From the NCBI GenBank assembly GCA_902782445.1, contig CACZNC010000024.1, positions 1-64,000 on the forward strand: a DNA stretch of 64,000 bases, read 5' to 3'. Below are positions 1 through 64,000 of this stretch, in pieces. Positions within the stretch are counted from its first letter, which is position 1; the number at the start of each line of letters is the position of its first letter. This DNA comes from an uncultured Ruminococcus sp. GTDB lineage: Bacteria; Bacillota; Clostridia; Oscillospirales; CAG-272. The notes under the pieces are model-generated. The model was not told the origin of the DNA and made no database searches. It worked only from the letters and a program-made list of their open reading frames with translations. Position numbers and translations under genes: made by a program.

Positions 1-109
1 TGGGATGGCCCGTGTCATGTTTGTATATATGGCATTCCCACCCCGTCGTTCGCACTCTACGGAGAGCGATCAAAACCCATATAGTTAGCTTTTTAGAGCA
101 AGAATAGTA
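1..109. repeat. Right end of dispersed TIR element (copy 1, cut by window edge)
   Basis: The first 109 bases match the right half of the element at 42672-42985. The segment 47-80 is identical to 42923-42956 and 59777-59810, and the preceding bases keep the arm CATTCCCACCCC (33-44) that pairs with the TGGGATG at the window start. The last 26 bases are nearly identical to the right end of the copy at 59685-59839. It ends in AGTA, followed by TGA (110-112), the same right flank as the 42672 copy. I see no coding potential. The left end lies outside the window, so its target duplication cannot be checked. Confidence 0.8.
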
Positions 110-127
110 TGAGCGAAACCGAACAAC

Positions 128-174
128 AAAAAAGGACCGGAGATTCCCCCCAGCGGGAGCAGTCTTCCGGTCCT
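128..174 (-). terminator. Intrinsic terminator of the orphan gene
   Basis: On the minus strand a perfect 9-bp stem (AGGACCGGA at 133-141 with TCCGGTCCT at 166-174) is followed by a run of T (128-133). It lies just after the stop of the gene at 187-834 and about 15 bp from the end of the repeat element. Confidence 0.8.
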
Positions 175-186
175 GAATATATATTT

Positions 187-834
187 TTACGCAGTCGTTT
201 CCCCCCGCACGGCGCGGAGACGGTCGAGAAGACTGATCCTCTGGCGGACGGTCTCGTCCTCGCTGTTCCGGTAGGGCTCGAGGATCTTCGCGGCTCTGTC
301 CGTGTCGCACCGCTGGAGCAGGGAGAGGGAATAGAGCGCCGCGATCTTCTCGCTTTCCCGGCCTAGGGCGTCGTACATCCGCTCCGCTTCCTCGCAGTGT
401 TCCTGCTTGTCCGCCGCGTACAGGACGGATCCGATCCAGATATCCTCGTTGTCCCGGTCCCAGACGAAAAGGTCCAAGAGATCCCGGCTGAAGGACTCCA
501 TGAACGCGAATTCCTCCGCTTCGTCGAGGTACTTGTTCATGAAGAAGAGCAGGGAGAAAAAGTCGTCGACGATCTGCTTGTGCACCCGCTGATTCGGATA
601 GGCGACCGAAAGATCTCCGAGTCTGAGACGGCCGGTCGGGTTCATCCTCGCCTGCGCCCGGATGTGGGAACGGGCGGCCGGCCAAAGCTTTTTAAAAGTA
701 GTTACGATGTTGACCGCGTTGTCGTTCGCCGTCCCCCATTTCCCGTTCATGGAAAAAACGAGATAGGCGACGGGGCTGTTCTTTTTGCTCCATTTGATGG
801 CTTCGGTCAGATCTTTGCGGGAGGCAGGGATCAT
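187..834 (-). CDS. Hypothetical protein, 215 aa
   Basis: I do not recognise this protein. The start is the ATG at 834-832, because GGAGGT lies 6 nt upstream; a longer reading frame into the upstream gap has no ribosome site. It appears soluble, with no signal peptide or membrane segment. The N-terminal third begins with residues MIPASRKDLTEAIKW. The C-terminal half is alpha-helical and rich in Glu, Arg and Leu, perhaps a short helical repeat of TPR type, though I see no clear repeat register. It is transcribed alone, divergent from the lipoprotein gene at 1046, and ends at its own terminator. Confidence 0.75.
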   Translation of the reverse strand: MIPASRKDLTEAIKWSKKNSPVAYLVFSMNGKWGTANDNAVNIVTTFKKLWPAARSHIRAQARMNPTGRLRLGDLSVAYPNQRVHKQIVDDFFSLLFFMNKYLDEAEEFAFMESFSRDLLDLFVWDRDNEDIWIGSVLYAADKQEHCEEAERMYDALGRESEKIAALYSLSLLQRCDTDRAAKILEPYRNSEDETVRQRISLLDRLRAVRGETTA

Positions 835-917
835 ACGGGCACCTCCGTGAGGGGATAAGGACAAGTATAGTCTAGCACACGAAAGCGAAGAAAACAAGGG
901 GTTCTCGAAAAAAACGG

Positions 918-946
918 TTGAAATTTGCCGCCGATTGTTGTATACT
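918..946 (+). promoter_or_regulatory. Sigma-A promoter for lipoprotein-abfA
   Basis: TTGAAA (918-923), a 17-nt spacer and TATACT (941-946) form a near-consensus promoter, 100 bp before the start at 1046. Confidence 0.8.
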
Positions 947-1045
947 GAGGACGGATACAGCCAAGATATGCCTGATCCCGTCATGCCGCTCCCCCGGATC
1001 CCGGCCCGGACGGCGGACGGAGATGAATCCCCGGGAGGTGTTTTT

Positions 1046-1579
1046 ATGGTACAAGGACGCGCGAGACGTCTTTTCCTATGCCTGCTCTTCGTTTTCGGAG
1101 CCCTCTTTTCGGCCGCCTGCGACAAGTTCTTCGTCCCCGGAGACGTTCCGGACAAGCCGCCGGATATTTATGTGCTGACGGAATCCGGAGAAGAGATCCC
1201 CGCCGTCCGGTTCGGCTACAGCTGGACGCAGGTGAAAAGCGGGAAATCCGAGATCGCCGACAGCATTCCCCCCCTCGCATACGAATTCGACCCGATCCCC
1301 GTGAAGGCCGGGGAGATCCTTCAGATCCTCTTCGACAAGAACCACGGCGCGCCGATCTTTTCCGTCGACTTTTATCCGGCGGGATCGGAGGAAGCGGTCC
1401 AGTTCGAATACGAGCGGAACATCGGCGGGGAGGACCCGCGGTTTGCCGATAATTCCGTGGCGCTTTTCCCTGCGGAGGAGTCCGGGATCTTCGTCGTGAA
1501 CGGCACCTGGCCCTCCTGGTACAACGACGGGATCGACGGGGAGGCGGTCTATGCCTTCGCCGTCTCCGTCGGGGACTGA
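1046..1579 (+). CDS. Small lipoprotein, 177 aa
   Basis: This is probably an exported lipoprotein of unknown function. The N-terminus has basic residues (MVQGRARR), a hydrophobic stretch and a lipobox-like FSAAC, with Cys near position 25, as expected for cleavage by signal peptidase II and lipidation. The mature part has no motif I recognise and looks like a small beta-rich domain. The ATG at 1046 is chosen because GGGAGGTG lies just upstream; the longer frame from 935 overlaps the promoter. The arabinofuranosidase gene follows after 29 nt, so the two are probably co-transcribed, but a joint role is only inference. Confidence 0.75.
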   Translation: MVQGRARRLFLCLLFVFGALFSAACDKFFVPGDVPDKPPDIYVLTESGEEIPAVRFGYSWTQVKSGKSEIADSIPPLAYEFDPIPVKAGEILQILFDKNHGAPIFSVDFYPAGSEEAVQFEYERNIGGEDPRFADNSVALFPAEESGIFVVNGTWPSWYNDGIDGEAVYAFAVSVGD

Positions 1580-1608
1580 TTTTCCGAACCTGAAAGGAGT
1601 ATTTTGAC

Positions 1609-3141
1609 ATGTTCACGCTCACCGTACACGGCGACGACAAAATCGCCCGCATCGAACCCGAGATCTACGGGCACTTCACCGAGCACATCGGCGGCGTGTT
1701 CTACGACGGGATCTGGGTCGGCGAGGATTCGAAGGTCCCGAACATCCGCGGGCTCCGTCTCGACCTGATCGAAAAAATGCGGCAGATCCATGCCCCCGTG
1801 ATCCGCTGGCCCGGCGGGTGCTTCGCCGAGACCTACGACTGGCGCGACGGCATCGGACCCCGCGAAAACCGCCCCACCCGGATCAACTGGTGGCGCAACG
1901 CCGACGGCCGCTACGAGCCGAACTCCGTCGGGACCCACGAATTCGTCGACTTCTGCCGCCTCGTCGGAGCGGAGCCCTACATCGCCGCGAACATCACCTC
2001 CCTCACCCCCCTCGCCATCCGCGACTGGATGGACTACTGCAATTCCCCCGCCGGGACCACCACCCTCGCAAAAGAACGGGAGAAGAACGGCGCGCGGGAG
2101 CCCTTCGGCGTCAAATACTGGGGCGTCGGCAACGAGACCTGGGGAGGCGGGGGCAACATGACCGGCGAGATGTACGCCCACGAATACCGCAAATACGCCG
2201 TCGTGATGGAGAACGCCGATCCGAAGGCGCAGCTGATCTGTTCCGGGGCCGACCACCATGACTGGCACTGGGCCAACGACGTGCTCCGGGTCATCGAGCC
2301 GTCCAGCCGGATCATGAGCGGGCTGTCCCTGCACTTCTACTGCGGGTCGGCGGGGGATCCCCTCGCGTTCACCGAGGAGGAGTGGTACCGGCAGCTGAGA
2401 CAGGCGCTGGATCTCGAACGGGCCATCGAGCGCAACTGGGGATTCGTCGTCGGTTACGGCATGGAGAAACACGCCCGGCTGGTGGTGGACGAATGGGGCT
2501 GCTGGCATCCGGGCGGATCGGGACCCTCCCCCCGCATGAAGGAATACGGCATCGAACCCGCGCCGAACAACCCGGAGGGCGTCGGAAACCTCTTCGAACA
2601 GCAGTCCACCATGCGGGACGCTATGGTTGCCGCGGCGACGCTGAACCTCTTCAACAACAACGCGGAAAAGGTCAAAATGGCAACGGTGGCCCAGCTTGTG
2701 AACAACCTCCACTGCCTCTTCCTCGCGGGCGGGGAGCATTTCATCACCACCCCGACCTATCACGTCTTCGACATGATGAAGGACCACATGGGCGGCGACG
2801 CTCTGCGGATTTCCGGCGGCCTCGGGGAAATCGCAAGGGAGAAATTCGCGGTCCCGAACCTCTCGGCCAGCGCGTCGTTGAAGGACGGAAAGCTGACCGT
2901 CACCCTCGCCAATCTGAGCGTCACCGGATCCGCGGACGTGAAGCTCGATCTGTCCCGGCTGACGGAGGCGAATGAGGCGGAGATCATCACCCTCACATCC
3001 TCCGATCCCCACGCCCACAACACCTACGAGGATCCCGAGCGGGTGAAGCTCGCAAGGGCGAAGGGAGCTTATACCGGTATCGTCACCGTCCCCGCCTTCT
3101 CCACCGTGACCCTGCGGGTGAATACGGTGCCGGAGGAATAA
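1609..3141 (+). CDS. abfA: Alpha-L-arabinofuranosidase, GH51
   Basis: It is a retaining glycoside hydrolase that removes terminal alpha-L-arabinofuranosyl groups from arabinan or arabinoxylan fragments. At 510 aa it matches the usual GH51 length. The (beta/alpha)8 catalytic domain comes first: IRWPGGCF near residue 65, the acid/base Glu176 in GVGNETWG, and the nucleophile Glu295 in VDEWGCW. A C-terminal beta-sandwich follows and contains the usual closing strands. No signal peptide is present, so it should act in the cytoplasm on imported oligosaccharides. The start has AAGGAG 10 nt upstream. No transporter or arabinose pathway genes adjoin it; the only partner is the small lipoprotein upstream. 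Confidence 0.95.
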   Translation: MFTLTVHGDDKIARIEPEIYGHFTEHIGGVFYDGIWVGEDSKVPNIRGLRLDLIEKMRQIHAPVIRWPGGCFAETYDWRDGIGPRENRPTRINWWRNADGRYEPNSVGTHEFVDFCRLVGAEPYIAANITSLTPLAIRDWMDYCNSPAGTTTLAKEREKNGAREPFGVKYWGVGNETWGGGGNMTGEMYAHEYRKYAVVMENADPKAQLICSGADHHDWHWANDVLRVIEPSSRIMSGLSLHFYCGSAGDPLAFTEEEWYRQLRQALDLERAIERNWGFVVGYGMEKHARLVVDEWGCWHPGGSGPSPRMKEYGIEPAPNNPEGVGNLFEQQSTMRDAMVAAATLNLFNNNAEKVKMATVAQLVNNLHCLFLAGGEHFITTPTYHVFDMMKDHMGGDALRISGGLGEIAREKFAVPNLSASASLKDGKLTVTLANLSVTGSADVKLDLSRLTEANEAEIITLTSSDPHAHNTYEDPERVKLARAKGAYTGIVTVPAFSTVTLRVNTVPEE

Positions 3142-3285
3142 GCAGAAATCCAACACAAAACCGTTCGGAGCGAGACCCCCAAAAAATAACGATTTTCCGG
3201 AAAAAACACAAATTCTCCCCGAAAACTGGTCCGGAAAGCGGATCCTGACCCACGGCCGCAGAAAATCTATCTTCCTATAAAAGTA

Positions 3286-3326
3286 GCCCGTCCGGGGCTG
3301 ATCTGAACCTTCGGACGGGCGTTTTT
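3286..3326. terminator. Bidirectional intrinsic terminator
   Basis: A perfect 9-bp stem, GCCCGTCCG (3286-3294) with CGGACGGGC (3312-3320), is followed by TTTTT on the plus strand and preceded by AAAA. It lies between the convergent abfA and the gene at 3335-5455, and probably ends both transcripts. Confidence 0.85.
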
Positions 3327-3334
3327 ATATTCCT

Positions 3335-5455
3335 TTATTCGTTGTGATCCCCGTTGACGACGACTTTTCCGCCGGCGTCGATGGAACCGTTGACGTCGCC
3401 TTCGACCTGCACGTTTCCGCCCGATTCGATATCGCCGTTCACGTCCCCGCCGACCGTGACCTTGCCGCCCGCGTCGATTTCGCCGTCCGCCGAGCCGCCC
3501 ACGGAAATGTCCCTTCCGGCGTCCGCGTCTCCTCCTATATCGCCTCCCGCGGAGAGGGAAGTCCCGGCGTCCGCGTCTCCTCCGATGTTCCCGCCGACGG
3601 TGAGGGCTCCCCCGGCTTCCGCGTCCCCGGAGAGATCCCCGTTCACCTCGACGTTTCCGCCCGCTTCGATATCGCCCGAGACGTTCCCGCCGACCGAGAC
3701 GGAGCCTCCTGCGTCCACGTCACCGTTCACGTCCCCGTTGACCGTCACCGAGGCCGCGGTCGAGAGGTCGCCGTCATAGTTCCCGTCGATGGTGACGTTC
3801 TTTCCGTCCGTGGAAGAGGCGAAGCCCGAGAAATCTCCGCTGACGCTGCCTTGAACGGTCAGATCTCCGCCCAGGCCCGAAACGTCCCCGCCGATGTCTC
3901 CGCCGACCTCGAGGCTTCCGCCGACGTTCCCGACGTCTCCCCCGATACTGCCGCAGACCGTGAGGTCATGCCCGACGGTCACGTCTCCCGCAACGTCTCC
4001 GCCGACGGTAACGGTATAGGTGGAGGTCAGATCCCCGCACACGTCCCCGTTGACCGTCACGGCGGCCGCGGTGGAGAGATCCCCGTCGTAGTCCCCGTTG
4101 ATCGTGACGTTCGCGCCGTCCACCGTGAATGCGGGCGTTTCGCCGTCGTGCGCATCCTCTCCCGCATCGTATGCGTGACGGACTCCCATTCCGGCGGAGG
4201 TTCTGCCCGAGACGACGCCGCAGGTCAGGCTCATCCCGGCGTTGGCGTTCCCGGCCACGTCCCCGCAGGTCATGCCGAGCCCCGCGTTCGCCGGTCCGTT
4301 GACGTTTCCGAAGACCTTCATCTCGAGCCCGCTCTCCGCGCTGCCGTTCACGTCGCCCTCCACCGTCACGCCGAACTCCGACCGGAGGGACCCGCCGATG
4401 CCGTTCAGCTGAATGCGGAAGAACTTGTCTGGATTGCCCCGGAACTTCGTGACGATCTTTCCGTCCTTCACCATGCAGAGCTCGTATTCGCCCTCCTCGT
4501 CCCCGAAGTCGAAGGTGACGTCCGAGACGGGCAGGGACCAGCCGTTCTCCCCGGCGTGACAGGAGGTCTGTAAATCCTTTTCAGGCGCGGGCGTGTCCTC
4601 CGCATCCGTTCTTTCGGATCCGGCTTCGATCCGTCCCGCGCCGTTCTTTTCGCAGGCTTTTTCGAACGCTTCCTCGAATTCCTTCGCTGCCCACGCGGCC
4701 TCCTCGGCCTGTCTTGTGATCTCGGCTTTCCTCTGTTCCCGGACTGCTTCCGCTTCCGCTCTTGCTTTCTCCGCCGCCGCATGGGCTTCTTCCCGCCATC
4801 TCTGGGCGTCTTCCCTTGCTTTCTGCGCCGCGGACTGCGCCTGTTCCCGGAGCTGTTCTCCCCTGCCGCGGGCTTCTTCGGCTATCCGCTCGGCTTCGCG
4901 CTTCATGTCCTCGGTCGCGGATTTCGCGGATGCCGCCGCCGCTTCGATCACCTTCCTGAGCTCTTCCGAATCGAGGGAGGCTCCCCCCTTCAGCGCCGAT
5001 TTCGGGACCCGGACCGGCGGGATGCTGATCTCGGGCCCTCCGGGGATGCGGATCGGATTGATATCGAGATCGAAATAGCCGTCCCCGCCGTCCTCCGCTT
5101 CCGCCGTCTCTTCATCCGGATGATCTTCGGGGGATCCCTCCGGTTCTTCCTCTTCTGCGGGTTCCCCTCCGTCTCCGGGTTCTTCTCCGGGAAAGGAGGC
5201 CTCCTCTTCCTCCGGTTCTTCTCCGGGCTCCGCATTCTCCGCGGCCTCTTCCAGACCCAAGAGGACGTTGATGTTTTCATTGAAGATCTCCGCGATCTTC
5301 GGCAGGGTGAGGATATCCGGCAGGGTCTCGCTCCGTTCCCACTGGGACACCGCCTGATGGGTGACGCCCAAAAGATCCGCGAGTTCCGCCTGGGTGAGTC
5401 CCTTCGATTTTCTCAGCTCCGCGATCCGCTGGCCGATGATGTTTCTGTCCGTCAT
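3335..5455 (-). CDS. XRE-type HTH protein fused to a bactofilin-like beta-helix
   Basis: The 706-aa protein has an unusual layout. Residues about 8-62 are a Cro/C1 helix-turn-helix (QAELADLLGVTHQAVSQWER). A very acidic Glu/Pro linker spans about 70-135. A long Ala/Glu/Arg/Lys-rich coiled coil covers about 165-270, and a short globular part about 300-345. The last 350 residues or so are runs of Val/Ile-x-Val-x-Gly-Asp units, late in the protein in a clear 16-residue period (for example GSVSVGGNVSGDIEAG). Such repeats are typical of polymer-forming bactofilin-type beta-helices. No signal or membrane segment is seen, so it should be cytoplasmic. A DNA-binding, filament-forming or scaffold role is inference. 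A promoter lies at 5546-5574 on the same strand. Confidence 0.85.
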   Translation of the reverse strand: MTDRNIIGQRIAELRKSKGLTQAELADLLGVTHQAVSQWERSETLPDILTLPKIAEIFNENINVLLGLEEAAENAEPGEEPEEEEASFPGEEPGDGGEPAEEEEPEGSPEDHPDEETAEAEDGGDGYFDLDINPIRIPGGPEISIPPVRVPKSALKGGASLDSEELRKVIEAAAASAKSATEDMKREAERIAEEARGRGEQLREQAQSAAQKAREDAQRWREEAHAAAEKARAEAEAVREQRKAEITRQAEEAAWAAKEFEEAFEKACEKNGAGRIEAGSERTDAEDTPAPEKDLQTSCHAGENGWSLPVSDVTFDFGDEEGEYELCMVKDGKIVTKFRGNPDKFFRIQLNGIGGSLRSEFGVTVEGDVNGSAESGLEMKVFGNVNGPANAGLGMTCGDVAGNANAGMSLTCGVVSGRTSAGMGVRHAYDAGEDAHDGETPAFTVDGANVTINGDYDGDLSTAAAVTVNGDVCGDLTSTYTVTVGGDVAGDVTVGHDLTVCGSIGGDVGNVGGSLEVGGDIGGDVSGLGGDLTVQGSVSGDFSGFASSTDGKNVTIDGNYDGDLSTAASVTVNGDVNGDVDAGGSVSVGGNVSGDIEAGGNVEVNGDLSGDAEAGGALTVGGNIGGDADAGTSLSAGGDIGGDADAGRDISVGGSADGEIDAGGKVTVGGDVNGDIESGGNVQVEGDVNGSIDAGGKVVVNGDHNE

Positions 5456-5545
5456 GATGATCTCTCCTTTTTTATCGAACGCGATGTGCGTGAATTTTTT
5501 TCTGTATATCCGATCCGGTCCGGGCGCGCTCCGGTTCCTGTCTCC

Positions 5546-5574
5546 ACGATAGCACAGAGTCGGACAAAATGCAA
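5546..5574 (-). promoter_or_regulatory. Promoter for the HTH-bactofilin gene
   Basis: Read on the minus strand: TTGCAT (5574-5569), a 17-nt spacer and TATCGT (5551-5546), about 90 bp upstream of the ATG at 5455. Confidence 0.55.
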
Positions 5575-5860
5575 TAAAGCCGTTCTTGAATTTACGAAAA
5601 TTTCAAAATTCAAGTTCCGCTTGCGGAAATTCACAGAAAACGGCAAAAAATGTGAAATTCGGTCGGGAAATGCGCGGAAAATCCGTTGAAAAATGGGAAT
5701 AAATGGCAGAAAAACAGGCAAAAACTGGAAGAAGCACAGATTCAATATATACTTGAATTCCTGCATAACAGTGAATATCGCTGCATATTCCGCCCCGGAA
5801 GAACCGTTTTCCGCATTCCGCATACAATGGGAGGGAAGCGATGAAAAAGGAGGCGGTTTC
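5575..5860. other. AT-rich intergenic region between divergent operons
   Basis: This gap is clearly more AT-rich than its surroundings. It holds a small palindrome TTCCGCTTGCGGAA near 5616-5629, which could be an operator for the adjacent HTH protein (inference). A possible plus-strand promoter is TTGAAT (5753-5758), 17 nt, TATCGC (5776-5781), for the operon starting at 5861. I see no gene in it. Confidence 0.4.
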
Positions 5861-6352
5861 ATGGACGAAACGGGCTATGTGCGGATCGCGGTGACGGAGG
5901 CGAACGGGACGATCCCGGTGGAGGGGGCCTTCGTCACGGTGCGGGACTACGCAAAGGACGGGGAGGGGGATGTGCTCTGGGCCCTCACCACCGACGCGGA
6001 CGGGTTGACCGAGACCGTGCCGCTGACCGTCCCGCCCGCGGGCGACTCCCTGTCTCCGGGATCGGATACCCCCGGCGGGCTTTTCTCCATCCGGGTGACG
6101 GCGGAGGGCTTTTATCCGGTGGAGATCGTCGGGGTGCAGGTCTTCGCGGGCGTGCTGTCTTTGCAGGAAGTCGGGCTCAGGCCGGTGGACAGTCCCGGGG
6201 CGGAATACGCGTCCGACCGGTATATGCTTTACGAGACCCCGCGGACCGAATCCCTGCTGCCCGGCGGCGTGACGCGGGAGGACATCGGGAACCGGAACGG
6301 GACGGTCTCGGGCGGGGCGAATCCCGGAGAGCGGGCGGAGGAGGGCGCATGA
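5861..6352 (+). CDS. Carboxypeptidase-regulatory-like (Ig-fold) domain protein, 163 aa
   Basis: The sequence begins MDETGYVRIAVTEANG and continues PVEGAFVTVRDY, DGLTETVPL and FSIRVTAEGFYPVEIVGVQVF. This is the pattern of a single carboxypeptidase-regulatory-like/transthyretin-type beta-sandwich, in which such a domain is often a binding or spacer module. There is no signal peptide or membrane segment. ATG 5861 has AAGGAGG 8 nt upstream; the longer frame from 5693 lacks a site. The gene overlaps the next by 4 nt and is co-transcribed with two peptidoglycan-binding-domain genes. That suggests a spore- or wall-associated role, but the function is not known. Confidence 0.75.
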   Translation: MDETGYVRIAVTEANGTIPVEGAFVTVRDYAKDGEGDVLWALTTDADGLTETVPLTVPPAGDSLSPGSDTPGGLFSIRVTAEGFYPVEIVGVQVFAGVLSLQEVGLRPVDSPGAEYASDRYMLYETPRTESLLPGGVTREDIGNRNGTVSGGANPGERAEEGA

Positions 6353-7767
6353 ACCGGGAATTTGCGGAAAACGCGCTCAGGCTCCCGGTGATCCCGGAGA
6401 CCGTGACGGTGCACCTCGGACGGCCGGAGACCGAAGCCCGGAACGTCACGGTGCCCTTCGCCGACTACATCAAAAACGTGGCGTCCAGCGAGATCTACCC
6501 CACCTGGCCCGAGAGCGCGCTGATCGCCAACATTTACGCCGAGATCAGCTTCGCCCTGAACCGGATCTACACCGAGTACTACCCGAGCCGGGGGTACGAT
6601 TTCGACATCACCAACTCCACCTCCATCGACCAGTCCTTTGTCTACGGGCGGGACATTTTCTCGAACATCTCCCGGATCGTGGACGAAGTATTCAACACCT
6701 ACATCCGGCGGGAGGGGACGGTCCAGCCGCTGTTCGCCCTTTACTGCGACGGGATCGAGGTCCAGTGCGGCGGGCTCTCCCAGTGGGGATCGGTGGATCT
6801 GGCGCGGGAGGGACTCTCCCCCTTCGAAATCCTTCAATATTATTACGGCGGCGACGTGGAACTGGTGACGGACGTTCCGGTGGAAGGCGCGCGGGAGTCC
6901 TATCCCGGGTCCCCCCTCATGGCGGAGATGTTCGGGGACGACGTCTACCTCATCCAGATCCGCCTCAACCGCATCTCGAAGAACTATCCGGGGATCCCGA
7001 AGATCGCGCGGATCAACGGCTTCTTCTCGGCGGAGACGGAGGAGGCGGTCCGGGCGTTCCAGAGGCAGTTCGGCCTGGACGACGACGGGATCGTGGGGCG
7101 GGCGACCTGGTACGCCATCGCGCGGGTCTACGCGGCGGTGAAGCGGCTCTCGGACGTCAATTCCGAGGGAGTGCCCTTCGAGGACGCGGTTTTGCTCTTC
7201 GACGACCGGCTGTCCGAGGGGATCGCGGGGGACGAGGTGCGGGAAATGCAATACCTGCTCCTCTTCCTCTCCCAGTTCGACGAGGCGGTGAGACCCGTGG
7301 CGGCGGACGGCATTTTCGGCCCCGAGACCCGGGCTGCCGTGGAGGATTTTCAGGCGGACGCGGGGCTGACGGTCACGGGAGTGGTGGACCGCCCGACCTG
7401 GGAGCTGATCTACCGGCGGTACGTCGTCTACCGGGATTCCCTGCCCGAGGGCTATTTCACCGTCACCACCCGTCCCTATCCCGGCGCGCCGCTGAGACGG
7501 GGGAGCCGCGGGGAGGACGTGCGGGTCCTGCAGGGCTGGCTGAACCGGATCGGGGAGGTCTATTCCGCCGTCCCGCCCCTCAGCACCGACGGGATCTACG
7601 GACCGGACACCGCGGAGGCCGTGCGGGCATTCCAGCGGATCGCGGGGCTCGACCCGACGGGGGTGACGGCCTCGTACACGTGGGAGGCGGCGGCGGAGAC
7701 TTACCGGACGCTGGTCGAAGGGGAATACGGATCGCCGGAGCAGTTCGGCGGCGTCCTCGGCGAATGA
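6349..7767 (+). CDS. SpoIID-like protein with three peptidoglycan-binding domains
   Basis: The 472-aa protein has two parts. Residues about 30-170 resemble the SpoIID/LytB fold: VPFADYIKNVASSEIYPTWP, ALIANIYAE, and GGLSQWGSVDLAREG followed by EILQYYYG, the usual closing motif. Three peptidoglycan-binding-1 repeats follow at about 197-253, 294-353 and 389-447, each with DG(I/x)(F/Y)GP-type turns and AVRAFQ helices. SpoIID cleaves denuded glycan strands in engulfment. Here the SpoIID part is divergent, so lytic activity is uncertain. No signal peptide is apparent, which suits a protein made in the mother cell and placed on the spore. The start overlaps the previous gene. Confidence 0.8.
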   Translation: MNREFAENALRLPVIPETVTVHLGRPETEARNVTVPFADYIKNVASSEIYPTWPESALIANIYAEISFALNRIYTEYYPSRGYDFDITNSTSIDQSFVYGRDIFSNISRIVDEVFNTYIRREGTVQPLFALYCDGIEVQCGGLSQWGSVDLAREGLSPFEILQYYYGGDVELVTDVPVEGARESYPGSPLMAEMFGDDVYLIQIRLNRISKNYPGIPKIARINGFFSAETEEAVRAFQRQFGLDDDGIVGRATWYAIARVYAAVKRLSDVNSEGVPFEDAVLLFDDRLSEGIAGDEVREMQYLLLFLSQFDEAVRPVAADGIFGPETRAAVEDFQADAGLTVTGVVDRPTWELIYRRYVVYRDSLPEGYFTVTTRPYPGAPLRRGSRGEDVRVLQGWLNRIGEVYSAVPPLSTDGIYGPDTAEAVRAFQRIAGLDPTGVTASYTWEAAAETYRTLVEGEYGSPEQFGGVLGE

Positions 7768-8294
7768 AAGGGGGAGGAATGGGATATACTCAGGTGAACC
7801 TTGCCGACAAATCGGAGCGGATCGGCACGCTCCAGCGGATGCTCTGCCTCATCGCCGCCCGGGACCGGGATCCGCGGATGGAGACCTATGTCACGGGATG
7901 CTGGAACGGATCCACCGAAGAAGCGCTCCGGGCCTTTCAGGAGAGGGAGGGGCTGCCCGTCACCGGGATCTGCGGCCTCGAGTCCTGGGACGCCGCCGTG
8001 CGGAGGTGTTCCGAGATTATGGACGAAACGGAGCCCGTCTGCCTGCGGGTGGATCCGGCGGGGATCTGCGGACCGGGGGAGGAGGGGGACGGGGTGCTCC
8101 TTCTCCAGATCGTGCTGCGCGCCGTGGCGGAGGGATTCGGATTCGATGCGCCTCCGGCGGACGGATGCTACGGCGCGGCGACGGAAGGGGCGGTGTCCGC
8201 GTTCCAGAAAGCCGCCTGCCTCCCCCGGACCGGACGCGCGGACCTTGCCACATGGAGGATGCTGGCCGCTTGGACCAACAGCCGGAGAAGATGA
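7764..8294 (+). CDS. Peptidoglycan-binding domain protein, 176 aa
   Basis: It contains two peptidoglycan-binding-1 type repeats: the first around residues 15-75 (IGTLQRML, STEEALRAFQEREGLPVTG) and the second around 110-170 (GVLLLQIVLRAV, DGCYGAATEGAVSAFQ). No catalytic domain or signal peptide is seen. The start ATG 7764 overlaps the upstream stop (ATGA), giving translational coupling. ATG 7779, with GGGGGAGG very close before it, is an alternative that would remove five residues. It is the last gene of a three-gene operon with the SpoIID-like protein. A spore-coat or cortex role is inferred from context only. Confidence 0.75.
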   Translation: MKGGGMGYTQVNLADKSERIGTLQRMLCLIAARDRDPRMETYVTGCWNGSTEEALRAFQEREGLPVTGICGLESWDAAVRRCSEIMDETEPVCLRVDPAGICGPGEEGDGVLLLQIVLRAVAEGFGFDAPPADGCYGAATEGAVSAFQKAACLPRTGRADLATWRMLAAWTNSRRR

Positions 8295-8388
8295 GGGGGC
8301 CTTGATCGGGTCCGAAATAATGAGATATAGAGAGAAAAAGCGAGGAAACACAGAGCTAAATCCGCGCAGCCGCCGCTCAGAGATTCTG

Positions 8389-8470
8389 TTTGACTTTCTC
8401 TGACTTTGACTTTGCCTGACCTTTGCGCTATAATGGGATCGCACGAAGGGCAAAGACAGTCAAAGTCAGA
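8389..8470 (+). promoter_or_regulatory. ctsR promoter with CtsR heptad operators
   Basis: TTGACT (8406-8411), a 17-nt spacer and TATAAT (8429-8434) make the promoter. Heptads of the CtsR type surround it: TTTGACT at 8389 and TCTGACT at 8399, then TTTGACT at 8405 and CCTGACC at 8415, each pair spaced 10 bp. An inverted AGTCAAA lies at 8458-8464, followed by AGTCAGA. The direct-repeat heptad with a 3-nt gap is the known CtsR box. The second pair covers the -35 hexamer, so autorepression is expected. Confidence 0.9.
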
Positions 8471-8497
8471 AAATCGCTCTTCGGGAGGAGGACGGCC

Positions 8498-8950
8498 ATG
8501 ATTCTGTCGGATCATATCGCCGCCATGATCGAAAAGATGCTCGAAGAGGGCGGCGGCAGCGCGGAAGTGAGGCGGAACGATCTCGCCCAGAAGATCGGAT
8601 GCGTCCCGTCCCAGATCAGCTATGTCATCACGTCCCGGTTCACTCCGGAGCGCGGCTACGTCACCGATTCGAGACGGGGCGGCGGCGGGTACATCCGCAT
8701 CGCGCGGGTCCAGATGAGCCGCAGCGGATACCTGATGCACTTCTTCCACGCAATCGGGACCACCCTGAGCGAACCGGAAGCCGCCGCGTATCTGAAAAGC
8801 CTCACCGACCGGGGCATCATGACGGAGCGGGAATCGAGACTGGCGATGCAGGCCATGTCCTCCGCGGCCCTCGAGACCTGTCCGGCGGAAAGACGGGACG
8901 CGCTGAGAGCGGAGATCTTCCGGCGGATGCTGATGATCTATATGATGTGA
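8498..8950 (+). CDS. ctsR: Transcriptional repressor CtsR
   Basis: CtsR represses clp and related protein-quality genes of Gram-positive bacteria and is released on heat or protein stress. At 150 aa it has the typical length. The winged helix-turn-helix is clear, with RRNDLAQKIGCVPSQISYVI followed by SRFTPERGYV and the family hallmark RRGGGGYIRI, the glycine-rich wing that senses heat and is the target of McsB in other species. The C-terminal dimer domain follows. ATG 8498 has GGAGGAGG just upstream. It is the first gene of ctsR-mcsA-mcsB-clpC, with its own operators in the promoter. Confidence 0.97.
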   Translation: MILSDHIAAMIEKMLEEGGGSAEVRRNDLAQKIGCVPSQISYVITSRFTPERGYVTDSRRGGGGYIRIARVQMSRSGYLMHFFHAIGTTLSEPEAAAYLKSLTDRGIMTERESRLAMQAMSSAALETCPAERRDALRAEIFRRMLMIYMM

Positions 8951-9015
8951 CCTCAGCCGGCGTTTGAACTTGTAAAATTGCAGTCCCATCCGGGGCTTGA
9001 TCGGAGGAACAGAGT

Positions 9016-9612
9016 ATGCTTTGCGAAAAATGCAGAAAAAATGAAGCGACGAATTTTTATCATGAGAACATGAACGGGAAGGTCCGTTCGATGCGGCTCT
9101 GCGCGGAGTGCGCGAAATCCCTCGAGGAGAGCGGGGAGCTGCCGAAGCTGAACGCGGACAAGTTCTTCGAGGACTTCGATTTCTTCGACGAGCCCTTCTT
9201 CCAGAATCCCGTGAAGACCCTGAACAGCCTCTTCTCCGGCTTCTTCGGCGGGGAAAAGGCATTAGGTTCCGGGAATCCCACCGGGGAGGAGAAGACGGCC
9301 GAGAAGAAATGCGAGGGATGCGGATCCACCCTGCGCGACTTCGCCACCAGAGGCGCGGGATGCCCGAAGTGCTTCGAGACCTTTGCCGAAGAACTGGCGC
9401 CCACCGTCAGCAGAGCCCACGGCAGGACGGTCCACACCGGACGCGCCCCGGCCAAATTCCGCGACCGGATCGAAACGAAGCGCAAGATCGAAGCCCTCGT
9501 CGAAGAACAGCGCGAGGCCGTGAAGAACGAGGATTTCGAGCGGGCCGCCGAGATCCGGGACGAGCTGAAAAAACTGCGCGCCGCCGAACCGAACGAAGCG
9601 GCGGAAGCATGA
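9016..9612 (+). CDS. mcsA: Zinc-binding UVR-domain protein McsA
   Basis: McsA is the zinc-binding partner and activator of the arginine kinase McsB. The 198-aa sequence has a first zinc site, CEKCRKNEATNFY...LCAEC (residues 3-36), a Phe/Asp-rich linker, and a second pair CEGCG...CPKC (about 99-121). The C-terminal UVR motif (KIEALVEEQREAVKNEDFER) covers about residues 157-190 and is the usual contact to Clp ATPases. A ribosome site GGAGGAACAG precedes the ATG. It is the second gene of the ctsR operon, 65 nt after ctsR and about 30 nt before mcsB. Confidence 0.93.
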   Translation: MLCEKCRKNEATNFYHENMNGKVRSMRLCAECAKSLEESGELPKLNADKFFEDFDFFDEPFFQNPVKTLNSLFSGFFGGEKALGSGNPTGEEKTAEKKCEGCGSTLRDFATRGAGCPKCFETFAEELAPTVSRAHGRTVHTGRAPAKFRDRIETKRKIEALVEEQREAVKNEDFERAAEIRDELKKLRAAEPNEAAEA

Positions 9613-9644
9613 GCGGGCGGATCTGAGTGAAAGGAGCAATCAGT

Positions 9645-10661
9645 ATGTGGTATAAAATGGAAGGAAAGGACAGCGACGTCGTATTGAATTCCCGCGTCGC
9701 CCTGTCGAGAAATCTTGAGGATATCCCCTTTGCCGACCGCATGACGGAGGAGCAGGCTTCGGCCCTCGTGGAGCGGATGAAGAATATCTACCGCGCCGAC
9801 GCCGGATGGAGCTTCACCGATCTCTCATCCGCCGGGGAGGAACAGAAGCGCGCGATGGCGGAACAGCGGATCCTGCCCGCCGACATGATCGGGAAGAAAT
9901 CCCCCGCCGCCGTTTTCCAGAACGAGGACTACACTGTCGCCGTCGTCGTGGGCGGTGCGGATCACGTGCGGATCGAAGCGGTCGCCCCCGGGAACAATCT
10001 GACCGCCGCCCTCGAAAAAGCCTTCGACGCGGAAGCCCTCCTCGACGAAAACGCGCCCATCGCCTTCGCCGAGCAGTTCGGCTACGTCACCCGCAATCCC
10101 GAACTTCTCGGGACCGGGATGCGCGCCTCCGTCTCCGTCCATCTGCCCCTCTGCACCGAGACCGGCTGGATGGCAAGAGCGGCGTTCCGCATGGCGAGGG
10201 AGGGGATCTCGGTCCGCTCCGCCGACGGGTCCGGTCCCGCCACCTGCGTCTACCGCGTCTCCAACCGCGAGACGATGGGCATGAGCGAGGAGGAGATCGC
10301 AAAGGCCGTCACCGAAGCCGCGGAAAAGCTCGTCGGACGGGAGCGCGAATACCGGGAAGCCCTCGGGGAAGACAGACGGGAAGATCTCGCCGAATCCGTG
10401 CGCCGCGTATACGGTATGCTGCTCTACGCCGGAGCCCTCGCCCCCTCCGAATTCGTCTCCGCCTATTCAGACATGCGGATGGCGGCCGCTATGAACCTCG
10501 TCGATCTGCCGGTCCCGCTGGCGGACGAAGCGCTGTTCACCTGTCTGCCCCACACGCTGGCCGCCGCGGAGGAAGGGAAGAGCGGAAGAGAGCTTGACCG
10601 GGCAAGAGCGGTTCGGGTAAAGGAGATCCTGAGCCGCGCCGGAATGGCGAACCGGGAATAA
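9645..10661 (+). CDS. mcsB: McsB-like phosphagen-kinase-fold protein (possibly catalytically altered)
   Basis: By position and overall sequence this is McsB, the protein-arginine kinase that marks proteins for ClpC. At 338 aa it is close to the family length. The frame of conserved blocks is present: NSRVALSRNL, DHVRIE, LGTGMRASVSVHLP, VYRVSNRETMGMSEEEI. Several positions that are nearly fixed in McsB differ. The block that reads SCPTNxGTG in Bacillus is TRNPELLGTG here, so the active-site Cys is Asn. NEEDH is GGADH. The GEGSEA loop is SADGSGPA. One Arg of SRIRLAR is Ala. The C-terminal phospho-arginine-docking region (RELDRARAVR) looks kept. Comparison is from memory of the Bacillus protein. 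The ATG at 9645 follows AAAGGAG. Confidence 0.85.
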   Translation: MWYKMEGKDSDVVLNSRVALSRNLEDIPFADRMTEEQASALVERMKNIYRADAGWSFTDLSSAGEEQKRAMAEQRILPADMIGKKSPAAVFQNEDYTVAVVVGGADHVRIEAVAPGNNLTAALEKAFDAEALLDENAPIAFAEQFGYVTRNPELLGTGMRASVSVHLPLCTETGWMARAAFRMAREGISVRSADGSGPATCVYRVSNRETMGMSEEEIAKAVTEAAEKLVGREREYREALGEDRREDLAESVRRVYGMLLYAGALAPSEFVSAYSDMRMAAAMNLVDLPVPLADEALFTCLPHTLAAAEEGKSGRELDRARAVRVKEILSRAGMANRE

Positions 10662-10929
10662 GCCACACGAACGCCGCAAAGAAGTTTTCGTCCACCTGTC
10701 TTGAAAGACGGTATGCCGCGGCGTCCTGACCCGAAGTCAAGAGAACCCGGAACGCCCGGGAGAAAAGAACAGCGAATAATCTGTACGGTTATATAGAAAG
10801 AACATACCTCATCCAAATTTCGACATCACCGAAACAAACACCCCATCGGAAACAGGACTGCCGTATCTCACCGCTTCGGGCGGACAGTGCGGCAGCCCGC
10901 GTCGTTTCGAAAGGAGCAGAACGGAATTC
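10662..10929. other. mcsB-clpC gap (268 bp)
   Basis: The gap is longer than usual inside this operon. I find no open frame with a ribosome site, no convincing CtsR heptad pair and no strong promoter, though TTATATAG near 10790-10797 is a weak -10 candidate. A good GAAAGGAG site lies just before the clpC start. Confidence 0.4.
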
Positions 10930-13431
<2,502 letters not shown>

Positions 13432-13448
13432 CCGTAATGCCGCATTTT

Positions 13449-13494
13449 CCGCCGTCTCCGTCCCGCGCAGAGCAGGATCGGGCGGCGGTTTTTT
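13449..13494 (+). terminator. Intrinsic terminator of the ctsR-clpC operon
   Basis: CCGCCG (13449-13454) pairs with CGGCGG (13483-13488), supported by inner GTCCC/GGGC pairs, and is followed by TTTTTT (13489-13494). Confidence 0.8.
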
Positions 13495-13548
13495 CCGTTC
13501 CCCGGACAAATTTCGGGGAAATGATCCCGGGTTTTTTCCGCTTTTGCC

Positions 13549-13577
13549 TTGTAACTTTCCGCCTATTATGGTATAAT
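13549..13577 (+). promoter_or_regulatory. Promoter for ftsK-tmk
   Basis: TTGTAA (13549-13554), a 17-nt spacer and TATAAT (13572-13577) with an upstream TGG that gives an extended -10. Confidence 0.85.
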
Positions 13578-13734
13578 ATACATTGGCATTGTCTCCCCGC
13601 GCGAATTTCAGGACGGCAGAGCGGCGTTTTTTCCCGTTCCCGTCCGATCCCGATAGATGGTCAGCCCTGCCCCGAACGGTGTCGGAACCGCCGTTCACGA
13701 TTTCAGTACCGGCGCACGCCGAGAAGGAAGCGAA

Positions 13735-16700
13735 ATGCCTCAGAAAAAAACCACCGCGGGTTCCGGCCGCAGAAAATCCGGAAAACCGAAAACCCCGGCG
13801 AAAAAGAGCGCGAAGTCCGAGAACTCCTTTCTGCCCCAGATCACCCCGCTGATCCTCGCGGCTGCCGCGGTCCTCATCGCCGTCTGCGTGATCGTGGATC
13901 AGGGCGTGGTCGGGCACGGACTCCGGGACGTCCTCGCCGGTCTGTTCGGAGGAGCCGTCTACGCCCTTCCCGTTCTGCTCCTCATCCGCGCGATCTTTCT
14001 GCGCCGGGACCGGGAGGAGGGACGCGCGTTCAGCCGGTCGGTCTCTGCCTGCGCGTTCGCCGTCTGCTTCGCCATGCTGCTCCACGTTCTCGCCTCCGAT
14101 CCGATCTCCGCGAAACAGCCCGTGGACCCCGGACAGTATTACGACGCCGGAAAGCTCCTCGCGGGGGGCGGAGCGGTCGGCGGGATCCCCGGACAGCTTC
14201 TGCTCGAAGGCTTCGGGCGGGTGTTCGGGCTGATCGTGCTCATCTCCGCGCTCCTCTTCGTCGGACTCTACATCGCGGGGGTCTCTCCCCGGGGCGTCGC
14301 CGTAGCGGTCGCCTATCACGCGGACCGGCTGATCGAAGCCTGCAAAGCCCGCCGCGCCGCCGAAAAGGAAAAGCGCGAACAGAGCGGCCCCTCCCGCAGC
14401 CAGGTGAAGGAGGAGGAATATCTCGGCTATCTCCGCGAAAAGCGTGCAAGGGAACGGGAGGCGAAGATCGGAGCCCGCGATGCCGTCCAGCCCTCCCCGG
14501 CGAAGAAGCCGAAGAACGGACAGAAGACCGGCCCCGCCCAGATCCCGATGAACACGGAGGCCGCGGGACGCACCGGCGAGATCTTCCACGTGAAGAAACG
14601 CCGCCTGACCGAGCTCGACGTCCCGGTCTCCGGCCCCTCCCCCGAACCGGAAAAGAAGGACGAACACCTCATCGGGATCACGGGACGCCCGGACTCCGGC
14701 AATCGTGGATCCGAAGCCGATCCAGACACCGGATGGGCCTCCGACGCGTTCCGGGCTCCCGACGACCTCACCGATCCCGTGCAGGCCGAACTCGCTTCCG
14801 CCGACGCGGACAGCGAAGCCGTAGACGAGAAGATCTTCGACGAGGTCATGAGGCGAAACCGGGAGAAAAACGGCTCGGGCAGAAAGACCGGCGGGAACTC
14901 CGATCCCGCGTCCCTCCCCGCGGCAAAGGTCCAGACCGTGGTGAGCGGAGGCGTCCCGATCCCGGAGAACAACGTCCCCCGCTCCTCCTCCGCCTCTTCC
15001 GCTCCTGTTTCCGAAAAGAAGAACGCCGGAAAACCCGCCGGATCCGAACGCAGGGGACCCGCCATCAGCGAGGACGCCTTCGCCGCGGATTTCGGACCCG
15101 ATCCGGAGCCCGAGAACGATTTCAACGACGCCGGGGAGACCGGGGACGAGGGATTCGACAGCTATGAGGGCATCGACGAAGCAGTCGCGGCGGCCGCCCT
15201 TGAAAACATCCGCCATCGGAAAGATCACGCCCAAAAAACGAAGCCCGCGGATTCCGCTCCGAAGCCGAAGAAACCCGATTCCCCCGCTCCGGACGACACC
15301 TCCACCTCCGCCCTTGTCACGGGGATGGCCGGTGACGGGGACAATATCTCCGACATTTTCCTCAATCCCGAGGACGCGGCCCTGCTCGACAAACTTTCGG
15401 AGCAGTACAGGAATCCACTGGAAGTGAAGCGCGAGACCGTATCGGCCCCCGAACCGCCGAAGCCCGCCGCCCCCGCCGCCCTTCCGTACCGCTTCCCGCC
15501 CCTGGATCTTCTGACCGAGGATCCCGGCGGGGTGAGCGAGAACATCCGGGACGAGCTTCAGGAGAACGCCGTCAAGCTGGTGGACACCCTGAAATCCTTC
15601 CGGGTCAACACCAAAATCGAAAACATCTCCCGGGGCCCGACCATCACCCGCTACGAACTGGTGCCGGAGCCGGGGACCAAGGTGCGCTCCATCACCAATC
15701 TGGTGGACGATATCGCCCTGAACCTCGCCACCACCGGCGTCCGCATCGAGGCCCCGATCCCGGGCAAATCCGCCGTGGGCATCGAGGTGCCGAACAAGAA
15801 GCGGACCACGGTGCATCTGCGGACCCTTCTCGAAACGGAGGCCTTCCAGAACGCGAAGAGCCGCCTGACCGTCGCGCTGGGCGAGGACGTGGCCGGGGAC
15901 GCCGTGTACTTCGATATCGGAAAAATGCCCCACCTTCTGATCGCGGGCACCACCGGATCCGGCAAATCCGTCTGCATCAACACGATCATCATGAGCCTGC
16001 TCTACAAGGCCAGCCCGGACGACGTGAAAATGATCCTCGTGGACCCGAAGAAGGTGGAACTGAACATCTACAACGGGATCCCCCACCTGCTGGTCCCCGT
16101 CGTCAGCGAACCGAAGAAGGCCGCCGGAGCCCTGTCCTGGGCCGTGAGCGAGATGGAACGCCGCTACGAGGTGATCGAGGACGCCGGAAAGCGCAACATC
16201 GGGGAGTACAACAAACTGGCCTCGGCCAATCCCGATTACGAATACCTCCCCTCCATCGTCATCATCATCGACGAGCTCGCCGACCTCATGATGACCGCCC
16301 CCGACGACGTGGAGGATTCCATCTGCCGCATTGCCCAGAAAGCGAGAGCCGCCGGGATGTACCTTATTGTCGGGACCCAGCGTCCGTCCGTGGACGTCAT
16401 CACCGGCCTCATCAAGGCGAACATCCCCTCCCGCATCGCCTTCCGCACCTCCAACCAGGTGGACAGCCGCACGATCATCGACATCGGATCCGCGGCGAAC
16501 CTCATCGGCATGGGCGATATGCTCTTCGCTCCCGTCGGGGCCATGAAGCCGAGCCGGGTGCAGGGCGCCTTCGTCTCGGAAGACGACGTGCTCGAGGCCG
16601 TCACCTACATCCGCACGGAAAACAACGTCGCCGAGGGCTACGACGACGAGATCGTCAACCAGATCGAACGGGAGGCCCAGAAATGCGGGACCTCCAAGAA

Positions 16701-16995
16701 GGGAGCCGGAGGAGCCTCCGCCGACGAGAGCGATTTCGCCGACTCCGGGGACGAGGATCCCATGCTGAATCCCGCCATCGAAGTCGCCCTGGACGCCGGG
16801 AAGATCTCCACCTCCCTGATCCAGCGCAAGCTCAAGCTCGGATACGGACGCGCCGCAAAGCTCATCGACCGCATGGAACAGCTGGGATACGTCTCCGCTC
16901 CCAACGGCCCCCATCCGCGGGAAGTCCGGCTCACCCGCTCCGAATGGCAGGAGATCAAGCTCCGCGGAGGGGACGAGCCGCCGTTCGATCTCTGA
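13735..16995 (+). CDS. ftsK: DNA translocase FtsK/SpoIIIE
   Basis: This membrane-anchored hexameric motor pumps chromosomal DNA through the division or sporulation septum. The 1086-aa protein starts with a basic tail (about 1-35), then hydrophobic membrane segments up to about residue 205 (for example LILAAAAVLIAVCVIV and LIVLISALLFVGLYIAGV). A disordered linker rich in Lys, Pro and Asp spans about 210-580. The motor follows with Walker A GTTGSGKSV (Lys744), Walker B IVIIIDELADLM and the FtsK-gamma winged helix (about 1000-1075) that reads polarity signals in DNA. ATG 13735 is preceded by GAAGGAAG. tmk follows after 23 nt. FtsK and SpoIIIE cannot be separated by sequence here. Confidence 0.93.
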   Translation: MPQKKTTAGSGRRKSGKPKTPAKKSAKSENSFLPQITPLILAAAAVLIAVCVIVDQGVVGHGLRDVLAGLFGGAVYALPVLLLIRAIFLRRDREEGRAFSRSVSACAFAVCFAMLLHVLASDPISAKQPVDPGQYYDAGKLLAGGGAVGGIPGQLLLEGFGRVFGLIVLISALLFVGLYIAGVSPRGVAVAVAYHADRLIEACKARRAAEKEKREQSGPSRSQVKEEEYLGYLREKRAREREAKIGARDAVQPSPAKKPKNGQKTGPAQIPMNTEAAGRTGEIFHVKKRRLTELDVPVSGPSPEPEKKDEHLIGITGRPDSGNRGSEADPDTGWASDAFRAPDDLTDPVQAELASADADSEAVDEKIFDEVMRRNREKNGSGRKTGGNSDPASLPAAKVQTVVSGGVPIPENNVPRSSSASSAPVSEKKNAGKPAGSERRGPAISEDAFAADFGPDPEPENDFNDAGETGDEGFDSYEGIDEAVAAAALENIRHRKDHAQKTKPADSAPKPKKPDSPAPDDTSTSALVTGMAGDGDNISDIFLNPEDAALLDKLSEQYRNPLEVKRETVSAPEPPKPAAPAALPYRFPPLDLLTEDPGGVSENIRDELQENAVKLVDTLKSFRVNTKIENISRGPTITRYELVPEPGTKVRSITNLVDDIALNLATTGVRIEAPIPGKSAVGIEVPNKKRTTVHLRTLLETEAFQNAKSRLTVALGEDVAGDAVYFDIGKMPHLLIAGTTGSGKSVCINTIIMSLLYKASPDDVKMILVDPKKVELNIYNGIPHLLVPVVSEPKKAAGALSWAVSEMERRYEVIEDAGKRNIGEYNKLASANPDYEYLPSIVIIIDELADLMMTAPDDVEDSICRIAQKARAAGMYLIVGTQRPSVDVITGLIKANIPSRIAFRTSNQVDSRTIIDIGSAANLIGMGDMLFAPVGAMKPSRVQGAFVSEDDVLEAVTYIRTENNVAEGYDDEIVNQIEREAQKCGTSKKGAGGASADESDFADSGDEDPMLNPAIEVALDAGKISTSLIQRKLKLGYGRAAKLIDRMEQLGYVSAPNGPHPREVRLTRSEWQEIKLRGGDEPPFDL

Positions 16996-17018
16996 TTCCG
17001 TCTGACGGAGGAAAAACC

Positions 17019-17690
17019 ATGTCAAAACTGATCGTTCTCGAGGGTCTCGACGGAGCGGGGAAGGGGACCCAGACAGCACTGCTCGCCGACCGCCTGAGAG
17101 GGGAGGGACGCTATGTCCGCACCCTCGAATTCCCGGATTACAAATCCGAAGGCTCCGCCCTCGTGCGGATGTACCTCGGCGGAAAATTCGGTTCTGATCC
17201 CGCGGACACCAACGCCTACGCCGCCTCCATGTTCTTCGCCGCCGACCGGTACGCCTCCTTCGCGTCCGACTGGCGGGGGGATTACCTGCGGGACGACGCC
17301 GTCATCCTCGCTAACCGCTACACCACCGCCAACGCCTACCACCAGCTCTCGAAACTGCCCCGGGAGGAGTGGGACGCCTTTCTCGCGTGGCTCTGGGATT
17401 TCGAGTTCACAAAGCTCGGTTTGCCCGCGCCCGACCGGGTCCTGCTCCTCGACATGCCGGAGCGTGTGTCCTCGGCCCTCGTGAAACGCCGCTCCGAAGA
17501 GACGGGCCGCGCTGCCGACATCCACGAGCGGGACGGGGAATATCTCAAAAGATGCAGGACAGCCGCCGCATACGTCGCCCGAAAATGCGGCTGGACGGTG
17601 ATCCCCTGCGCCGGGGAGGACGCTCTTCTGCCCGACTCCCGGGAAGAGATCGCCGGACGAGTCTACGAAGCGGCGCGGGATCTGTTCTGA
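17019..17690 (+). CDS. tmk: Thymidylate kinase
   Basis: It phosphorylates dTMP to dTDP with ATP in DNA precursor synthesis. At 223 aa it has the P-loop LEGLDGAGKGTQ (residues 7-18), the dTMP-binding motif FPDY near residue 39, and the ANRYTTANAYHQ region corresponding to the usual DRY motif, here NRY. The lid region has KRRSEETGRAADIHE. The ribosome site ACGGAGGAAAAACC precedes the ATG. It is co-transcribed with ftsK. The P-loop and FPDY context resemble the eukaryotic-like or clostridial branch more than E. coli Tmk. Confidence 0.9.
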   Translation: MSKLIVLEGLDGAGKGTQTALLADRLRGEGRYVRTLEFPDYKSEGSALVRMYLGGKFGSDPADTNAYAASMFFAADRYASFASDWRGDYLRDDAVILANRYTTANAYHQLSKLPREEWDAFLAWLWDFEFTKLGLPAPDRVLLLDMPERVSSALVKRRSEETGRAADIHERDGEYLKRCRTAAAYVARKCGWTVIPCAGEDALLPDSREEIAGRVYEAARDLF

Positions 17691-17732
17691 CAGGGATCCC
17701 GTCAGATTCGGCGTTTTTCCTCCTTTTTTTCC
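17686..17732 (+). terminator. Weak terminator after tmk
   Basis: TCTGAC-AGGGATCCC-GTCAGA (17686-17706) forms a short hairpin overlapping the tmk stop. Two T-rich tracts follow (17715-17732), but not immediately. Confidence 0.4.
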
Positions 17733-17797
17733 AAAAGGCAAGAAAAAAACGCATCATTGTTTATGATTTGTTAATCGCTTCGGAGCCGGAAGTATGG

Positions 17798-17803
17798 TAT
17801 AAT
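17798..17803 (+). promoter_or_regulatory. Extended -10 promoter for the DJ-1 operon
   Basis: TATGGTATAAT carries TGG directly before TATAAT (17798-17803), the extended -10 pattern. No good -35 lies at 17 nt. Confidence 0.55.
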
Positions 17804-17862
17804 ATCCTTGACTGACCATATAATGAAAAGGAGAGCGGAACGCCGGTTTCCGCAGAACTGCC

Positions 17863-18438
17863 ATGATACTCGTGTTTTTGGCCGACGGATTTGAGGAAAT
17901 CGAAGCGCTGACGCCGGTGGATATCCTGAGACGGGCGGGCTTCGACGTAAAGACCGCCGCGGTGGGAAAACCGGAAGGCGAACGCGTCGTGACCGGGTCC
18001 CACGGGATCCCCGTGACGGCGGACGCCCGGGCGGAGGACTTTCTCGGCGCGGACCGGATCCCCGAGGCCGTCGTATTCCCAGGCGGCATGCCCGGCGCGA
18101 AGCATCTCGACGAAGACAAAACGGCGGACGCGATCCTCGCCCGGTGCGCCGCGGATGAGACCTGCGTGATCGGCGCGATCTGCGCGGCTCCGATGGTGCT
18201 CGGGCACAGAGGACTTTTGGACGGAAAACGGGCCTGCTGCTACCCCGGCTTCGAGAAGGAGCTCAGAGGGGCTGAGGTCGTTCCCGCAAACTCCGACGCC
18301 GGAAGAACGGTGACGGACGGGCGGATCGTGACCGGATGCGGCATGGGCGCGGCGACGGAATTCTCGCTGGCCCTCTTGAAAATCCTGAAAGGAGAAGACG
18401 CGGCGGAAGCTCTCCGGTCCGCGGTGCTTGCGAAATGA
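17863..18438 (+). CDS. DJ-1/PfpI family protein
   Basis: The 191-aa protein has the DJ-1 flavodoxin-like fold: VFLADGFEEIEALTPVDILRRAG at the start with the conserved Glu of FEEIE, PGGMPGA in the middle and the nucleophile-elbow Cys in IGAICAAPMVL. YajL/DJ-1 members act as deglycases, chaperones or redox sensors, and the exact role cannot be told from sequence. No strong ribosome site lies right before ATG 17863, but homologues begin at this residue. The stop overlaps the start of the next gene (ATGA). Confidence 0.88.
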   Translation: MILVFLADGFEEIEALTPVDILRRAGFDVKTAAVGKPEGERVVTGSHGIPVTADARAEDFLGADRIPEAVVFPGGMPGAKHLDEDKTADAILARCAADETCVIGAICAAPMVLGHRGLLDGKRACCYPGFEKELRGAEVVPANSDAGRTVTDGRIVTGCGMGAATEFSLALLKILKGEDAAEALRSAVLAK

Positions 18439-19043
18439 TCAAGAAACAGAAAGACGATATCCGTGAAGAATACCGGGAAAAGAGACGCCAGATGCCCGAG
18501 GAGGAGAAATTCCGCCGGGACGAGGCGATCTGCAAGGCGGCGGCCGGACTGGTCTCCTTCCGCTACGCCGAATACGTCCTGCTCTACGCGGCGGCCTCGG
18601 ACGAGATCGACGTCTCCCCCATTGCCGAAATGGCTTTCGAGCGCGGCAAGAAGGTGCTCTTCCCCCGCTGCGACCGCAAGACCCACACCATGACCTATCA
18701 CACCGTAAATTCCCTCGACGAGCTTCAGGACGACGGCATGGGCGGCCTCGAACCCCCGGAGGAGAATCCGGTTTACGACGCGGAGAACGAGACGGCGGGG
18801 GCGGTCTGCTTTGTGCCGGGCCTCGTCTACGACCGGGCGGGCTACCGTCTCGGCTACGGCAAGGGATTCTACGACCGCTATCTCTCCGGCTTCTCCGGCT
18901 GCACCATCGGCGTGGTCTATTCCGACTATATCCTTCCCGAGGTGCCGCGGGGACGGTTTGACGTCACGGTGGATATCCTGCTCACCGAACGGGGCGTCAA
19001 GGTGACGAAGGACGCGGGGAAAACGCGCCCCGGAAAGGGCTGA
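18435..19043 (+). CDS. 5-formyltetrahydrofolate cyclo-ligase
   Basis: It converts 5-formyl-THF to 5,10-methenyl-THF with ATP. At 202 aa it has the N-terminal basic helix (KKQKDDIREEYREKRRQ), the Tyr/Asp strands (LLYAAASDEIDVSPI) and the signature around FVPGLVYDRAGYRLGYGKGFYDRYL, the family's nucleotide/substrate loop. It is translationally coupled to the DJ-1 gene by a 4-nt overlap, and two nt separate it from the next gene. Confidence 0.93.
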   Translation: MIKKQKDDIREEYREKRRQMPEEEKFRRDEAICKAAAGLVSFRYAEYVLLYAAASDEIDVSPIAEMAFERGKKVLFPRCDRKTHTMTYHTVNSLDELQDDGMGGLEPPEENPVYDAENETAGAVCFVPGLVYDRAGYRLGYGKGFYDRYLSGFSGCTIGVVYSDYILPEVPRGRFDVTVDILLTERGVKVTKDAGKTRPGKG

Positions 19044-19045
19044 TC

Positions 19046-19972
19046 TTGCGCCCGCGGTTCAAACCTACCGCCGCCGCGCCGCTTTTGATCCTCGCCGTCT
19101 TCGGGCTGACGCTGGCCGCGGATCTGATCCCCGAAGACTCCCTCGGGATGCGGGAGAACCCCTACCTTGCGGCGGTGGTCGTCCAGCTTCTGATCTACGC
19201 CGTCCCCGCCCTGTTCTACTGCAGGCTCAGGGGGCGGGAGTTCACCCCGAAGCTCCGGCTGAGACTCTTCCGGCCCGCTCAGATCCTCTATGTCTGGCAC
19301 GCGCTCTGCTGCATGACGTCGGCCTCCGCCCTGCTCTCGATCCTGATGTACCGGATCGCGCCGGAGGCGTTCGCCCGCTCGTCCGTCTCCCAGGCCGCGG
19401 CGTTCGCGATGGGCAGCGGATTCTTCGACGGGCTCTACGTCGTCGTGGCCTTCGCCCTGCTTCCCGCCGTCACGGAGGAGCTTCTCTTCCGCGGCGTCAT
19501 CATCGGGGAATACGAGACCCAGAGCCCGGGGGTGGCGGTCGCCGTTTCGGCTGCGATGTTCGCGATGGCGCATTTCTCCGCCGCCCGGTTCCCCGTTTAT
19601 TTCGCGGCAGGCGCGGTGCTGGCGTCGGCACTCTACGCGACGAGATCCCTGATCGCGCCGATTCTGATGCACGCCGTCTACAACGCCCTCGTCCTCTATA
19701 CCGAAAAATACGTTCTTTACATTGTGGACAAGCAGAACATCTCGATGATCCTGCTCGTCGCCATCCTCTGCGCCGCGGCGGTCCTCTCAGCCGCCCTCAT
19801 GTGCTTCGAAGCGCAGAGCATTTACCGGGGCTATGCCGAATCGAACGTCCCCTCCGAGTACGCGGGATCCGATCGGAGAGGCACGTTCGCGCATATCGCG
19901 GAAGCCTTTTTCGCCCCGGGCTTCCTTCTCCTCGTCCTCCTCTTCATCCTCGTGTCCGTGACCCGCGGATGA
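19046..19972 (+). CDS. CPBP family intramembrane metalloprotease
   Basis: The 308-aa membrane protein has about eight hydrophobic segments and the CPBP (Abi) motifs: EELLFRG with Glu144/Glu145, MAHFSAARF as the second motif and HAVYNALVL as the third. These provide the metal-binding Glu and His residues of this Rce1-like family, which cleaves near lipid-modified or membrane-embedded sites. Substrates are unknown. The start is TTG at 19046, placed 2 nt after the previous stop with GGAAAGGGC upstream; no ATG lies near. The gene lies in the DJ-1/MltG operon. Confidence 0.87.
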   Translation: MRPRFKPTAAAPLLILAVFGLTLAADLIPEDSLGMRENPYLAAVVVQLLIYAVPALFYCRLRGREFTPKLRLRLFRPAQILYVWHALCCMTSASALLSILMYRIAPEAFARSSVSQAAAFAMGSGFFDGLYVVVAFALLPAVTEELLFRGVIIGEYETQSPGVAVAVSAAMFAMAHFSAARFPVYFAAGAVLASALYATRSLIAPILMHAVYNALVLYTEKYVLYIVDKQNISMILLVAILCAAAVLSAALMCFEAQSIYRGYAESNVPSEYAGSDRRGTFAHIAEAFFAPGFLLLVLLFILVSVTRG

Positions 19973-20014
19973 AAGGCGGAAAGCCGGAGAGGGAAAGGTC
20001 CCACTGAAAGCGAG

Positions 20015-21994
20015 GTGCCGCTTACGGATAACAATCTCAATAAGGAAGCCTTCGGCGAAACCAGAACCTTCGCCGTGGCGGAGCATTCCGCGGACACCAT
20101 GAAGGCAAGGATCAACCGGGACAACAGCCAGGCCCTCCGCGCGAAAAAGCAGTCCGCTCTGCCGCCGAAACAGATCGCGCGGCATACGGAGATCCCATCC
20201 CGCGCGGCGCCCCATGGCCGTGTCGGAACGCCCGCGCCCCGGCAGATCCCGGAAAAAACGACCCCCGTCACGGAGGACATGGATTTCGATTTCCTCCCGC
20301 CGGAGGGAGCCGCTGAGAGCGCGAATCCCGGATCCGGCAGATCCTACACCGAATTCAAGCCGGGGGATCTGCAGAAGAATACCCAGCCCGCCCCGGTCCC
20401 CGAGACCCCGAGTCCGATCCCGAACAATACCCCGGCCCGAGGCGCGGAACCGGAGAGGACCCCCGCGGCAGTTCCCGCACCCGCGCCGATCGCCGCCGAA
20501 TCCGCCCCGGCTCGTCCCGCCGTGAACCCCGCGCCGGAAGGACCCGAACCCGCGGACAGGCAGATCGCACCCCCCCGCGCGGAACGGTCCCTCGATGCGC
20601 TCTCCGGGCGTCTGTCCGGCCGTCTTTCGGCGGAACTCTCGGCGGAGGCCGCGCAGAGTCCTCAGAAACCCGTCCCCGCGAAGGCTGCTCCCGGTAAATC
20701 CGCAGCCGTTCAGCCGGCGAAGAGCGCGAATCCGATTCATCCCGTCCGGGCCGGAGAAGACCGCCTCGAGAGGCAGATGATGAAGACCCGGACCTCCGAC
20801 TTCAAAATCGACGCCGACCGCGCGGCTGCCGGACGCCGCAAAAAGCAGGAACCCGAAGTGCGGGAGGTCTCGGACGAGGGCGGAAATACGGTCCTCAGCG
20901 TCATCAAGGCCATCGTCTATATCATCTTCGTGCTCATTTCGGCCATCGCCCTGTCCGTTTTCAGCATCAGCGTCGCGAACGACATCTACGCCTTCGTCAA
21001 GCCCGAGGACGCCGTGGAAGTGACGATCCCCGAAAATACCACGCTGGACGAGCTTTCGAAGATCCTCGCCGAAAAGGAAGTGATCCGCTACCCGACGATC
21101 TTCAAGTTCTACGCCGTCCATCAGCACGACGACATGGAGTACGTCCCGGGGACCTATACGGTCACACCCATGATGAACTACGACGCGCTCCTCTCCGAAT
21201 TCAAGGAGAAGGAAGTCACGGGCACGGTCCGCATCACCATCCCCGAAGGCTACACGACGGACGACATCATCTCGCTCTTCGTGGACAAGTACGGCATCGG
21301 CACCCGGGAGGGATTCGTCGACGTCATCCAGAACTACGATTTCGACTACTGGTTCATCCGGGAACTGGAGGAGACCGGCGTCAGCGAAAACCGGATCTAC
21401 CGGCTCGACGGCTATCTCTTCCCGGACACCTACGAATTCTACCTCAATTCCAGCGAGCAGACCGTGATCAACCGCCTGCTGGTCCGGTTCGGGCAGATTT
21501 ACACCCGCGACTACCGTTCGGCGACCCAGGAACTCGGATTCACGGTCGATCAGGTGGTCACGCTGGCGTCCATGATCGAGAAGGAAGCGGCGGCGCCCAG
21601 CGAATTCTTCAACGTCGCCTCGGTGTTCCTGAACCGACTCAAGATCCCGGACGTCTTCCCGCGGCTGGAAAGCGACGCCACCGTCGTCTACGCCATCCAG
21701 CATGATACGGGGGAGCGCACGGTGGATCTCTACTACGATTCGCCCTACAACACCTATATGTACGACGGATTCCCCCCGGGACCCATCGCCAATCCCTCCG
21801 CGTCCGCCATCCTGTCGGTGCTCCTGGCCCAGGAAACCAACTACTACTACTTCGTCTCCGGCGAGGGCATGACCTACTTCTCCGAGACCAAGGAAGAGCA
21901 CGACCAGCACATCGCGGAGATCGTCGCGGCGGGACAGGCCCAGAATATGGCGGAGCCCTACGTGCCCCAGACTCCCGCGGAAGGACAGCCGTAA
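20015..21994 (+). CDS. mltG: Endolytic transglycosylase MltG, long N-terminal tail
   Basis: MltG cuts nascent glycan strands at the membrane and so helps end peptidoglycan chains. The 659-aa protein has a proline- and alanine-rich cytoplasmic tail of about 290 residues, one membrane segment near 295-320 (VIKAIVYIIFVLISAIALSV) and the YceG domain outside. The LysM-like part VEVTIPENTTLDELSKIL is followed by the catalytic region LASMIEKEAAAP (Glu522) and substrate-cleft motifs DATVVYA and GPIANPS. The usual family length is about 340-400 aa; the excess is the tail. The start is GTG 20015 with a weak GAAAGCGAG upstream. Confidence 0.92.
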   Translation: MPLTDNNLNKEAFGETRTFAVAEHSADTMKARINRDNSQALRAKKQSALPPKQIARHTEIPSRAAPHGRVGTPAPRQIPEKTTPVTEDMDFDFLPPEGAAESANPGSGRSYTEFKPGDLQKNTQPAPVPETPSPIPNNTPARGAEPERTPAAVPAPAPIAAESAPARPAVNPAPEGPEPADRQIAPPRAERSLDALSGRLSGRLSAELSAEAAQSPQKPVPAKAAPGKSAAVQPAKSANPIHPVRAGEDRLERQMMKTRTSDFKIDADRAAAGRRKKQEPEVREVSDEGGNTVLSVIKAIVYIIFVLISAIALSVFSISVANDIYAFVKPEDAVEVTIPENTTLDELSKILAEKEVIRYPTIFKFYAVHQHDDMEYVPGTYTVTPMMNYDALLSEFKEKEVTGTVRITIPEGYTTDDIISLFVDKYGIGTREGFVDVIQNYDFDYWFIRELEETGVSENRIYRLDGYLFPDTYEFYLNSSEQTVINRLLVRFGQIYTRDYRSATQELGFTVDQVVTLASMIEKEAAAPSEFFNVASVFLNRLKIPDVFPRLESDATVVYAIQHDTGERTVDLYYDSPYNTYMYDGFPPGPIANPSASAILSVLLAQETNYYYFVSGEGMTYFSETKEEHDQHIAEIVAAGQAQNMAEPYVPQTPAEGQP

Positions 21995-22035
21995 ACCCGG
22001 CAAAAAATCCCAAAAATCAAAAGAAGGGCTGCCGC

Positions 22036-22064
22036 GTCTGTCGGAACGGGCGGAATGCGGCGGT
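22036..22064. terminator. Possible terminator between mltG and the YihY gene
   Basis: CTGCCGC and GCGGCGG arms flank about 17 nt between two convergent genes, with short T or A runs outside. The fold is imperfect. Confidence 0.4.
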
Positions 22065-22076
22065 CCTTTCTGACGT

Positions 22077-22916
22077 TCATCCCTTCCGGGCGGAACTTTC
22101 CCGCTCCTGCCGCATCCGGTTCACCTCCGCCCCCAGCAGCACGATCACCGTGCAGAAATACAGCCGGAGCATGAACAGCGTCACCGCCCCGAGGGTCCCG
22201 TACAAAAGCGGCGATCCCGGGAAACACCCGAGACAGCGGGTCAGAGCGGAGAAGAGGAACCATCCCGAAGCCGAAAAGAGCGCCCCCGGCAGATGGACCC
22301 CCACCCGGCCCGAAAGGATCGGACTCCTCCGCCCCGCCGCGCAGTAGAAGAGGGTGAACACCGCCGCGAGAAGCGCGAACAGAAGCGGCGTCCCCAGCGC
22401 GCGGATCAGCACGGCACCTCTCCCTCCCGTGATCCCCGCCAGCATGTCGCCGAAGAGTGAAAAGAGCGTCGGAGCGGTCATGGCGGCCGTTACCGCGAGG
22501 GTCGAAGGGATCGCCCGGAGCCTGCCGATCAGAGCCCCCTCCCCCTCCGGCGCGTCGTAGATCCCGGCGAGGGAAGCCCGGACCGACGCGATCCCCCGGG
22601 AGGCCGACCAGAGGGCGAGAACCGCCTGGACCGACAGCAGCGGGATTCCCGGCCGTTTCGCGATCTCATCTGCAAATCCGAGGACCGTCTCCCCCACCCG
22701 TGCGGAAAGGCCCTCCGGCAGGGGAAGCGTTCGGGGATCCTCGGGCAGGAAGAGCCCCGTGAAGGCGAAGAGCAGGGAGAGGAACGGGACGAGGGAGGTC
22801 ATGAGATAGAACGACGCCTCCGCCGCCTCAGCGAACACCCGGTCCCGCCTCAGCCGCATGAGAAATCCCGCCCCCCGGGCGCAGAGTTCCCCGCGCGAGA
22901 CGACAAACGAACGCAT
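22077..22916 (-). CDS. YihY/UPF0761 family membrane protein
   Basis: The 279-aa protein has about six membrane segments and features of the YihY (formerly 'ribonuclease BN') family: an early basic helix, AAEASFYLMTSLVPFLSLLF, ALWSASRGIASVRASLAGIYD, and the last segments LYGTLGAVTLFMLRLYFCTVIVLLGAEVN. Function in this family is uncertain; the RNase name is historical and was shown to be wrong for E. coli YihY. It is transcribed alone, convergent with mltG and divergent from gatC. Confidence 0.85.
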   Translation of the reverse strand: MRSFVVSRGELCARGAGFLMRLRRDRVFAEAAEASFYLMTSLVPFLSLLFAFTGLFLPEDPRTLPLPEGLSARVGETVLGFADEIAKRPGIPLLSVQAVLALWSASRGIASVRASLAGIYDAPEGEGALIGRLRAIPSTLAVTAAMTAPTLFSLFGDMLAGITGGRGAVLIRALGTPLLFALLAAVFTLFYCAAGRRSPILSGRVGVHLPGALFSASGWFLFSALTRCLGCFPGSPLLYGTLGAVTLFMLRLYFCTVIVLLGAEVNRMRQERESSARKG

Positions 22917-23046
22917 GGACCGATCCCCCCTTCCCGATACCGGTAGTATATGCCGGGAGCCTTCTCATTATAGCTCTCCCGGGCGGAAGGGGAAAAAACA
23001 GCAGAGAAAAGGCAAAAAGAACGCCGGAAAAAGGAGAAAGTCCCCG

Positions 23047-23400
23047 ATGGACACGGAAATGAACGATGAACTGAACACGGAGCGGACCGCGCTCAGGAAA
23101 AAGCTGACCGATTCCGCCATGCTCGCCCTGTCCCCGGAAGCCGCCGAAGAGCTGGCCCGGGATTTCGACGCCCTGCGGATCCGGCTCGACGCGGTGGTGC
23201 GCTCGGACGCGGCGGGGGGAGAACCTCCCGAGGGGCCGATCCACACGGAGAACCACGAAGTCTCCCTGCCCGAAGAAGCCGAAAAACGCGCAGAAGAAGC
23301 GGAGCGGGATGGCGGATCAAAGGAAGGCCGGGGGCGGATCCTTCTCCGTCAGGCCGCGGGATTCGACGGCGTCAATCTGACTGTGCCGAGGGTGGTGTGA
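23047..23400 (+). CDS. gatC: Asp-tRNA(Asn)/Glu-tRNA(Gln) amidotransferase subunit C
   Basis: GatC stabilises the GatAB amidotransferase. The 117-aa sequence has the short Leu-rich helices (DSAMLALSPEAAEELARDFDALRIRLDAV) and the C-terminal extended arm that ends VNLTVPRVV, typical of GatC (arm motif x-x-x-VP-x-V). It is slightly longer than average because of an acidic Glu/Arg insert at about 70-95. ATG 23047 follows AAAGGAGAAAG. The stop overlaps the GTG start of gatA. Confidence 0.85.
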   Translation: MDTEMNDELNTERTALRKKLTDSAMLALSPEAAEELARDFDALRIRLDAVVRSDAAGGEPPEGPIHTENHEVSLPEEAEKRAEEAERDGGSKEGRGRILLRQAAGFDGVNLTVPRVV

Positions 23401-24920
23401 GCGGGATGAATCAGAATCGACTGACGAACATGAGCGTGAAGGAGCTCTCCGAACTCCTCGGATCCGGGGAGATCTCCTCCGCCGGGCTGACCGCGGCCTT
23501 TCTCTCGAACATGACGCTGAAAGAGCGCGAGATCAACGCCTTCATCACGCCGACGGCAAGGCTCGCTCTGGAAGGGGCGGCGCGGGCGGACCGGATGCGG
23601 CGGGAGGCGAAGGAGACGGGAGGGGAAGTCTCTTCCTTCTGCGGGATCCCCTATGCCTTAAAGGATAATCTCGCCGTCCGGGGAGTGCCCCTGACCTGCG
23701 CCTCCGAGATGCTGCGGGATTTCGTCCCCGACTACTCCTCGGCGGTTTACGAAAAGCTCGACGGCGCGGGGGCGGTCCTGCTCGGCAAAACCAATCTCGA
23801 CGAATTCGCGATGGGTTCCTTCTGCGAACGCTCCATCGCGGGTCCGACGCGCAATCCGCTGGATCCGGGACGGTCCCCCGGCGGATCTTCAGGCGGATCT
23901 GCGGCTGCGGTGGCGGCGGGGGAGGCTCCCTTTGCCCTCGGATCGGACACGGGCGGGAGCGCGCGTCAGCCGGCGGCCTTCTGCGGACTGGTGTCGATCA
24001 AACCGACCTACGGCCTCGTGTCCCGGAGGGGAATGGCCGAACTTGCCTCCTCCCTCGACACGGTCTGCCCGATCTGCCGGACGGTGGAGGACTGCGCGTC
24101 GGTGCTCACCCTGCTGGCGGGGCGGGATCAAGGCGACATGACGACTTTCGACGGCGCGGCCTCCTTCGAAGAGGGACTGGACGGAGGGGTCGGCGGGATG
24201 CGGATCGGCGTCGTTCCCCCCTCCCTGCTGGACGGATGCTCCCCCGGGGTCCTGCGGGCTCTGGACCGGGCGGCGGAAAAGCTCGCGAAGCTCGGCGCGA
24301 GGATCGAAGAGGCGGATCTCCCCCTCGGCATGGCCCTCGAGATCTATTTGATCGTGGCGTCGGCGGAGGCGTCCTCCAACCTCGCCCGCTTCGACGGACT
24401 GCGCTTCGGCCTCGGCGGAGAGGGAAAGTCCGCCGCGGATCGGATGCGGGACGCCCGGGCAAGAGGATTCGGCGACGAGGTCAAGCGGCGGATCGTCACC
24501 GGGACCTACGCCCTGTCCTCCACCTACGGGGGCGGGTACTACCGGAAGGTCAAAGCCGCGCAGAACGCCGTGTGCCGCGAGACGGAAGAGATCCTCTCCC
24601 GGTGCGGCGCGGTCCTGCTCCCGACGGCCTCGGGTCCCGCATTCCGGGTGGGACGGTACGCTTCCGATCCGAACGCCCTGTATAAGAGCGACCGCTACAC
24701 CACCGTCGCCAATCTGACGGGATGCCCCGCCGTGCAGATCCCCGGAGGCGGCGAGGACGGAATGCCCGTGGGGATCACCCTGATGGGGAAAAAACGCTCG
24801 GACGCCCTTCTGCTCCGCGCGGCTTACGCGCTGGAACAGGAGATTATGACGGACGTGAGAAAGGAGACGGGACGCGATGGCGGAAATACGGTCTGGGATG
24901 TCCTCCGGCACGGAAAATGA
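23397..24920 (+). CDS. gatA: Asp-tRNA(Asn)/Glu-tRNA(Gln) amidotransferase subunit A
   Basis: GatA is the amidase that releases ammonia from glutamine for transamidation of Glu-tRNA(Gln) and Asp-tRNA(Asn). The 507-aa protein carries the Ser-Ser-Lys triad: Lys in GIPYALKDNLAV, the bridging Ser in GRSPGGSSGGSAAAVAAG and the nucleophile Ser in LGSDTGGSARQPA. The start is GTG 23397 overlapping the gatC stop, or ATG 23406, which would be three residues shorter. It overlaps gatB by 44 nt, so the three genes are tightly coupled. Confidence 0.96.
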   Translation: MSGMNQNRLTNMSVKELSELLGSGEISSAGLTAAFLSNMTLKEREINAFITPTARLALEGAARADRMRREAKETGGEVSSFCGIPYALKDNLAVRGVPLTCASEMLRDFVPDYSSAVYEKLDGAGAVLLGKTNLDEFAMGSFCERSIAGPTRNPLDPGRSPGGSSGGSAAAVAAGEAPFALGSDTGGSARQPAAFCGLVSIKPTYGLVSRRGMAELASSLDTVCPICRTVEDCASVLTLLAGRDQGDMTTFDGAASFEEGLDGGVGGMRIGVVPPSLLDGCSPGVLRALDRAAEKLAKLGARIEEADLPLGMALEIYLIVASAEASSNLARFDGLRFGLGGEGKSAADRMRDARARGFGDEVKRRIVTGTYALSSTYGGGYYRKVKAAQNAVCRETEEILSRCGAVLLPTASGPAFRVGRYASDPNALYKSDRYTTVANLTGCPAVQIPGGGEDGMPVGITLMGKKRSDALLLRAAYALEQEIMTDVRKETGRDGGNTVWDVLRHGK

Positions 24921-26379
24921 ATCCGGCGGCTGGGAGGCGGTCATCGGGCTCGAGGTCCACGTGGAACTGAAAACCGGGCGCAAGATCTTCTGTCCCTGCC
25001 GGGTATCCTTCGGGGACGAGCCGAACACCGACGTCTGCCCGATCTGCCTCGGGATGCCGGGAGCCCTTCCGCGGCTGTCCGACGAGGCGGTGAGTCTGGC
25101 CGTCCGGGCGGGTTTCGTCCTCGGATGTACGATCAACCGCACCTCCTGGTTCGACCGGAAGAACTACTACTACCCCGATCTTCCGAAGGGGTATCAGATC
25201 ACCCAGCTGGAGCGGCCGGTTTGCGTCGGGGGAGCCGTCCCGATCACGACCTCCCGGGGCCCGGGGAGCGTCCCCCTTGTGCGGATCCACATCGAAGAGG
25301 ACGCCGGAAAGCTGATCCACCGGGGGGACGAGACCCTCGTCGACTACAACCGGGCGGGGGTCCCCCTCATCGAGATCGTGTCCGAGCCCGCGATGCGCAC
25401 CCCGGAGGAGGCGAAGTCCTATCTCAACTCCCTGCGCCGGATCCTCACCTACGCCGGGGTCTCGGACTGCCGGATGAACGAGGGATCCCTCCGGTGCGAC
25501 GTCAACGTCTCCGTGCGGCGGGCGGGATGCCGGGAATACGGGGTCAAGTGCGAGATCAAGAACGTCAATTCCGTGAACTATGTCGGCCGGGCCCTTGAGG
25601 AGGAGATCCGCCGCCAGACAGAACTTCTGGAACGGGGAGAAGAAGTCCGCCCCGAGACCCGCCGCTTCAACGAGGACACCGGAAAGACCGAGAAGATGCG
25701 GGACAAGGAGGCGAACGTGGACTACCGCTACTTCACGGAGCCGAATCTCCCCGCCCTCACCCTGACGGACGAGTGGATGAAAGCGGTGAAGGACGCCATG
25801 CCCCCCCTGCCGGACGAAGCCGCCGCCGATCTCGTCTCCCGTTTCGGCGTAAAGCCGGAGAACGCCGCCCTGCTCACCTCCTCGGTCTATGTGACGGAAA
25901 AATTCCGGGAGGCGATGGAGGCCTGCGGATCCCCGGACGAGCGCGCCGCCTGTGAAAACCTCTTCGTCGGGGAAGTCCTCGAAAAGATGGAGCCCGCCTC
26001 CGACGAACCGCGGGAGTATATTTCCCCGGGAGCCCTCGCGGGAGTGTGTTCGCTCTACGCGGCGGGAAAGCTCGTGAGCGGGAACGCGAAGAAGCTCCTG
26101 CATCTGCTCGCGGCGGAAGGGGCGAGGACGGCGGAGGAGGCAAAACGGCGGGCGGAGGACGAGAACCTCATCAAGATCACCGACCGCGCGTCCCTGATCC
26201 TCTTCGCCGAAAACGCCATCCGGTCCTGTCCCGGCGCGGCGGAGGATTACAGGCGGGGCAAGACCGCGGCTCTCCGTCAGATCCTCGGCCAGATCATGCG
26301 GGATACCTCCGGCCGCGCGGACCCCGTTCTCGCCTCGGAGATCCTGCGGGAGAAGCTGGAAAATGAAAACAAACCGTAA
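24877..26379 (+). CDS. gatB: Asp-tRNA(Asn)/Glu-tRNA(Gln) amidotransferase subunit B
   Basis: GatB activates the tRNA-bound acid with ATP and binds the tRNA. At 500 aa it has the usual length. The GatB signature is clear: VIGLEVHVELKT, the zinc-type cysteines CPC...CPICLG, DRKNYYYPDLPKGYQITQ, and DYNRAGVPLIEIVSEP. The C-terminal YqeY-like tail domain (about 400-495) is complete. ATG 24877 has AGAAAGGAGAC upstream and lies inside the end of gatA. Presence of GatCAB suggests that Gln-tRNA and perhaps Asn-tRNA are made by the indirect route. Confidence 0.97.
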   Translation: MAEIRSGMSSGTENESGGWEAVIGLEVHVELKTGRKIFCPCRVSFGDEPNTDVCPICLGMPGALPRLSDEAVSLAVRAGFVLGCTINRTSWFDRKNYYYPDLPKGYQITQLERPVCVGGAVPITTSRGPGSVPLVRIHIEEDAGKLIHRGDETLVDYNRAGVPLIEIVSEPAMRTPEEAKSYLNSLRRILTYAGVSDCRMNEGSLRCDVNVSVRRAGCREYGVKCEIKNVNSVNYVGRALEEEIRRQTELLERGEEVRPETRRFNEDTGKTEKMRDKEANVDYRYFTEPNLPALTLTDEWMKAVKDAMPPLPDEAAADLVSRFGVKPENAALLTSSVYVTEKFREAMEACGSPDERAACENLFVGEVLEKMEPASDEPREYISPGALAGVCSLYAAGKLVSGNAKKLLHLLAAEGARTAEEAKRRAEDENLIKITDRASLILFAENAIRSCPGAAEDYRRGKTAALRQILGQIMRDTSGRADPVLASEILREKLENENKP

Positions 26380-26635
26380 AATTATTCCGAACCGAAACGG
26401 AACGATTTGCGGATAAACCGAAAATCTTTTGTGACAAAACGTCTTCTTTCAGCCCGTCGTCCGGGAGGGAAGATGGCGTTTTTCTGCGTTTGTCACGATC
26501 CGCGTTTTTGGCAGATTCTGGAAACGCTTTTTCTTTGCGCAACGAGTCTGCGAAATAGAAAAGAACGGGTGTTCGGAGGTTCCGGATTTCCCGGAAAAAC
26601 CGCGCAATTTTTTGATGAAAACATGGGAACACCCC
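26380..26635. other. gatB-mraZ intergenic region
   Basis: The region is AT-richer than the genes. It holds a probable terminator (26440-26483) and, further on, several inverted short words such as GAAACGCTTTTTC and TTCCGGATTTCCCGGAAAA that could be weak hairpins. I see no gene in it. Confidence 0.4.
26440..26483 (+). terminator. Probable terminator of gatCAB
   Basis: CGTCTTC (26440-26446) pairs with GAAGATG (26469-26475) with one G-U pair, followed by GCG and TTTTT (26479-26483). Confidence 0.5.
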
Positions 26636-26664
26636 TTGATTTTCCCGTTCGGATGGGGTATAAT
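26636..26664 (+). promoter_or_regulatory. Main promoter of the division/cell-wall cluster
   Basis: TTGATT (26636-26641), a 17-nt spacer and a consensus TATAAT (26659-26664). TGGGA at 26624-26628 and GATGGGG just before the -10 are possible MraZ half-sites; this is weak, since MraZ is known to bind TGGG-type repeats at its own promoter in other species. Confidence 0.85.
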
Positions 26665-26717
26665 ATGAGCACGCGGGAGCGAAATGGTGAAAAATGCCAC
26701 GAAAGGGAGGGAAAAAG

Positions 26718-27143
26718 ATGCTGCTCGGCACCTATACGCATTCTCTGGATGCCAAAAACCGCATGATCATCCCTTCCAAGCTCATGGACGAACTGGACGG
26801 AAAACTGTACATCTACCCTGCCGCCAGCGGAGCCTGCATCAAGCTCTACGACGAGGCCGAGTGGAACAAATACTGCGAACTGATCGACGCCCTTCCCCCC
26901 GAGAAGAGCTACGCCGTCAAGTCCCTGATTTTCCCGAACTCCCAGCAGATCGTGCCGGACGCGCAGAACCGGGTCCCCATCCCGCCGTCCATGCTGCAGA
27001 AGGCCGGGATCACCGGAAAGAACATCGTCACCGTGGGTATGGGAAGCTGCTGCGAGATCTGGAGCGAGGAAAAATACCAGCAGAAGCTCGAGACGCCTCC
27101 TCCGGCCGACACGATGGAATTCCTCTCCACCATGGGATTCTGA
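26718..27143 (+). CDS. mraZ: Transcriptional regulator MraZ
   Basis: MraZ is an AbrB-like DNA-binding protein that autoregulates the division/cell-wall cluster. The 141-aa sequence begins MLLGTYTHSLDAKNRMIIPS, the classic first MraZ repeat (DAKxRxxxP), and the second repeat follows with DAQNRVPIPPSML. ATG 26718 is preferred over 26694 because AAAGGGAGGG lies just upstream and homologues start here. It is the first gene after the 26636-26664 promoter; rsmH follows after 9 nt. Confidence 0.96.
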   Translation: MLLGTYTHSLDAKNRMIIPSKLMDELDGKLYIYPAASGACIKLYDEAEWNKYCELIDALPPEKSYAVKSLIFPNSQQIVPDAQNRVPIPPSMLQKAGITGKNIVTVGMGSCCEIWSEEKYQQKLETPPPADTMEFLSTMGF

Positions 27144-27152
27144 GGTCCGATC

Positions 27153-28097
27153 ATGGAATTTTCCCATCTATCCGTCATGCTCCCCGAAGTCATCGCGGCT
27201 CTCGAACCCGAACGGGGCGGGGTATACGTGGACTGCACGGCCGGCGGCGGCGGTCATTCGCTTGAAATCGCGAAACGGCTCCCCGAGGGATCAAGGCTCA
27301 TCTGCCTCGATCAGGACGACGACGCCCTCGACGCCTGCCGCGTGAGGCTCGCCGGATTTATGGACCGCGTAACGCTCGTCAAGTCCAATTTCCGCGATCT
27401 CGACGCCGCCCTCGATCTGTGCGGAGCGGAGAAGCTCGACGGGGCCCTCTGGGATCTCGGGGTCTCCTCCCATCAGCTCGACGACGGGGACCGGGGCTTT
27501 TCCTACTCGAAGGACGCCCCCCTCGACATGCGCATGGACCGTTCCGCCTCCCTCACCGCGCGGAACGTCGTGAATACCTATTCCGAAGCCGAACTCGCCC
27601 GCATCCTCCGGGACTGGGGAGAGGAACGCTTCGCCTCCCGGATCGCGAGAAAGATCTGCGAGATCCGCGAGAACGCCCCCATCGAAACCACGACGGAACT
27701 TGCCGCCGCCGTCTCCGAAGCGATCCCCGCCGGAGCGAGACAGCGGGAAGCCCAGAACCCGGCCCGCCGCACCTTCCAGGCCGTCCGCATCGAGGTCAAC
27801 GGAGAACTCTCCGCCATCGAACCCTCCCTGCGCGCGGCGGCGGAACGGATGAATCCCGGCGGAAGGCTGGCGGTCATCACCTTCCATTCGCTGGAGGACC
27901 GGATCGTCAAGGACGTCTTCCGTTCGCTCTCCACGGGCTGCACCTGCCCGCCGGAATTTCCCGTCTGCGTGTGCGGGAAGAAGCCGGTGTTGAAACTGCT
28001 CTCGAAAAAGCCGGAGACCCCCGGCGAAGAAGAACTGAAAATCAATCCCCGTTCCCGGAGCGCGAAGCTCAGGACGGCGGAAAAAACGGAGGACTGA
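27153..28097 (+). CDS. rsmH: 16S rRNA (cytosine1402-N4)-methyltransferase RsmH
   Basis: RsmH methylates C1402 of 16S rRNA in the P site. The 314-aa protein has the opening HLSVMLPEVIAAL, the SAM motif DCTAGGGGHS, and later DLGVSSHQLDD and RRTFQAVRIEVNGEL, followed by the family end FHSLEDRIVKDVFR. All are standard. Its second position after mraZ is the common order in Bacillota. Confidence 0.97.
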   Translation: MEFSHLSVMLPEVIAALEPERGGVYVDCTAGGGGHSLEIAKRLPEGSRLICLDQDDDALDACRVRLAGFMDRVTLVKSNFRDLDAALDLCGAEKLDGALWDLGVSSHQLDDGDRGFSYSKDAPLDMRMDRSASLTARNVVNTYSEAELARILRDWGEERFASRIARKICEIRENAPIETTTELAAAVSEAIPAGARQREAQNPARRTFQAVRIEVNGELSAIEPSLRAAAERMNPGGRLAVITFHSLEDRIVKDVFRSLSTGCTCPPEFPVCVCGKKPVLKLLSKKPETPGEEELKINPRSRSAKLRTAEKTED

Positions 28098-28142
28098 ACG
28101 CACCTCCTCCCATATCCCGATCCCACCCGAAAGGAGGACGAC

Positions 28143-29090
28143 ATGGCGGCAGACTACCCGCTCGCAGACGAGCTGAAATCCGAATTCCGCGACCGCGGCG
28201 CCGCTGTGTCCGGGATGCAGGCAAGCACCACCTCCGAACTCATGCACCGGGCGGAGATGGGGAACAACCCCCGGGTCAACGTGGCGGAACAGGCCTTCCG
28301 GGAAAACTACCGGGCCCGCCAGAACGCATCCGGGCAGGCCGCTCCCTCCCGTCCTCCGAGACCGCGGTCTTCGGGGCCGAGACCGGGGATGCAGAACGGA
28401 GCGAACCCCTCCGATCCCGCCCGCCATCCCTCCCGGCCCGCCTATTCCGCCCCCGCCGGAGAACGCCCCTCCCGCCCGGCATCGTCGGGAAGCGCGGGAG
28501 CCCGTTCGATCCCCCGGGACACCCTGTCCGAAGAGATCGCCGGAGCCGGACGCGCCCGGTACAGAAGGACCGTCGGCGAGGAACGGGAAACTCCGGTCCC
28601 CGAGGACGGCAGAACGAAGAAAAAGCGGGAGAAGATCCGCGTCCGCCAGACCAGAGCCGCCCGCCGCAAAGCCGCCGCCGAAGCCCGGGGCCCCGAGGAG
28701 ATCGAGGTCCAGAAGGGCTCCGTCCCGGTGGGATTCATCGCGGTGTGCCTCATCGCCGTGGCGCTCCTTTTCTCCATCGTCGAGAGCTTTGCCGAGGTCT
28801 ATCAGATCTCGTCGAGCATCTCGCGGAAGGAAGCGGAGCTCGCCGCTCTGAAGGAGACCGTGGCGGGGCTGGAACTGAAACTGGACGAGAAAAACGACAT
28901 CCGCACCATCCGGAGCATCGCGGTTGGCGAGCTCGGCATGGCGGAGGAGGATTCCATGCAGAGGCGTTTCGTCTCCGTCTCGGGCGGCGAGCGCATAGAG
29001 ATCCTCGAAGCCCCGGAGGAAGAGAAGCAATCCTCCCCGGGCGGTGTCCTCTTCTCCTCGCTGAACGAGTTTTTCGACCGGTTCCGCTGA
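28143..29090 (+). CDS. FtsL-like membrane protein with long basic tail
   Basis: Position (between rsmH and the PBP gene) and layout point to FtsL, a bitopic divisome protein, although sequence similarity is too weak to prove it. The 315 residues contain a disordered N-terminal part of about 195 residues rich in Pro, Arg, Ser and Ala, ending in a Lys/Arg cluster (TKKKREKIRVRQ). One membrane helix follows (about 199-220, VGFIAVCLIAVALLFSIV) and then a coiled coil (ISRKEAELAALKETVAGLEL). The short C-terminal part ends EFFDRFR. Typical FtsL is about 100-120 aa, so the cytoplasmic tail is unusually long. AAAGGAGGACGAC precedes the ATG. Confidence 0.7.
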   Translation: MAADYPLADELKSEFRDRGAAVSGMQASTTSELMHRAEMGNNPRVNVAEQAFRENYRARQNASGQAAPSRPPRPRSSGPRPGMQNGANPSDPARHPSRPAYSAPAGERPSRPASSGSAGARSIPRDTLSEEIAGAGRARYRRTVGEERETPVPEDGRTKKKREKIRVRQTRAARRKAAAEARGPEEIEVQKGSVPVGFIAVCLIAVALLFSIVESFAEVYQISSSISRKEAELAALKETVAGLELKLDEKNDIRTIRSIAVGELGMAEEDSMQRRFVSVSGGERIEILEAPEEEKQSSPGGVLFSSLNEFFDRFR

Positions 29091-29262
29091 GAAGCCGGAC
29101 TTACCTCCCAATCCATATACGGGCTGCAGCACCCATCGGCACGGCAGCCCGTTCGCTGTCTGAATAACGCGCCGGGCGACGGCATAGAATCGTGCCGGGA
29201 ACGCTCCCCCTGATTTCCGCGAAGGCTTCCGGGAGGGGGACGCGCCCGCCGGAGGACCATCC
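29091..29262. other. 172-bp gap before the PBP gene with two stem-loops
   Basis: ACGGGCTGC at about 29119 pairs with GCAGCCCGT at about 29144, giving a 9-bp stem without a T-run. A second imperfect GCCG/CGGC fold lies further on. No promoter or small gene is evident. The first hairpin may moderate readthrough inside the operon, which is inference. Confidence 0.4.
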
Positions 29263-31611
29263 ATGAACCGAGAATCCAACCGCATCGACCGCATCACCAC
29301 GCGGCGGGTCTACGCGACCTTCTTCTTTTTCCTGCTGGCCGCCGTCGTCGTGACCGGAAGGCTGGCGAAGCTGCAGATATCCGAACACGATTATTACGAA
29401 TCCCGGGTCCTCAACCAACTGACGCGGGACACCGCCATCAACCCCGAGCGCGGCAACATCACCGACCGCGGGGGCAATATCCTCGCCGCCAACAAGACCG
29501 TCTACAACGTCATCCTCTCCCCCCACGACATTCAGGAGACGATGAAGGCGGACTACAAGAAGAACTCCGACGCCGACGCCTCCAACGACGTGCACTACAC
29601 CTGGGAGGACGCGGACTATCAGATCTTCTACCACGGGACCATGCTCGACGAAATGATCGCCGACGTGCTCTCCGCCTATCTCCCGAAGACCGACAGCGGC
29701 AAGATCTACGAAAAGGCAAACAAGCTCGACCGCTATTACGAGGTGATCGAGCGGGACGTGGAACAGGATATCGCCGACCGGATCGAATCCTTCATCGCGA
29801 AGTACAATCTCCGGGACGAGGTCTATTTCGAGGCCTCCTCCAAACGGTACTACCCGAAGGACACTCTCGCCTGCCACGTGATCGGGTTCACCAACTCCGA
29901 CGGCGTGGGGGTCTACGGCCTCGAACGGTACTACAACAACGTGCTGGAAGGGACCTCCGGCCGCTACATCCTCGCCCAGGACGCCCAGAACAACGACATG
30001 CCCTTCGAATACGAACGGCTGATCGAGGCGACCAACGGCTACAACATCGTCACCACCCTCGACATGTACATCCAGTACGAGCTCGAGAACCAGCTCGAAA
30101 AGACCTTCGTGGAATCCGGGGCCGGGAACCGCGTCTGCGGCATGGTGATGGACACCGAGACCGGCGGCATCCTCGCGATGGGGGTCTATCCGCCCTTCAA
30201 CTGCAACGCCCCCTCCAAGCTCGACGACTGGTCCGCCGCCCAGCTGGAAGCGACCGGGTTCGAGCCGGATTCGAACGAATATCTCGAGGCCTACAACCTG
30301 CTCCTGCTCAATATGTGGAACAACAAGTGCGTGAGCGACACCTACGAGCCCGGCTCCACCTTCAAGGTCGTCACCACTTCGATGGCCTTCGACGAGGGCG
30401 TCGTGCGGGACAACGACCTCTTCAACTGTCCCGGCTACCATTACGTCGAGGGCTGGCCCAAACCCATCGGATGCGCGGAGACCTCCGGCCACGGCACCGT
30501 CACATTCCGCTACGGCCTCCAGCAGTCCTGCAACCCGACCCTGATGCAGGTCGCGGAGCGCATCGGAAAACCGACTTTCTACGATTATTTCAAGGCCTTC
30601 GGATACGGCGGGCGGACCGGGATCGACCTCCCCGGCGAAAGCTGGACGATCTACGCGCCTTATAAGGACTTCACCAACGTCTCCCTCGCCGTCTATTCCT
30701 TCGGCCAGACCTTCCGCACCACCCCGATCCAGCAGCTGCGCGCCATCACGGCGGTGGCCAACGGCGGATACCTCCTCACCCCCCACCTGCTCAAGGAGAT
30801 CGTGGACGACGACGGCAACGTCATTCAGTCCTGGGAGACCGAAGTCGTGCGGCAGATCGTCTCCTCCTCCACCTGCGAGCACATCACCGAGATCCTCGAA
30901 GAAGGCGTGGCTACGGACGGCGCGGCGAAGAACGCCTATGTCAAGGGCTACCGGGTGGCGGCGAAGACCGGTACCTCCGAAAAGCTGGACAAATTCGACG
31001 AAGAGGGCAACACCCCCTTCCGCGTCGGATCCACGGTGGCCTACGCCCCGGCGGACGACCCGCAGATCTCCGCCCTGATCGTCGTCGACGAGCCGATGAA
31101 GTCGGTCCCCTACGGCGGCGTCGTGGCGGCACCCTATATTTCGAATCTGCTGTCCTACGTTCTGCCCTATCTTGGGGTCGAACCGCAGTACACCGCGGAG
31201 GAGCTCAAAGCCCTCGACACGACGGTGGCGAACTATGTGGGCAGCAGCATCAAGACGGCAGCCACCGACCTCGAGACCCGCGGCGTCCGGTATGAACTCG
31301 TCGGAACCGGCGAGACGGTGAACGCCCAGGTCCCCGAACCCGGCTCGAAGATCGCCTCCGGCACGGGCAAGCTGATCCTCTATACCGGAGGAGAACTCCC
31401 CGAGGCGGACGTCAAGGTCCCGGATCTCGTGGGCATGAGCGCCTACGACGCCAATCTCGTCGCGGTCGGAGCGGGGCTCAACGTCCTGTATTCCGGCTCC
31501 ACCAACGGGTACGGCGCGACGGTCATCAGCCAGAGCCCGGCGGCGGACACCGTCGTCACCCGCGGCACCGTCGTGGTGATCGAACTCAGACACATGGACG
31601 GCACGGACTGA
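29263..31611 (+). CDS. ftsI: Division/sporulation penicillin-binding protein with PASTA domains
   Basis: It is a class B transpeptidase that cross-links septal peptidoglycan with its SEDS partner (ftsW at 35929). The 782-aa protein has an N-terminal membrane helix (about 15-37, TFFFFLLAAVVVTGRLA), a dimerisation domain (PERGNITDRGGNILA) and the transpeptidase with Ser365-x-x-Lys368 (EPGSTFKVV), Ser422-Cys-Asn424 and Lys568-Thr-Gly (AAKTGTSEK). Two C-terminal PASTA-like repeats follow (about 655-710 and 722-780, DVKVPDLVGMSAYDAN). It could be PbpB/FtsI or SpoVD; the place within the main cluster favours the division enzyme. Confidence 0.93.
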   Translation: MNRESNRIDRITTRRVYATFFFFLLAAVVVTGRLAKLQISEHDYYESRVLNQLTRDTAINPERGNITDRGGNILAANKTVYNVILSPHDIQETMKADYKKNSDADASNDVHYTWEDADYQIFYHGTMLDEMIADVLSAYLPKTDSGKIYEKANKLDRYYEVIERDVEQDIADRIESFIAKYNLRDEVYFEASSKRYYPKDTLACHVIGFTNSDGVGVYGLERYYNNVLEGTSGRYILAQDAQNNDMPFEYERLIEATNGYNIVTTLDMYIQYELENQLEKTFVESGAGNRVCGMVMDTETGGILAMGVYPPFNCNAPSKLDDWSAAQLEATGFEPDSNEYLEAYNLLLLNMWNNKCVSDTYEPGSTFKVVTTSMAFDEGVVRDNDLFNCPGYHYVEGWPKPIGCAETSGHGTVTFRYGLQQSCNPTLMQVAERIGKPTFYDYFKAFGYGGRTGIDLPGESWTIYAPYKDFTNVSLAVYSFGQTFRTTPIQQLRAITAVANGGYLLTPHLLKEIVDDDGNVIQSWETEVVRQIVSSSTCEHITEILEEGVATDGAAKNAYVKGYRVAAKTGTSEKLDKFDEEGNTPFRVGSTVAYAPADDPQISALIVVDEPMKSVPYGGVVAAPYISNLLSYVLPYLGVEPQYTAEELKALDTTVANYVGSSIKTAATDLETRGVRYELVGTGETVNAQVPEPGSKIASGTGKLILYTGGELPEADVKVPDLVGMSAYDANLVAVGAGLNVLYSGSTNGYGATVISQSPAADTVVTRGTVVVIELRHMDGTD

Positions 31612-31713
31612 TCCGGATTGGCAAAAATCCCTTCTGAAAAAAAGAAGGCGGCATATAAGCGCAGGATTTCCAAAGAGACGTCGAAAGAAATTCAACTTCT
31701 CGGGAGGAATTCC

Positions 31714-33273
31714 ATGCGCGCGGAACAAATCTTCAAAGGCATCCCCGTATCGGGCAGACTGCCGGAGGGGGATTTCACCTCCATCCGGTCCGACTCGAGG
31801 CGCGTGATCCCGGGCTCGCTGTTCGTCTGCCTGAAAGGCGCGAAGCGGGACGGGCACGACTGCGGGGCTGAGGCCATGAAAAACGGAGCGCTCGCGGTCC
31901 TCGGAGAGAGGCCGGCGGAGGGCGTTCCGGACGACAGGATGCTGCTCACCCCCGACACGAGGGAAGCGGAATCCCGGCTCTGGAACAATTTCACCGGCTC
32001 ACCGGGCGAGGGCATGATGAAGATCGCCGTCACCGGAACGGCCGGAAAGACCACCGTGGCCCTTCTGCTCTCGGAACTGCTCCGGGCGTCGGGCCAGAAA
32101 ACCGGGTACGTCACCACCGTGGGAGCGGCGGCGGGATCCGTCCCCCTTTCCCTCGGAGAGAACGGGGGATCCTCCGTCTCCGATATCCCCGGCGCCATGA
32201 CGACCCCGGACCCCGAATTCTTTTTTCCCGCGCTGAGAGCCATGCGGGAGGGGGGATGCGCCGCCGTGATCTGGGAGGCATCCTCGCAATCCCTTGCCCT
32301 GAAAAAGACCTCGGCCCTGACGCCGGATCTCGCGGTGTTCACGAATCTCTCGCCGGAGCACATGGATTTTCACGGCACGATGGAGAACTACTTCCGCGCC
32401 AAGGCATCCCTCCTGCGGGGCGTTCCCCGGGCGGTGATCTGGGGCGACGATCCGTGGCTCGCAAGACTGCCCGGGATGTTCCCGTCAGTCTCCTTCACCG
32501 TCTGTTCGGCGGAGAGCGGGAGGGCGGGGCACGCGGACGTCACGGCGCTCAGGATCCGGTCGAGAGGGGCGGACGGGATGGACTATCTCTGGTTCTCCTC
32601 CCGGGCGGTCTTCCGGGTGCGGACTCCCATGCCGGGCCGGTTTTCGGTAATCAATACCATGCTGGCCTGCGCCGCCGCCCTGAACGCCGGTGGGGATCCC
32701 GCCTCGGTCCGGGACGCCGTTTCGGATTTCCGGGGCGCGCCAGGCAGACTGTACCGGGTCGGAGCCGGAGGGGAAGGACGCGGAAAGCCCTCCGTCTTCA
32801 TTGATTACGCCCACACCCCCGAGGCGATGGAAGCGGTGCTCCGGTCCGTGAGGTCCTTTTCCCCCGGAAAGCTCACCGCGGTGTTCGGATGCGGGGGCGA
32901 GCGGGACCGGACGAAGAGACCGCGCATGGCGGAGACGGCGGAAAACGGGGCGGACGCGGTGATCGTCACCTCCGACAATCCCCGGGGCGAGGACCCGGAC
33001 GCCATCTTCCGCGACATTCTCCGGGGATTTACGGGAAAGACCCCCGTCACGGTGATCCCGTCGAGAGCGCGGGCGATCCGGGCGGCCATATCCTCCTCCC
33101 CGCCGGACGGAACGGTCCTGCTTCTGGGGAAGGGACACGAAAAATACGAGATCACATCCCGGGGCAGGCAGCCCTTCGACGAGGAAGCCGTCGCCCGGGA
33201 CGCGCTCGCCGCATACGGCAGTCCCGGACCGGTGGACGGGGCGGAAGAGCGGGAGAGCGAATCAGACGGATAA
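31714..33273 (+). CDS. murE: UDP-MurNAc-tripeptide synthetase MurE
   Basis: MurE adds the third amino acid of the peptidoglycan stem. At 519 aa it has the N-terminal UDP-binding part (SIRSDSRRVIPGSLFVCLKG), the ATP loop VTGTAGKTTVA (Ala where Asn is usual), the TTPDP motif and a C-terminal domain with TSDNPRGEDP. DNPR is the motif known for meso-diaminopimelate-adding MurE, so a DAP-type wall is expected. ATG 31714 follows TCGGGAGGAATTCC; a longer frame from 31618 has no ribosome site. murF follows after 72 nt. Confidence 0.95.
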   Translation: MRAEQIFKGIPVSGRLPEGDFTSIRSDSRRVIPGSLFVCLKGAKRDGHDCGAEAMKNGALAVLGERPAEGVPDDRMLLTPDTREAESRLWNNFTGSPGEGMMKIAVTGTAGKTTVALLLSELLRASGQKTGYVTTVGAAAGSVPLSLGENGGSSVSDIPGAMTTPDPEFFFPALRAMREGGCAAVIWEASSQSLALKKTSALTPDLAVFTNLSPEHMDFHGTMENYFRAKASLLRGVPRAVIWGDDPWLARLPGMFPSVSFTVCSAESGRAGHADVTALRIRSRGADGMDYLWFSSRAVFRVRTPMPGRFSVINTMLACAAALNAGGDPASVRDAVSDFRGAPGRLYRVGAGGEGRGKPSVFIDYAHTPEAMEAVLRSVRSFSPGKLTAVFGCGGERDRTKRPRMAETAENGADAVIVTSDNPRGEDPDAIFRDILRGFTGKTPVTVIPSRARAIRAAISSSPPDGTVLLLGKGHEKYEITSRGRQPFDEEAVARDALAAYGSPGPVDGAEERESESDG

Positions 33274-33345
33274 TAATTATACGGAAAGAACCGAATTGAT
33301 CTGGACATACGGGCGGATCGGGTGCGGAAAGGCGGATAGAAGAGA

Positions 33346-34797
33346 ATGAGCGTGGAGCTGAGAATCAAGACATACGGACCGCGTCAGATCGCCGAAATCA
33401 CGGGCGGGCGGCTGGAACTGTACGGAGGCGCGGACGGGAACGAAGAAGTCCGGGCCGTGGCCATAGATTCGAGAGAGGCCGGAGAGGGTGTCCTTTTCGC
33501 GGCCATCAAGGGCGAGCGCAACGACGGGAACGACTTCATCCCGGACGCCGTGAACGCGGGATCCCCCTGCTTCCTCTGCCAGTTTGTGCCGGAAGCGGCG
33601 AAGGAGAGCGGAAAGCCTTTCTCCGCGGTGATCGTGGAGGACACGGTGGCCTCTCTCGGCGCGCTGGCTTCGGAATACCGGAATCACACGAAGGCGAAGA
33701 TCGTCGCCGTCACCGGATCCGTCGGCAAGACCACCACGAAGGAATTCATCTACGCCGTGGCCTCCGCCTCTTTCCGCGCCCACAAGACCCAGGGCAACTA
33801 CAACAGCACCATCGGCCTTCCCCTGACGATCTTCGGGATCGGGCCGGAGGATGAGGTCGCGGTGCTCGAAATGGGCATGAGCGCCCTCGGCGAGATCGAA
33901 GCCATGTCGAAGATCGCCCGGCCGGACATCGCGGTCGTGACGAACATCGGCACCTCCCACCTCGCCTACCTCGGCACCCGGGAGAACATCTGCCGGGCGA
34001 AGATGGAGATCCGGCTCGGAATGCCCGAGGACGGGGTGCTCTTGCTCAACGCGGACGAACCCCTTCTCGCGGCGGAGGCGGAGCGGCTCCCGAAACGGCC
34101 GAAACTCATGAGCGTCTACAACCACACGGGCGACTTCCGCGCGGTCAATATCCGCCAGAAAGTCGACGGGATCGTCTACGACCTGATCTACGACGGGAAG
34201 GCCGTCACCAACGTGGAGATCCCCGCCCTCGGCAGGCACAACGTCTACAATTCTCTCGCGGCCTACGCGGTCGGGACCTTCCTCGGCATGACGGACGACA
34301 GCATCCGCCGGGGGCTCAAGCTCTTCGTCGGAGCCGATATGCGCCAGAAGGTCTACGACGTCGGCGGCATCACCGTGATCGACGACTGCTACAACGCCTC
34401 CCCCGAATCCATGCGGGCGGCGATCGACGTCCTCGTCTCCATGGCGGGGAAGAAGAACGCCAGACCCGCGGCCCTGCTCGGCGACATGCTCGAACTGGGC
34501 GAATACTCCCGGCTCATGCACGATCAGGTGGGCCAGTACGCGGCGCAGGCGGGCGTTCAGAAGCTGTTCTGCTTCGGGATCACCGCGGATATCGTCGCGG
34601 AGGCCGCCATCAAGAAGGGGATCCGGGCGGAGAACGTGTTCGTCTGCCTCGACACCCGGGACGCGCAGGGCATGGCCGACATGATCCTCGGAGCCCTCGA
34701 ACCGGGGGATATCCTCCTCGTCAAAGCCAGCCGCGCCGTCGCCGCCGAACGGGTCATCGACTGCATGAAAAAGCGGAAGAGCAAGAAGAGAAAATGA
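33346..34797 (+). CDS. murF: UDP-MurNAc-pentapeptide synthetase MurF
   Basis: MurF adds D-Ala-D-Ala to the UDP-MurNAc-tripeptide. The 483-aa protein shows AIDSREAGEGVLFAAIKGERNDG, the P-loop VTGSVGKTTTKEFI, the signature NYNSTIGLPLTIF and EMGMSALGEIEAM, followed by the C-terminal DDCYNASPESM. All are complete. ATG 33346 is chosen from homologues; the ribosome site is weak (AGAAGAGA). murD is not found between here and ftsW. Confidence 0.96.
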   Translation: MSVELRIKTYGPRQIAEITGGRLELYGGADGNEEVRAVAIDSREAGEGVLFAAIKGERNDGNDFIPDAVNAGSPCFLCQFVPEAAKESGKPFSAVIVEDTVASLGALASEYRNHTKAKIVAVTGSVGKTTTKEFIYAVASASFRAHKTQGNYNSTIGLPLTIFGIGPEDEVAVLEMGMSALGEIEAMSKIARPDIAVVTNIGTSHLAYLGTRENICRAKMEIRLGMPEDGVLLLNADEPLLAAEAERLPKRPKLMSVYNHTGDFRAVNIRQKVDGIVYDLIYDGKAVTNVEIPALGRHNVYNSLAAYAVGTFLGMTDDSIRRGLKLFVGADMRQKVYDVGGITVIDDCYNASPESMRAAIDVLVSMAGKKNARPAALLGDMLELGEYSRLMHDQVGQYAAQAGVQKLFCFGITADIVAEAAIKKGIRAENVFVCLDTRDAQGMADMILGALEPGDILLVKASRAVAAERVIDCMKKRKSKKRK

Positions 34798-34847
34798 CCG
34801 GGAAATAAGATCCCCGAGGCCGATCAAAACAAAGGAAGGTTCTCCCC

Positions 34848-35870
34848 ATGCGTGAGAGTATCGTATTCGTCGCCGCGCTGATCCTCGTATTCCTCAGCAC
34901 GGTGCTGATCTCGAAAAAACTGATCCCGATCCTGAAGAGCAGGAAGATGGGACAGAAGATCCTGGAAATCGGGCCCCGCTGGCACAAGGGCAAGGAGGGG
35001 ACTCCGACGATGGGCGGCATCGCGTTCATCATCCCCTCGGTGCTCGTCGGGATCGCGGGCTGCGTCTATATCACCGTGACCGACGGCATCCGGGAATCGC
35101 TCCCCCTCGTCTTCACCCTGATCTACGGACTGGCGGGCGGGCTGATCGGCTGCGTGGACGACCGGGCGAAGCTCCGCAAGAAGCAGAACGAGGGCCTGAC
35201 CGCCCCGCAGAAATTCCTGCTCCAGGTGCTGGCCGCCGCGCTCTACCTCTTCGGGATGGCGATGGTGCGCCGGGCGGAGGGGCTCGCTCCCATGACGGAG
35301 ATCTACTTCCCCTTCGTCGGAAAGACCGTCGATTTCGGGATCTTCTTCTACCTGATCGCCCTGCTTCTGCTGGTGGGCGTGATGAACTCCGTCAACCTCA
35401 CCGACGGCATCGACGGGCTCTGCTCCAGCGTGACCCTGATCGCGGGCGTGTTCTTCGCGGCGGCCGGGTATCTCGCGGGAGGAGCGGCCCCGGATCTGCG
35501 GGATCTCCTCCTCGGCGCGATCCTCATCGGCGGATGCGCGGGCTTCCTCGTCTACAATTTCTATCCCGCCCGGGTGTTCATGGGGGACACGGGTTCCCTC
35601 TTCCTCGGCGGACTGGTGGTCGGCGGCGCGTTCATGATGGAAAATCCCCTCCTCGTGATCGTCTTCGGCTTCTGGTACATCCTCGAAACCGCCTCCGTCA
35701 TGCTCCAGGTGGGCTATTTCAAGCTCACCCACGGCAAGCGGATCTTCAAAATGGCCCCGATCCACCACCACTTCGAGCAGTGCGGCTGGTCGGAGATCAA
35801 GATCGTCGTCGTCGCGTCCGTCGTGACCGCGGTCCTGTCCGTCGTCTCCCTCGTCTGGGGACTGCGGTAA
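34848..35870 (+). CDS. mraY: Phospho-N-acetylmuramoyl-pentapeptide transferase MraY
   Basis: MraY transfers phospho-MurNAc-pentapeptide to undecaprenyl phosphate, giving lipid I at the membrane. At 340 aa it has about ten membrane helices and the catalytic Asp motifs: TPTMGGIAF, GCVDDRAKLRKK (DD pair), NSVNLTDGIDGL (NxxNxxDGxDGL) and the GDTGSLFLGG loop, with HHHFE near residue 305. AAAGGAAGG lies 10 nt before the ATG. It overlaps no neighbour but is in line with murF and ftsW. Confidence 0.97.
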   Translation: MRESIVFVAALILVFLSTVLISKKLIPILKSRKMGQKILEIGPRWHKGKEGTPTMGGIAFIIPSVLVGIAGCVYITVTDGIRESLPLVFTLIYGLAGGLIGCVDDRAKLRKKQNEGLTAPQKFLLQVLAAALYLFGMAMVRRAEGLAPMTEIYFPFVGKTVDFGIFFYLIALLLLVGVMNSVNLTDGIDGLCSSVTLIAGVFFAAAGYLAGGAAPDLRDLLLGAILIGGCAGFLVYNFYPARVFMGDTGSLFLGGLVVGGAFMMENPLLVIVFGFWYILETASVMLQVGYFKLTHGKRIFKMAPIHHHFEQCGWSEIKIVVVASVVTAVLSVVSLVWGLR

Positions 35871-35928
35871 GCAGCATAATTCTGAATTCATTTATTTCCC
35901 ATCCTGAAAGAAACGGAGGCAGCGGCGC

Positions 35929-37641
35929 ATGAACGATACCTACAACCCCGGGCGCACCGATCCGCGGACCCACGCCCGCCGCAATCCCGCCGCCGTTTCG
36001 CGGATCCCGGAGAACGGGAGGGGAAGAGCGGGGGGAGTAAATCCGTCCCGTCCTTCCAGACCCCCGCAGGATCCGAACGCCGTTCCGCGGACCCGGCAGA
36101 ATCCGAACGCCGGATTTTCAGAGGCCCCCCGGCAGACTCCGTCCCGGCAGAACGTGCCTTTACAGTCTGAGCGGACGGGGAGGCAGATCCCCATGCGGGA
36201 CCCCGGCGCCGTCTATTCCCCGGCGGAACGGATCCGGAGGACCCCGGAGCGGCAGGAGAGGGCAGAACGTCAGCCCCGTCCTTCCCGCTCGGCCATTCCC
36301 GCCCCCACCTCCGAAGACCGCCGCATGGTACGCCGGGACGCGTCCGAAGAAAAGCGCCTGACCCGGGAGGAGAGGAAACAGCGGCGTCTCGAGTCCTACC
36401 GGAGCCGCAACCTCGTGCGCTGGACCGAGCAGGAAAAGCGCGAAAACGCGTGGCAGCGGGACATCGTCCGCGTGAAAGTCGGATTCGACCGCCCGCTCTT
36501 CGCCCTGATCGTCATTCTTTTGGCCCTCGGGTCCATCATGGTACTCAGCGCGAGCTATCCGATGGCGGTCCGCAAGGGGTACGGAGCCCTCTACTACGCA
36601 AAACGGCAGGGGCTTTTCGTCCTCCTCGGCGTCATCGCCATGATCATCGGCTGGAAGATCCCCCTCGACAAACCCCTGATCCGCCGCGGCATGCCCGTCG
36701 CCGTGTGGCTGACCGCCGCCGCCCTGCTGGTCGTGGTGACGTTCATCGGCGTGTCCGAAGGCGAAGCCCAGAGGTGGATCCAGATCCCGGGCGTGCCGGT
36801 GACGGTCCAGCCCTCGGAGATCATGAAGATCGGGGAAGTGCTCCTTCTGGCCATGTACGCGGACGTCATGCGGCAGAGGATGGAGAACGCCTCCTCTCTT
36901 GGATCCCGCTACGTCTACAATGTCGTCCTCCCCGGCCTTCTGGTGGGCATGTCCTGCGCCCTCATCATCGTCGGCAAGCACCTCTCGGGTACCATGATCG
37001 TCGGCGTGATCGGACTTTTCATGGTCTTAACGATGGTGGACCGGAAATGCCGCTGGTGGTGGGCTCCCCTCACGATCGCTGTGCTCCTCGCCGCAGCCGC
37101 CGCGGTGTACATCATTGCCATCCCCTACGCCCGGACGCGCTTCATGGGCATTTTCTCCCCGGATTCCGACCGGTGGCAGTCCATGCAGAGCCTCTACGCG
37201 GTCGGTTCCGGCGGGCTCTTCGGCGTCGGCGTCGGGCAGAGCCGCCAGAAGTACAGCTATCTCGGCGCGGCGCATACGGATTTCATCTTCGCCATCTGGT
37301 GCGAGGAATTCGGATTCGTCGGAGCCATCGTGCTGATCGGCCTGTTCTTCGCCTTCCTCTGGCGGGGATACCGGATCGCCTCCCGCGCGAAGGATCCCTT
37401 CTCCATGCTCGTCGCCTACGGCATCACCACCCATTTCGCCGTCCAGATCATCGGGCACATGGTGGTGGACACGACCTACATGAACACCGGCATCTCCCTG
37501 CCGTTCTTCTCCTACGGCGGCTCCTCCCTCATCATGCAGCTCTTCGAAGCGGGACTTCTTCTGAACATCTCCCGCCACGACTACCGGAGCCGCTCGGAGC
37601 TCGAGGAAGCCGAACTCAGAAAAGCCGCCGGACTGGACTGA
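35929..37641 (+). CDS. ftsW: SEDS glycan polymerase FtsW with long N-terminal tail
   Basis: FtsW polymerises septal glycan from lipid II together with a class B PBP. The 570-aa protein begins with a disordered, Arg- and Pro-rich tail of about 185 residues, followed by ten membrane helices. SEDS motifs are visible: IMVLSASYPMA in helix 1, WIQIPGVPVTVQPSEIMKI, MQSLYAVGSGGLFGVGVGQS, LGAAHTDFIFAIWCEEFGFVGA and GISLPFFSYGGSSLI. The usual length is about 370-400 aa. The stop TGA is followed at once by TACTAATTCC, which matches the end of the dispersed repeat. Confidence 0.94.
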   Translation: MNDTYNPGRTDPRTHARRNPAAVSRIPENGRGRAGGVNPSRPSRPPQDPNAVPRTRQNPNAGFSEAPRQTPSRQNVPLQSERTGRQIPMRDPGAVYSPAERIRRTPERQERAERQPRPSRSAIPAPTSEDRRMVRRDASEEKRLTREERKQRRLESYRSRNLVRWTEQEKRENAWQRDIVRVKVGFDRPLFALIVILLALGSIMVLSASYPMAVRKGYGALYYAKRQGLFVLLGVIAMIIGWKIPLDKPLIRRGMPVAVWLTAAALLVVVTFIGVSEGEAQRWIQIPGVPVTVQPSEIMKIGEVLLLAMYADVMRQRMENASSLGSRYVYNVVLPGLLVGMSCALIIVGKHLSGTMIVGVIGLFMVLTMVDRKCRWWWAPLTIAVLLAAAAAVYIIAIPYARTRFMGIFSPDSDRWQSMQSLYAVGSGGLFGVGVGQSRQKYSYLGAAHTDFIFAIWCEEFGFVGAIVLIGLFFAFLWRGYRIASRAKDPFSMLVAYGITTHFAVQIIGHMVVDTTYMNTGISLPFFSYGGSSLIMQLFEAGLLLNISRHDYRSRSELEEAELRKAAGLD

Positions 37642-37735
37642 TACTAATTCCACACAAAACCATTGCAAAAGGGTTTTGCGTGATCCTGAAAGTCAGAATG
37701 ACTTTCAGGACAGTCTAAATCAATGATTTAGACTG
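37642..37735. repeat. Possible broken copy of the TIR element: three tandem palindromes upstream of murG
   Basis: Directly after the ftsW TGA comes TACTAATTCC, like the left ends at 42672 and 59685. Three inverted repeats then follow: 37652-37681 (10-bp arms, one mismatch, with a 10-nt loop), 37685-37709 (perfect 11-bp arms around GAA) and 37712-37734 (perfect 11-bp arms around one A). The conserved hairpin words of the other copies are absent and no right end or second TGA is found. The region stops exactly where the murG coding sequence resumes. It may be a deletion derivative of the element or an assembly fault. Confidence 0.5.
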
Positions 37736-38851
37736 GGCACGGGAGGACACGTCAATCCCGCCCTCGCCATCGCCAATACCATCCAGCAGAACGACCCGGA
37801 GGCGGTCATCGCCTACGTCGGAACGAAAAAGGGCATCGAGAACAAGCTGGTGCCGAAAGCGGGCTATCCCCTCTATTACGTGGAGGTGCAGGGCCTGCGC
37901 AGATCCCTTTCCCCCGCCAATCTGAAAGCGGCCTATCTCGCGGCGACCTCCCCCCTCAAGGCGAAGAAGATCCTCGACGAGTTCAAACCCGACCTCGTGG
38001 TGGGGACCGGGGGCTACGTCTGCTGGCCCGTCGTAAAGGCCGCCGCGGACATGGGGATCCCCACCGCCCTCCACGAATCCAACGCCATCGCCGGGATCGC
38101 CGTCAAGATGCTCCAGAAGCACGTCGACCGGATCTACCTCAATTTCGAGAAGACCGGCGAGAGCCTGAGCTGCGACCGCTCCAAGCTGATGAAGGTCGGG
38201 AACCCCGTCATGCGCGGTTTCAACGATATGACCCGGGAGGAGGCGCGGAAGGCCCTCGGCATCCCGGACCGGTACAAATACGTCCTGCTCTCCTACGCCG
38301 GATCCATGGGCGCGGAAAAGGTCAACGACGCCGTGCTCTGCGTGATGCGGGACTTCACGGCGAAGCATCCCGAGGTGCTCCACATCCACGCCACGGGCTC
38401 CATCGAATGGGAGCTCTGCGGGAGCCAGTTCCGGGAAATGGGGCTGGACAAATGCGAAAACATCGAGCTCGTGGAATACATCTACGACATGCCCGTGAAG
38501 ATGGCCGCGGCGGACCTCACCATCAACCGGGCGGGGGCCATGACCGTCTCGGAACTCGCCCTGACCGGCAAATCCGCGATCTTTATCCCCTCCCCGAACG
38601 TGGCGGAGAACCACCAGTACAAGAACGCCAAGGTGCTCGCCGACGCGGACGCTGCCGCCCTGTTCGAGGAGAAGGACCTGACGGACGGCGCGAAGCCCCT
38701 GGTGGAGGAAGTCGCGCGGCTTTTGTCCCCCGAGGGAGAGGCCGTCGCCGAGAGCAGACGGAAGAACATCCGCCAGTTCGCGGTGCCCGAATCCAACAAA
38801 CTGATTTACAGCGATCTCGTAAAGCTCGTCGAAGCGAAAAAGCGGAAATGA
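37736..38851 (+). CDS. murG: MurG, 5' end disrupted (no normal start codon)
   Basis: MurG transfers GlcNAc to lipid I, giving lipid II. From 37736 the frame reads GTGGHVNPALAIANTI, the glycine-rich loop that normally follows about eight residues (M-x-x-x-x-x-x-G). Upstream in frame are CTG, AGA, TTT and the stop TGA at 37724, so the first beta strand and the start codon are missing. The next ATG (37850) would remove the loop and is not credible. The rest is intact: VVGTGGYVCWPVV, HESNAIAGI, the UDP-GlcNAc region SYAGSMGAEKVND, RAGAMTVSELA, ending near a usual length of about 372 aa. As MurG is essential, an assembly error or another copy elsewhere should be considered; CTG 37733 is a poor candidate start. 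Confidence 0.85.
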   Translation, partial: GTGGHVNPALAIANTIQQNDPEAVIAYVGTKKGIENKLVPKAGYPLYYVEVQGLRRSLSPANLKAAYLAATSPLKAKKILDEFKPDLVVGTGGYVCWPVVKAAADMGIPTALHESNAIAGIAVKMLQKHVDRIYLNFEKTGESLSCDRSKLMKVGNPVMRGFNDMTREEARKALGIPDRYKYVLLSYAGSMGAEKVNDAVLCVMRDFTAKHPEVLHIHATGSIEWELCGSQFREMGLDKCENIELVEYIYDMPVKMAAADLTINRAGAMTVSELALTGKSAIFIPSPNVAENHQYKNAKVLADADAAALFEEKDLTDGAKPLVEEVARLLSPEGEAVAESRRKNIRQFAVPESNKLIYSDLVKLVEAKKRK

Positions 38852-38906
38852 GCCCGAAAAACGCCGCGATCCCCGGAATGTGAAAGCGGCAGAGGAGGTG
38901 TGACCC

Positions 38907-40274
38907 ATGAGCGACAGACAGCGGGGCGAAGATCCCAAACTCTTCTTTGTCTACGACCGCGTGTGCACGCAGGAGGAGAAGAACCGGGAAATGGGCGAGC
39001 GGTTCGGAGTCGGCGTGACCCTGACCGGCGCGTCCCGCGAACAGCCCTACCGCGGCACCTACGCCGACGAGGGCAGACGCCGCTATACCGAAGCCATGCG
39101 CGATCCTTCCTCCGCCCCCAGCCGTCCGGGACTTGACGCGAGCGGCGCGGAGACCGGGGAATTCAAAAAGCCCCGCCGGTCCGCGAGGGACGCCTATGCC
39201 GCCGCGACCGCCGAATTCGCCGGGACCCGGAGCTATTCCCCGGCATCCCATTCGTCCGCGTCCGGAGGAGCCCGGTTCGCCTACGCGTCATCCGGCGGAG
39301 CGGAGGGAAAATCCGCTTCCGAAAATAAAAACCCGCAAAACGGCGCCGGAGCCTACGCCTACCGTCCCGGCCGTCCCGAAGGAGGGGAAGCGGTGGCGGA
39401 CGACCGGAGAAAACGGGTCCCCGACTGGTTCGCCGACATCTTCGCCTTCCGCGAATCGACACGGGGCAGGGAAGAGGCGAAGCGGATCAAAAAGACGGCC
39501 GCCGCCGAACAGCGCGCGCGGGAATACCGCCATGCCGCCGTCACCGCCCTGATCCTCACAGCCGTCCTCGCGCTCGCGTCAATCCTCGTGTACAAGATCG
39601 TGTTCGTGGTCGACGAGGTCGAGATCGGCGGATCGGCGATCTACACGGCCGGGGAAATCGAAGACGCCGGCGGGATCGGGACGGGCGTCGGGCTCTATTC
39701 CTTCCGGTCCGCGGACGTCTCCTCGGCCGTGACCTTCCGCCTGCCCTGGGTGAAGTCCGCCGAGGTCGTGCGCTCCGCCCCGAAGAAGGTCTCCATTGCC
39801 GTGACCGACGACGTGGCGCGGTATTACGCTGAGATCTGGGGCGACACCGTCCTGCTCTCCCCCGCGCTGAAAGTCCTCTCCGTCACGGCGGACATGCCGG
39901 ACACCGCGGGACTGGTGCGGCTGATCCTGCCCCCGGTGGACAAGTCCGTCGCCGGGCGCGCGCTGGAGTTTTCCAGTCCCCGGGCTGAGCGGTACATCCG
40001 TTCCGTTCTCTCCGACGTCTCCGATTCCGGGCTTCTGAGGGACGGGATGCTTGAGGAGATCGACCTCACGGGAGAATACGACATCCGTATGAAGGCCTGC
40101 GGGCTCTACGATCTCAAGTGCGGCGGCGAGAACAATATGAAGGCGAAGCTGCGCATGGCCCACGAGATCGTCGTCGGTGGCGGTCTCGCCGAGGGGATCC
40201 CCGCGACGATGGACCTCACGGCGGTGGACCCGGTGAGCGTGATCCACGATTTTTCCGCCGCCGTCGGACCGTGA
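38907..40274 (+). CDS. divIB: Cell division protein DivIB/FtsQ
   Basis: DivIB/FtsQ is a bitopic divisome protein that controls septal PBP/FtsW. The 455-aa protein has a cytoplasmic tail of about 205 residues (low complexity in the middle, Arg/Lys-rich towards the end), one membrane helix (about 211-232, AAVTALILTAVLALASILVYKIV) and an outer POTRA domain of FtsQ type (VDEVEIGGSAIYTAGEIEDAGGI) followed by the FtsQ beta domain (FRLPWVKSAEVVRSAPKKVSIAV). The tail is longer than usual. ATG 38907 has GAGGAGGTG upstream. ftsZ follows under its own promoter. Confidence 0.88.
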   Translation: MSDRQRGEDPKLFFVYDRVCTQEEKNREMGERFGVGVTLTGASREQPYRGTYADEGRRRYTEAMRDPSSAPSRPGLDASGAETGEFKKPRRSARDAYAAATAEFAGTRSYSPASHSSASGGARFAYASSGGAEGKSASENKNPQNGAGAYAYRPGRPEGGEAVADDRRKRVPDWFADIFAFRESTRGREEAKRIKKTAAAEQRAREYRHAAVTALILTAVLALASILVYKIVFVVDEVEIGGSAIYTAGEIEDAGGIGTGVGLYSFRSADVSSAVTFRLPWVKSAEVVRSAPKKVSIAVTDDVARYYAEIWGDTVLLSPALKVLSVTADMPDTAGLVRLILPPVDKSVAGRALEFSSPRAERYIRSVLSDVSDSGLLRDGMLEEIDLTGEYDIRMKACGLYDLKCGGENNMKAKLRMAHEIVVGGGLAEGIPATMDLTAVDPVSVIHDFSAAVGP

Positions 40275-40341
40275 AAACGGGAGAAACGGGGGAGCGGGGG
40301 GGATTTTTCGGGATTTTTTTGCAGAAAATGCGCAAAACCTC

Positions 40342-40370
40342 TTGAAAATTCACCGCGCGTGGTGTATTAT
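40342..40370 (+). promoter_or_regulatory. ftsZ promoter
   Basis: TTGAAA (40342-40347), a 17-nt spacer and TATTAT (40365-40370) about 60 bp before ftsZ. A second TATTAT-like word (about 40382-40387) lies downstream. Confidence 0.75.
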
Positions 40371-40428
40371 ATAACGTAGTGTATTATAGATATTTCAGGA
40401 ACAGGTTCCGAAGAAGGAGGGCATTTTC

Positions 40429-41631
40429 ATGCCGGCATTCGAAATTGATGACAACACCTACGAGAGCGGCGTCAATATAAAGGTAATCGGCGTGGGCGGC
40501 GGCGGAAACAACGCTGTCAACCGCATGACCAACTCCATCAAGGGCGTTGAATTCATCGCGATCAATACCGACCTGCAGGCGCTCAACAAGTCCAACGCCG
40601 ACGTCCGCATTCCGATCGGCGAAAAGATCACCAAAGGCCACGGCGCGGGCTCCAATCCCGACGTCGGCGCAAAGGCCGCGGAAGAGAGCGAAGAAGCCAT
40701 CACCGCCGCGATCGAAGGGGCGGACATGGTCTTTGTCACCGCGGGTATGGGCGGCGGCACCGGTACCGGAGCGGCTCCCGTCGTGGCGCGCATTGCCAAA
40801 AACCTCGGCATCCTCACCGTCGGCATCGTCACCAAGCCCTTTGCTTTCGAGCAGAAGAAGCGCATGGAGCAGGCGGAAGCCGGTATCGAGAAGCTCAAGG
40901 AGTTTGTTGACTCCCTCATTATCATCCCCAACGAGAAGCTGAAGGACGTCGGCGAGAAGATCACCCTGATGAACGCGTTCCAGGTGGCGGACGACGTTCT
41001 CAACCACGGCGTCAAGAGTATTTCCGAGCTCATCAACATCCCCGGATTCATCAACCTCGACTTTGCGGACGTCACCTCCGTCATGCAGGACGCGGGCTAC
41101 GCGCACATGGGCATCGGCGAGGCCTCCGGCAAGGATAAGGCGGTCGAAGCGGCGAAAGCGGCGATCTCCAGCCCTCTGCTCGAAACCACCATCACCGGCT
41201 CCAAGGGCGTGCTCATCAGCATCACCGCCTCCCCGGACATCAGCCTCGACGACGTGGACGCGTGCTCCGATCTCATCACCTCCGAAGCCGCGGAAGACGC
41301 CAACGTCATCTGGGGCGCGGCGTTCGACGAGAGCCTCGAGGACACCATGAAGGTCACCATCATCGCCACCGGTTTCCAGAACCGCAACGAGCCGGACAAG
41401 ACCTTCTCCCGCCGCGACACCGTTCATCCCGTCGCCAGCGGACGCAAATCCCCCGACGGCACCAAGCAGGTCAACCTGAGCCGTCCCGCACAGACCGCGG
41501 CTCCGAAACCGCAGGAAAAGAAGCCCGCCGGGAACGAGGACGAAGCGCCCATCACCGACGAGGACTTCAACGAGATTCTGAAAATGCTCAACGCCGGCAA
41601 GAACCAGAACGGCGGACAGCAGAGATATTGA
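40429..41631 (+). CDS. ftsZ: Cell division protein FtsZ
   Basis: FtsZ is the tubulin-like GTPase that forms the division ring. The 400-aa protein begins with [18 protein letters not shown], and has the tubulin signature [13 protein letters not shown] near residue 105 and the T7 loop NLDFADV. The globular part ends near 325. The linker is short and the C-terminal peptide reads [13 protein letters not shown], which differs from the DxPxFLRK pattern of Bacillus. Codon choice (GTT and GGT in places) is a little less GC-rich than in the neighbours, as often in highly expressed genes. GAAGGAGGG lies 10 nt before ATG 40429. Confidence 0.98.
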
Positions 41632-41647
41632 TCTTCAGGCATTTGAC

Positions 41648-41680
41648 AAGGGGATGCGCCGCGTGCGTTTCCCCTTTTTT
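41648..41680 (+). terminator. ftsZ terminator
   Basis: AAGGGGA (41648-41654) pairs with TCCCCTT, followed by a T-run up to 41680. It separates ftsZ from the aldo/keto reductase gene. Confidence 0.8.
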
Positions 41681-41702
41681 CAATCAGACGGAGGAAACGG
41701 GC

Positions 41703-42671
41703 ATGATCCGAAAGATAAAATTTGACAGCTATCCCGAACCCCTGTCCGCCGTGTGCCTCGGATGCGGACGGCTGGGCGGGGACTACGACGAAGAGAGATC
41801 CTTCGCGCTCCTCGACCGGTATTACGCGATGGGCGGGCGGTTCCTCGACACGGCGAACTGCTACGGGCGGTGGACGGGATCCGGCCTCAACGAATCCGAA
41901 CGGTGCATCGGACGGTGGCTGAAAGCGCGGCAGGTCACGGACATGGTCGTCACCTCGAAATGCTGTCATTACGCCTTCGACGCCCATGACAAGAGCCGGG
42001 TGGACCGGGAGTCGGCGATGGCGGACCTCGAGGATTCCCGCCGGGCTCTCGGACTCGACACGATCCCGATCTATCTGACGCACCGGGACAACCCCTCCGT
42101 CGATATCCGGGTGATCGTCGATTTCCTCGCGGAGATGGTGCGGTCCGGGAAGGTCCTCCGGTTCGGCCTTTCGAATTATAAAGCGGATCGGGTGCGGGGG
42201 GCTCTCGACTATCTCGGGGACGACTGGCGGGAGCTTATGGTCGGCGTGTCCAACGAATGGAGCCTGCACGAAGAATGCCTCGCGGCGGACGCGGGAGGGG
42301 AGCTCGAAGGACACGACGGCATGGTGCGCACGGGCCTCGCTCTCCGCGCTCTGCACCGGGAGAAGAACCTGCCCCTCTTCGCCTTCTCCTCCACGGCCGG
42401 GGGATATTACGCAAAGATCCAAAACCGCCTCCGGACGGGAGACGGCGTGAAGATCGGAAAATCCGACGCCCAAGTCCTCCGGAAGCTCAACGCCCTCTCG
42501 GAAAAGACCGGAGCCGCCCCCGTCCCGATCTCCCTCGCCTACCTCCTCCGCGCGGGGATCCCGGCCGTCCCGATCTCGGCAGTGTCCTCGGAAAAGCAGC
42601 TGGAGGACTTCGAAACCGTCTCCGCGTGGGAAGACGACCTCTCCGATCTCAGCCCCCTCGCAGGGATCTGA
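41703..42671 (+). CDS. Aldo/keto reductase
   Basis: It is an NAD(P)H-dependent oxidoreductase with the (beta/alpha)8 fold. The 322-aa sequence shows FLDTANCYG (catalytic Asp/Tyr region), DMVVTSKCCH (Lys), a THRDNPSVD strand with the likely His, and RFGLSNYKADRV, the usual AKR strand-5 motif. The cofactor region (VPISAVSSEKQLEDF) is at the C-terminus. Its substrate is unknown. The closest match in feel is the sugar-related AKR11/12-like group, which is inference. ATG 41703 has CGGAGGAAACGGGC upstream. The stop TGA (42669-42671) is also the left copy of a 3-bp duplication around the element at 42672. Confidence 0.88.
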   Translation: MIRKIKFDSYPEPLSAVCLGCGRLGGDYDEERSFALLDRYYAMGGRFLDTANCYGRWTGSGLNESERCIGRWLKARQVTDMVVTSKCCHYAFDAHDKSRVDRESAMADLEDSRRALGLDTIPIYLTHRDNPSVDIRVIVDFLAEMVRSGKVLRFGLSNYKADRVRGALDYLGDDWRELMVGVSNEWSLHEECLAADAGGELEGHDGMVRTGLALRALHREKNLPLFAFSSTAGGYYAKIQNRLRTGDGVKIGKSDAQVLRKLNALSEKTGAAPVPISLAYLLRAGIPAVPISAVSSEKQLEDFETVSAWEDDLSDLSPLAGI

Positions 42672-42985
42672 TACTCTATTCCTTCTAAGGAGTTACGCGG
42701 CTTCTTGAAAGAAGCCTGGCAAGAACTTCAATTGGGTAAGGGAAAATGACTCTCTCAATTATGTTTAGTCTGTGTCCGCACACCAATATAGTCATCCAAC
42801 CTTATCAGAGTTATCGTTCGTGAGCTCAATGTTTCAGCTGACATAAGCGAGAATTCCCGAAGGGGATTCTCGGGGGTGGGATGGTTGATGTTATGTTTGG
42901 ATAAATGGCATTCCCACCCCGTCGTTCGCACTCTACGGAGAGCGATCAAAACCCATGAAGATAGCTCCATAGAAGGAAAACAGTA
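42672..42985. mobile_element. Full copy of dispersed TIR element, 314 bp (copy 2)
   Basis: The ends are inverted repeats: the first 24 bases (TACTCTATTCCTTC...) match the reverse complement of the last bases at about 20 of 24 positions. Direct repeats TGA flank it (42669-42671, 42986-42988). It has no open frame of note. Inner hairpins are GGCTTCTT/AAGAAGCC (42699-42716), an 11-bp stem with one G-U pair around GAA (42848-42872), a long-range stem GGGGTGGGATG/CATTCCCACCCC (42873-42920) and CGCACTCT/AGAGCG (42927-42944). Blocks 42695-42729 and 42923-42956 are identical in the copy at 59685. A nonautonomous transposable unit is the simplest reading; a structured RNA is possible. Confidence 0.75.
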
Positions 42986-42994
42986 TGAATAAAC

Positions 42995-43029
42995 AAAAAA
43001 GACGCGGCTCCTTTTCACGGAAACCGCGT
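42995..43029 (-). terminator. Terminator of the flavoprotein operon
   Basis: Read on the minus strand: ACGCGG (43029-43024) with CCGCGT (43007-43002), inner TTTCC/GGAG pairs, then TTTTTT (43000-42995). It may also serve the convergent aldo/keto reductase, since TTTT follows on the plus side. Confidence 0.75.
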
Positions 43030-43054
43030 TTTGCTTATGTGCGTGAAATCGGCG

Positions 43055-43420
43055 TCAGATCTCGTCCCGGCACGCGATCAGATTCGTCCCCGGCTCGATG
43101 AAATCCGCGATCAGGACCTCTCCGGTCTTCACGGGAGCCTGGGCTTTCACCCCGTGCAGGATCTCCATCGCCTCGAAGAGCTTCTCCTTCGGAATGGGTT
43201 TGTCCGTCCGGACGGGAAGCATCTTTTTTCCGGCGGCGGTCTTCATCGGGACCGTGGAGGTCAGGGTGCGGACGGGATGGGTGATCTCGCTCACGGCGTA
43301 GTTTTTGCCCCGGGCGCAGGTGTTGCCCTCCACCTCCAGGACCGTTCCCCCGTCGTCCAGCGTCACCGTCATGCGGCATCCCGCGGGACACACCACGCAG
43401 GTCAGTTCTCTTGTCGTCAT
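43055..43420 (-). CDS. DUF1667 domain protein
   Basis: The 121-aa protein starts MTTRELTCVVCPAGCRMTV and has cysteines CxxCPxGC-like (CVVCPAGC) and a later CARG, the pattern of DUF1667 proteins that accompany FAD-dependent oxidoreductase pairs. The cysteines may hold an Fe-S centre, as suggested for anaerobic glycerol-3-phosphate dehydrogenase-like sets; this is known context rather than proof. It is the third gene of the operon; its ATG overlaps the upstream gene's stop by 4 nt. Confidence 0.85.
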   Translation of the reverse strand: MTTRELTCVVCPAGCRMTVTLDDGGTVLEVEGNTCARGKNYAVSEITHPVRTLTSTVPMKTAAGKKMLPVRTDKPIPKEKLFEAMEILHGVKAQAPVKTGEVLIADFIEPGTNLIACRDEI

Positions 43421-44721
43421 TTCGACTGTCCTCCCGTCTCTCTGAGATACACCCGGATGCCGCCGCAGTCCTTATCGAGCAGCCCGGCGAGCTTTTCCGC
43501 AGGGACGGTCAGGGATTCCATCTCGCCCGGCGCGGCCGCGGATTTCGCCCGTTTCGCGAGGACCTCTCCCTCCGCCGTCTCGACGAAGAACTGCACTTTT
43601 TTATACACGTCCGACACCCGGAAGAAGATCCGCACCTCCTCGGGCTCCGCGGTCAGATCGATCCGCTCCGGCACCGTGTAGCGCACGCCGAAGCCCGTCG
43701 ACACCGGCAGGGATTTCACGACCGCCCCGCTCTGGCCGAGGATCCGCTCCGCCGCCGCCGTGCCCGCGATGTCCGCCTCCTCCGAGACGAAGTCCACCAG
43801 GTCATGCACGTGGAGGACGTTCCCGCAGGCGTAGATCCCGGGGGCCGAGGTCTCCCGGTACTGGTTGACGTCCGCCCCGTTCGTCGCCCGGCTGATGCCG
43901 ATGCCCGCGCCCCGGGTCAGTTCGTTTTCGGGGATCAGGCCCACCGAGAGGAGCAGGGTGTCGCATTCGATGAACTCCTCCGTGCCGGGGATGGGCTTCC
44001 GGCCGTTCGCCTCGTCCACCGCCGCGATGGTGACGCCCTCCACCCGGTCCCGGCCGTGGATCTTCACAACGGTGTGGGAGAGCTTGAGGGGGATCCCGAA
44101 GTCGTCGAGGCACTGCACGATGTTCCGCGCCAGACCGCCGGAGTAGGGCATGATCTCGCAGACCGCCAGCACCTTCGCCCCCTCGAGGGTCATGCGCCGG
44201 GCCATGATGAGCCCGATATCGCCCGAGCCGAGGATCACCACCCGGTGTCCGGGCATATAGCCTTCAATATTCACATACCGCTGGGCGCATCCCGCCGTGT
44301 AGACGCCGGCCGGACGGGTCCCCGGAATGCCGAGGGCTCCGCGGGTCCGTTCCCGGCATCCCATCGCGAGGACCACCGCCTCCGCCTGAACCATGACGTA
44401 CCCGGTCTCGGGGGAGACGAAGGTCACGCGCCGGTCGGAGGTCAGCTCCAGCGCCATCGCGTCGCAGAGGATGGGGATCCCCGCCTCCCGGGCCATCTGA
44501 ATATAGCGTCCGCTGTACTCCGGTCCGGTCAGCTCCTCGCCGAAGCGGTGGAGGCCGAAGCCCGCGTGGATACACTGGTTGAGGATGCCGCCGGGCTCGC
44601 TGTCCCGTTCGAGGACGAGGATCGAGGAGGGATCCAGCCCCCGCCTGACCGCCGCGACCGCCGCCGCAAGACCCGCGGGACCGCCGCCGATGACAATGAG
44701 TTTTTTCTCATTCAGGTCCAT
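43417..44721 (-). CDS. FAD/NAD(P)-dependent oxidoreductase (GlpB-position)
   Basis: The 434-aa flavoprotein begins with a Rossmann FAD site (LIVIGGGPAGLAAAVAA, residues 8-24), then GGILNQC, ATG-like VVLAMGCRERTRG and a second nucleotide loop ILGSGDIGLIMARRM typical of two-dinucleotide-binding reductases. The C-terminal part includes GIYACGNVLHVHDLVD. It is near to the NAD(P)/FAD-dependent oxidoreductases that pair with GlpA-like proteins and DUF1667. It probably passes electrons between the GlpA-like subunit and NAD(P) or another carrier. Its stop overlaps DUF1667's start. Confidence 0.87.
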   Translation of the reverse strand: MDLNEKKLIVIGGGPAGLAAAVAAVRRGLDPSSILVLERDSEPGGILNQCIHAGFGLHRFGEELTGPEYSGRYIQMAREAGIPILCDAMALELTSDRRVTFVSPETGYVMVQAEAVVLAMGCRERTRGALGIPGTRPAGVYTAGCAQRYVNIEGYMPGHRVVILGSGDIGLIMARRMTLEGAKVLAVCEIMPYSGGLARNIVQCLDDFGIPLKLSHTVVKIHGRDRVEGVTIAAVDEANGRKPIPGTEEFIECDTLLLSVGLIPENELTRGAGIGISRATNGADVNQYRETSAPGIYACGNVLHVHDLVDFVSEEADIAGTAAAERILGQSGAVVKSLPVSTGFGVRYTVPERIDLTAEPEEVRIFFRVSDVYKKVQFFVETAEGEVLAKRAKSAAAPGEMESLTVPAEKLAGLLDKDCGGIRVYLRETGGQSK

Positions 44722-44725
44722 CTTC

Positions 44726-46180
44726 TCACTCCTCCTCTTCCCGGGCTGTCACGAGCCACGATCCGCCGCCGTGCTTGGTCACCCGGTCCAGCCCGCAGCC
44801 CGTCTTTTCCGCGATCAGAGCGGCGACGCGGGGAGAGCAGAACCCGCCCTGACAGCGTCCCATCCCGGCGCGCAGTCTCTTCTTCATCATGTCCACCGTC
44901 ACGGCCGGGATCGGAGCGGAGAGCATGTCGAGCAGATCCCCCTCCGTCACGGTCTCGCACCGGCAGACGATCTTGCCGTAGGCCGGATCCGCTTTCGCTC
45001 TCTCCGCCTTCTCCCCGGGGGAGAGCCGGTTGAACTGGACGTGATTGCCGTCCTTCCGGCGGGTGGGGATATAGTCTTTTTTGTCTTCGAGGACGAGCCC
45101 CGCCTCTTCCAGAAGCCCCGCCAGGTATTCCGCCGTCGCCGGGGAGGAGGCGAATCCGGGGGACTCCACGCCCACCGCATGGATCACGCCCGGAAGCTGT
45201 TCCGACCGTTTCAGATAGAAGTCGTACTGATTCGGGGTGGAGCGCACGCCCGCGAAGGAGGTGATCGCCATGTTCATGGGGACGTTCGGCATGATCCGCC
45301 GGGCCCCCGCCGTGATCTCCGCGAGCCCTTCCGCCGTGGTGGAGCGGTCGTCCGCGTCTCCGATGGCGTAGGCGTTGGGTCCGACGATCAGGTTCCCGTC
45401 CACCGTGGGGCTGACGAGGATCCCCTTGCCCCGGTCCGAAGGGCAGACGAAAAGGGTGGAGTTCGCCAGATTCCCGCAGACCTTGTCGAGAATGAAGTAT
45501 TCGCCGCGCCGCGGGGTGATCTCGATGGGGAAGTCCCGCTCCCCGAGGATCGAGGCGACTTCGGCCGAGTGCACGCCCGCGCAGTTGACGACGTACTTCG
45601 CCCGGATGGCCTTCTTCCCGTCCGTCACGGCATAGACGCCGTCTTCATACGCGCATCCCGAGACTTTGAAATTCAGATAAAAATCGACGCCGTTCGTGAC
45701 CGCGTTGTCGGCGGCGGCGATGGTGATGCCGTAGGGGCAGGTGATGGCGGCCGACGGAGCCCAGAGGGAATGGGTCGCCTCGGGGGATACGTTCGGCTCC
45801 ATCGCCCGGAGCCTGTCCGCCCCGATGATCTCGAGCCCTTCGACTCCGTTTGCGATCCCGCGGCGGTACAGTTCTTCGAGCATCGGCAGATCCGCGTCCC
45901 CGAATCCGATCACGTGGGACCCGACGGGCTTGCATTCGACGCCGAGCTGGGCAGAGAGCCGCTTCATCAGTTTGTTCCCGCGGACGTTGAGCTTCGCCTT
46001 GAGGGTCCCGGGCTTCGCGTCGTAGCCCGCGTGGACGATGGCGGAATTTGCGGCTGTCGCGCCCGTCGCCACGTCGGATGCGGCTTCGGCAACGGCGACC
46101 CGGACGTTTTTCGCCGAGAGCAGACGCGCGGTCATGACGCCCGTACATCCCGCGCCGACGATCAGTACATCGTAAAGCAT
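44726..46180 (-). CDS. GlpA-like FAD oxidoreductase with BFD-type [2Fe-2S] domain
   Basis: The 484-aa protein has an N-terminal FAD-binding DAO fold (YDVLIVGAGCTGVMTARLL, then TGATAANSAIVHAGYDAKPGT) as in GlpA and L-2-hydroxyglutarate or glycerol-3-phosphate dehydrogenases. The C-terminal part (about 400-460) carries CRCET and GRCQGGFCSP, the four Cys of a BFD-like [2Fe-2S] domain. Such proteins act with the two downstream genes as a three-part dehydrogenase. Glycerol-3-phosphate is the likely but unproven substrate, and no glpK or glpF lies nearby. The ATG at 46180 has only a weak ribosome site. Its promoter is 46286-46258. Confidence 0.87.
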   Translation of the reverse strand: MLYDVLIVGAGCTGVMTARLLSAKNVRVAVAEAASDVATGATAANSAIVHAGYDAKPGTLKAKLNVRGNKLMKRLSAQLGVECKPVGSHVIGFGDADLPMLEELYRRGIANGVEGLEIIGADRLRAMEPNVSPEATHSLWAPSAAITCPYGITIAAADNAVTNGVDFYLNFKVSGCAYEDGVYAVTDGKKAIRAKYVVNCAGVHSAEVASILGERDFPIEITPRRGEYFILDKVCGNLANSTLFVCPSDRGKGILVSPTVDGNLIVGPNAYAIGDADDRSTTAEGLAEITAGARRIMPNVPMNMAITSFAGVRSTPNQYDFYLKRSEQLPGVIHAVGVESPGFASSPATAEYLAGLLEEAGLVLEDKKDYIPTRRKDGNHVQFNRLSPGEKAERAKADPAYGKIVCRCETVTEGDLLDMLSAPIPAVTVDMMKKRLRAGMGRCQGGFCSPRVAALIAEKTGCGLDRVTKHGGGSWLVTAREEEE

Positions 46181-46257
46181 GTTGAGAATACCGTCCTGTT
46201 CCGGCTCCCGTCCCGGGGAATGGTCCTCCCGGAGCCCGGACGCCGTGATTCACGGAC

Positions 46258-46286
46258 AGTATAGCACAATTGCCGCCCCATTACAA
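46258..46286 (-). promoter_or_regulatory. Promoter of the flavoprotein operon
   Basis: Minus strand: TTGTAA (46286-46281), a 17-nt spacer and TATACT (46263-46258), about 75 bp upstream of the first ATG. Confidence 0.8.
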
Positions 46287-46502
46287 GAAGCCGGGCGAAG
46301 TTTTTAGAGGTTTCTCGGCGGGAGGGGACGGAAAACCGCGCGTTTCCCTCCGAATCCGTGAACTCCCTTCCGGGATTCTGTAAATTTTTTTCCATCCGCT
46401 CCACGGTTTCTCTTTGATTTGGTATAATAATCTGACGGGTTGCGCGAATCTCCGGGGAAGGGGAAAAAGAACGAAAAAATCGCAATGTTCATGAAATCCC
46501 CC
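46287..46502. other. Divergent intergenic region
   Basis: No gene is evident between the divergent flavoprotein and MoxR operons. A second plus-strand TATAAT lies at 46423-46428 with an extended TTGG upstream but no good -35. Confidence 0.35.
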
Positions 46503-46531
46503 TTGTAATTCCGCCGGAGATATGATAAAAT
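46503..46531 (+). promoter_or_regulatory. Promoter for the MoxR-DUF58-transglutaminase operon
   Basis: TTGTAA (46503-46508), a 17-nt spacer and TAAAAT (46526-46531), about 50 bp before the MoxR gene. Confidence 0.65.
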
Positions 46532-46579
46532 ACACTCAGAACTCGCTATAACCGTAAAAAAGGATAATCTAACGGAAGG

Positions 46580-47590
46580 ATGCGGTCCGAAAGCAGCCGC
46601 GCAAGCACTATGGCAAACGAAAACGAAAGCAGAATCTCCGTCCCCGAGAGCTCCTACAAGGCGGCGCAGGCTCTCATCTCCGAAGTCGAGAAGGTCGTCA
46701 TCGGCAAGCACAACGAGATCGTCCTCCTCGTCACCGCCATGCTCTCCGGCGGCCATGTCCTGATCGAGGACGTCCCCGGCACCGGCAAGACCACTCTTGC
46801 GGCAGCCCTCGCCCGTTCCGCGGGTCTGGACTTCAACCGCGCCCAGTTCACCCCGGACGTTATGGCCTCCGATATCACGGGCTTCAACGTCTACAACCGC
46901 CAGAAGGAAATGTTCGAGTTCCGCGAGGGCCTCGTCATGACGAACATCCTGCTCGCGGACGAAATCAACCGCGCCTCCCCGAAGACCCAGTCCGCTCTTC
47001 TGGAGGCGATGGAAGAGGCGAAGGTCACCGTCGACGGCACGACCTACCGGGTCCCGGATCCCTTCATGGTCATCGCGACCCAGAACCCCACCGGCTACGT
47101 CGGCACCTATCCCCTGCCGGAAGCGCAGATGGACCGTTTCGCCATCCGCCTTTCCATGGGCTACCCCACCGAAGAGGAAGAGGTCAGCATCATCACCGAC
47201 CGCCGCGGCATCAACCCCCTCGAGAAGGTCAACCCCGTCACCAGCGTCGAGACCATCCGGGGCATCCGCGCGGCCTGCCAGCAGATCGCCCTCGAACCCG
47301 AGATCTGCCGCTACATCGTCCGCCTCGTCCACGCTACGAGAAAGTCCCCGAAGCTCTCCCTCGGCGCCTCCCCCCGCGCTTCCCTGCTGCTCATGAAACT
47401 CTCGCAGGCCTACGCGTTCCTCAGAGGCCGGGATTACGTGCTTCCCGAGGATATCGCGTTCGTGTTCGCCCCCGGCATCGCGCACCGTATCGTGCTGAGC
47501 CAGGAGGCCCGCCTCAACCGCGAGACCCAGAACGACATTCTCGGCGAGATCCTGCGCACCGTCGAGGCCCCCTTCAAGACCAAGAGATAA
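46580..47590 (+). CDS. MoxR-family AAA+ ATPase
   Basis: MoxR ATPases are AAA+ proteins that act as chaperones with DUF58/VWA partners. The 336-aa sequence has Walker A IEDVPGTGKTTLA, Walker B ILLADEINRASPKTQSALLEAMEE and sensor ATQNPTGYVGTYPLPEAQMDRF, all typical of the MRP branch. The start is uncertain: ATG 46580 gives ten more residues than ATG 46610 (MANENESR), and neither has a good ribosome site. DUF58 and transglutaminase genes follow, the standard arrangement of this system. Confidence 0.92.
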   Translation: MRSESSRASTMANENESRISVPESSYKAAQALISEVEKVVIGKHNEIVLLVTAMLSGGHVLIEDVPGTGKTTLAAALARSAGLDFNRAQFTPDVMASDITGFNVYNRQKEMFEFREGLVMTNILLADEINRASPKTQSALLEAMEEAKVTVDGTTYRVPDPFMVIATQNPTGYVGTYPLPEAQMDRFAIRLSMGYPTEEEEVSIITDRRGINPLEKVNPVTSVETIRGIRAACQQIALEPEICRYIVRLVHATRKSPKLSLGASPRASLLLMKLSQAYAFLRGRDYVLPEDIAFVFAPGIAHRIVLSQEARLNRETQNDILGEILRTVEAPFKTKR

Positions 47591-47638
47591 CCCGCGCCCC
47601 CTCCCCTGAAATCCAGTCATGAAAGAAACGGGCCAAAC

Positions 47639-49339
47639 ATGGATACTATCAAAAAAAGACCGCTCGTGAAATTCCGGCGGCCGGCGATTCTGTACGCGCT
47701 TCTGCTCGTTTTCGCGCTGATCTTCACCCAGGCGCTCCGGGCGACCGCTTCCGCCGTGCTGTTCTGGTTCCTCGTGCTGCTCCCGATCCTCTCCATTATT
47801 TACGTGCTTGTGGGAAAGGCGCTGATCCGCATCTACGTCAGCTCCGACATCACGAAGGTGGAGAAGATGCAGCCGGTCAACTACGAGCTGCGCATCATCA
47901 ACGCCTCCCCCTTCGCCTATCCCTTCATCGAAGCGGTGGTGAGCGTCCCCCAGCCCGACGGCGTGCGCTGTACCGAACAGTCCCTGACCATGAGCCTCTC
48001 CCCCCTCGGGAGCTACATCGTCAATCACGAGACCTCCTTCCGGTACCGCGGCACCTATGAGATCGGCGTCCGCTGTCTCTATATCTCCGACTTCCTCGGG
48101 CTCTTCGCGATCCGGCTGGACGTGGACATCTACCAGAACGTCATGGTCTTCCCGCGGAAGCTCGGGATGGAAATGAAGATGGCGACCTCCGCCACCGATA
48201 TTCCGAACGACGCGGCGAAGCTGGTGTTCTCCACCGAAAAGGCCGAGATCAGCAATATCCGCGAATACGTCCCCGGCGACAGCCTGAAAAGCATTCACTG
48301 GAAGCTTTCCTCCAAGGCGGTGGACGGGACTCTGATGGTGAAGGACTTCAACACCAACACCTCCCAGTCCGTCTATATGCTCTGCGACTTCTCCCGCGCC
48401 ATCCCGCCGGAGGTCTTCGAGGACGAAAGCGCGAGAGCGGAGCGGGAAAAGGCCGAACGCGAAGCCGCCCGCAAGACTCCCGACCGCCATGTCAAGCTGA
48501 AGGCCGCCAAGCCCGACAAGGAAGCGAGAAAGGCCGAGGCCGCCAAAAAGAAAGCTCTGAAACGCGCCCGGGCCGGCATGGGATCCTCCGAAGTCGCCAC
48601 GGCCGCCATGATCGACGACCTGATCGACAGCGCCGCCGGATCGAAGAGCGCGCCCCGTCAGAAGAAGGAGAGAAAATCTTTCTTCCATAAAAAACAGGCT
48701 CCCGCCGAAGACGCCGAGACCGCGGCCGCGAAAGCCGAGGAGAACGCGAAGAAGCTGCGGGACGCCGAAACCCAGGCTGCCCTCGCCATCGGCGGCATCA
48801 TCAAACCGGAATACGCCCCCGACATGGACGAGTTCTGCGCGGACGGCGTGGTGGAAATGTCCATCGCGGCCGTTCTCAACGAGCTCCGCAACGGGAACGA
48901 CGTCACCATGATCTGGGCGGACCGGAGACAGGAAGGCGGGATCGCGGCGGTCCAGCTCACCTGCCCGGAGGACTTCGACGCGGTGTACCCCGTCTTCTCG
49001 ACGACCCCGCCGACCTCCGAGAAGGAGAACGTCACGAGCCTGCTCCCGCTCATCACCGAATCCCTCAACGTCACCATCCGCATCTGCACCTCCAACCTGG
49101 ACCCGCTGTCTCTCAACCGGTACAGCGCGATCCCCGGGCTCTTCGGCGGAGCGGGGACCGGGTGCGTGGCGGAAGTGCTGCTCTTCAATCCCGAGGAGCG
49201 GTATGAGGACGTGAAGATCCGCCGGGAATACGTCGAAATGAGCCGCATCCGCCTCGCGCAGGACGGCGTCGATCTGACGGAGCTGACGGCCGTGAAGGAT
49301 GAAAACGGCCATTACAGCCTCCGCCGCGCGAACCACTGA
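47639..49339 (+). CDS. DUF58 protein with charged insertion
   Basis: The 566-aa protein starts with two membrane helices (about 16-32 and 39-60), then a beta-rich region and the DUF58 core with YVPGDSLKSIHWKLSSKA (about 207-225) and a VWA-like MLCDFSRAIP strand. A Lys/Ala/Glu-rich insertion of about 130 residues (about 260-388) follows that strand. The fold then resumes with VVEMSIAAVLNELRNGNDVTMIW. DUF58 proteins are usually 300-440 aa, so the insertion accounts for most of the excess. It is second in the MoxR operon; such proteins work with MoxR ATPases, but the substrate is unknown. Confidence 0.85.
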   Translation: MDTIKKRPLVKFRRPAILYALLLVFALIFTQALRATASAVLFWFLVLLPILSIIYVLVGKALIRIYVSSDITKVEKMQPVNYELRIINASPFAYPFIEAVVSVPQPDGVRCTEQSLTMSLSPLGSYIVNHETSFRYRGTYEIGVRCLYISDFLGLFAIRLDVDIYQNVMVFPRKLGMEMKMATSATDIPNDAAKLVFSTEKAEISNIREYVPGDSLKSIHWKLSSKAVDGTLMVKDFNTNTSQSVYMLCDFSRAIPPEVFEDESARAEREKAEREAARKTPDRHVKLKAAKPDKEARKAEAAKKKALKRARAGMGSSEVATAAMIDDLIDSAAGSKSAPRQKKERKSFFHKKQAPAEDAETAAAKAEENAKKLRDAETQAALAIGGIIKPEYAPDMDEFCADGVVEMSIAAVLNELRNGNDVTMIWADRRQEGGIAAVQLTCPEDFDAVYPVFSTTPPTSEKENVTSLLPLITESLNVTIRICTSNLDPLSLNRYSAIPGLFGGAGTGCVAEVLLFNPEERYEDVKIRREYVEMSRIRLAQDGVDLTELTAVKDENGHYSLRRANH

Positions 49340-49368
49340 CCGAATCGTATCAATTAAAGAGGAAACTC

Positions 49369-52300
49369 ATGGATAAAGTATCGAAGAAATCCAAATCCGG
49401 GCTGTTCTCCGGGGGGCTCTTCGGACGGAGGAAGGGCGAAACCCTGCAGGAGAAGATCGACGCGGCGCAGAAGAAGCAGGCGAGAGCCAGAGCCGAATCC
49501 ACCCTCGCGCCCGTCACCGTCTCTCCCGCCGCCTCCATGACGAAGGCCTATACCGCCGTCGGGATGCTGTTCCGGACCCTGACCCTCTTCATGGGCGTGT
49601 TCGGGCTCAACCTCTTTCTGTGCGACGCGGCGAAGATCGTCATCCTGAACGGCGCGAAGGCCGAAGACATCACGCTCTCCGCCGGATTCATCGCCCTCTG
49701 GAGCGCGATCGTCACCGTGTTCGTGATGGCGGTGTCCCTGCATAAGATCAGCCGTGCCCTCTCGCCCGTCCTTGCCCTCGGCGGGATCGCGGCCTACCTC
49801 TTCTCCGCCTACCCGGATCCCATCGGATACGCGAAGGAGGCGTTCCGGTGCGCGAAGGACCTCGTTTTCTCGAACATGGCCTCCGCCGGATACACCACCT
49901 ATATGCAGTACATCTCGGAGGAGCCCTTCACCTATCCGAGGGAGGAACTGCTCCGCTTTGCCGTCGCTTCGGTGATCGTGGTCTCGGGCCTGCTGCTCGG
50001 GCTGTTCATGGCGAAGCGCGTGCGGGCGTGGGGCGCGGCTCTGATCTGCGCCGTGTACATGATCCCCGTGTTCATGTTCAACATCACCCGCTCGAACAAG
50101 GGCCTGGCCTGCGTGCTGGTCTTTATCTGCGGAGCCGTCGCTCTCTGCCTCTTCGACTGCATCTACGGCGGAGTTTTCGCCGCGCGCAAAGCGAAGAAGG
50201 AAGCGAAAAAAGCGAAAAAGCTCGCGAGGAAGCAGGCGAAGAAGGACGCGAAAACCGCCCGCCGGAACCTGAAAAACACCGCCACCGCCGCCTACAACGA
50301 TACCCTCGCCGCCGGAGCTCCCGTCGCCGCCGCGAAGAAGGCCAGAGCCGCCGTCTACGCCCGGGCGAAGAAGGAAGCGGAAGCGGCAGAGAAGGCGGCG
50401 AAACAGGCGAAGATTGCCGCGAAACAGGCAAAGATCGAGGCGAAGAAAGCCGCCCGAGAAGAGAAAAAGGCCGCCCGCCTCGCCGCGAAGGAGCAGAAGA
50501 AGGCCATCCGCGCCCGCTCCGCCGCTCTGAAGCGGACCCAGAAGAAGACCAAGACGACGAACGAGGAAGAGGCCGCCGCCATCTCCGCCCTGAAAAAGGA
50601 CGCGAGAGACGCCGCGAAAGCCGTCCGCGCGAAGAAGAACGCGCCCGAAGTCGCGGCCTTCAAGACCCGGGCCGCCTCCGGTTACGCCGGTGCCATGGCC
50701 ATGCTGATCGCCTTCCTCGCGATCTGGCTCCCCCTGGCGGCCGTGCAGAAGAATTTCCCCATCATCAAGGTCATCAACAACCGGATGCAGCTGGTCCGCA
50801 CCTATGTCACCGCCTACCTCATGGGCGACGACGTGGACCTGAACTCCCTCGCCATGTACGGCGGCGTCGCGGAACTCAACCCCCGCAACGTGGACTTCAA
50901 CACCCCCCAGTACACCGGCCAGCGTCTGTTCCGGGCGGAAGCCAGCTATGCCGCGCCCGTCTACATGAGAAGCTGGATCGGCTCGAAGTACGACCTCGAG
51001 ACCGACTTCTGGTCCTCCGCCGACGCGGAAGAGGTCATCGCCTACCGCGAACGCTTCGGGTCCTCCTACACGCCGGACAATATCTCCTACTATTTCGCCA
51101 AGTACGTCTATCCCTCCGCCCTCGAGATCAACAAGGTCGACCAGTACCGCAACGTGGACAACTTCGGTTTCCGCGTCTTCCAGGTCCACGTGGAACGGAT
51201 GAGCGGCACCTCAAAGATCCTGTTCGTCCCGTCGATCCTGAACGCGGGGCTGGGCATCATGGAGCGCGGATCCCTCGAGAAGACCCCGAAGAAGTACTCC
51301 GCCTACTACGACGGCATCTACTCCTCCCGGTTCTTCGAAGAGGGAAGCACCTATTCCGTCTCCTCCTTCAACCCGGTCATGAAGCACCCGGATCTCGCCG
51401 AGAACTTCGAGGGATCCATCTGGTACTACAACCGCGCGAAGATCTACGCCGAGACCATCAACATCATCGAGAGTGAGATCGCCGGGAACCTCCTCTACAA
51501 AGAGGACCGGGAATACACCTACGACACGCCCCTCGGCACCATCGCCCTCACCGGATCCGACCTCACCTTCCTCGCCGATCAGTTCGAGGCGGAGTGCGAG
51601 GCCCACGGATACAAGTACAAGTCCGACCAGCTCGTGACGATGTACCTCGGCATGACCTCCGGCGAGCGCAAGACCTTCATGAACGCCTTCGAGAAGGAGA
51701 TCGACTACCGCGATTACACCGAGACCACCTACCGCACGACCTTCGGTTCCGAAAAGATCGCCGCCCTGGCGGATCAGATCCTCGCGGACGCCGGGATCGT
51801 GAAGGGCGAAAAATACGAGCACGACAAGTCCTACCTCACGACGAAGAACGAAAACCAGATCAAGCGCATGACAAACCTCGAAAAGTACGGCAACGTCACG
51901 GATTCGTGGTTCACCGACGCCCAGACCGGGGAGACCGTTCCGCGCCATAAGGCGATCATGGCGGTGCTCAACTATCTCCGGAACAACTACACCTACACCC
52001 TCGACCCCGAAGTCGAGCAGGAACCGGTCTTCGATGAGAACGGCCTGCCCGTGCTGGACGAAGAGGGCAATCCCGTCACGCAGGACCATGTCGAAGCGGA
52101 CTCCAACCTCGAGGCCTTCCTCTTTGAGGTGAAGCAGGGCTACTGCGTCCACTTCGCCACCTCCGCCGTCGCGCTTCTGAGAGAGCTCGGATTCGCGGTC
52201 CGCTACGACGAGGGCTATATCGCCGCCAACTGGAACCGGACCTACGACCCCGAAGCTGTCTCCACCTACCGGACCAGCGTCCGCGACTACGACGCCCATT

Positions 52301-52977
52301 CCTGGGTCGAGGTCTACTACCCCTCGATGGGCTGGATCATGTACGAAGTGACCCCGTCCTACATGGCGGAGATGTACGATCCCAACACCGCGGAGTCCTC
52401 GGGCAGCTCTTCCGGCATCGACCAGTCGAAGGTCACCGTCCGTCCTCCGGAAGAGACCGCGCCCGTCGAGGATATCGCCCTCGGCAGCTCCGAAGAGATC
52501 GACTACACCCCGTTCATCATCGCGGGGAGCATCATCCTCGGTGCGATCGTCGTGTTCGCCGCCGTCTGGACAATCCTCAAGATCCGCGCGGACAAGGCCA
52601 TCTACAAGCGGAGAAAGCTCGTGGAAGACGCCACCTCCGAACTGAAATATCAGGCGGGTGAGACGGATATCCACACCTCCGCGAGAGCCATCACCGACTG
52701 CATCTTTGACGTCTTCGCGGGCCTCGGCTGTCCTCCCGAAACGGGCGAGCTTCCGACGGAATACGCACAGAGGATCAACGGCAACTACGCCGATATCTCG
52801 AAGCACCGCATCACCGACGTCATGGACATCATCGAAAAGGAGGAGTTCGGCGGGACCGTCAGCTTCCGCGAACTCGGCCAGCTTGCGGAATACCTCAAGG
52901 AGATTCAGAACTCCGTCTACGCGGCCCTGCCTCTCGGCGAGAAGTTCCGGATGCGGTATCTCCTCAACGTCGTGTAA
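49369..52977 (+). CDS. Large membrane transglutaminase-like protein (TgpA type)
   Basis: The 1202-aa protein begins with several membrane helices (about 55-120, 195-220 and 225-265). A very Lys/Ala-rich cytoplasmic segment (about 270-425, AKKEAKKAKKLARKQAKKDA and similar) follows and is predicted coiled coil. Another helix (about 440-460) precedes a large outer domain. The transglutaminase core is at about 920-1000: KQGYCVHFATSAVALLRELG with the Cys, DAHSWVEVYY with the His, and the Asp in a following strand. One more membrane helix (1048-1070) and a cytoplasmic DUF4129-like tail end it. It is third in the MoxR-DUF58 operon. No known substrate. Confidence 0.87.
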   Translation: MDKVSKKSKSGLFSGGLFGRRKGETLQEKIDAAQKKQARARAESTLAPVTVSPAASMTKAYTAVGMLFRTLTLFMGVFGLNLFLCDAAKIVILNGAKAEDITLSAGFIALWSAIVTVFVMAVSLHKISRALSPVLALGGIAAYLFSAYPDPIGYAKEAFRCAKDLVFSNMASAGYTTYMQYISEEPFTYPREELLRFAVASVIVVSGLLLGLFMAKRVRAWGAALICAVYMIPVFMFNITRSNKGLACVLVFICGAVALCLFDCIYGGVFAARKAKKEAKKAKKLARKQAKKDAKTARRNLKNTATAAYNDTLAAGAPVAAAKKARAAVYARAKKEAEAAEKAAKQAKIAAKQAKIEAKKAAREEKKAARLAAKEQKKAIRARSAALKRTQKKTKTTNEEEAAAISALKKDARDAAKAVRAKKNAPEVAAFKTRAASGYAGAMAMLIAFLAIWLPLAAVQKNFPIIKVINNRMQLVRTYVTAYLMGDDVDLNSLAMYGGVAELNPRNVDFNTPQYTGQRLFRAEASYAAPVYMRSWIGSKYDLETDFWSSADAEEVIAYRERFGSSYTPDNISYYFAKYVYPSALEINKVDQYRNVDNFGFRVFQVHVERMSGTSKILFVPSILNAGLGIMERGSLEKTPKKYSAYYDGIYSSRFFEEGSTYSVSSFNPVMKHPDLAENFEGSIWYYNRAKIYAETINIIESEIAGNLLYKEDREYTYDTPLGTIALTGSDLTFLADQFEAECEAHGYKYKSDQLVTMYLGMTSGERKTFMNAFEKEIDYRDYTETTYRTTFGSEKIAALADQILADAGIVKGEKYEHDKSYLTTKNENQIKRMTNLEKYGNVTDSWFTDAQTGETVPRHKAIMAVLNYLRNNYTYTLDPEVEQEPVFDENGLPVLDEEGNPVTQDHVEADSNLEAFLFEVKQGYCVHFATSAVALLRELGFAVRYDEGYIAANWNRTYDPEAVSTYRTSVRDYDAHSWVEVYYPSMGWIMYEVTPSYMAEMYDPNTAESSGSSSGIDQSKVTVRPPEETAPVEDIALGSSEEIDYTPFIIAGSIILGAIVVFAAVWTILKIRADKAIYKRRKLVEDATSELKYQAGETDIHTSARAITDCIFDVFAGLGCPPETGELPTEYAQRINGNYADISKHRITDVMDIIEKEEFGGTVSFRELGQLAEYLKEIQNSVYAALPLGEKFRMRYLLNVV

Positions 52978-53106
52978 GCGGATAGGTCCCGCTTGCGATC
53001 CAGAACCAACACGTACAGACTGTCGCGTCTTTCGAAATCCGGGAGGCGCGGCAGTCCCGTTCCTTCCCGGGCAGATTCCCCGGGACTGCAGGTATCAGAA
53101 AAGCAG

Positions 53107-53526
53107 ATGAGCACGCCTTCTCCCTCCCAGCTTTCCCCCTCCCGGCTCGCGTATCTCGGGGACACCGTCTACGAGCTCTGCGTCCGGGAACGTCTGGTCC
53201 GGCAGAATGCCCGCCGCCCGAGCATCGACGCCCTCGAATACGTCACCGCGAAGATCCAGTGCAGGGCCGCCGCCGTGATCCGTCCCCTGCTCAGCGAGGA
53301 GGAGGAGGATATCTTCCGCCGCGGGGCGAACATGGGGCACGCGAACATCCCGAAGTCCGCCACCCTCGCGGAATACAGAGCCGCTACCGGTCTCGAATGC
53401 CTCTTCGGCTGGCTCCGCCTCATGGGCCGCGACGACCGCATCCTCGCGCTGTTCGACGCCGCGTTCCCGGAGGAAGATCCTGAGGACGGAGCGGAGAAGG
53501 ACCCCGGGCGGGCGGAAGCCGAATGA
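53107..53526 (+). CDS. mrnC: Mini-ribonuclease III (MrnC)
   Basis: MrnC is an RNase III-like homodimer without a dsRNA-binding domain that matures 23S rRNA in Bacillota. The 139-aa sequence has AYLGDTVYELCVRERL with the catalytic Asp/Glu, RRGANMGHANIPKSATLAEYRAATGLECLFGWL with the second acidic site, and no other domain. Usual length is about 130-145. ATG 53107 is supported by homologues; the ribosome site is weak. homoserine dehydrogenase follows after 47 nt. Confidence 0.93.
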   Translation: MSTPSPSQLSPSRLAYLGDTVYELCVRERLVRQNARRPSIDALEYVTAKIQCRAAAVIRPLLSEEEEDIFRRGANMGHANIPKSATLAEYRAATGLECLFGWLRLMGRDDRILALFDAAFPEEDPEDGAEKDPGRAEAE

Positions 53527-53573
53527 GGCAATCTCCCCGCATAAACCGATTTCAGCAGTACAGAGAGGTCTAT

Positions 53574-54773
53574 ATGAAGAAAATCGCCATCCTTGGCTTC
53601 GGCATCGTCGGCGGAGGCATCCCCACCGTCCTCGAAAAGAACGCGGATCCGATCCGGCGCGCCGTCGGAGAACCGGTCGGGATCAGCTATATCCTCGATC
53701 TGCGCGATTTTCCCGATTCCCCTTACGCGGACCGCGTCGTCCATGAACTCGCCCCCATCCTCGCCGATCCCGAAACCGAGGCCGTGTGCGAGGCGATGGG
53801 CGGGGTGGAACCGGCGTTTACCTTCGTGACCGCTTGCCTCGAGGCGGGAAAATCCGTCGTCTCCTCCAACAAGGAGCTTGTGGCGGAAAAGGGCGACGTT
53901 CTTCTCAAAACCGCGGCGGAGCACGGCGTCTCCTTCCTCTTCGAAGCGAGCGTCGGCGGCGGGATCCCCCTGATCCGGCCCTTCTCCACCAGCCTCGCCG
54001 GGGAACGGATCTCCGGGATCGCCGGGATCGTCAACGGCACCACCAACTATATCCTCACCGCCATGAAGCGCGAGGGCAGACCCTTTTCCGAAGTCCTCGC
54101 CGAAGCCCAGAGCCTCGGATACGCCGAACGCAACCCCTCCGCCGACGTGGACGGTCTCGACGCCATGCGCAAGATCCTGATCCTCGCCGCCCTCACCACG
54201 GGGAACCTCGCCGACCGGTCGGATGTGACCGTCGAGGGGATCCGGAACGTCGCGAAGGAGGATATCGAAGCCGCGGACGCCCTCGGTGGAAGCCTGAAAC
54301 TGATCGCCCGGGCTCTGATCGGCGCGGACGGATCCCTCTCCCTCGGCGTCTGCCCGATGATCGTCCCCGAGGACAATCCTCTGAGCGCGGTCAGCGGCGT
54401 GTACAACGCGGTGTCCCTCACAAGTCCCGTCGCCGGGGATATCCTGTACTACGGGCGCGGAGCGGGACGCCTTCCCACAGCCGCCGCGATGGTCTCGGAT
54501 GTCACCGCCATCCTCTCCGGCGCGGCGAAGGCCGAAAAAGCTCCCGTGTTCACGAAGCGGGCTCCCGGATTCTGCCGTCCCTTCAACGGCGAAAAGGGCT
54601 CCTGCTACGTCCGCGCGGAAGGATCCTCCGCCGAGCTCTCCGAACTGCTGGCCTCTCTGGCCGATTCGGTGGAACCGGTCCCGGGGACTGCCGGATTCGT
54701 CGTCGGAGGAGCCTCTGCCGGGGAGATCGAAAAGGCCCTGCCGGACGCCCGCATCATTCGGATTCTGAGGTAA
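53574..54773 (+). CDS. hom: Homoserine dehydrogenase
   Basis: It reduces aspartate-4-semialdehyde to homoserine on the route to threonine and methionine. The 399-aa protein has the NAD(P) loop KIAILGFGIVGGGI, the conserved SSNKELVAEKG and GGGIPLIRPF, the substrate loop GIVNGTTNYIL, EAQSLGYAERNPSADVDGLDAMRK with the catalytic Lys region, and a C-terminal part that may be a degenerate ACT-like domain (about 325-399). AGAGAGGTC precedes ATG 53574. The next gene encodes a free ACT-domain protein, which may take over the regulatory role. Confidence 0.95.
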   Translation: MKKIAILGFGIVGGGIPTVLEKNADPIRRAVGEPVGISYILDLRDFPDSPYADRVVHELAPILADPETEAVCEAMGGVEPAFTFVTACLEAGKSVVSSNKELVAEKGDVLLKTAAEHGVSFLFEASVGGGIPLIRPFSTSLAGERISGIAGIVNGTTNYILTAMKREGRPFSEVLAEAQSLGYAERNPSADVDGLDAMRKILILAALTTGNLADRSDVTVEGIRNVAKEDIEAADALGGSLKLIARALIGADGSLSLGVCPMIVPEDNPLSAVSGVYNAVSLTSPVAGDILYYGRGAGRLPTAAAMVSDVTAILSGAAKAEKAPVFTKRAPGFCRPFNGEKGSCYVRAEGSSAELSELLASLADSVEPVPGTAGFVVGGASAGEIEKALPDARIIRILR

Positions 54774-54777
54774 ACAT

Positions 54778-55248
54778 ATGTTATACGGAATACACTCCAT
54801 CCAGAGGGACGACGATATCGCGGTCGTCTATGTCAAGCATCCCCCGGAGATCCCGGGCGTCGCGTATATGACCTTCGGCTCCCTCGCGGACGGGGACGTG
54901 GACGTGGATATCATCCTCCAGACCGCCTCCGTAGGACACGGGAACGACCTGATCTTCACCGTCCACGCGCAGGATATGGAGAGAGCGCGGGAAATCCTCA
55001 CGGAGCAGTTCAAGGCCCACCCCGAGACCGTTATCGAGATCGACCCCACCGCCGTCAAGCTGTCCGTCTCCGGCGAGGGGATGCAGGGCAAGCCGGGCGT
55101 CGCCGCGAAGGTCTTCAAATGCCTCTGGGACGCCGACGTGCGGATCCTCAATATCTCCACCAGCGAGATCAAGATCTGTATGCTCATCCCGAAGCGGGAC
55201 GCGGACCGGGCGTATAAGGCGCTGCTCGACGGCTTCGAGATCGTCTGA
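54778..55248 (+). CDS. Free-standing aspartokinase-like tandem ACT protein
   Basis: The 156-aa protein looks like the regulatory C-terminus of aspartokinase without its kinase domain. The first ACT (about 1-75) holds DDIAVVYVKHPPEIPGVAYMTF and DVDIILQTAS; the second (about 85-156) holds AVKLSVSGEGMQGKPGVAAKVF and ILNISTSEIKICMLI. These are hallmark strands of aspartokinase ACT pairs, which bind lysine or threonine. Here it is a separate gene, 4 nt after homoserine dehydrogenase. It may be a trans-acting regulatory subunit for that enzyme or for an aspartokinase elsewhere (inference). A terminator follows. Confidence 0.85.
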   Translation: MLYGIHSIQRDDDIAVVYVKHPPEIPGVAYMTFGSLADGDVDVDIILQTASVGHGNDLIFTVHAQDMERAREILTEQFKAHPETVIEIDPTAVKLSVSGEGMQGKPGVAAKVFKCLWDADVRILNISTSEIKICMLIPKRDADRAYKALLDGFEIV

Positions 55249-55341
55249 CCTGCTCCGTCCCGCCGGGTTCCGTCCGTCTGTTCCGAAGAGAGCAGGGAGC
55301 GGTCCGCCAAAGTGGCCCCGGACAAAAGAGAACACAACCGC

Positions 55342-55377
55342 CGTCCGTTTCCCGGTTGAGGGAGGCGGACGTTTTTT
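55342..55377 (+). terminator. Terminator of hom-ACT operon
   Basis: CGTCCGTTTCCC pairs with GGGAGGCGGACG (55342-55371) with two G-U pairs, followed by TTTTTT (55372-55377). Confidence 0.85.
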
Positions 55378-55447
55378 CATCCCCTCCCGCTCTGTGAAAT
55401 TTATCTAAATCCGGCGATTTTTCGCTCCTCTTTTTCGTCACTCCTCC

Positions 55448-55476
55448 TTGACACGGCCCCGCGAATGGTATATACT
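55448..55476 (+). promoter_or_regulatory. Strong promoter for the alpha-galactosidase operon
   Basis: Consensus TTGACA (55448-55453), a 17-nt spacer and TATACT (55471-55476). It is the best -35 in the window. No operator palindrome is obvious near it. Confidence 0.9.
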
Positions 55477-55548
55477 GAACAGGAACGGAGACGGAGGAGA
55501 ACAGTCCCCCGGCCTCCGGGACGTGATGATGATGAAGAGGAGGACTAT

Positions 55549-56379
55549 ATGAAAAAATCGCTGAACGCATGGACCGTGGACGGATCCCTCGGGATGGAAG
55601 CCATGTTCGAAGCCGTGTCCCGGGCGGGATTCGACGGCATCGAGCTCAACGTCGACCGGCCCGGCGGAGCCCATGCCCTGTCCATGGAGACGACGAAGGA
55701 GGAACTCGCCGGGATCCGTGCCCTCTCCGAAAAATACAGCCTGCCGGTGGTGAGCATTTCCACCTCCCTCTCCGGCGGCATGAGCGGGATCCCCGAACGC
55801 TGGGGCGAATACCGCCGTCTGCTCCGCAAGCAGATCGAGATCGCGAAGGCGCTGGGCGCGTCCGGGATCCTCACCGTCCCGGGCGGCATGGGAGGGGATA
55901 TCACCCTGAAGACCGCCCGCGAAAACTCCATCGCCTTCTACCGCTCCGTCCGGGACGAGATCGAGGAGAGCGGGATCTTCGTCGGCCTCGAAAACGTCTG
56001 GAACGGCTTCTTCCTCTCCCCCTTCGACATGACCTCCATGCTCGAAGAGATCGGCTCGAAGAAGATCGGCGCGTACTTTGACGCCGGGAACATGCTCGCC
56101 TTCTCCGTCTCCGAATACTGGGCCGAGGTCCTCGCCGGATGGATCGGATGCGTCCACGTCAAGGACTACAAGCGCGCGGGCGGGATCAACTCCGGCGGCG
56201 AATTCGTCGATATCACCCACGGCTCGGCGAACTGGAAGGCCATCGTCCCCGCGCTGAAAAAAGGCGGATTCGACGGCTACCTCACCGGCGAGGTCGGCAA
56301 ATCCGATCCCGACATGAGCTGGGACGACTACTACAAGAAGGTGGCCGGTGAGATCGGCGAGATCATTCAGTACGAGTGA
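55549..56379 (+). CDS. Sugar phosphate isomerase/epimerase (xylose-isomerase-like TIM barrel)
   Basis: The 276-aa protein has the AP-endonuclease-2/xylose-isomerase-like barrel: SRAGFDGIELNV, SEKYSLPVVSISTS, AKALGASGILTVPGG, GIFVGLENVWNGFF with the metal-binding Glu, KIGAYFDAGNMLAF and WIGCVHVKDYKRA with Asp and His, then GEVG at the end. Members act as sugar isomerases, epimerases or inosose dehydratases; substrate is unknown here. ATG 55549 follows GAGGAGGAC. It is first of three genes with GH36 and Gfo/Idh enzymes, suggesting sugar breakdown. Confidence 0.9.
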   Translation: MKKSLNAWTVDGSLGMEAMFEAVSRAGFDGIELNVDRPGGAHALSMETTKEELAGIRALSEKYSLPVVSISTSLSGGMSGIPERWGEYRRLLRKQIEIAKALGASGILTVPGGMGGDITLKTARENSIAFYRSVRDEIEESGIFVGLENVWNGFFLSPFDMTSMLEEIGSKKIGAYFDAGNMLAFSVSEYWAEVLAGWIGCVHVKDYKRAGGINSGGEFVDITHGSANWKAIVPALKKGGFDGYLTGEVGKSDPDMSWDDYYKKVAGEIGEIIQYE

Positions 56380-56402
56380 TCGGATCCCCGCGAGGCTTTG
56401 CC

Positions 56403-58538
56403 ATGAAATACGACACCACATTCAAAGACGTATACCTCTCCCCCGTGGGCGCGCCGGCCTTCTGCTACCGCACCGGGTTCACCGTGTACGAGGAGGTCTT
56501 CCGCGGCGGGCAGCTCATGAGCGCGGGATGGAACGCCGCCGGGTATCCGCTGGACGTCCTCTCCGAAGGATCCAGCAGGCTGAACGGCGGACTGTTCTGG
56601 GAGCCCTCCGCATTCCGGCTCTCGGCGGACGGCTGCGACCTCTCGCGGTTCCTCGAATACACGGGATTCGAAAAGCGGGAAGAGGGAGGAAAGCTCATCG
56701 CCGAAGTCCGTCTGAAAAGCGGGATCAAGCCCGTTCTGATCGCGGTGGTCACGGAGCTCGACGGATCGGCGGCCTTCCGGCGGTATCTGAAAATCACCAA
56801 TACGGGGGACAAACCCCTTGCGCTGTCAGGTCTCTCGGTCATGAGCGGAGGCGTCGAAAGCATCGACCGGTATCAGAAGACGCCCTATGGGGAGATCGGT
56901 AAATTCTGGTCCCTCGGGTATTTCACCAACGCCGAAGGGTGCATGGAGGGGGATTTCGAATGGCGGGACCTCCCTCCCGAGACGACGTCCTTCTCCGGCC
57001 GCTGGGGCAGGGAACGACACCGCCACCCGATGTTTATGCTGCGGAGCAACGTCATGGGGACCGTCCTCTTCGGTCAGCTCGGCTGGTCGGGGGGCTACCG
57101 GTTCGACTTCGACCTCCGCGCGGCCCCCGAGGAAGACGGGGCGAGGATCTCCTTCAACGCGGCGATCACCGGCTGGGATCCGATCTATGTCCTCGGAGCG
57201 GGCGAGACCCTGACGACGCCGTCCATGCACATCGGGATCGCGGCGGGGGGACTGGACGATGCCGTCAACGCCATGAACGTCCACCTGCGCCGCTCGGTCC
57301 TCGACCTGCCCGAAGCCGCCGAACCCCAGATGTACGTGGGCGGGGGCATGGGGCCGGAGCACGACATGAGCACGGCGACCACGAAGCAGTTCATCGACCA
57401 GCTCGCCCGGATGGGAGCCGAGGTCTTCATCATCGACGCCGGATGGTTCACGCCCCCCGGAAAGCAGGGGGAGTGGTACAAGACCGGGAACTGGCATTTC
57501 GATCCCGACCGCTATCCGGAGGGCATCCGGGAAATGCGGGACTACGCCGCCTCGAAGGGGCTGAAATTCGGCCTCTGGATGGAACCGGAGCGGCTGGGGA
57601 ACGAGGAGGTCATGAAAGCCCATCCCGACTGGCTCACGAAGCACACCGACGGCGGGATCTCGGGCTTCCTCGACATGACCAACCCCGAGGCGGCGGCATG
57701 GGCGGAAAGCGAAGTCGCCCGGTGCATCGAGGAGTACGGAATGGATCTCTTGCGGATCGACTACAACGTCTCCTCCCGGGATTATTTCCACTGGTCCGAG
57801 AAGGACGGGATCCGGGAAGACCGTTCCCTCCGGCATTTCGGGGCGGTGTACGCCATGTACGAGCGTCTCAAGAAGCGCTTCCCGGATGTTGTCTTCGAGA
57901 ACTGCGCGGGCGGAGGCGGACGGACCGATCTCGGGCTCATGCGGGCGTTCAGCCACACATGGGTCTCCGACCGGCAGATCGCGCCCCGGTCCTTCATGAT
58001 CACCAACGGCATGACGATGGCCCTTCCTCCCGAACGGGTGGACCGCCTTGTCGCCGGGATGGGATGCCACACCGCCGGGACCCTCGACTACCACATCCGC
58101 AACGCCATGTTCGGCCACATGAGCCTCAACGTCCTCAGTCCTCGGGAGGCGGCGATGAACGATGACGCTTTCGGTTTTATCGCCCGGGAGGTGAAGATCT
58201 ACAAGGACTTCATCCGGCCTTATATCTGCGATTCCCTTGTCTTCCATCACACCGAATCCACCGACGCCATGAAGCGCGGCCGGACGGCGGTGATCGAGCT
58301 GGCCTCGAAGGACGGGAGCCGGGACGCGGTGGGCGTGTTTTCCGCGGCAGATTCAAAAGAGACGGAGATCACCGTGTACCCCCGCGGGCTGGACGCCGGA
58401 AAGACCTACCGCGTGATGGAGGACAACGGCGGCGGGACTTATGAGGCAAAAGGATTTGAACTCATCCGGGACGGCCTGTTCGTGAGGATCCCCTCCTCCA
58501 TGAGCAGCGCGCTGATCCTCATTTCGGAGGGGGAATGA
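56403..58538 (+). CDS. Alpha-galactosidase-like glycoside hydrolase, GH36
   Basis: The 711-aa protein has an N-terminal beta-sandwich (about 1-290), the catalytic barrel and a C-terminal beta domain. Catalytic motifs: FIIDAGWFTP, KFGLWMEPERL, the likely nucleophile Asp453 in LLRIDYNVS, VVFENCAGGGGRTDLG, and the acid/base Asp523 in FSHTWVSDRQ. These fit GH36, known for alpha-galactosidase and alpha-N-acetylgalactosaminidase activities. No signal peptide, so it should act in the cytoplasm. ATG 56403 has only a weak site (GCGAGG). It sits between a sugar isomerase and an oxidoreductase; exact substrate is inference. Confidence 0.92.
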   Translation: MKYDTTFKDVYLSPVGAPAFCYRTGFTVYEEVFRGGQLMSAGWNAAGYPLDVLSEGSSRLNGGLFWEPSAFRLSADGCDLSRFLEYTGFEKREEGGKLIAEVRLKSGIKPVLIAVVTELDGSAAFRRYLKITNTGDKPLALSGLSVMSGGVESIDRYQKTPYGEIGKFWSLGYFTNAEGCMEGDFEWRDLPPETTSFSGRWGRERHRHPMFMLRSNVMGTVLFGQLGWSGGYRFDFDLRAAPEEDGARISFNAAITGWDPIYVLGAGETLTTPSMHIGIAAGGLDDAVNAMNVHLRRSVLDLPEAAEPQMYVGGGMGPEHDMSTATTKQFIDQLARMGAEVFIIDAGWFTPPGKQGEWYKTGNWHFDPDRYPEGIREMRDYAASKGLKFGLWMEPERLGNEEVMKAHPDWLTKHTDGGISGFLDMTNPEAAAWAESEVARCIEEYGMDLLRIDYNVSSRDYFHWSEKDGIREDRSLRHFGAVYAMYERLKKRFPDVVFENCAGGGGRTDLGLMRAFSHTWVSDRQIAPRSFMITNGMTMALPPERVDRLVAGMGCHTAGTLDYHIRNAMFGHMSLNVLSPREAAMNDDAFGFIAREVKIYKDFIRPYICDSLVFHHTESTDAMKRGRTAVIELASKDGSRDAVGVFSAADSKETEITVYPRGLDAGKTYRVMEDNGGGTYEAKGFELIRDGLFVRIPSSMSSALILISEGE

Positions 58539-58594
58539 AGCCTTCCGGAAACCGGAAAATAAAAAATATTACATCCCCATAAAGGAGACAGAAC

Positions 58595-59647
58595 ATGAAA
58601 AAACTTGCCATCATCGGATGCGGCGGCATCGGCAGCTACCACCTCGGCCACTTCAAGCAGTTCACCGACATCGTGGAACTGGCGGGCTTCTGCGACCTGA
58701 TCCCCGAGCGGGCTGAGAACTTCGTCAAGGAAGCGGGAAGCGGCAAAGCCTTCACCAACTACATCGAAATGTACGACGAGATCCAGCCGGACATGGTGTT
58801 CATCTGCATCCCCCCCTACTGCCACGGGGAGATCGAATTCGAGACCATCCGCCGGGGCATCCCCTTCTTCGTGGAAAAGCCCCTCGCGCTGGATCTCGAT
58901 CTGGCGAGAAGGATCCGCGACGCGGCCGAGGCGAAGAACCTCATCACGGCTTCCGGCTTCCAGTGCCGCTACTCCAAGCTGGTGGAGCCCAATCTGAAAT
59001 TCTGCCGCGAGAACGAGATCGTCTTTATCGACTGCACCCGCATCGGCGGCGTACCCGGCGTGTTCTGGTGGAAGGACAAGGATCTCTCCGGCGGTCAGAT
59101 CGTCGAGCAGACCATCCATCAGTTCGACATCATCCGCTACACCTTCGGCGAGCCGGAAGAGGTCTGCACCTACGGCACCCGGGGATTCGTCAAGGGGATC
59201 CCGGACTACAACACGGACGACTGCTCCGTCACCATCGTGAAGTTCAAGAACGGGACCATCGGCACGATCTCCACCGGCGACTACGCCACGAGCGGCAATT
59301 CCTTTGATTCGAAGATCATCTTCTCCTCCCGGGACAAGAGAGCGGAACTGAAGATCCTCGGCACCTTCGAAGTCTTCGGCGAGAAACCCGCGGAACCCGA
59401 AGGAGAGAACGGCGGATTCGTCATCAAGGGCGACGGCGCGCTGGGCAAGGCGGGCGGAAGCATCGTCTATCAGGAAGAAGGCGACGCGGGCATCCTCTGC
59501 GACCGCACTTTCATCGAGGCCGTGATCTCCGGCGACGGCTCGAAGGTCCGCTCCCCGTACAGAGACGCGTTCAAGTCCGTCGCGTTCACGATGGCCTGCA
59601 ACGAGTCGATGGCGACGGGAAAACCCGTGAAGGTAGAACTGGAATGA
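58595..59647 (+). CDS. Gfo/Idh/MocA family oxidoreductase
   Basis: It is an NAD(P)-dependent sugar dehydrogenase-like enzyme, 350 aa. The Rossmann fold begins KLAIIGCGGIGSYHLGHF; the family motif EKP follows in PFFVEKPLALDLDLARRI, and the second domain has the catalytic region GGVPGVFWWKDKDLSGGQIVEQTIHQFDIIRY with the usual Asp/His. ATAAAGGAGACAG precedes the ATG. It is the last gene in the isomerase/GH36 operon. Together they suggest uptake-independent breakdown of a galactoside, perhaps through a 3-keto intermediate; this is inference. Confidence 0.92.
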   Translation: MKKLAIIGCGGIGSYHLGHFKQFTDIVELAGFCDLIPERAENFVKEAGSGKAFTNYIEMYDEIQPDMVFICIPPYCHGEIEFETIRRGIPFFVEKPLALDLDLARRIRDAAEAKNLITASGFQCRYSKLVEPNLKFCRENEIVFIDCTRIGGVPGVFWWKDKDLSGGQIVEQTIHQFDIIRYTFGEPEEVCTYGTRGFVKGIPDYNTDDCSVTIVKFKNGTIGTISTGDYATSGNSFDSKIIFSSRDKRAELKILGTFEVFGEKPAEPEGENGGFVIKGDGALGKAGGSIVYQEEGDAGILCDRTFIEAVISGDGSKVRSPYRDAFKSVAFTMACNESMATGKPVKVELE

Positions 59648-59684
59648 TCCCGGAACTCCGTTGATTTCCTCAAATTGAAAATAA

Positions 59685-59839
59685 TACTAATCTCAAACTA
59701 AAAGGGAAAACGCGGCTTCTTGAAAGAAGCCTGGCAAGAACTTCTGAAATGGGAAAAGGACAGGCTAGACCAATAACGTTCGCACTCTACGGAGAGCGAT
59801 CAAAACCCATATAGTTAGCTTTTTAGAGCGAGAATAGTA
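59685..59839. mobile_element. Internally deleted copy of dispersed TIR element, 155 bp (copy 3)
   Basis: Its ends form imperfect inverted repeats (TACTAATCTC... against the reverse of ...GAGAATAGTA; about 15 of the first 19 positions). TAA flanks both sides (59682-59684 and 59840-59842). Block 59710-59744, which includes the 18-nt palindrome GGCTTCTTGAAAGAAGCC, and block 59777-59810 are identical to the full copy at 42672. The middle 190 bp of the full copy is replaced by about 32 bp. Its inverted repeats differ from those of copy 2 beyond the first bases, yet are complementary to each other. It lies after the Gfo/Idh gene and touches the terminator that follows. Confidence 0.75.
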
Positions 59840-59842
59840 TAA

Positions 59843-59895
59843 ATCCTCCGTGATCCGATCTCCCCTGCGCGAGAGAAGCTTCACGGGGGATTTTT
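59843..59895 (+). terminator. Terminator after the Gfo/Idh operon
   Basis: ATCCTCCGTGA (59843-59853) pairs with TCACGGGGGA (59881-59890), including a G-U pair, then TTTTT (59891-59895). The repeat's target duplication directly abuts the stem. Confidence 0.85.
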
Positions 59896-59910
59896 CCCGT
59901 CCGAAATCTC

Positions 59911-59939
59911 TTGACCGCAATGGAGCGATATGTTATAAT
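59911..59939 (+). promoter_or_regulatory. Promoter of the ABC export operon
   Basis: TTGACC (59911-59916), a 17-nt spacer and TATAAT (59934-59939), about 55 bp before the ATPase gene. Confidence 0.85.
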
Positions 59940-59995
59940 GAAGGAGAAAAAGGACGAACTTTGTCCGATTCGCGCGGGAGGAGAGGAAACGGAAG

Positions 59996-60754
59996 ATGGA
60001 CGGGATCGGGAAAACGCAGGCGAGGATCGTTTTTGACGGCGTTTCCTTCTCTTTCGGCAGGGGACGGGCTGTACTCAGGGATCTGAACTTTTCGGCGGGT
60101 CCCGGGGAGTGCGTCGTCGTCGCCGGGACGAACGGATCCGGGAAGACCACCCTTCTGACGCTGGCCGCCGGGATCCGGAAACCCCTCTCCGGGCACGTCC
60201 GGATCGCCGGGAGGGTGGGGTATGTCCCCCAGGGTTCCGCGCTCCTCGGGGATGCCACCGTCGCCGAAAACCTGCGCTTCTTCGCGGATCTCGCCGGTGC
60301 TCCCGTGCCGCGTCCCCTCCCCTTCGAGGTGGAAAAATGGCTGGACCGCCGGGTGGACCGCTTGTCCGGGGGCATGAAAAAGCAGGTCAGCATCGCCTGC
60401 GCCATGGCCGGGGATCCCGAGACCCTTCTGCTGGACGAACCCTGCGGCGCCCTCGATATCCGGTTCCGCGAGTCCCTTGCCGGGCTGATCGGGAACTGGA
60501 AGGCGGCGGGCAAGACCATCCTCTACGTGGGCCACGATCCCGCGGAATTCCACCCCTTCTGCGACCGTATGCTCGTCCTCTCCCCCGGCGGAGGCGTCCG
60601 GCTGGTGTCCGATCTGCCCGCGGACGAGCGCGCGTTCCACGATCTCTATCTCCGGTGCATGTCCTCCCCCGTCCCATCGGAAGAGACGGTGAGGGAGCCC
60701 GCCGGACAAACGCCATCCGACCCCGTGTCAGCTTTTTCAAGGAGGGTAAAATGA
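59996..60754 (+). CDS. ABC transporter ATP-binding protein
   Basis: The 252-aa ATPase has Walker A AGTNGSGKTTLL (about 41-52), the Q-loop region GYVPQGSALLGD, the signature RLSGGMKKQVSIA, Walker B TLLLDEPCGALD and the switch His in YVGHDPAEF. This is of the ABC-2 export class. It is first of at least four genes with a membrane-anchored protein and two ABC-2 permeases. The next ORF's ATG overlaps its stop (ATGA). No ligand can be told from sequence. Confidence 0.93.
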   Translation: MDGIGKTQARIVFDGVSFSFGRGRAVLRDLNFSAGPGECVVVAGTNGSGKTTLLTLAAGIRKPLSGHVRIAGRVGYVPQGSALLGDATVAENLRFFADLAGAPVPRPLPFEVEKWLDRRVDRLSGGMKKQVSIACAMAGDPETLLLDEPCGALDIRFRESLAGLIGNWKAAGKTILYVGHDPAEFHPFCDRMLVLSPGGGVRLVSDLPADERAFHDLYLRCMSSPVPSEETVREPAGQTPSDPVSAFSRRVK

Positions 60755-62304
60755 ACTCTGGTTCCTATCCGTATTATCCCGCCGCGCCCGCAAAGAAAAA
60801 ATCGAAGGCGCCGATCATCATCCTTGTCGCGGTGCTGCTCCTCGCCGCCGTCGCGGGAACTCTTTTCTTCTTCCTGCATAACGACCCCGCCGCAAAGCTG
60901 ACAAAGGCCGTCAAAACGAGCCTGAAAGCCGCGAAATCCAGCGAACCCGTCTCCGTCCTCTCCTCTGCGGCGGAAGCGGGCAGCATCGAGATCTCCGGGA
61001 GCGCGGCGGATCTGACCGAATCGCTTCTCGGGATCCGCGTGGACGCCGGAGTGCGCCTCAAAGCCGTGATGAACACGAAGAATGCCACCGAAGGCTCCCT
61101 CGAAGGCGCGATTTCCATCAACGGCGCGGAAATGGCGGATTTCGCCGCGTACACCGACGGGAAGAGCCTCGCCGTGCAGTCCGAAGCCATCCTCGGGCAG
61201 AGCGCCTACGGGGTGGGATTCGGGGACATCCGCGGCAGATTCGATCAGTCCGTGTTCGGCCCCGACGGGGAGTACAGCCTCGGGATCGACGGCACCGCCC
61301 TCGGGGACTTCTTCGAAGGGATCGCCGAGGGAGCGGAGAACAAGGATAAGGCGAAGCTCGGAGAAAAGACCCTTCTCGACCTCTTCGCCCTCGTCAAAAA
61401 ATACGCGGAATTCGAAGAGAGCGCGGGAGAGATCCCCACGGAGCTTTGCGGCAGGATCCCCGTGAAGAATATCGCTCTGGACCTCGGCGGGGAAAAGCTC
61501 TACGGCTTCCTCAGAGATCTGCTCGCCTATGCCCGGGACAGCGAGGATTTTGCCGAACTGTACAAGGACCTCGCGCCCGCCTTTGAAAAGATCGCCGGAG
61601 ACCTTCCGGATCCCGAAAACTACGGGGACTGGATCGACGAGATGCTCTCCGACCTCGAATCCCGGCGCGAAGAGATCGAAAAGACCTCCCTTTCCTTTGT
61701 CTTCCATATTTCGAAGAAGAACGGCCAGATCGTCGGGATCGACTTCACCGGCGTTTCGGGCGTTGACGGCAGCCGTCTTGAAGCCGATCTCCTCTGCGCG
61801 CCCGACTGGAAATCCCCCTCTGAGATCCGCGCGGACATGAAGGTCGGCGAAGAGAGCGGATCGTTCACATGGTTTGTCAGGGATGACGGGGAATTGAAGA
61901 CCTACGCATTGGAGGCCAAAATCTCCGGCGAACCCAAATTCAACGGCATCATCCGGCGCAGTACGGTGTCCGGGGATCTGCTGGGGAACTTCCAGCTGAA
62001 AGACGGCATGGAAGTCTATGGGGAATACTCCTTCTCCGGGAACCTCGAAATCAAAGACGGAAAGACGGTCCTGCGCCTCGATTCCGTGGACTTCGGCGAC
62101 ACGAGCCTCGCCCTCGGCGGCATCAAGATCACGGTCCGGGAATCCGACGAGCTGAAACCGATCCCCGAATACCGGGACGCATTGAGCCTCACCGCCGATG
62201 AGGTCGGAAAGATCGCGGAGGACGCGGAGGAATTCGCCGGGAAGATGGCGACCGAGGCCTTTGGCATCTTCGGCGGGCTGATCCTCGGCGGACTGCTCGG
62301 TTAA
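60751..62304 (+). CDS. Membrane-anchored extracytoplasmic protein of the ABC operon
   Basis: I do not recognise this 517-aa protein. It has a short Lys/Pro N-terminus (SGSYPYYPAAPAKKKSK), one membrane helix (about 21-40, IIILVAVLLLAAVAGTLFFF) and a large outer part. The latter is rich in beta strands, lipoprotein- or LolA-like in feel (for example VDAGVRLKAVMNTKNA, ISGSAADLTESLLG), and ends in a Gly/Leu stretch (GIFGGLILGGLLG). AAGGAGGG precedes ATG 60751. The gene lies between the ATPase and two permeases, so it probably works with them, perhaps as a sensor or periplasm-facing partner (inference). Confidence 0.7.
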   Translation: MNSGSYPYYPAAPAKKKSKAPIIILVAVLLLAAVAGTLFFFLHNDPAAKLTKAVKTSLKAAKSSEPVSVLSSAAEAGSIEISGSAADLTESLLGIRVDAGVRLKAVMNTKNATEGSLEGAISINGAEMADFAAYTDGKSLAVQSEAILGQSAYGVGFGDIRGRFDQSVFGPDGEYSLGIDGTALGDFFEGIAEGAENKDKAKLGEKTLLDLFALVKKYAEFEESAGEIPTELCGRIPVKNIALDLGGEKLYGFLRDLLAYARDSEDFAELYKDLAPAFEKIAGDLPDPENYGDWIDEMLSDLESRREEIEKTSLSFVFHISKKNGQIVGIDFTGVSGVDGSRLEADLLCAPDWKSPSEIRADMKVGEESGSFTWFVRDDGELKTYALEAKISGEPKFNGIIRRSTVSGDLLGNFQLKDGMEVYGEYSFSGNLEIKDGKTVLRLDSVDFGDTSLALGGIKITVRESDELKPIPEYRDALSLTADEVGKIAEDAEEFAGKMATEAFGIFGGLILGGLLG

Positions 62305-62308
62305 GCCT

Positions 62309-63523
62309 ATGTTCCGACGCGATCTGCGGCTGTTCCTGCGCTGCGTGCTGGCTTCCCTGATCCTTCTTGTGGGCGTGACCCTGCTGGGGGCCGGGGCGGT
62401 GCGCCTGCTGTCGGGGGAAGGGAATCTCTACACCCCCGTGAAAATCGCCGTGGTGGACGAGGAGGACAGCATTACGAGCCGGATCCTCGTCCGCACCGTG
62501 CGCAATCTCGAAGCCTTCGCCGCGGTTCTCGACGCGGAGGTCATGACGGAGGAGGACGCGCTCCGGGCATTCGACGCCGGGGAAGCCGCCGCCGTGGTGA
62601 TCCTGCCGGACGAATTCGTCTCCGATATTTTGAGCGGATCGGAAGGGGGCGGGCGGATCCTCTATTCCGCGGCGCTCGCGTCTCAGGCGGAGATGGTGGA
62701 GGCCGTGGCGGATTTCGGGGGGACCCTCCTCGCCGCCGGTCAGTACGGGGTCTTCGCCGGGGAATCCCTGATCGACAGCAGGGGCCTCGATCCGGAAGTG
62801 CGGAGCGGCTACCTCGACCGCTCGAACAAATCCCTGCTGGACGAGGCTATGAACCGCTCCTTTGCCTATTTTACCGACGAGCCGGGGAACGGGTCCGAGG
62901 ACGCGGGACGGGATCTGGCGGAGCACTACGCCCTCTGCTGGCTGACCTTCGCGCTCTTTCTCTCGGCGGTCTTCTTCCTTCCCCTCTTCCGCTCGGACGC
63001 CTCCTCCCCCCTGATCCGCCGCATGAGCACCCTCGGCGTGGGACCGGCGCGGTATCTCGGGACCAAGATCGGATTCACGACGGCCTACCGCTTTTTCGCC
63101 GCCCTCGGGGGATTTTTCCTGATCTCCCGGTCGGGGATCCTTCCGGAAGGGAACGCGGGGGCGGGATTCTGGCTGTCCTTTCTTGTGTGCTCCCTGCTCT
63201 GCGCCTTGTTTCTCGGCTTCCCCGGAGCCTGCCTGTCCCTCTGTTTCGGCGGGGGCGTCGCGGAGATTACCGTCGCGGCGGGTGCGGGGCTGATCCTCTG
63301 CGGGGGCATCATTCCGAGACCTCTGCTCCCCCGGTGGCTGCTCCGGATCGGGGATCTGACTCCCTTCGGCGCGGCGCAGGGATTGCTTCTGCCCGCGCTC
63401 GGAGGGGGGATGGGACCGGCATTCTGGACTTCCGTTACAGCCTGCCTCGTCTATACCGCGCTTTCCGCCGTCCTCCTTCGGTTCTGGTGGAAAAAGACCC
63501 TTGCCGGAGAGGAGGAGACCTGA
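62309..63523 (+). CDS. ABC-2 type transporter permease
   Basis: The 404-aa protein has one membrane helix near the N-terminus (about 10-32), an outer domain of about 180 residues (VKIAVVDEEDSITSRILVRTV, EDALRAFDAGEAAAVVILPDEF) and five further helices. This is the ABC2_membrane_3 / YhgE-type layout found in drug and lipid exporters. It starts 4 nt after the previous stop. A second, related permease follows. Confidence 0.85.
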   Translation: MFRRDLRLFLRCVLASLILLVGVTLLGAGAVRLLSGEGNLYTPVKIAVVDEEDSITSRILVRTVRNLEAFAAVLDAEVMTEEDALRAFDAGEAAAVVILPDEFVSDILSGSEGGGRILYSAALASQAEMVEAVADFGGTLLAAGQYGVFAGESLIDSRGLDPEVRSGYLDRSNKSLLDEAMNRSFAYFTDEPGNGSEDAGRDLAEHYALCWLTFALFLSAVFFLPLFRSDASSPLIRRMSTLGVGPARYLGTKIGFTTAYRFFAALGGFFLISRSGILPEGNAGAGFWLSFLVCSLLCALFLGFPGACLSLCFGGGVAEITVAAGAGLILCGGIIPRPLLPRWLLRIGDLTPFGAAQGLLLPALGGGMGPAFWTSVTACLVYTALSAVLLRFWWKKTLAGEEET

Positions 63524-63524
63524 G

Positions 63525-64000
63525 ATGAGGACCTTTTTTCTCGCCCTGAAGCGGCTTCTGCGCTCTGTCTCCTTTCCGCTCTTCTGTTTTCTGATCTTTG
63601 CGGCGGCCCTCGGTTCGGCCTTTCTCGGGGACGCGGACCGGATGGCTCCCGCCGGGATCTGTTCCCTCGACGACTCCGCCCTCTCCCGCTCCATCGTCGA
63701 AAGGCTGACGGCGGAGGGATTTCTTCTCTACGACACGGAAGCGGATCTGAGAAAAGCCGCCGCACGGGGGGAGATCGACGCCGGGGTGATCCTGCCCGAC
63801 GGCTTCGGACAAGCCTCCCTCCACGGGAATTCCGACGGAGCCGCCGTTTTCCTCGAAGCGGAGGACGCCTTTGTCCCGACCCTCTACCGCAATCAGGCCT
63901 CCGCCGCGATCTTCGCCGAAAAAGCCCCCTATCTGACGGCCTCCGCCCTCGAATCTGCGGGAGCGGAGATCCCCCGGGAGGAGGTCTTTTCGGAATACCG
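63525..64000 (+). CDS. ABC-2 type permease, partial (runs off the window)
   Basis: The ATG at 63525 has GGAGGAGAC upstream, overlapping the end of the previous gene, and the frame stays open for 158 codons to the window edge. It begins MRTFFLALKRLLRSVSFP, then a membrane helix (about 19-34) and an outer domain with SALSRSIVERLTAEGFLLYD and RKAAARGEIDAGVILPDGF, the same arrangement as the permease upstream. The two probably form a heterodimer with the ATPase at 59996. Confidence 0.85.
   Translation, partial: MRTFFLALKRLLRSVSFPLFCFLIFAAALGSAFLGDADRMAPAGICSLDDSALSRSIVERLTAEGFLLYDTEADLRKAAARGEIDAGVILPDGFGQASLHGNSDGAAVFLEAEDAFVPTLYRNQASAAIFAEKAPYLTASALESAGAEIPREEVFSEY

Follow-up and report, generated by a model that had tools for sequence, protein, structure and literature searches.

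The repeat at positions 42672-42985 was found to be one copy of a MITE-like, nonautonomous element family, with inverted ends, TNA target duplications, many copies, orthologous sites that are empty in relatives, and no internal transposase. The reading that we consider likely is that of a high-copy DNA transposon of the MITE type with a modular structured core, which is moved in trans, and whose core is most probably an RNA of 3′ untranslated regions (3′-UTRs). As far as our searches reach, this family, MITE-like and with a conserved core that is structured and modular, has not been described before.

Copies in the Window

The window analyzed here is the first 64 kb of the 124-kb contig C24, which belongs to a draft genome (4.16 Mb, 144 contigs, 94% complete). 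This genome is designated G000; C-numbers are contigs, L-numbers are stretches examined, and the other G-numbers are relatives. The three copies of the original prediction, at 1-109, 42672-42985, and 59685-59839, were borne out by the sequence as described, and so were the TGA flanks of the copy at 42672 and the TAA flanks of that at 59685. The features are as follows:

1..109, + strand: third copy, right end only, followed by TGA at 110-112 (sequence)
42669..42671, + strand: left target duplication TGA, which doubles as the stop of the aldo/keto reductase gene 41703-42671 (sequence; empty ortholog L215)
42672..42985, + strand: complete copy of the long type, 314 bp, TACT...AGTA (whole-genome BLAST, ends)
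42672..42692, + strand: left terminal inverted repeat TACTCTATTCCTTCTAAGGAG (sequence; end subtypes)
42695..42729, + strand: left block, the hairpin GGCTTCTT/AAGAAGCC plus TGGCAAGAACTTC (111 genome matches; compensatory changes across the genus)
42794..42828, + strand: conserved core motif ATCCAACCTTATCAGAGTTATCG...GAGCTCA (alignments; 0.97 identity even in copies without the left end)
42829..42922, + strand: long hairpin module, with short hairpins in its place in other copies (alignment; covariation)
42923..42956, + strand: right block CGTTCGCACTCTACGGAGAGCGATCAAAACCCAT (151 genome matches)
42965..42985, + strand: right terminal inverted repeat, reverse complement TACTGTTTTCCTTCTATGGAG (sequence; end subtypes)
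42986..42988, + strand: right target duplication TGA of the 42672 copy (sequence)
59682..59684, + strand: TAA, left target duplication of the 155-bp copy (sequence)
59685..59839, + strand: internally deleted copy, 155 bp, with terminal inverted repeats of subtype TACTAATCTCAAACTAAAAGGG (sequence, alignment)
59840..59842, + strand: TAA, right target duplication of the 155-bp copy (sequence)

The copy at 1-109 is without its left part because the window starts where the contig starts. The TACT motif is only the outermost part of a longer inverted repeat of some 21 bp; in the copy at 42672, its left and right versions match at 17 of 21 positions.

Copy Number and Distribution

Both blocks were searched through the whole genome, as the original prediction had proposed, and many further copies were found. 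With up to 3 mismatches, the right block gave 151 matches and the left block 111, while the reversed control patterns gave 0 in both cases, and chance is thus excluded as the source of this repetition. These counts are lower bounds (at least 151 right ends and at least 111 left ends), and the true copy number is higher because many contigs end inside the element. BLAST with the whole element gave 40 scored matches among those listed.

Among 59 sampled related genomes, 14 matched the element, all of them from its own genus; those relatives that have names are MAGs from the ruminant gut (rumen or abomasum), with the labels Oscillospiraceae, Ruminococcus, or Clostridia. These matches in sister species came from DNA searches and not from the covariance model R1, which contains 10 pairs only and was used solely as a profile; over 245 genomes of the order, it returned the own genome and weak matches in one further genus. 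In G200, from another genus of the family, a left-block-like GCTTTTTGAAAAAAGCTTGGCAAAAACTTTT was seen in intergenic tandem repeats (L200, L204, and L208). Plasmid and phage collections contained no match to the element, and viral contigs gave two stray left-block matches with the right block absent. On the 90-kb viral contig IMGVR_UViG_3300028888_000097, the left block lies between two genes (L268:4754-4783).

No known RNA gene of a non-mobile kind was found at the element: in the window, Rfam gave 0 matches at the gathering threshold, and permissive searches with E up to 10 gave chance-level matches only. HEARO/omega RNA, group I and II introns, and CRISPR had been considered because of the hairpins, and were rejected, as none had Rfam support and the flanks of the element are duplicated; to our knowledge, none of these systems has duplicated flanks.

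Ends, Target Duplications, and Orthologous Sites

Next, 33 copies with both ends readable were compared, and the 3-bp flanks were identical in 32 (TAA in 12, TGA in 11, TCA in 8, and TTA in 1). The central base varies between copies yet always agrees across one copy, indicating that TNA is a duplicated target and not element sequence, so the predicted target duplication was genuine. Immediately to the right of the duplication, about 30 of 32 copies have a purine. The ends fall into at least three subtypes, TACTAAATCCCTTCTA / TACTATATTCCTTCTA, TACTAATCTCAAGCTA / TACTATTCTCGTTCTA, and TACTCTATTCCTTCTA / TACTGTTTTCCTTCTA, and remain inverted repeats: over the first 17 nt, the fraction paired in the 33 copies was 0.76, against a permuted mean of 0.71, and none of 5000 permutations was as high. 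Left and right subtypes were also associated beyond chance (0/5000 permutations), with few chimaeras, such as L080, whose left and right ends are of different subtypes. Copies occur in both orientations, and several with identical ends lie at different TNA sites, suggesting recent spread.

Two deletion derivatives, L252:6318-6432 (C84 of G000) and L139:3930-4080, retain, besides the left half, no more than the terminal 5-6 bp of the right end, and still have matching TGA or TCA flanks. Downstream of groEL in G001, a composite element (L096:1040-1575) has inverted left blocks at both ends and is enclosed in the long inverted repeat GTTGACAG.GGGGGAGTAG.

The original prediction had also called for empty sites with a single TNA, and these were found at three genes, in each case as a single stop codon. 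The window copy adjoins the stop codon of the aldo/keto reductase (AKR) gene, and in SIG615 (L215, 77% protein identity) the junction between AKR and DUF1667 has one stop codon and is free of the element. At radA, the element of the present genome covers the stop codon, and the junction is bare in most of 24 relatives. The G006 ortholog of a sufD-like gene (L138/L272) ends in one TAA, again element-free. Moreover, two of these 3′ ends have received related elements independently in other species: in RUG10688 (L218), the AKR-DUF1667 junction contains one whose left block is oppositely oriented, and in G006 another lies right at the radA stop, in the other orientation.

A clean 3-bp duplication fits a DDE enzyme. 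Integration based on RNA or single strands (group IIC-like, or by hairpin recognition), targeting gene ends or terminators, would agree with the structured core, with the many copies inserted between stop codon and terminator, and with end subtypes that vary in sequence yet stay inverted repeats. However, the clean duplications, the variable central base, and the two orientations fit a staggered double-strand cut, and neither a reverse transcriptase, intron, or HUH signature nor an Rfam intron match was seen, so we regard such a mechanism as very improbable.

Search for a Transposase

The IS1031 group also uses a TNA target with a 3-bp duplication, and one published element of this group has the end GAACCTGTCTAGTATCT (PMC12016507). 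The proposal that our element is a nonautonomous relative of that group, within the IS5 family, held in part: the element is nonautonomous, with terminal inverted repeats and the TNA duplication, but descent from the IS1031 group was not supported. Its end, TACTNNNTYYCTTCTA, is unlike GAACCTGTCTAGTATCT, and neither PF01609 (DDE_Tnp_1) nor PF13586 (DDE_Tnp_1_2) had a match in the present genome, 94% complete; an IS5-type transposase was thus undetected here. DDE genes of 12 sister genomes had no flanking TACT-type ends, and no transposase was found between terminal inverted repeat pairs 0.5-4 kb apart or by scans for inverted repeats plus TNA around all DDE matches. The full-length transposase with TACT ends and TNA duplications that the original prediction had suggested looking for, i.e., an autonomous partner with the same ends, was not found in the own or sister draft genomes; the gene could lie in an assembly gap. 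A derivative of an IS1031-group insertion sequence is therefore doubtful, even with the shared duplication rule and with a putative insertion sequence in the sister genome G004 (L180:953-2568) that resembles the group, having a DDE_Tnp_1 gene, IS1031-like ends (GGACGTGTTTTGTATC / GAACCTGTTTTGTATC), and a TTA duplication.

The Structured Core

Copies of 114-400 bp were read through and none longer was seen; as predicted, no transposase is present in the interior. A feature beyond the original prediction is that the interior is not filler and consists of a conserved structured core. In the alignment, the left hairpin is followed by the middle motif ATCCAACC.TATCAGAGTTATCG..CGYGAGCTCA, then by an exchangeable hairpin and finally by the right block. 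In the copy at 42672 the exchangeable hairpin is long; elsewhere it is short, with stems that include CAATC/GATTG, TGATC/GATCA, CGGC/GCCG, TCGC/GCGA, CAGC/GCTG, and CGAC/GTCG, among others. The minimum free energy of the window copy had a z-score of -5.9, i.e., 5.9 standard deviations below shuffles. When the named structure of 29 pairs was applied to 16 short-type copies, 94.2% of the cells were paired, against 35-48% when it was slid. In helix 5, pairing was 100% throughout these copies, and 4 of its 5 pairs differ between copies on both sides; swapping of ready-made palindromes could be a partial source of this covariation. Across the genus, compensatory changes were seen in the hairpin of the left block, and this 5′ hairpin was all that RNAalifold recovered from the mixed genus-wide alignment.

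Indeed, small palindromes (e.g., GCTCAACAAGTTGAGC, CTGCTGAACAAGTTCAGC, and CGGAGCAGCAAGCTGCTCGG) are inserted in core loops in L170 and L171 (G002), L175 (G006), and L253 and L257 (G000), sometimes with the same one at two places of one copy.

The core is conserved independently of the ends. Of 46 aligned copies, 19 have lost the left end (0.34 identity to the consensus). The long hairpin, middle motif, and left block of these 19 were at 0.96-0.97, as in intact copies; since the sample was partly collected with the two blocks, the comparison is fairer for the middle motif and the long hairpin. In agreement, G001 and G014 contain a recognizably related core, ACGCGGCTTTTTGAAAAAAGCCTGGCAAAAACTTT ... 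GCGAGCTCGCAGGG..CCCTGCTCGCCGTAGCCGG, within elements with entirely different ends, and the unrelated ends around the same core in sister species are GGGGGAGTAG... and TGATTAACTAATC....

Selection would yield a conserved core with a decayed left end, and gene conversion between copies might do likewise. It is accordingly possible, albeit not probable, that this is a plain MITE, in which only the ends matter, the fold is incidental, and the core is uniform from youth and gene conversion. The many near-identical young copies and the chimaeric ones are what such an element would show, but the same core inside unrelated ends, the undiminished core of copies without a left end, and the hairpin pairs altered on both sides speak against it. 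The reading we prefer, with a core that would be under selection as a folded RNA, is consistent with all three.

Position Relative to Genes

Gene calls near the copies came from a codon model that had been trained on verified genes. The 3′ end of a gene faces the copy in 32 of 33 cases; convergent genes flank 15 copies and divergent genes flank 1. In 18 of the 33, the duplicated TNA is the exact stop codon of a coding frame, and the left end lies against the stop in 15 of these 18. Compared with all non-coding TNA of the window, 16% of which are stops, the share of 18/33 is high (P = 4e-7). When the comparison is limited to TNA no more than 60 nt from a stop, where 39% is expected, the excess is weak (15/23, P = 0.01); strong targeting of stop codons was therefore dropped, and a preference was kept as modest. 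Gene 3′ ends are thus where insertions persist, any preference for the stop codon as such is modest at most, and composition explains much of the coincidence with stop codons. Among the 48 gene calls of the window, 36 end in TGA, 12 in TAA, and 0 in TAG.

This position also bears on whether the core is an RNA used by the host, a functional 3′-UTR or small RNA that was spread by transposition and then fixed, so that the ends decay and the core stays. The 3′ bias, the left ends set against stops, and the cores kept without a left end would be expected of such an RNA. Nevertheless, there is no fixed neighbor gene or orthologous position, the sites are empty in relatives, and avoidance of promoters accounts equally well for the 3′ bias, and we hold this explanation to be unlikely.

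A Second Element Family

A second family (L158-L174; G002 and G019) consists of structured elements of about 340-430 bp whose interior is unrelated to that of the first. Its left end is that of the first family (95.8% over 24 bp), its right end is AACCGTTTAGAAGCGAAACAGTA, and TNA duplications, read by eye, were found in 5 of 9 copies. The core, of about 340 bp, contains GAAACGCTGCGCGTTTC... and GGGAGGCACGGGGGGACACC..., and the hairpin GAAACGCTGCGCGTTTC / GAAACCCTACGGGTTTC also covaries. The two families are thus alike in the 24-bp left end, the TNA rule, and a structured interior, and differ in their cores. In the present genome, at least 30 matches to the second family were listed in the genus search, mostly without ends (e.g., C18:34302-34457, L293); the 64-kb window contains none. 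A THF riboswitch (RF01831) lies near one of its elements in G002 (L159:2640-2736).

Two unrelated cores behind one end type argue for one enzyme acting in trans. It is a rather improbable further idea that the core represents a novel structured RNA class active in mobility, with one trans-acting system moving several unrelated cores between TACT ends; such an RNA may, for example, take part in recognition together with the ends, or guide insertion to gene 3′ ends.

Discussion

In the mechanism that we propose, a putative transposase supplied from elsewhere would recognize the inverted ends TACTNNNTYYCTTCTA or their variants, cut them, and join them across a 3-bp TNA stagger, so that TNA would be duplicated. 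The interior would not be a wrecked transposase gene; with its 5′ hairpin, paired middle, exchangeable hairpin, and conserved 3′ block, it would fold as a single strand, most likely as RNA that is transcribed together with the upstream gene and forms its 3′-UTR.

QMITEs of Coxiella are an example of bacterial MITEs (PMC5896051). Such elements resemble ours in their length of 100-400 bp, the lack of an open reading frame, the inverted ends, the short duplication, the intergenic position, and strongly folded transcripts, which are predicted here; they differ in that the modular core of our element is conserved apart from the ends and is common to species with other ends. BOX elements of Streptococcus pneumoniae, which are transcribed in part, are likewise modular mobile repeats of variable length that often overlap extreme gene 3′ ends (PMC3049150). 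By description, they are set apart by the TNA duplications and TACT ends found here, and by exchangeable hairpins in place of the repeated boxB units of BOX.

The mobility of the element is ordinary, and the conservation of its core separate from the ends is unusual. Bacterial MITEs usually count as debris of transposons. In the present case, one end type is common to two structured cores unrelated to each other, the copies number well over a hundred, and conservation apart from the ends is seen for one of these cores, even in sister species whose elements end quite differently. If this core is a functional RNA, MITE-like movement would distribute a folded 3′-UTR module across the genome; if it is not, the case would show the extent to which gene conversion mimics selection on RNA.
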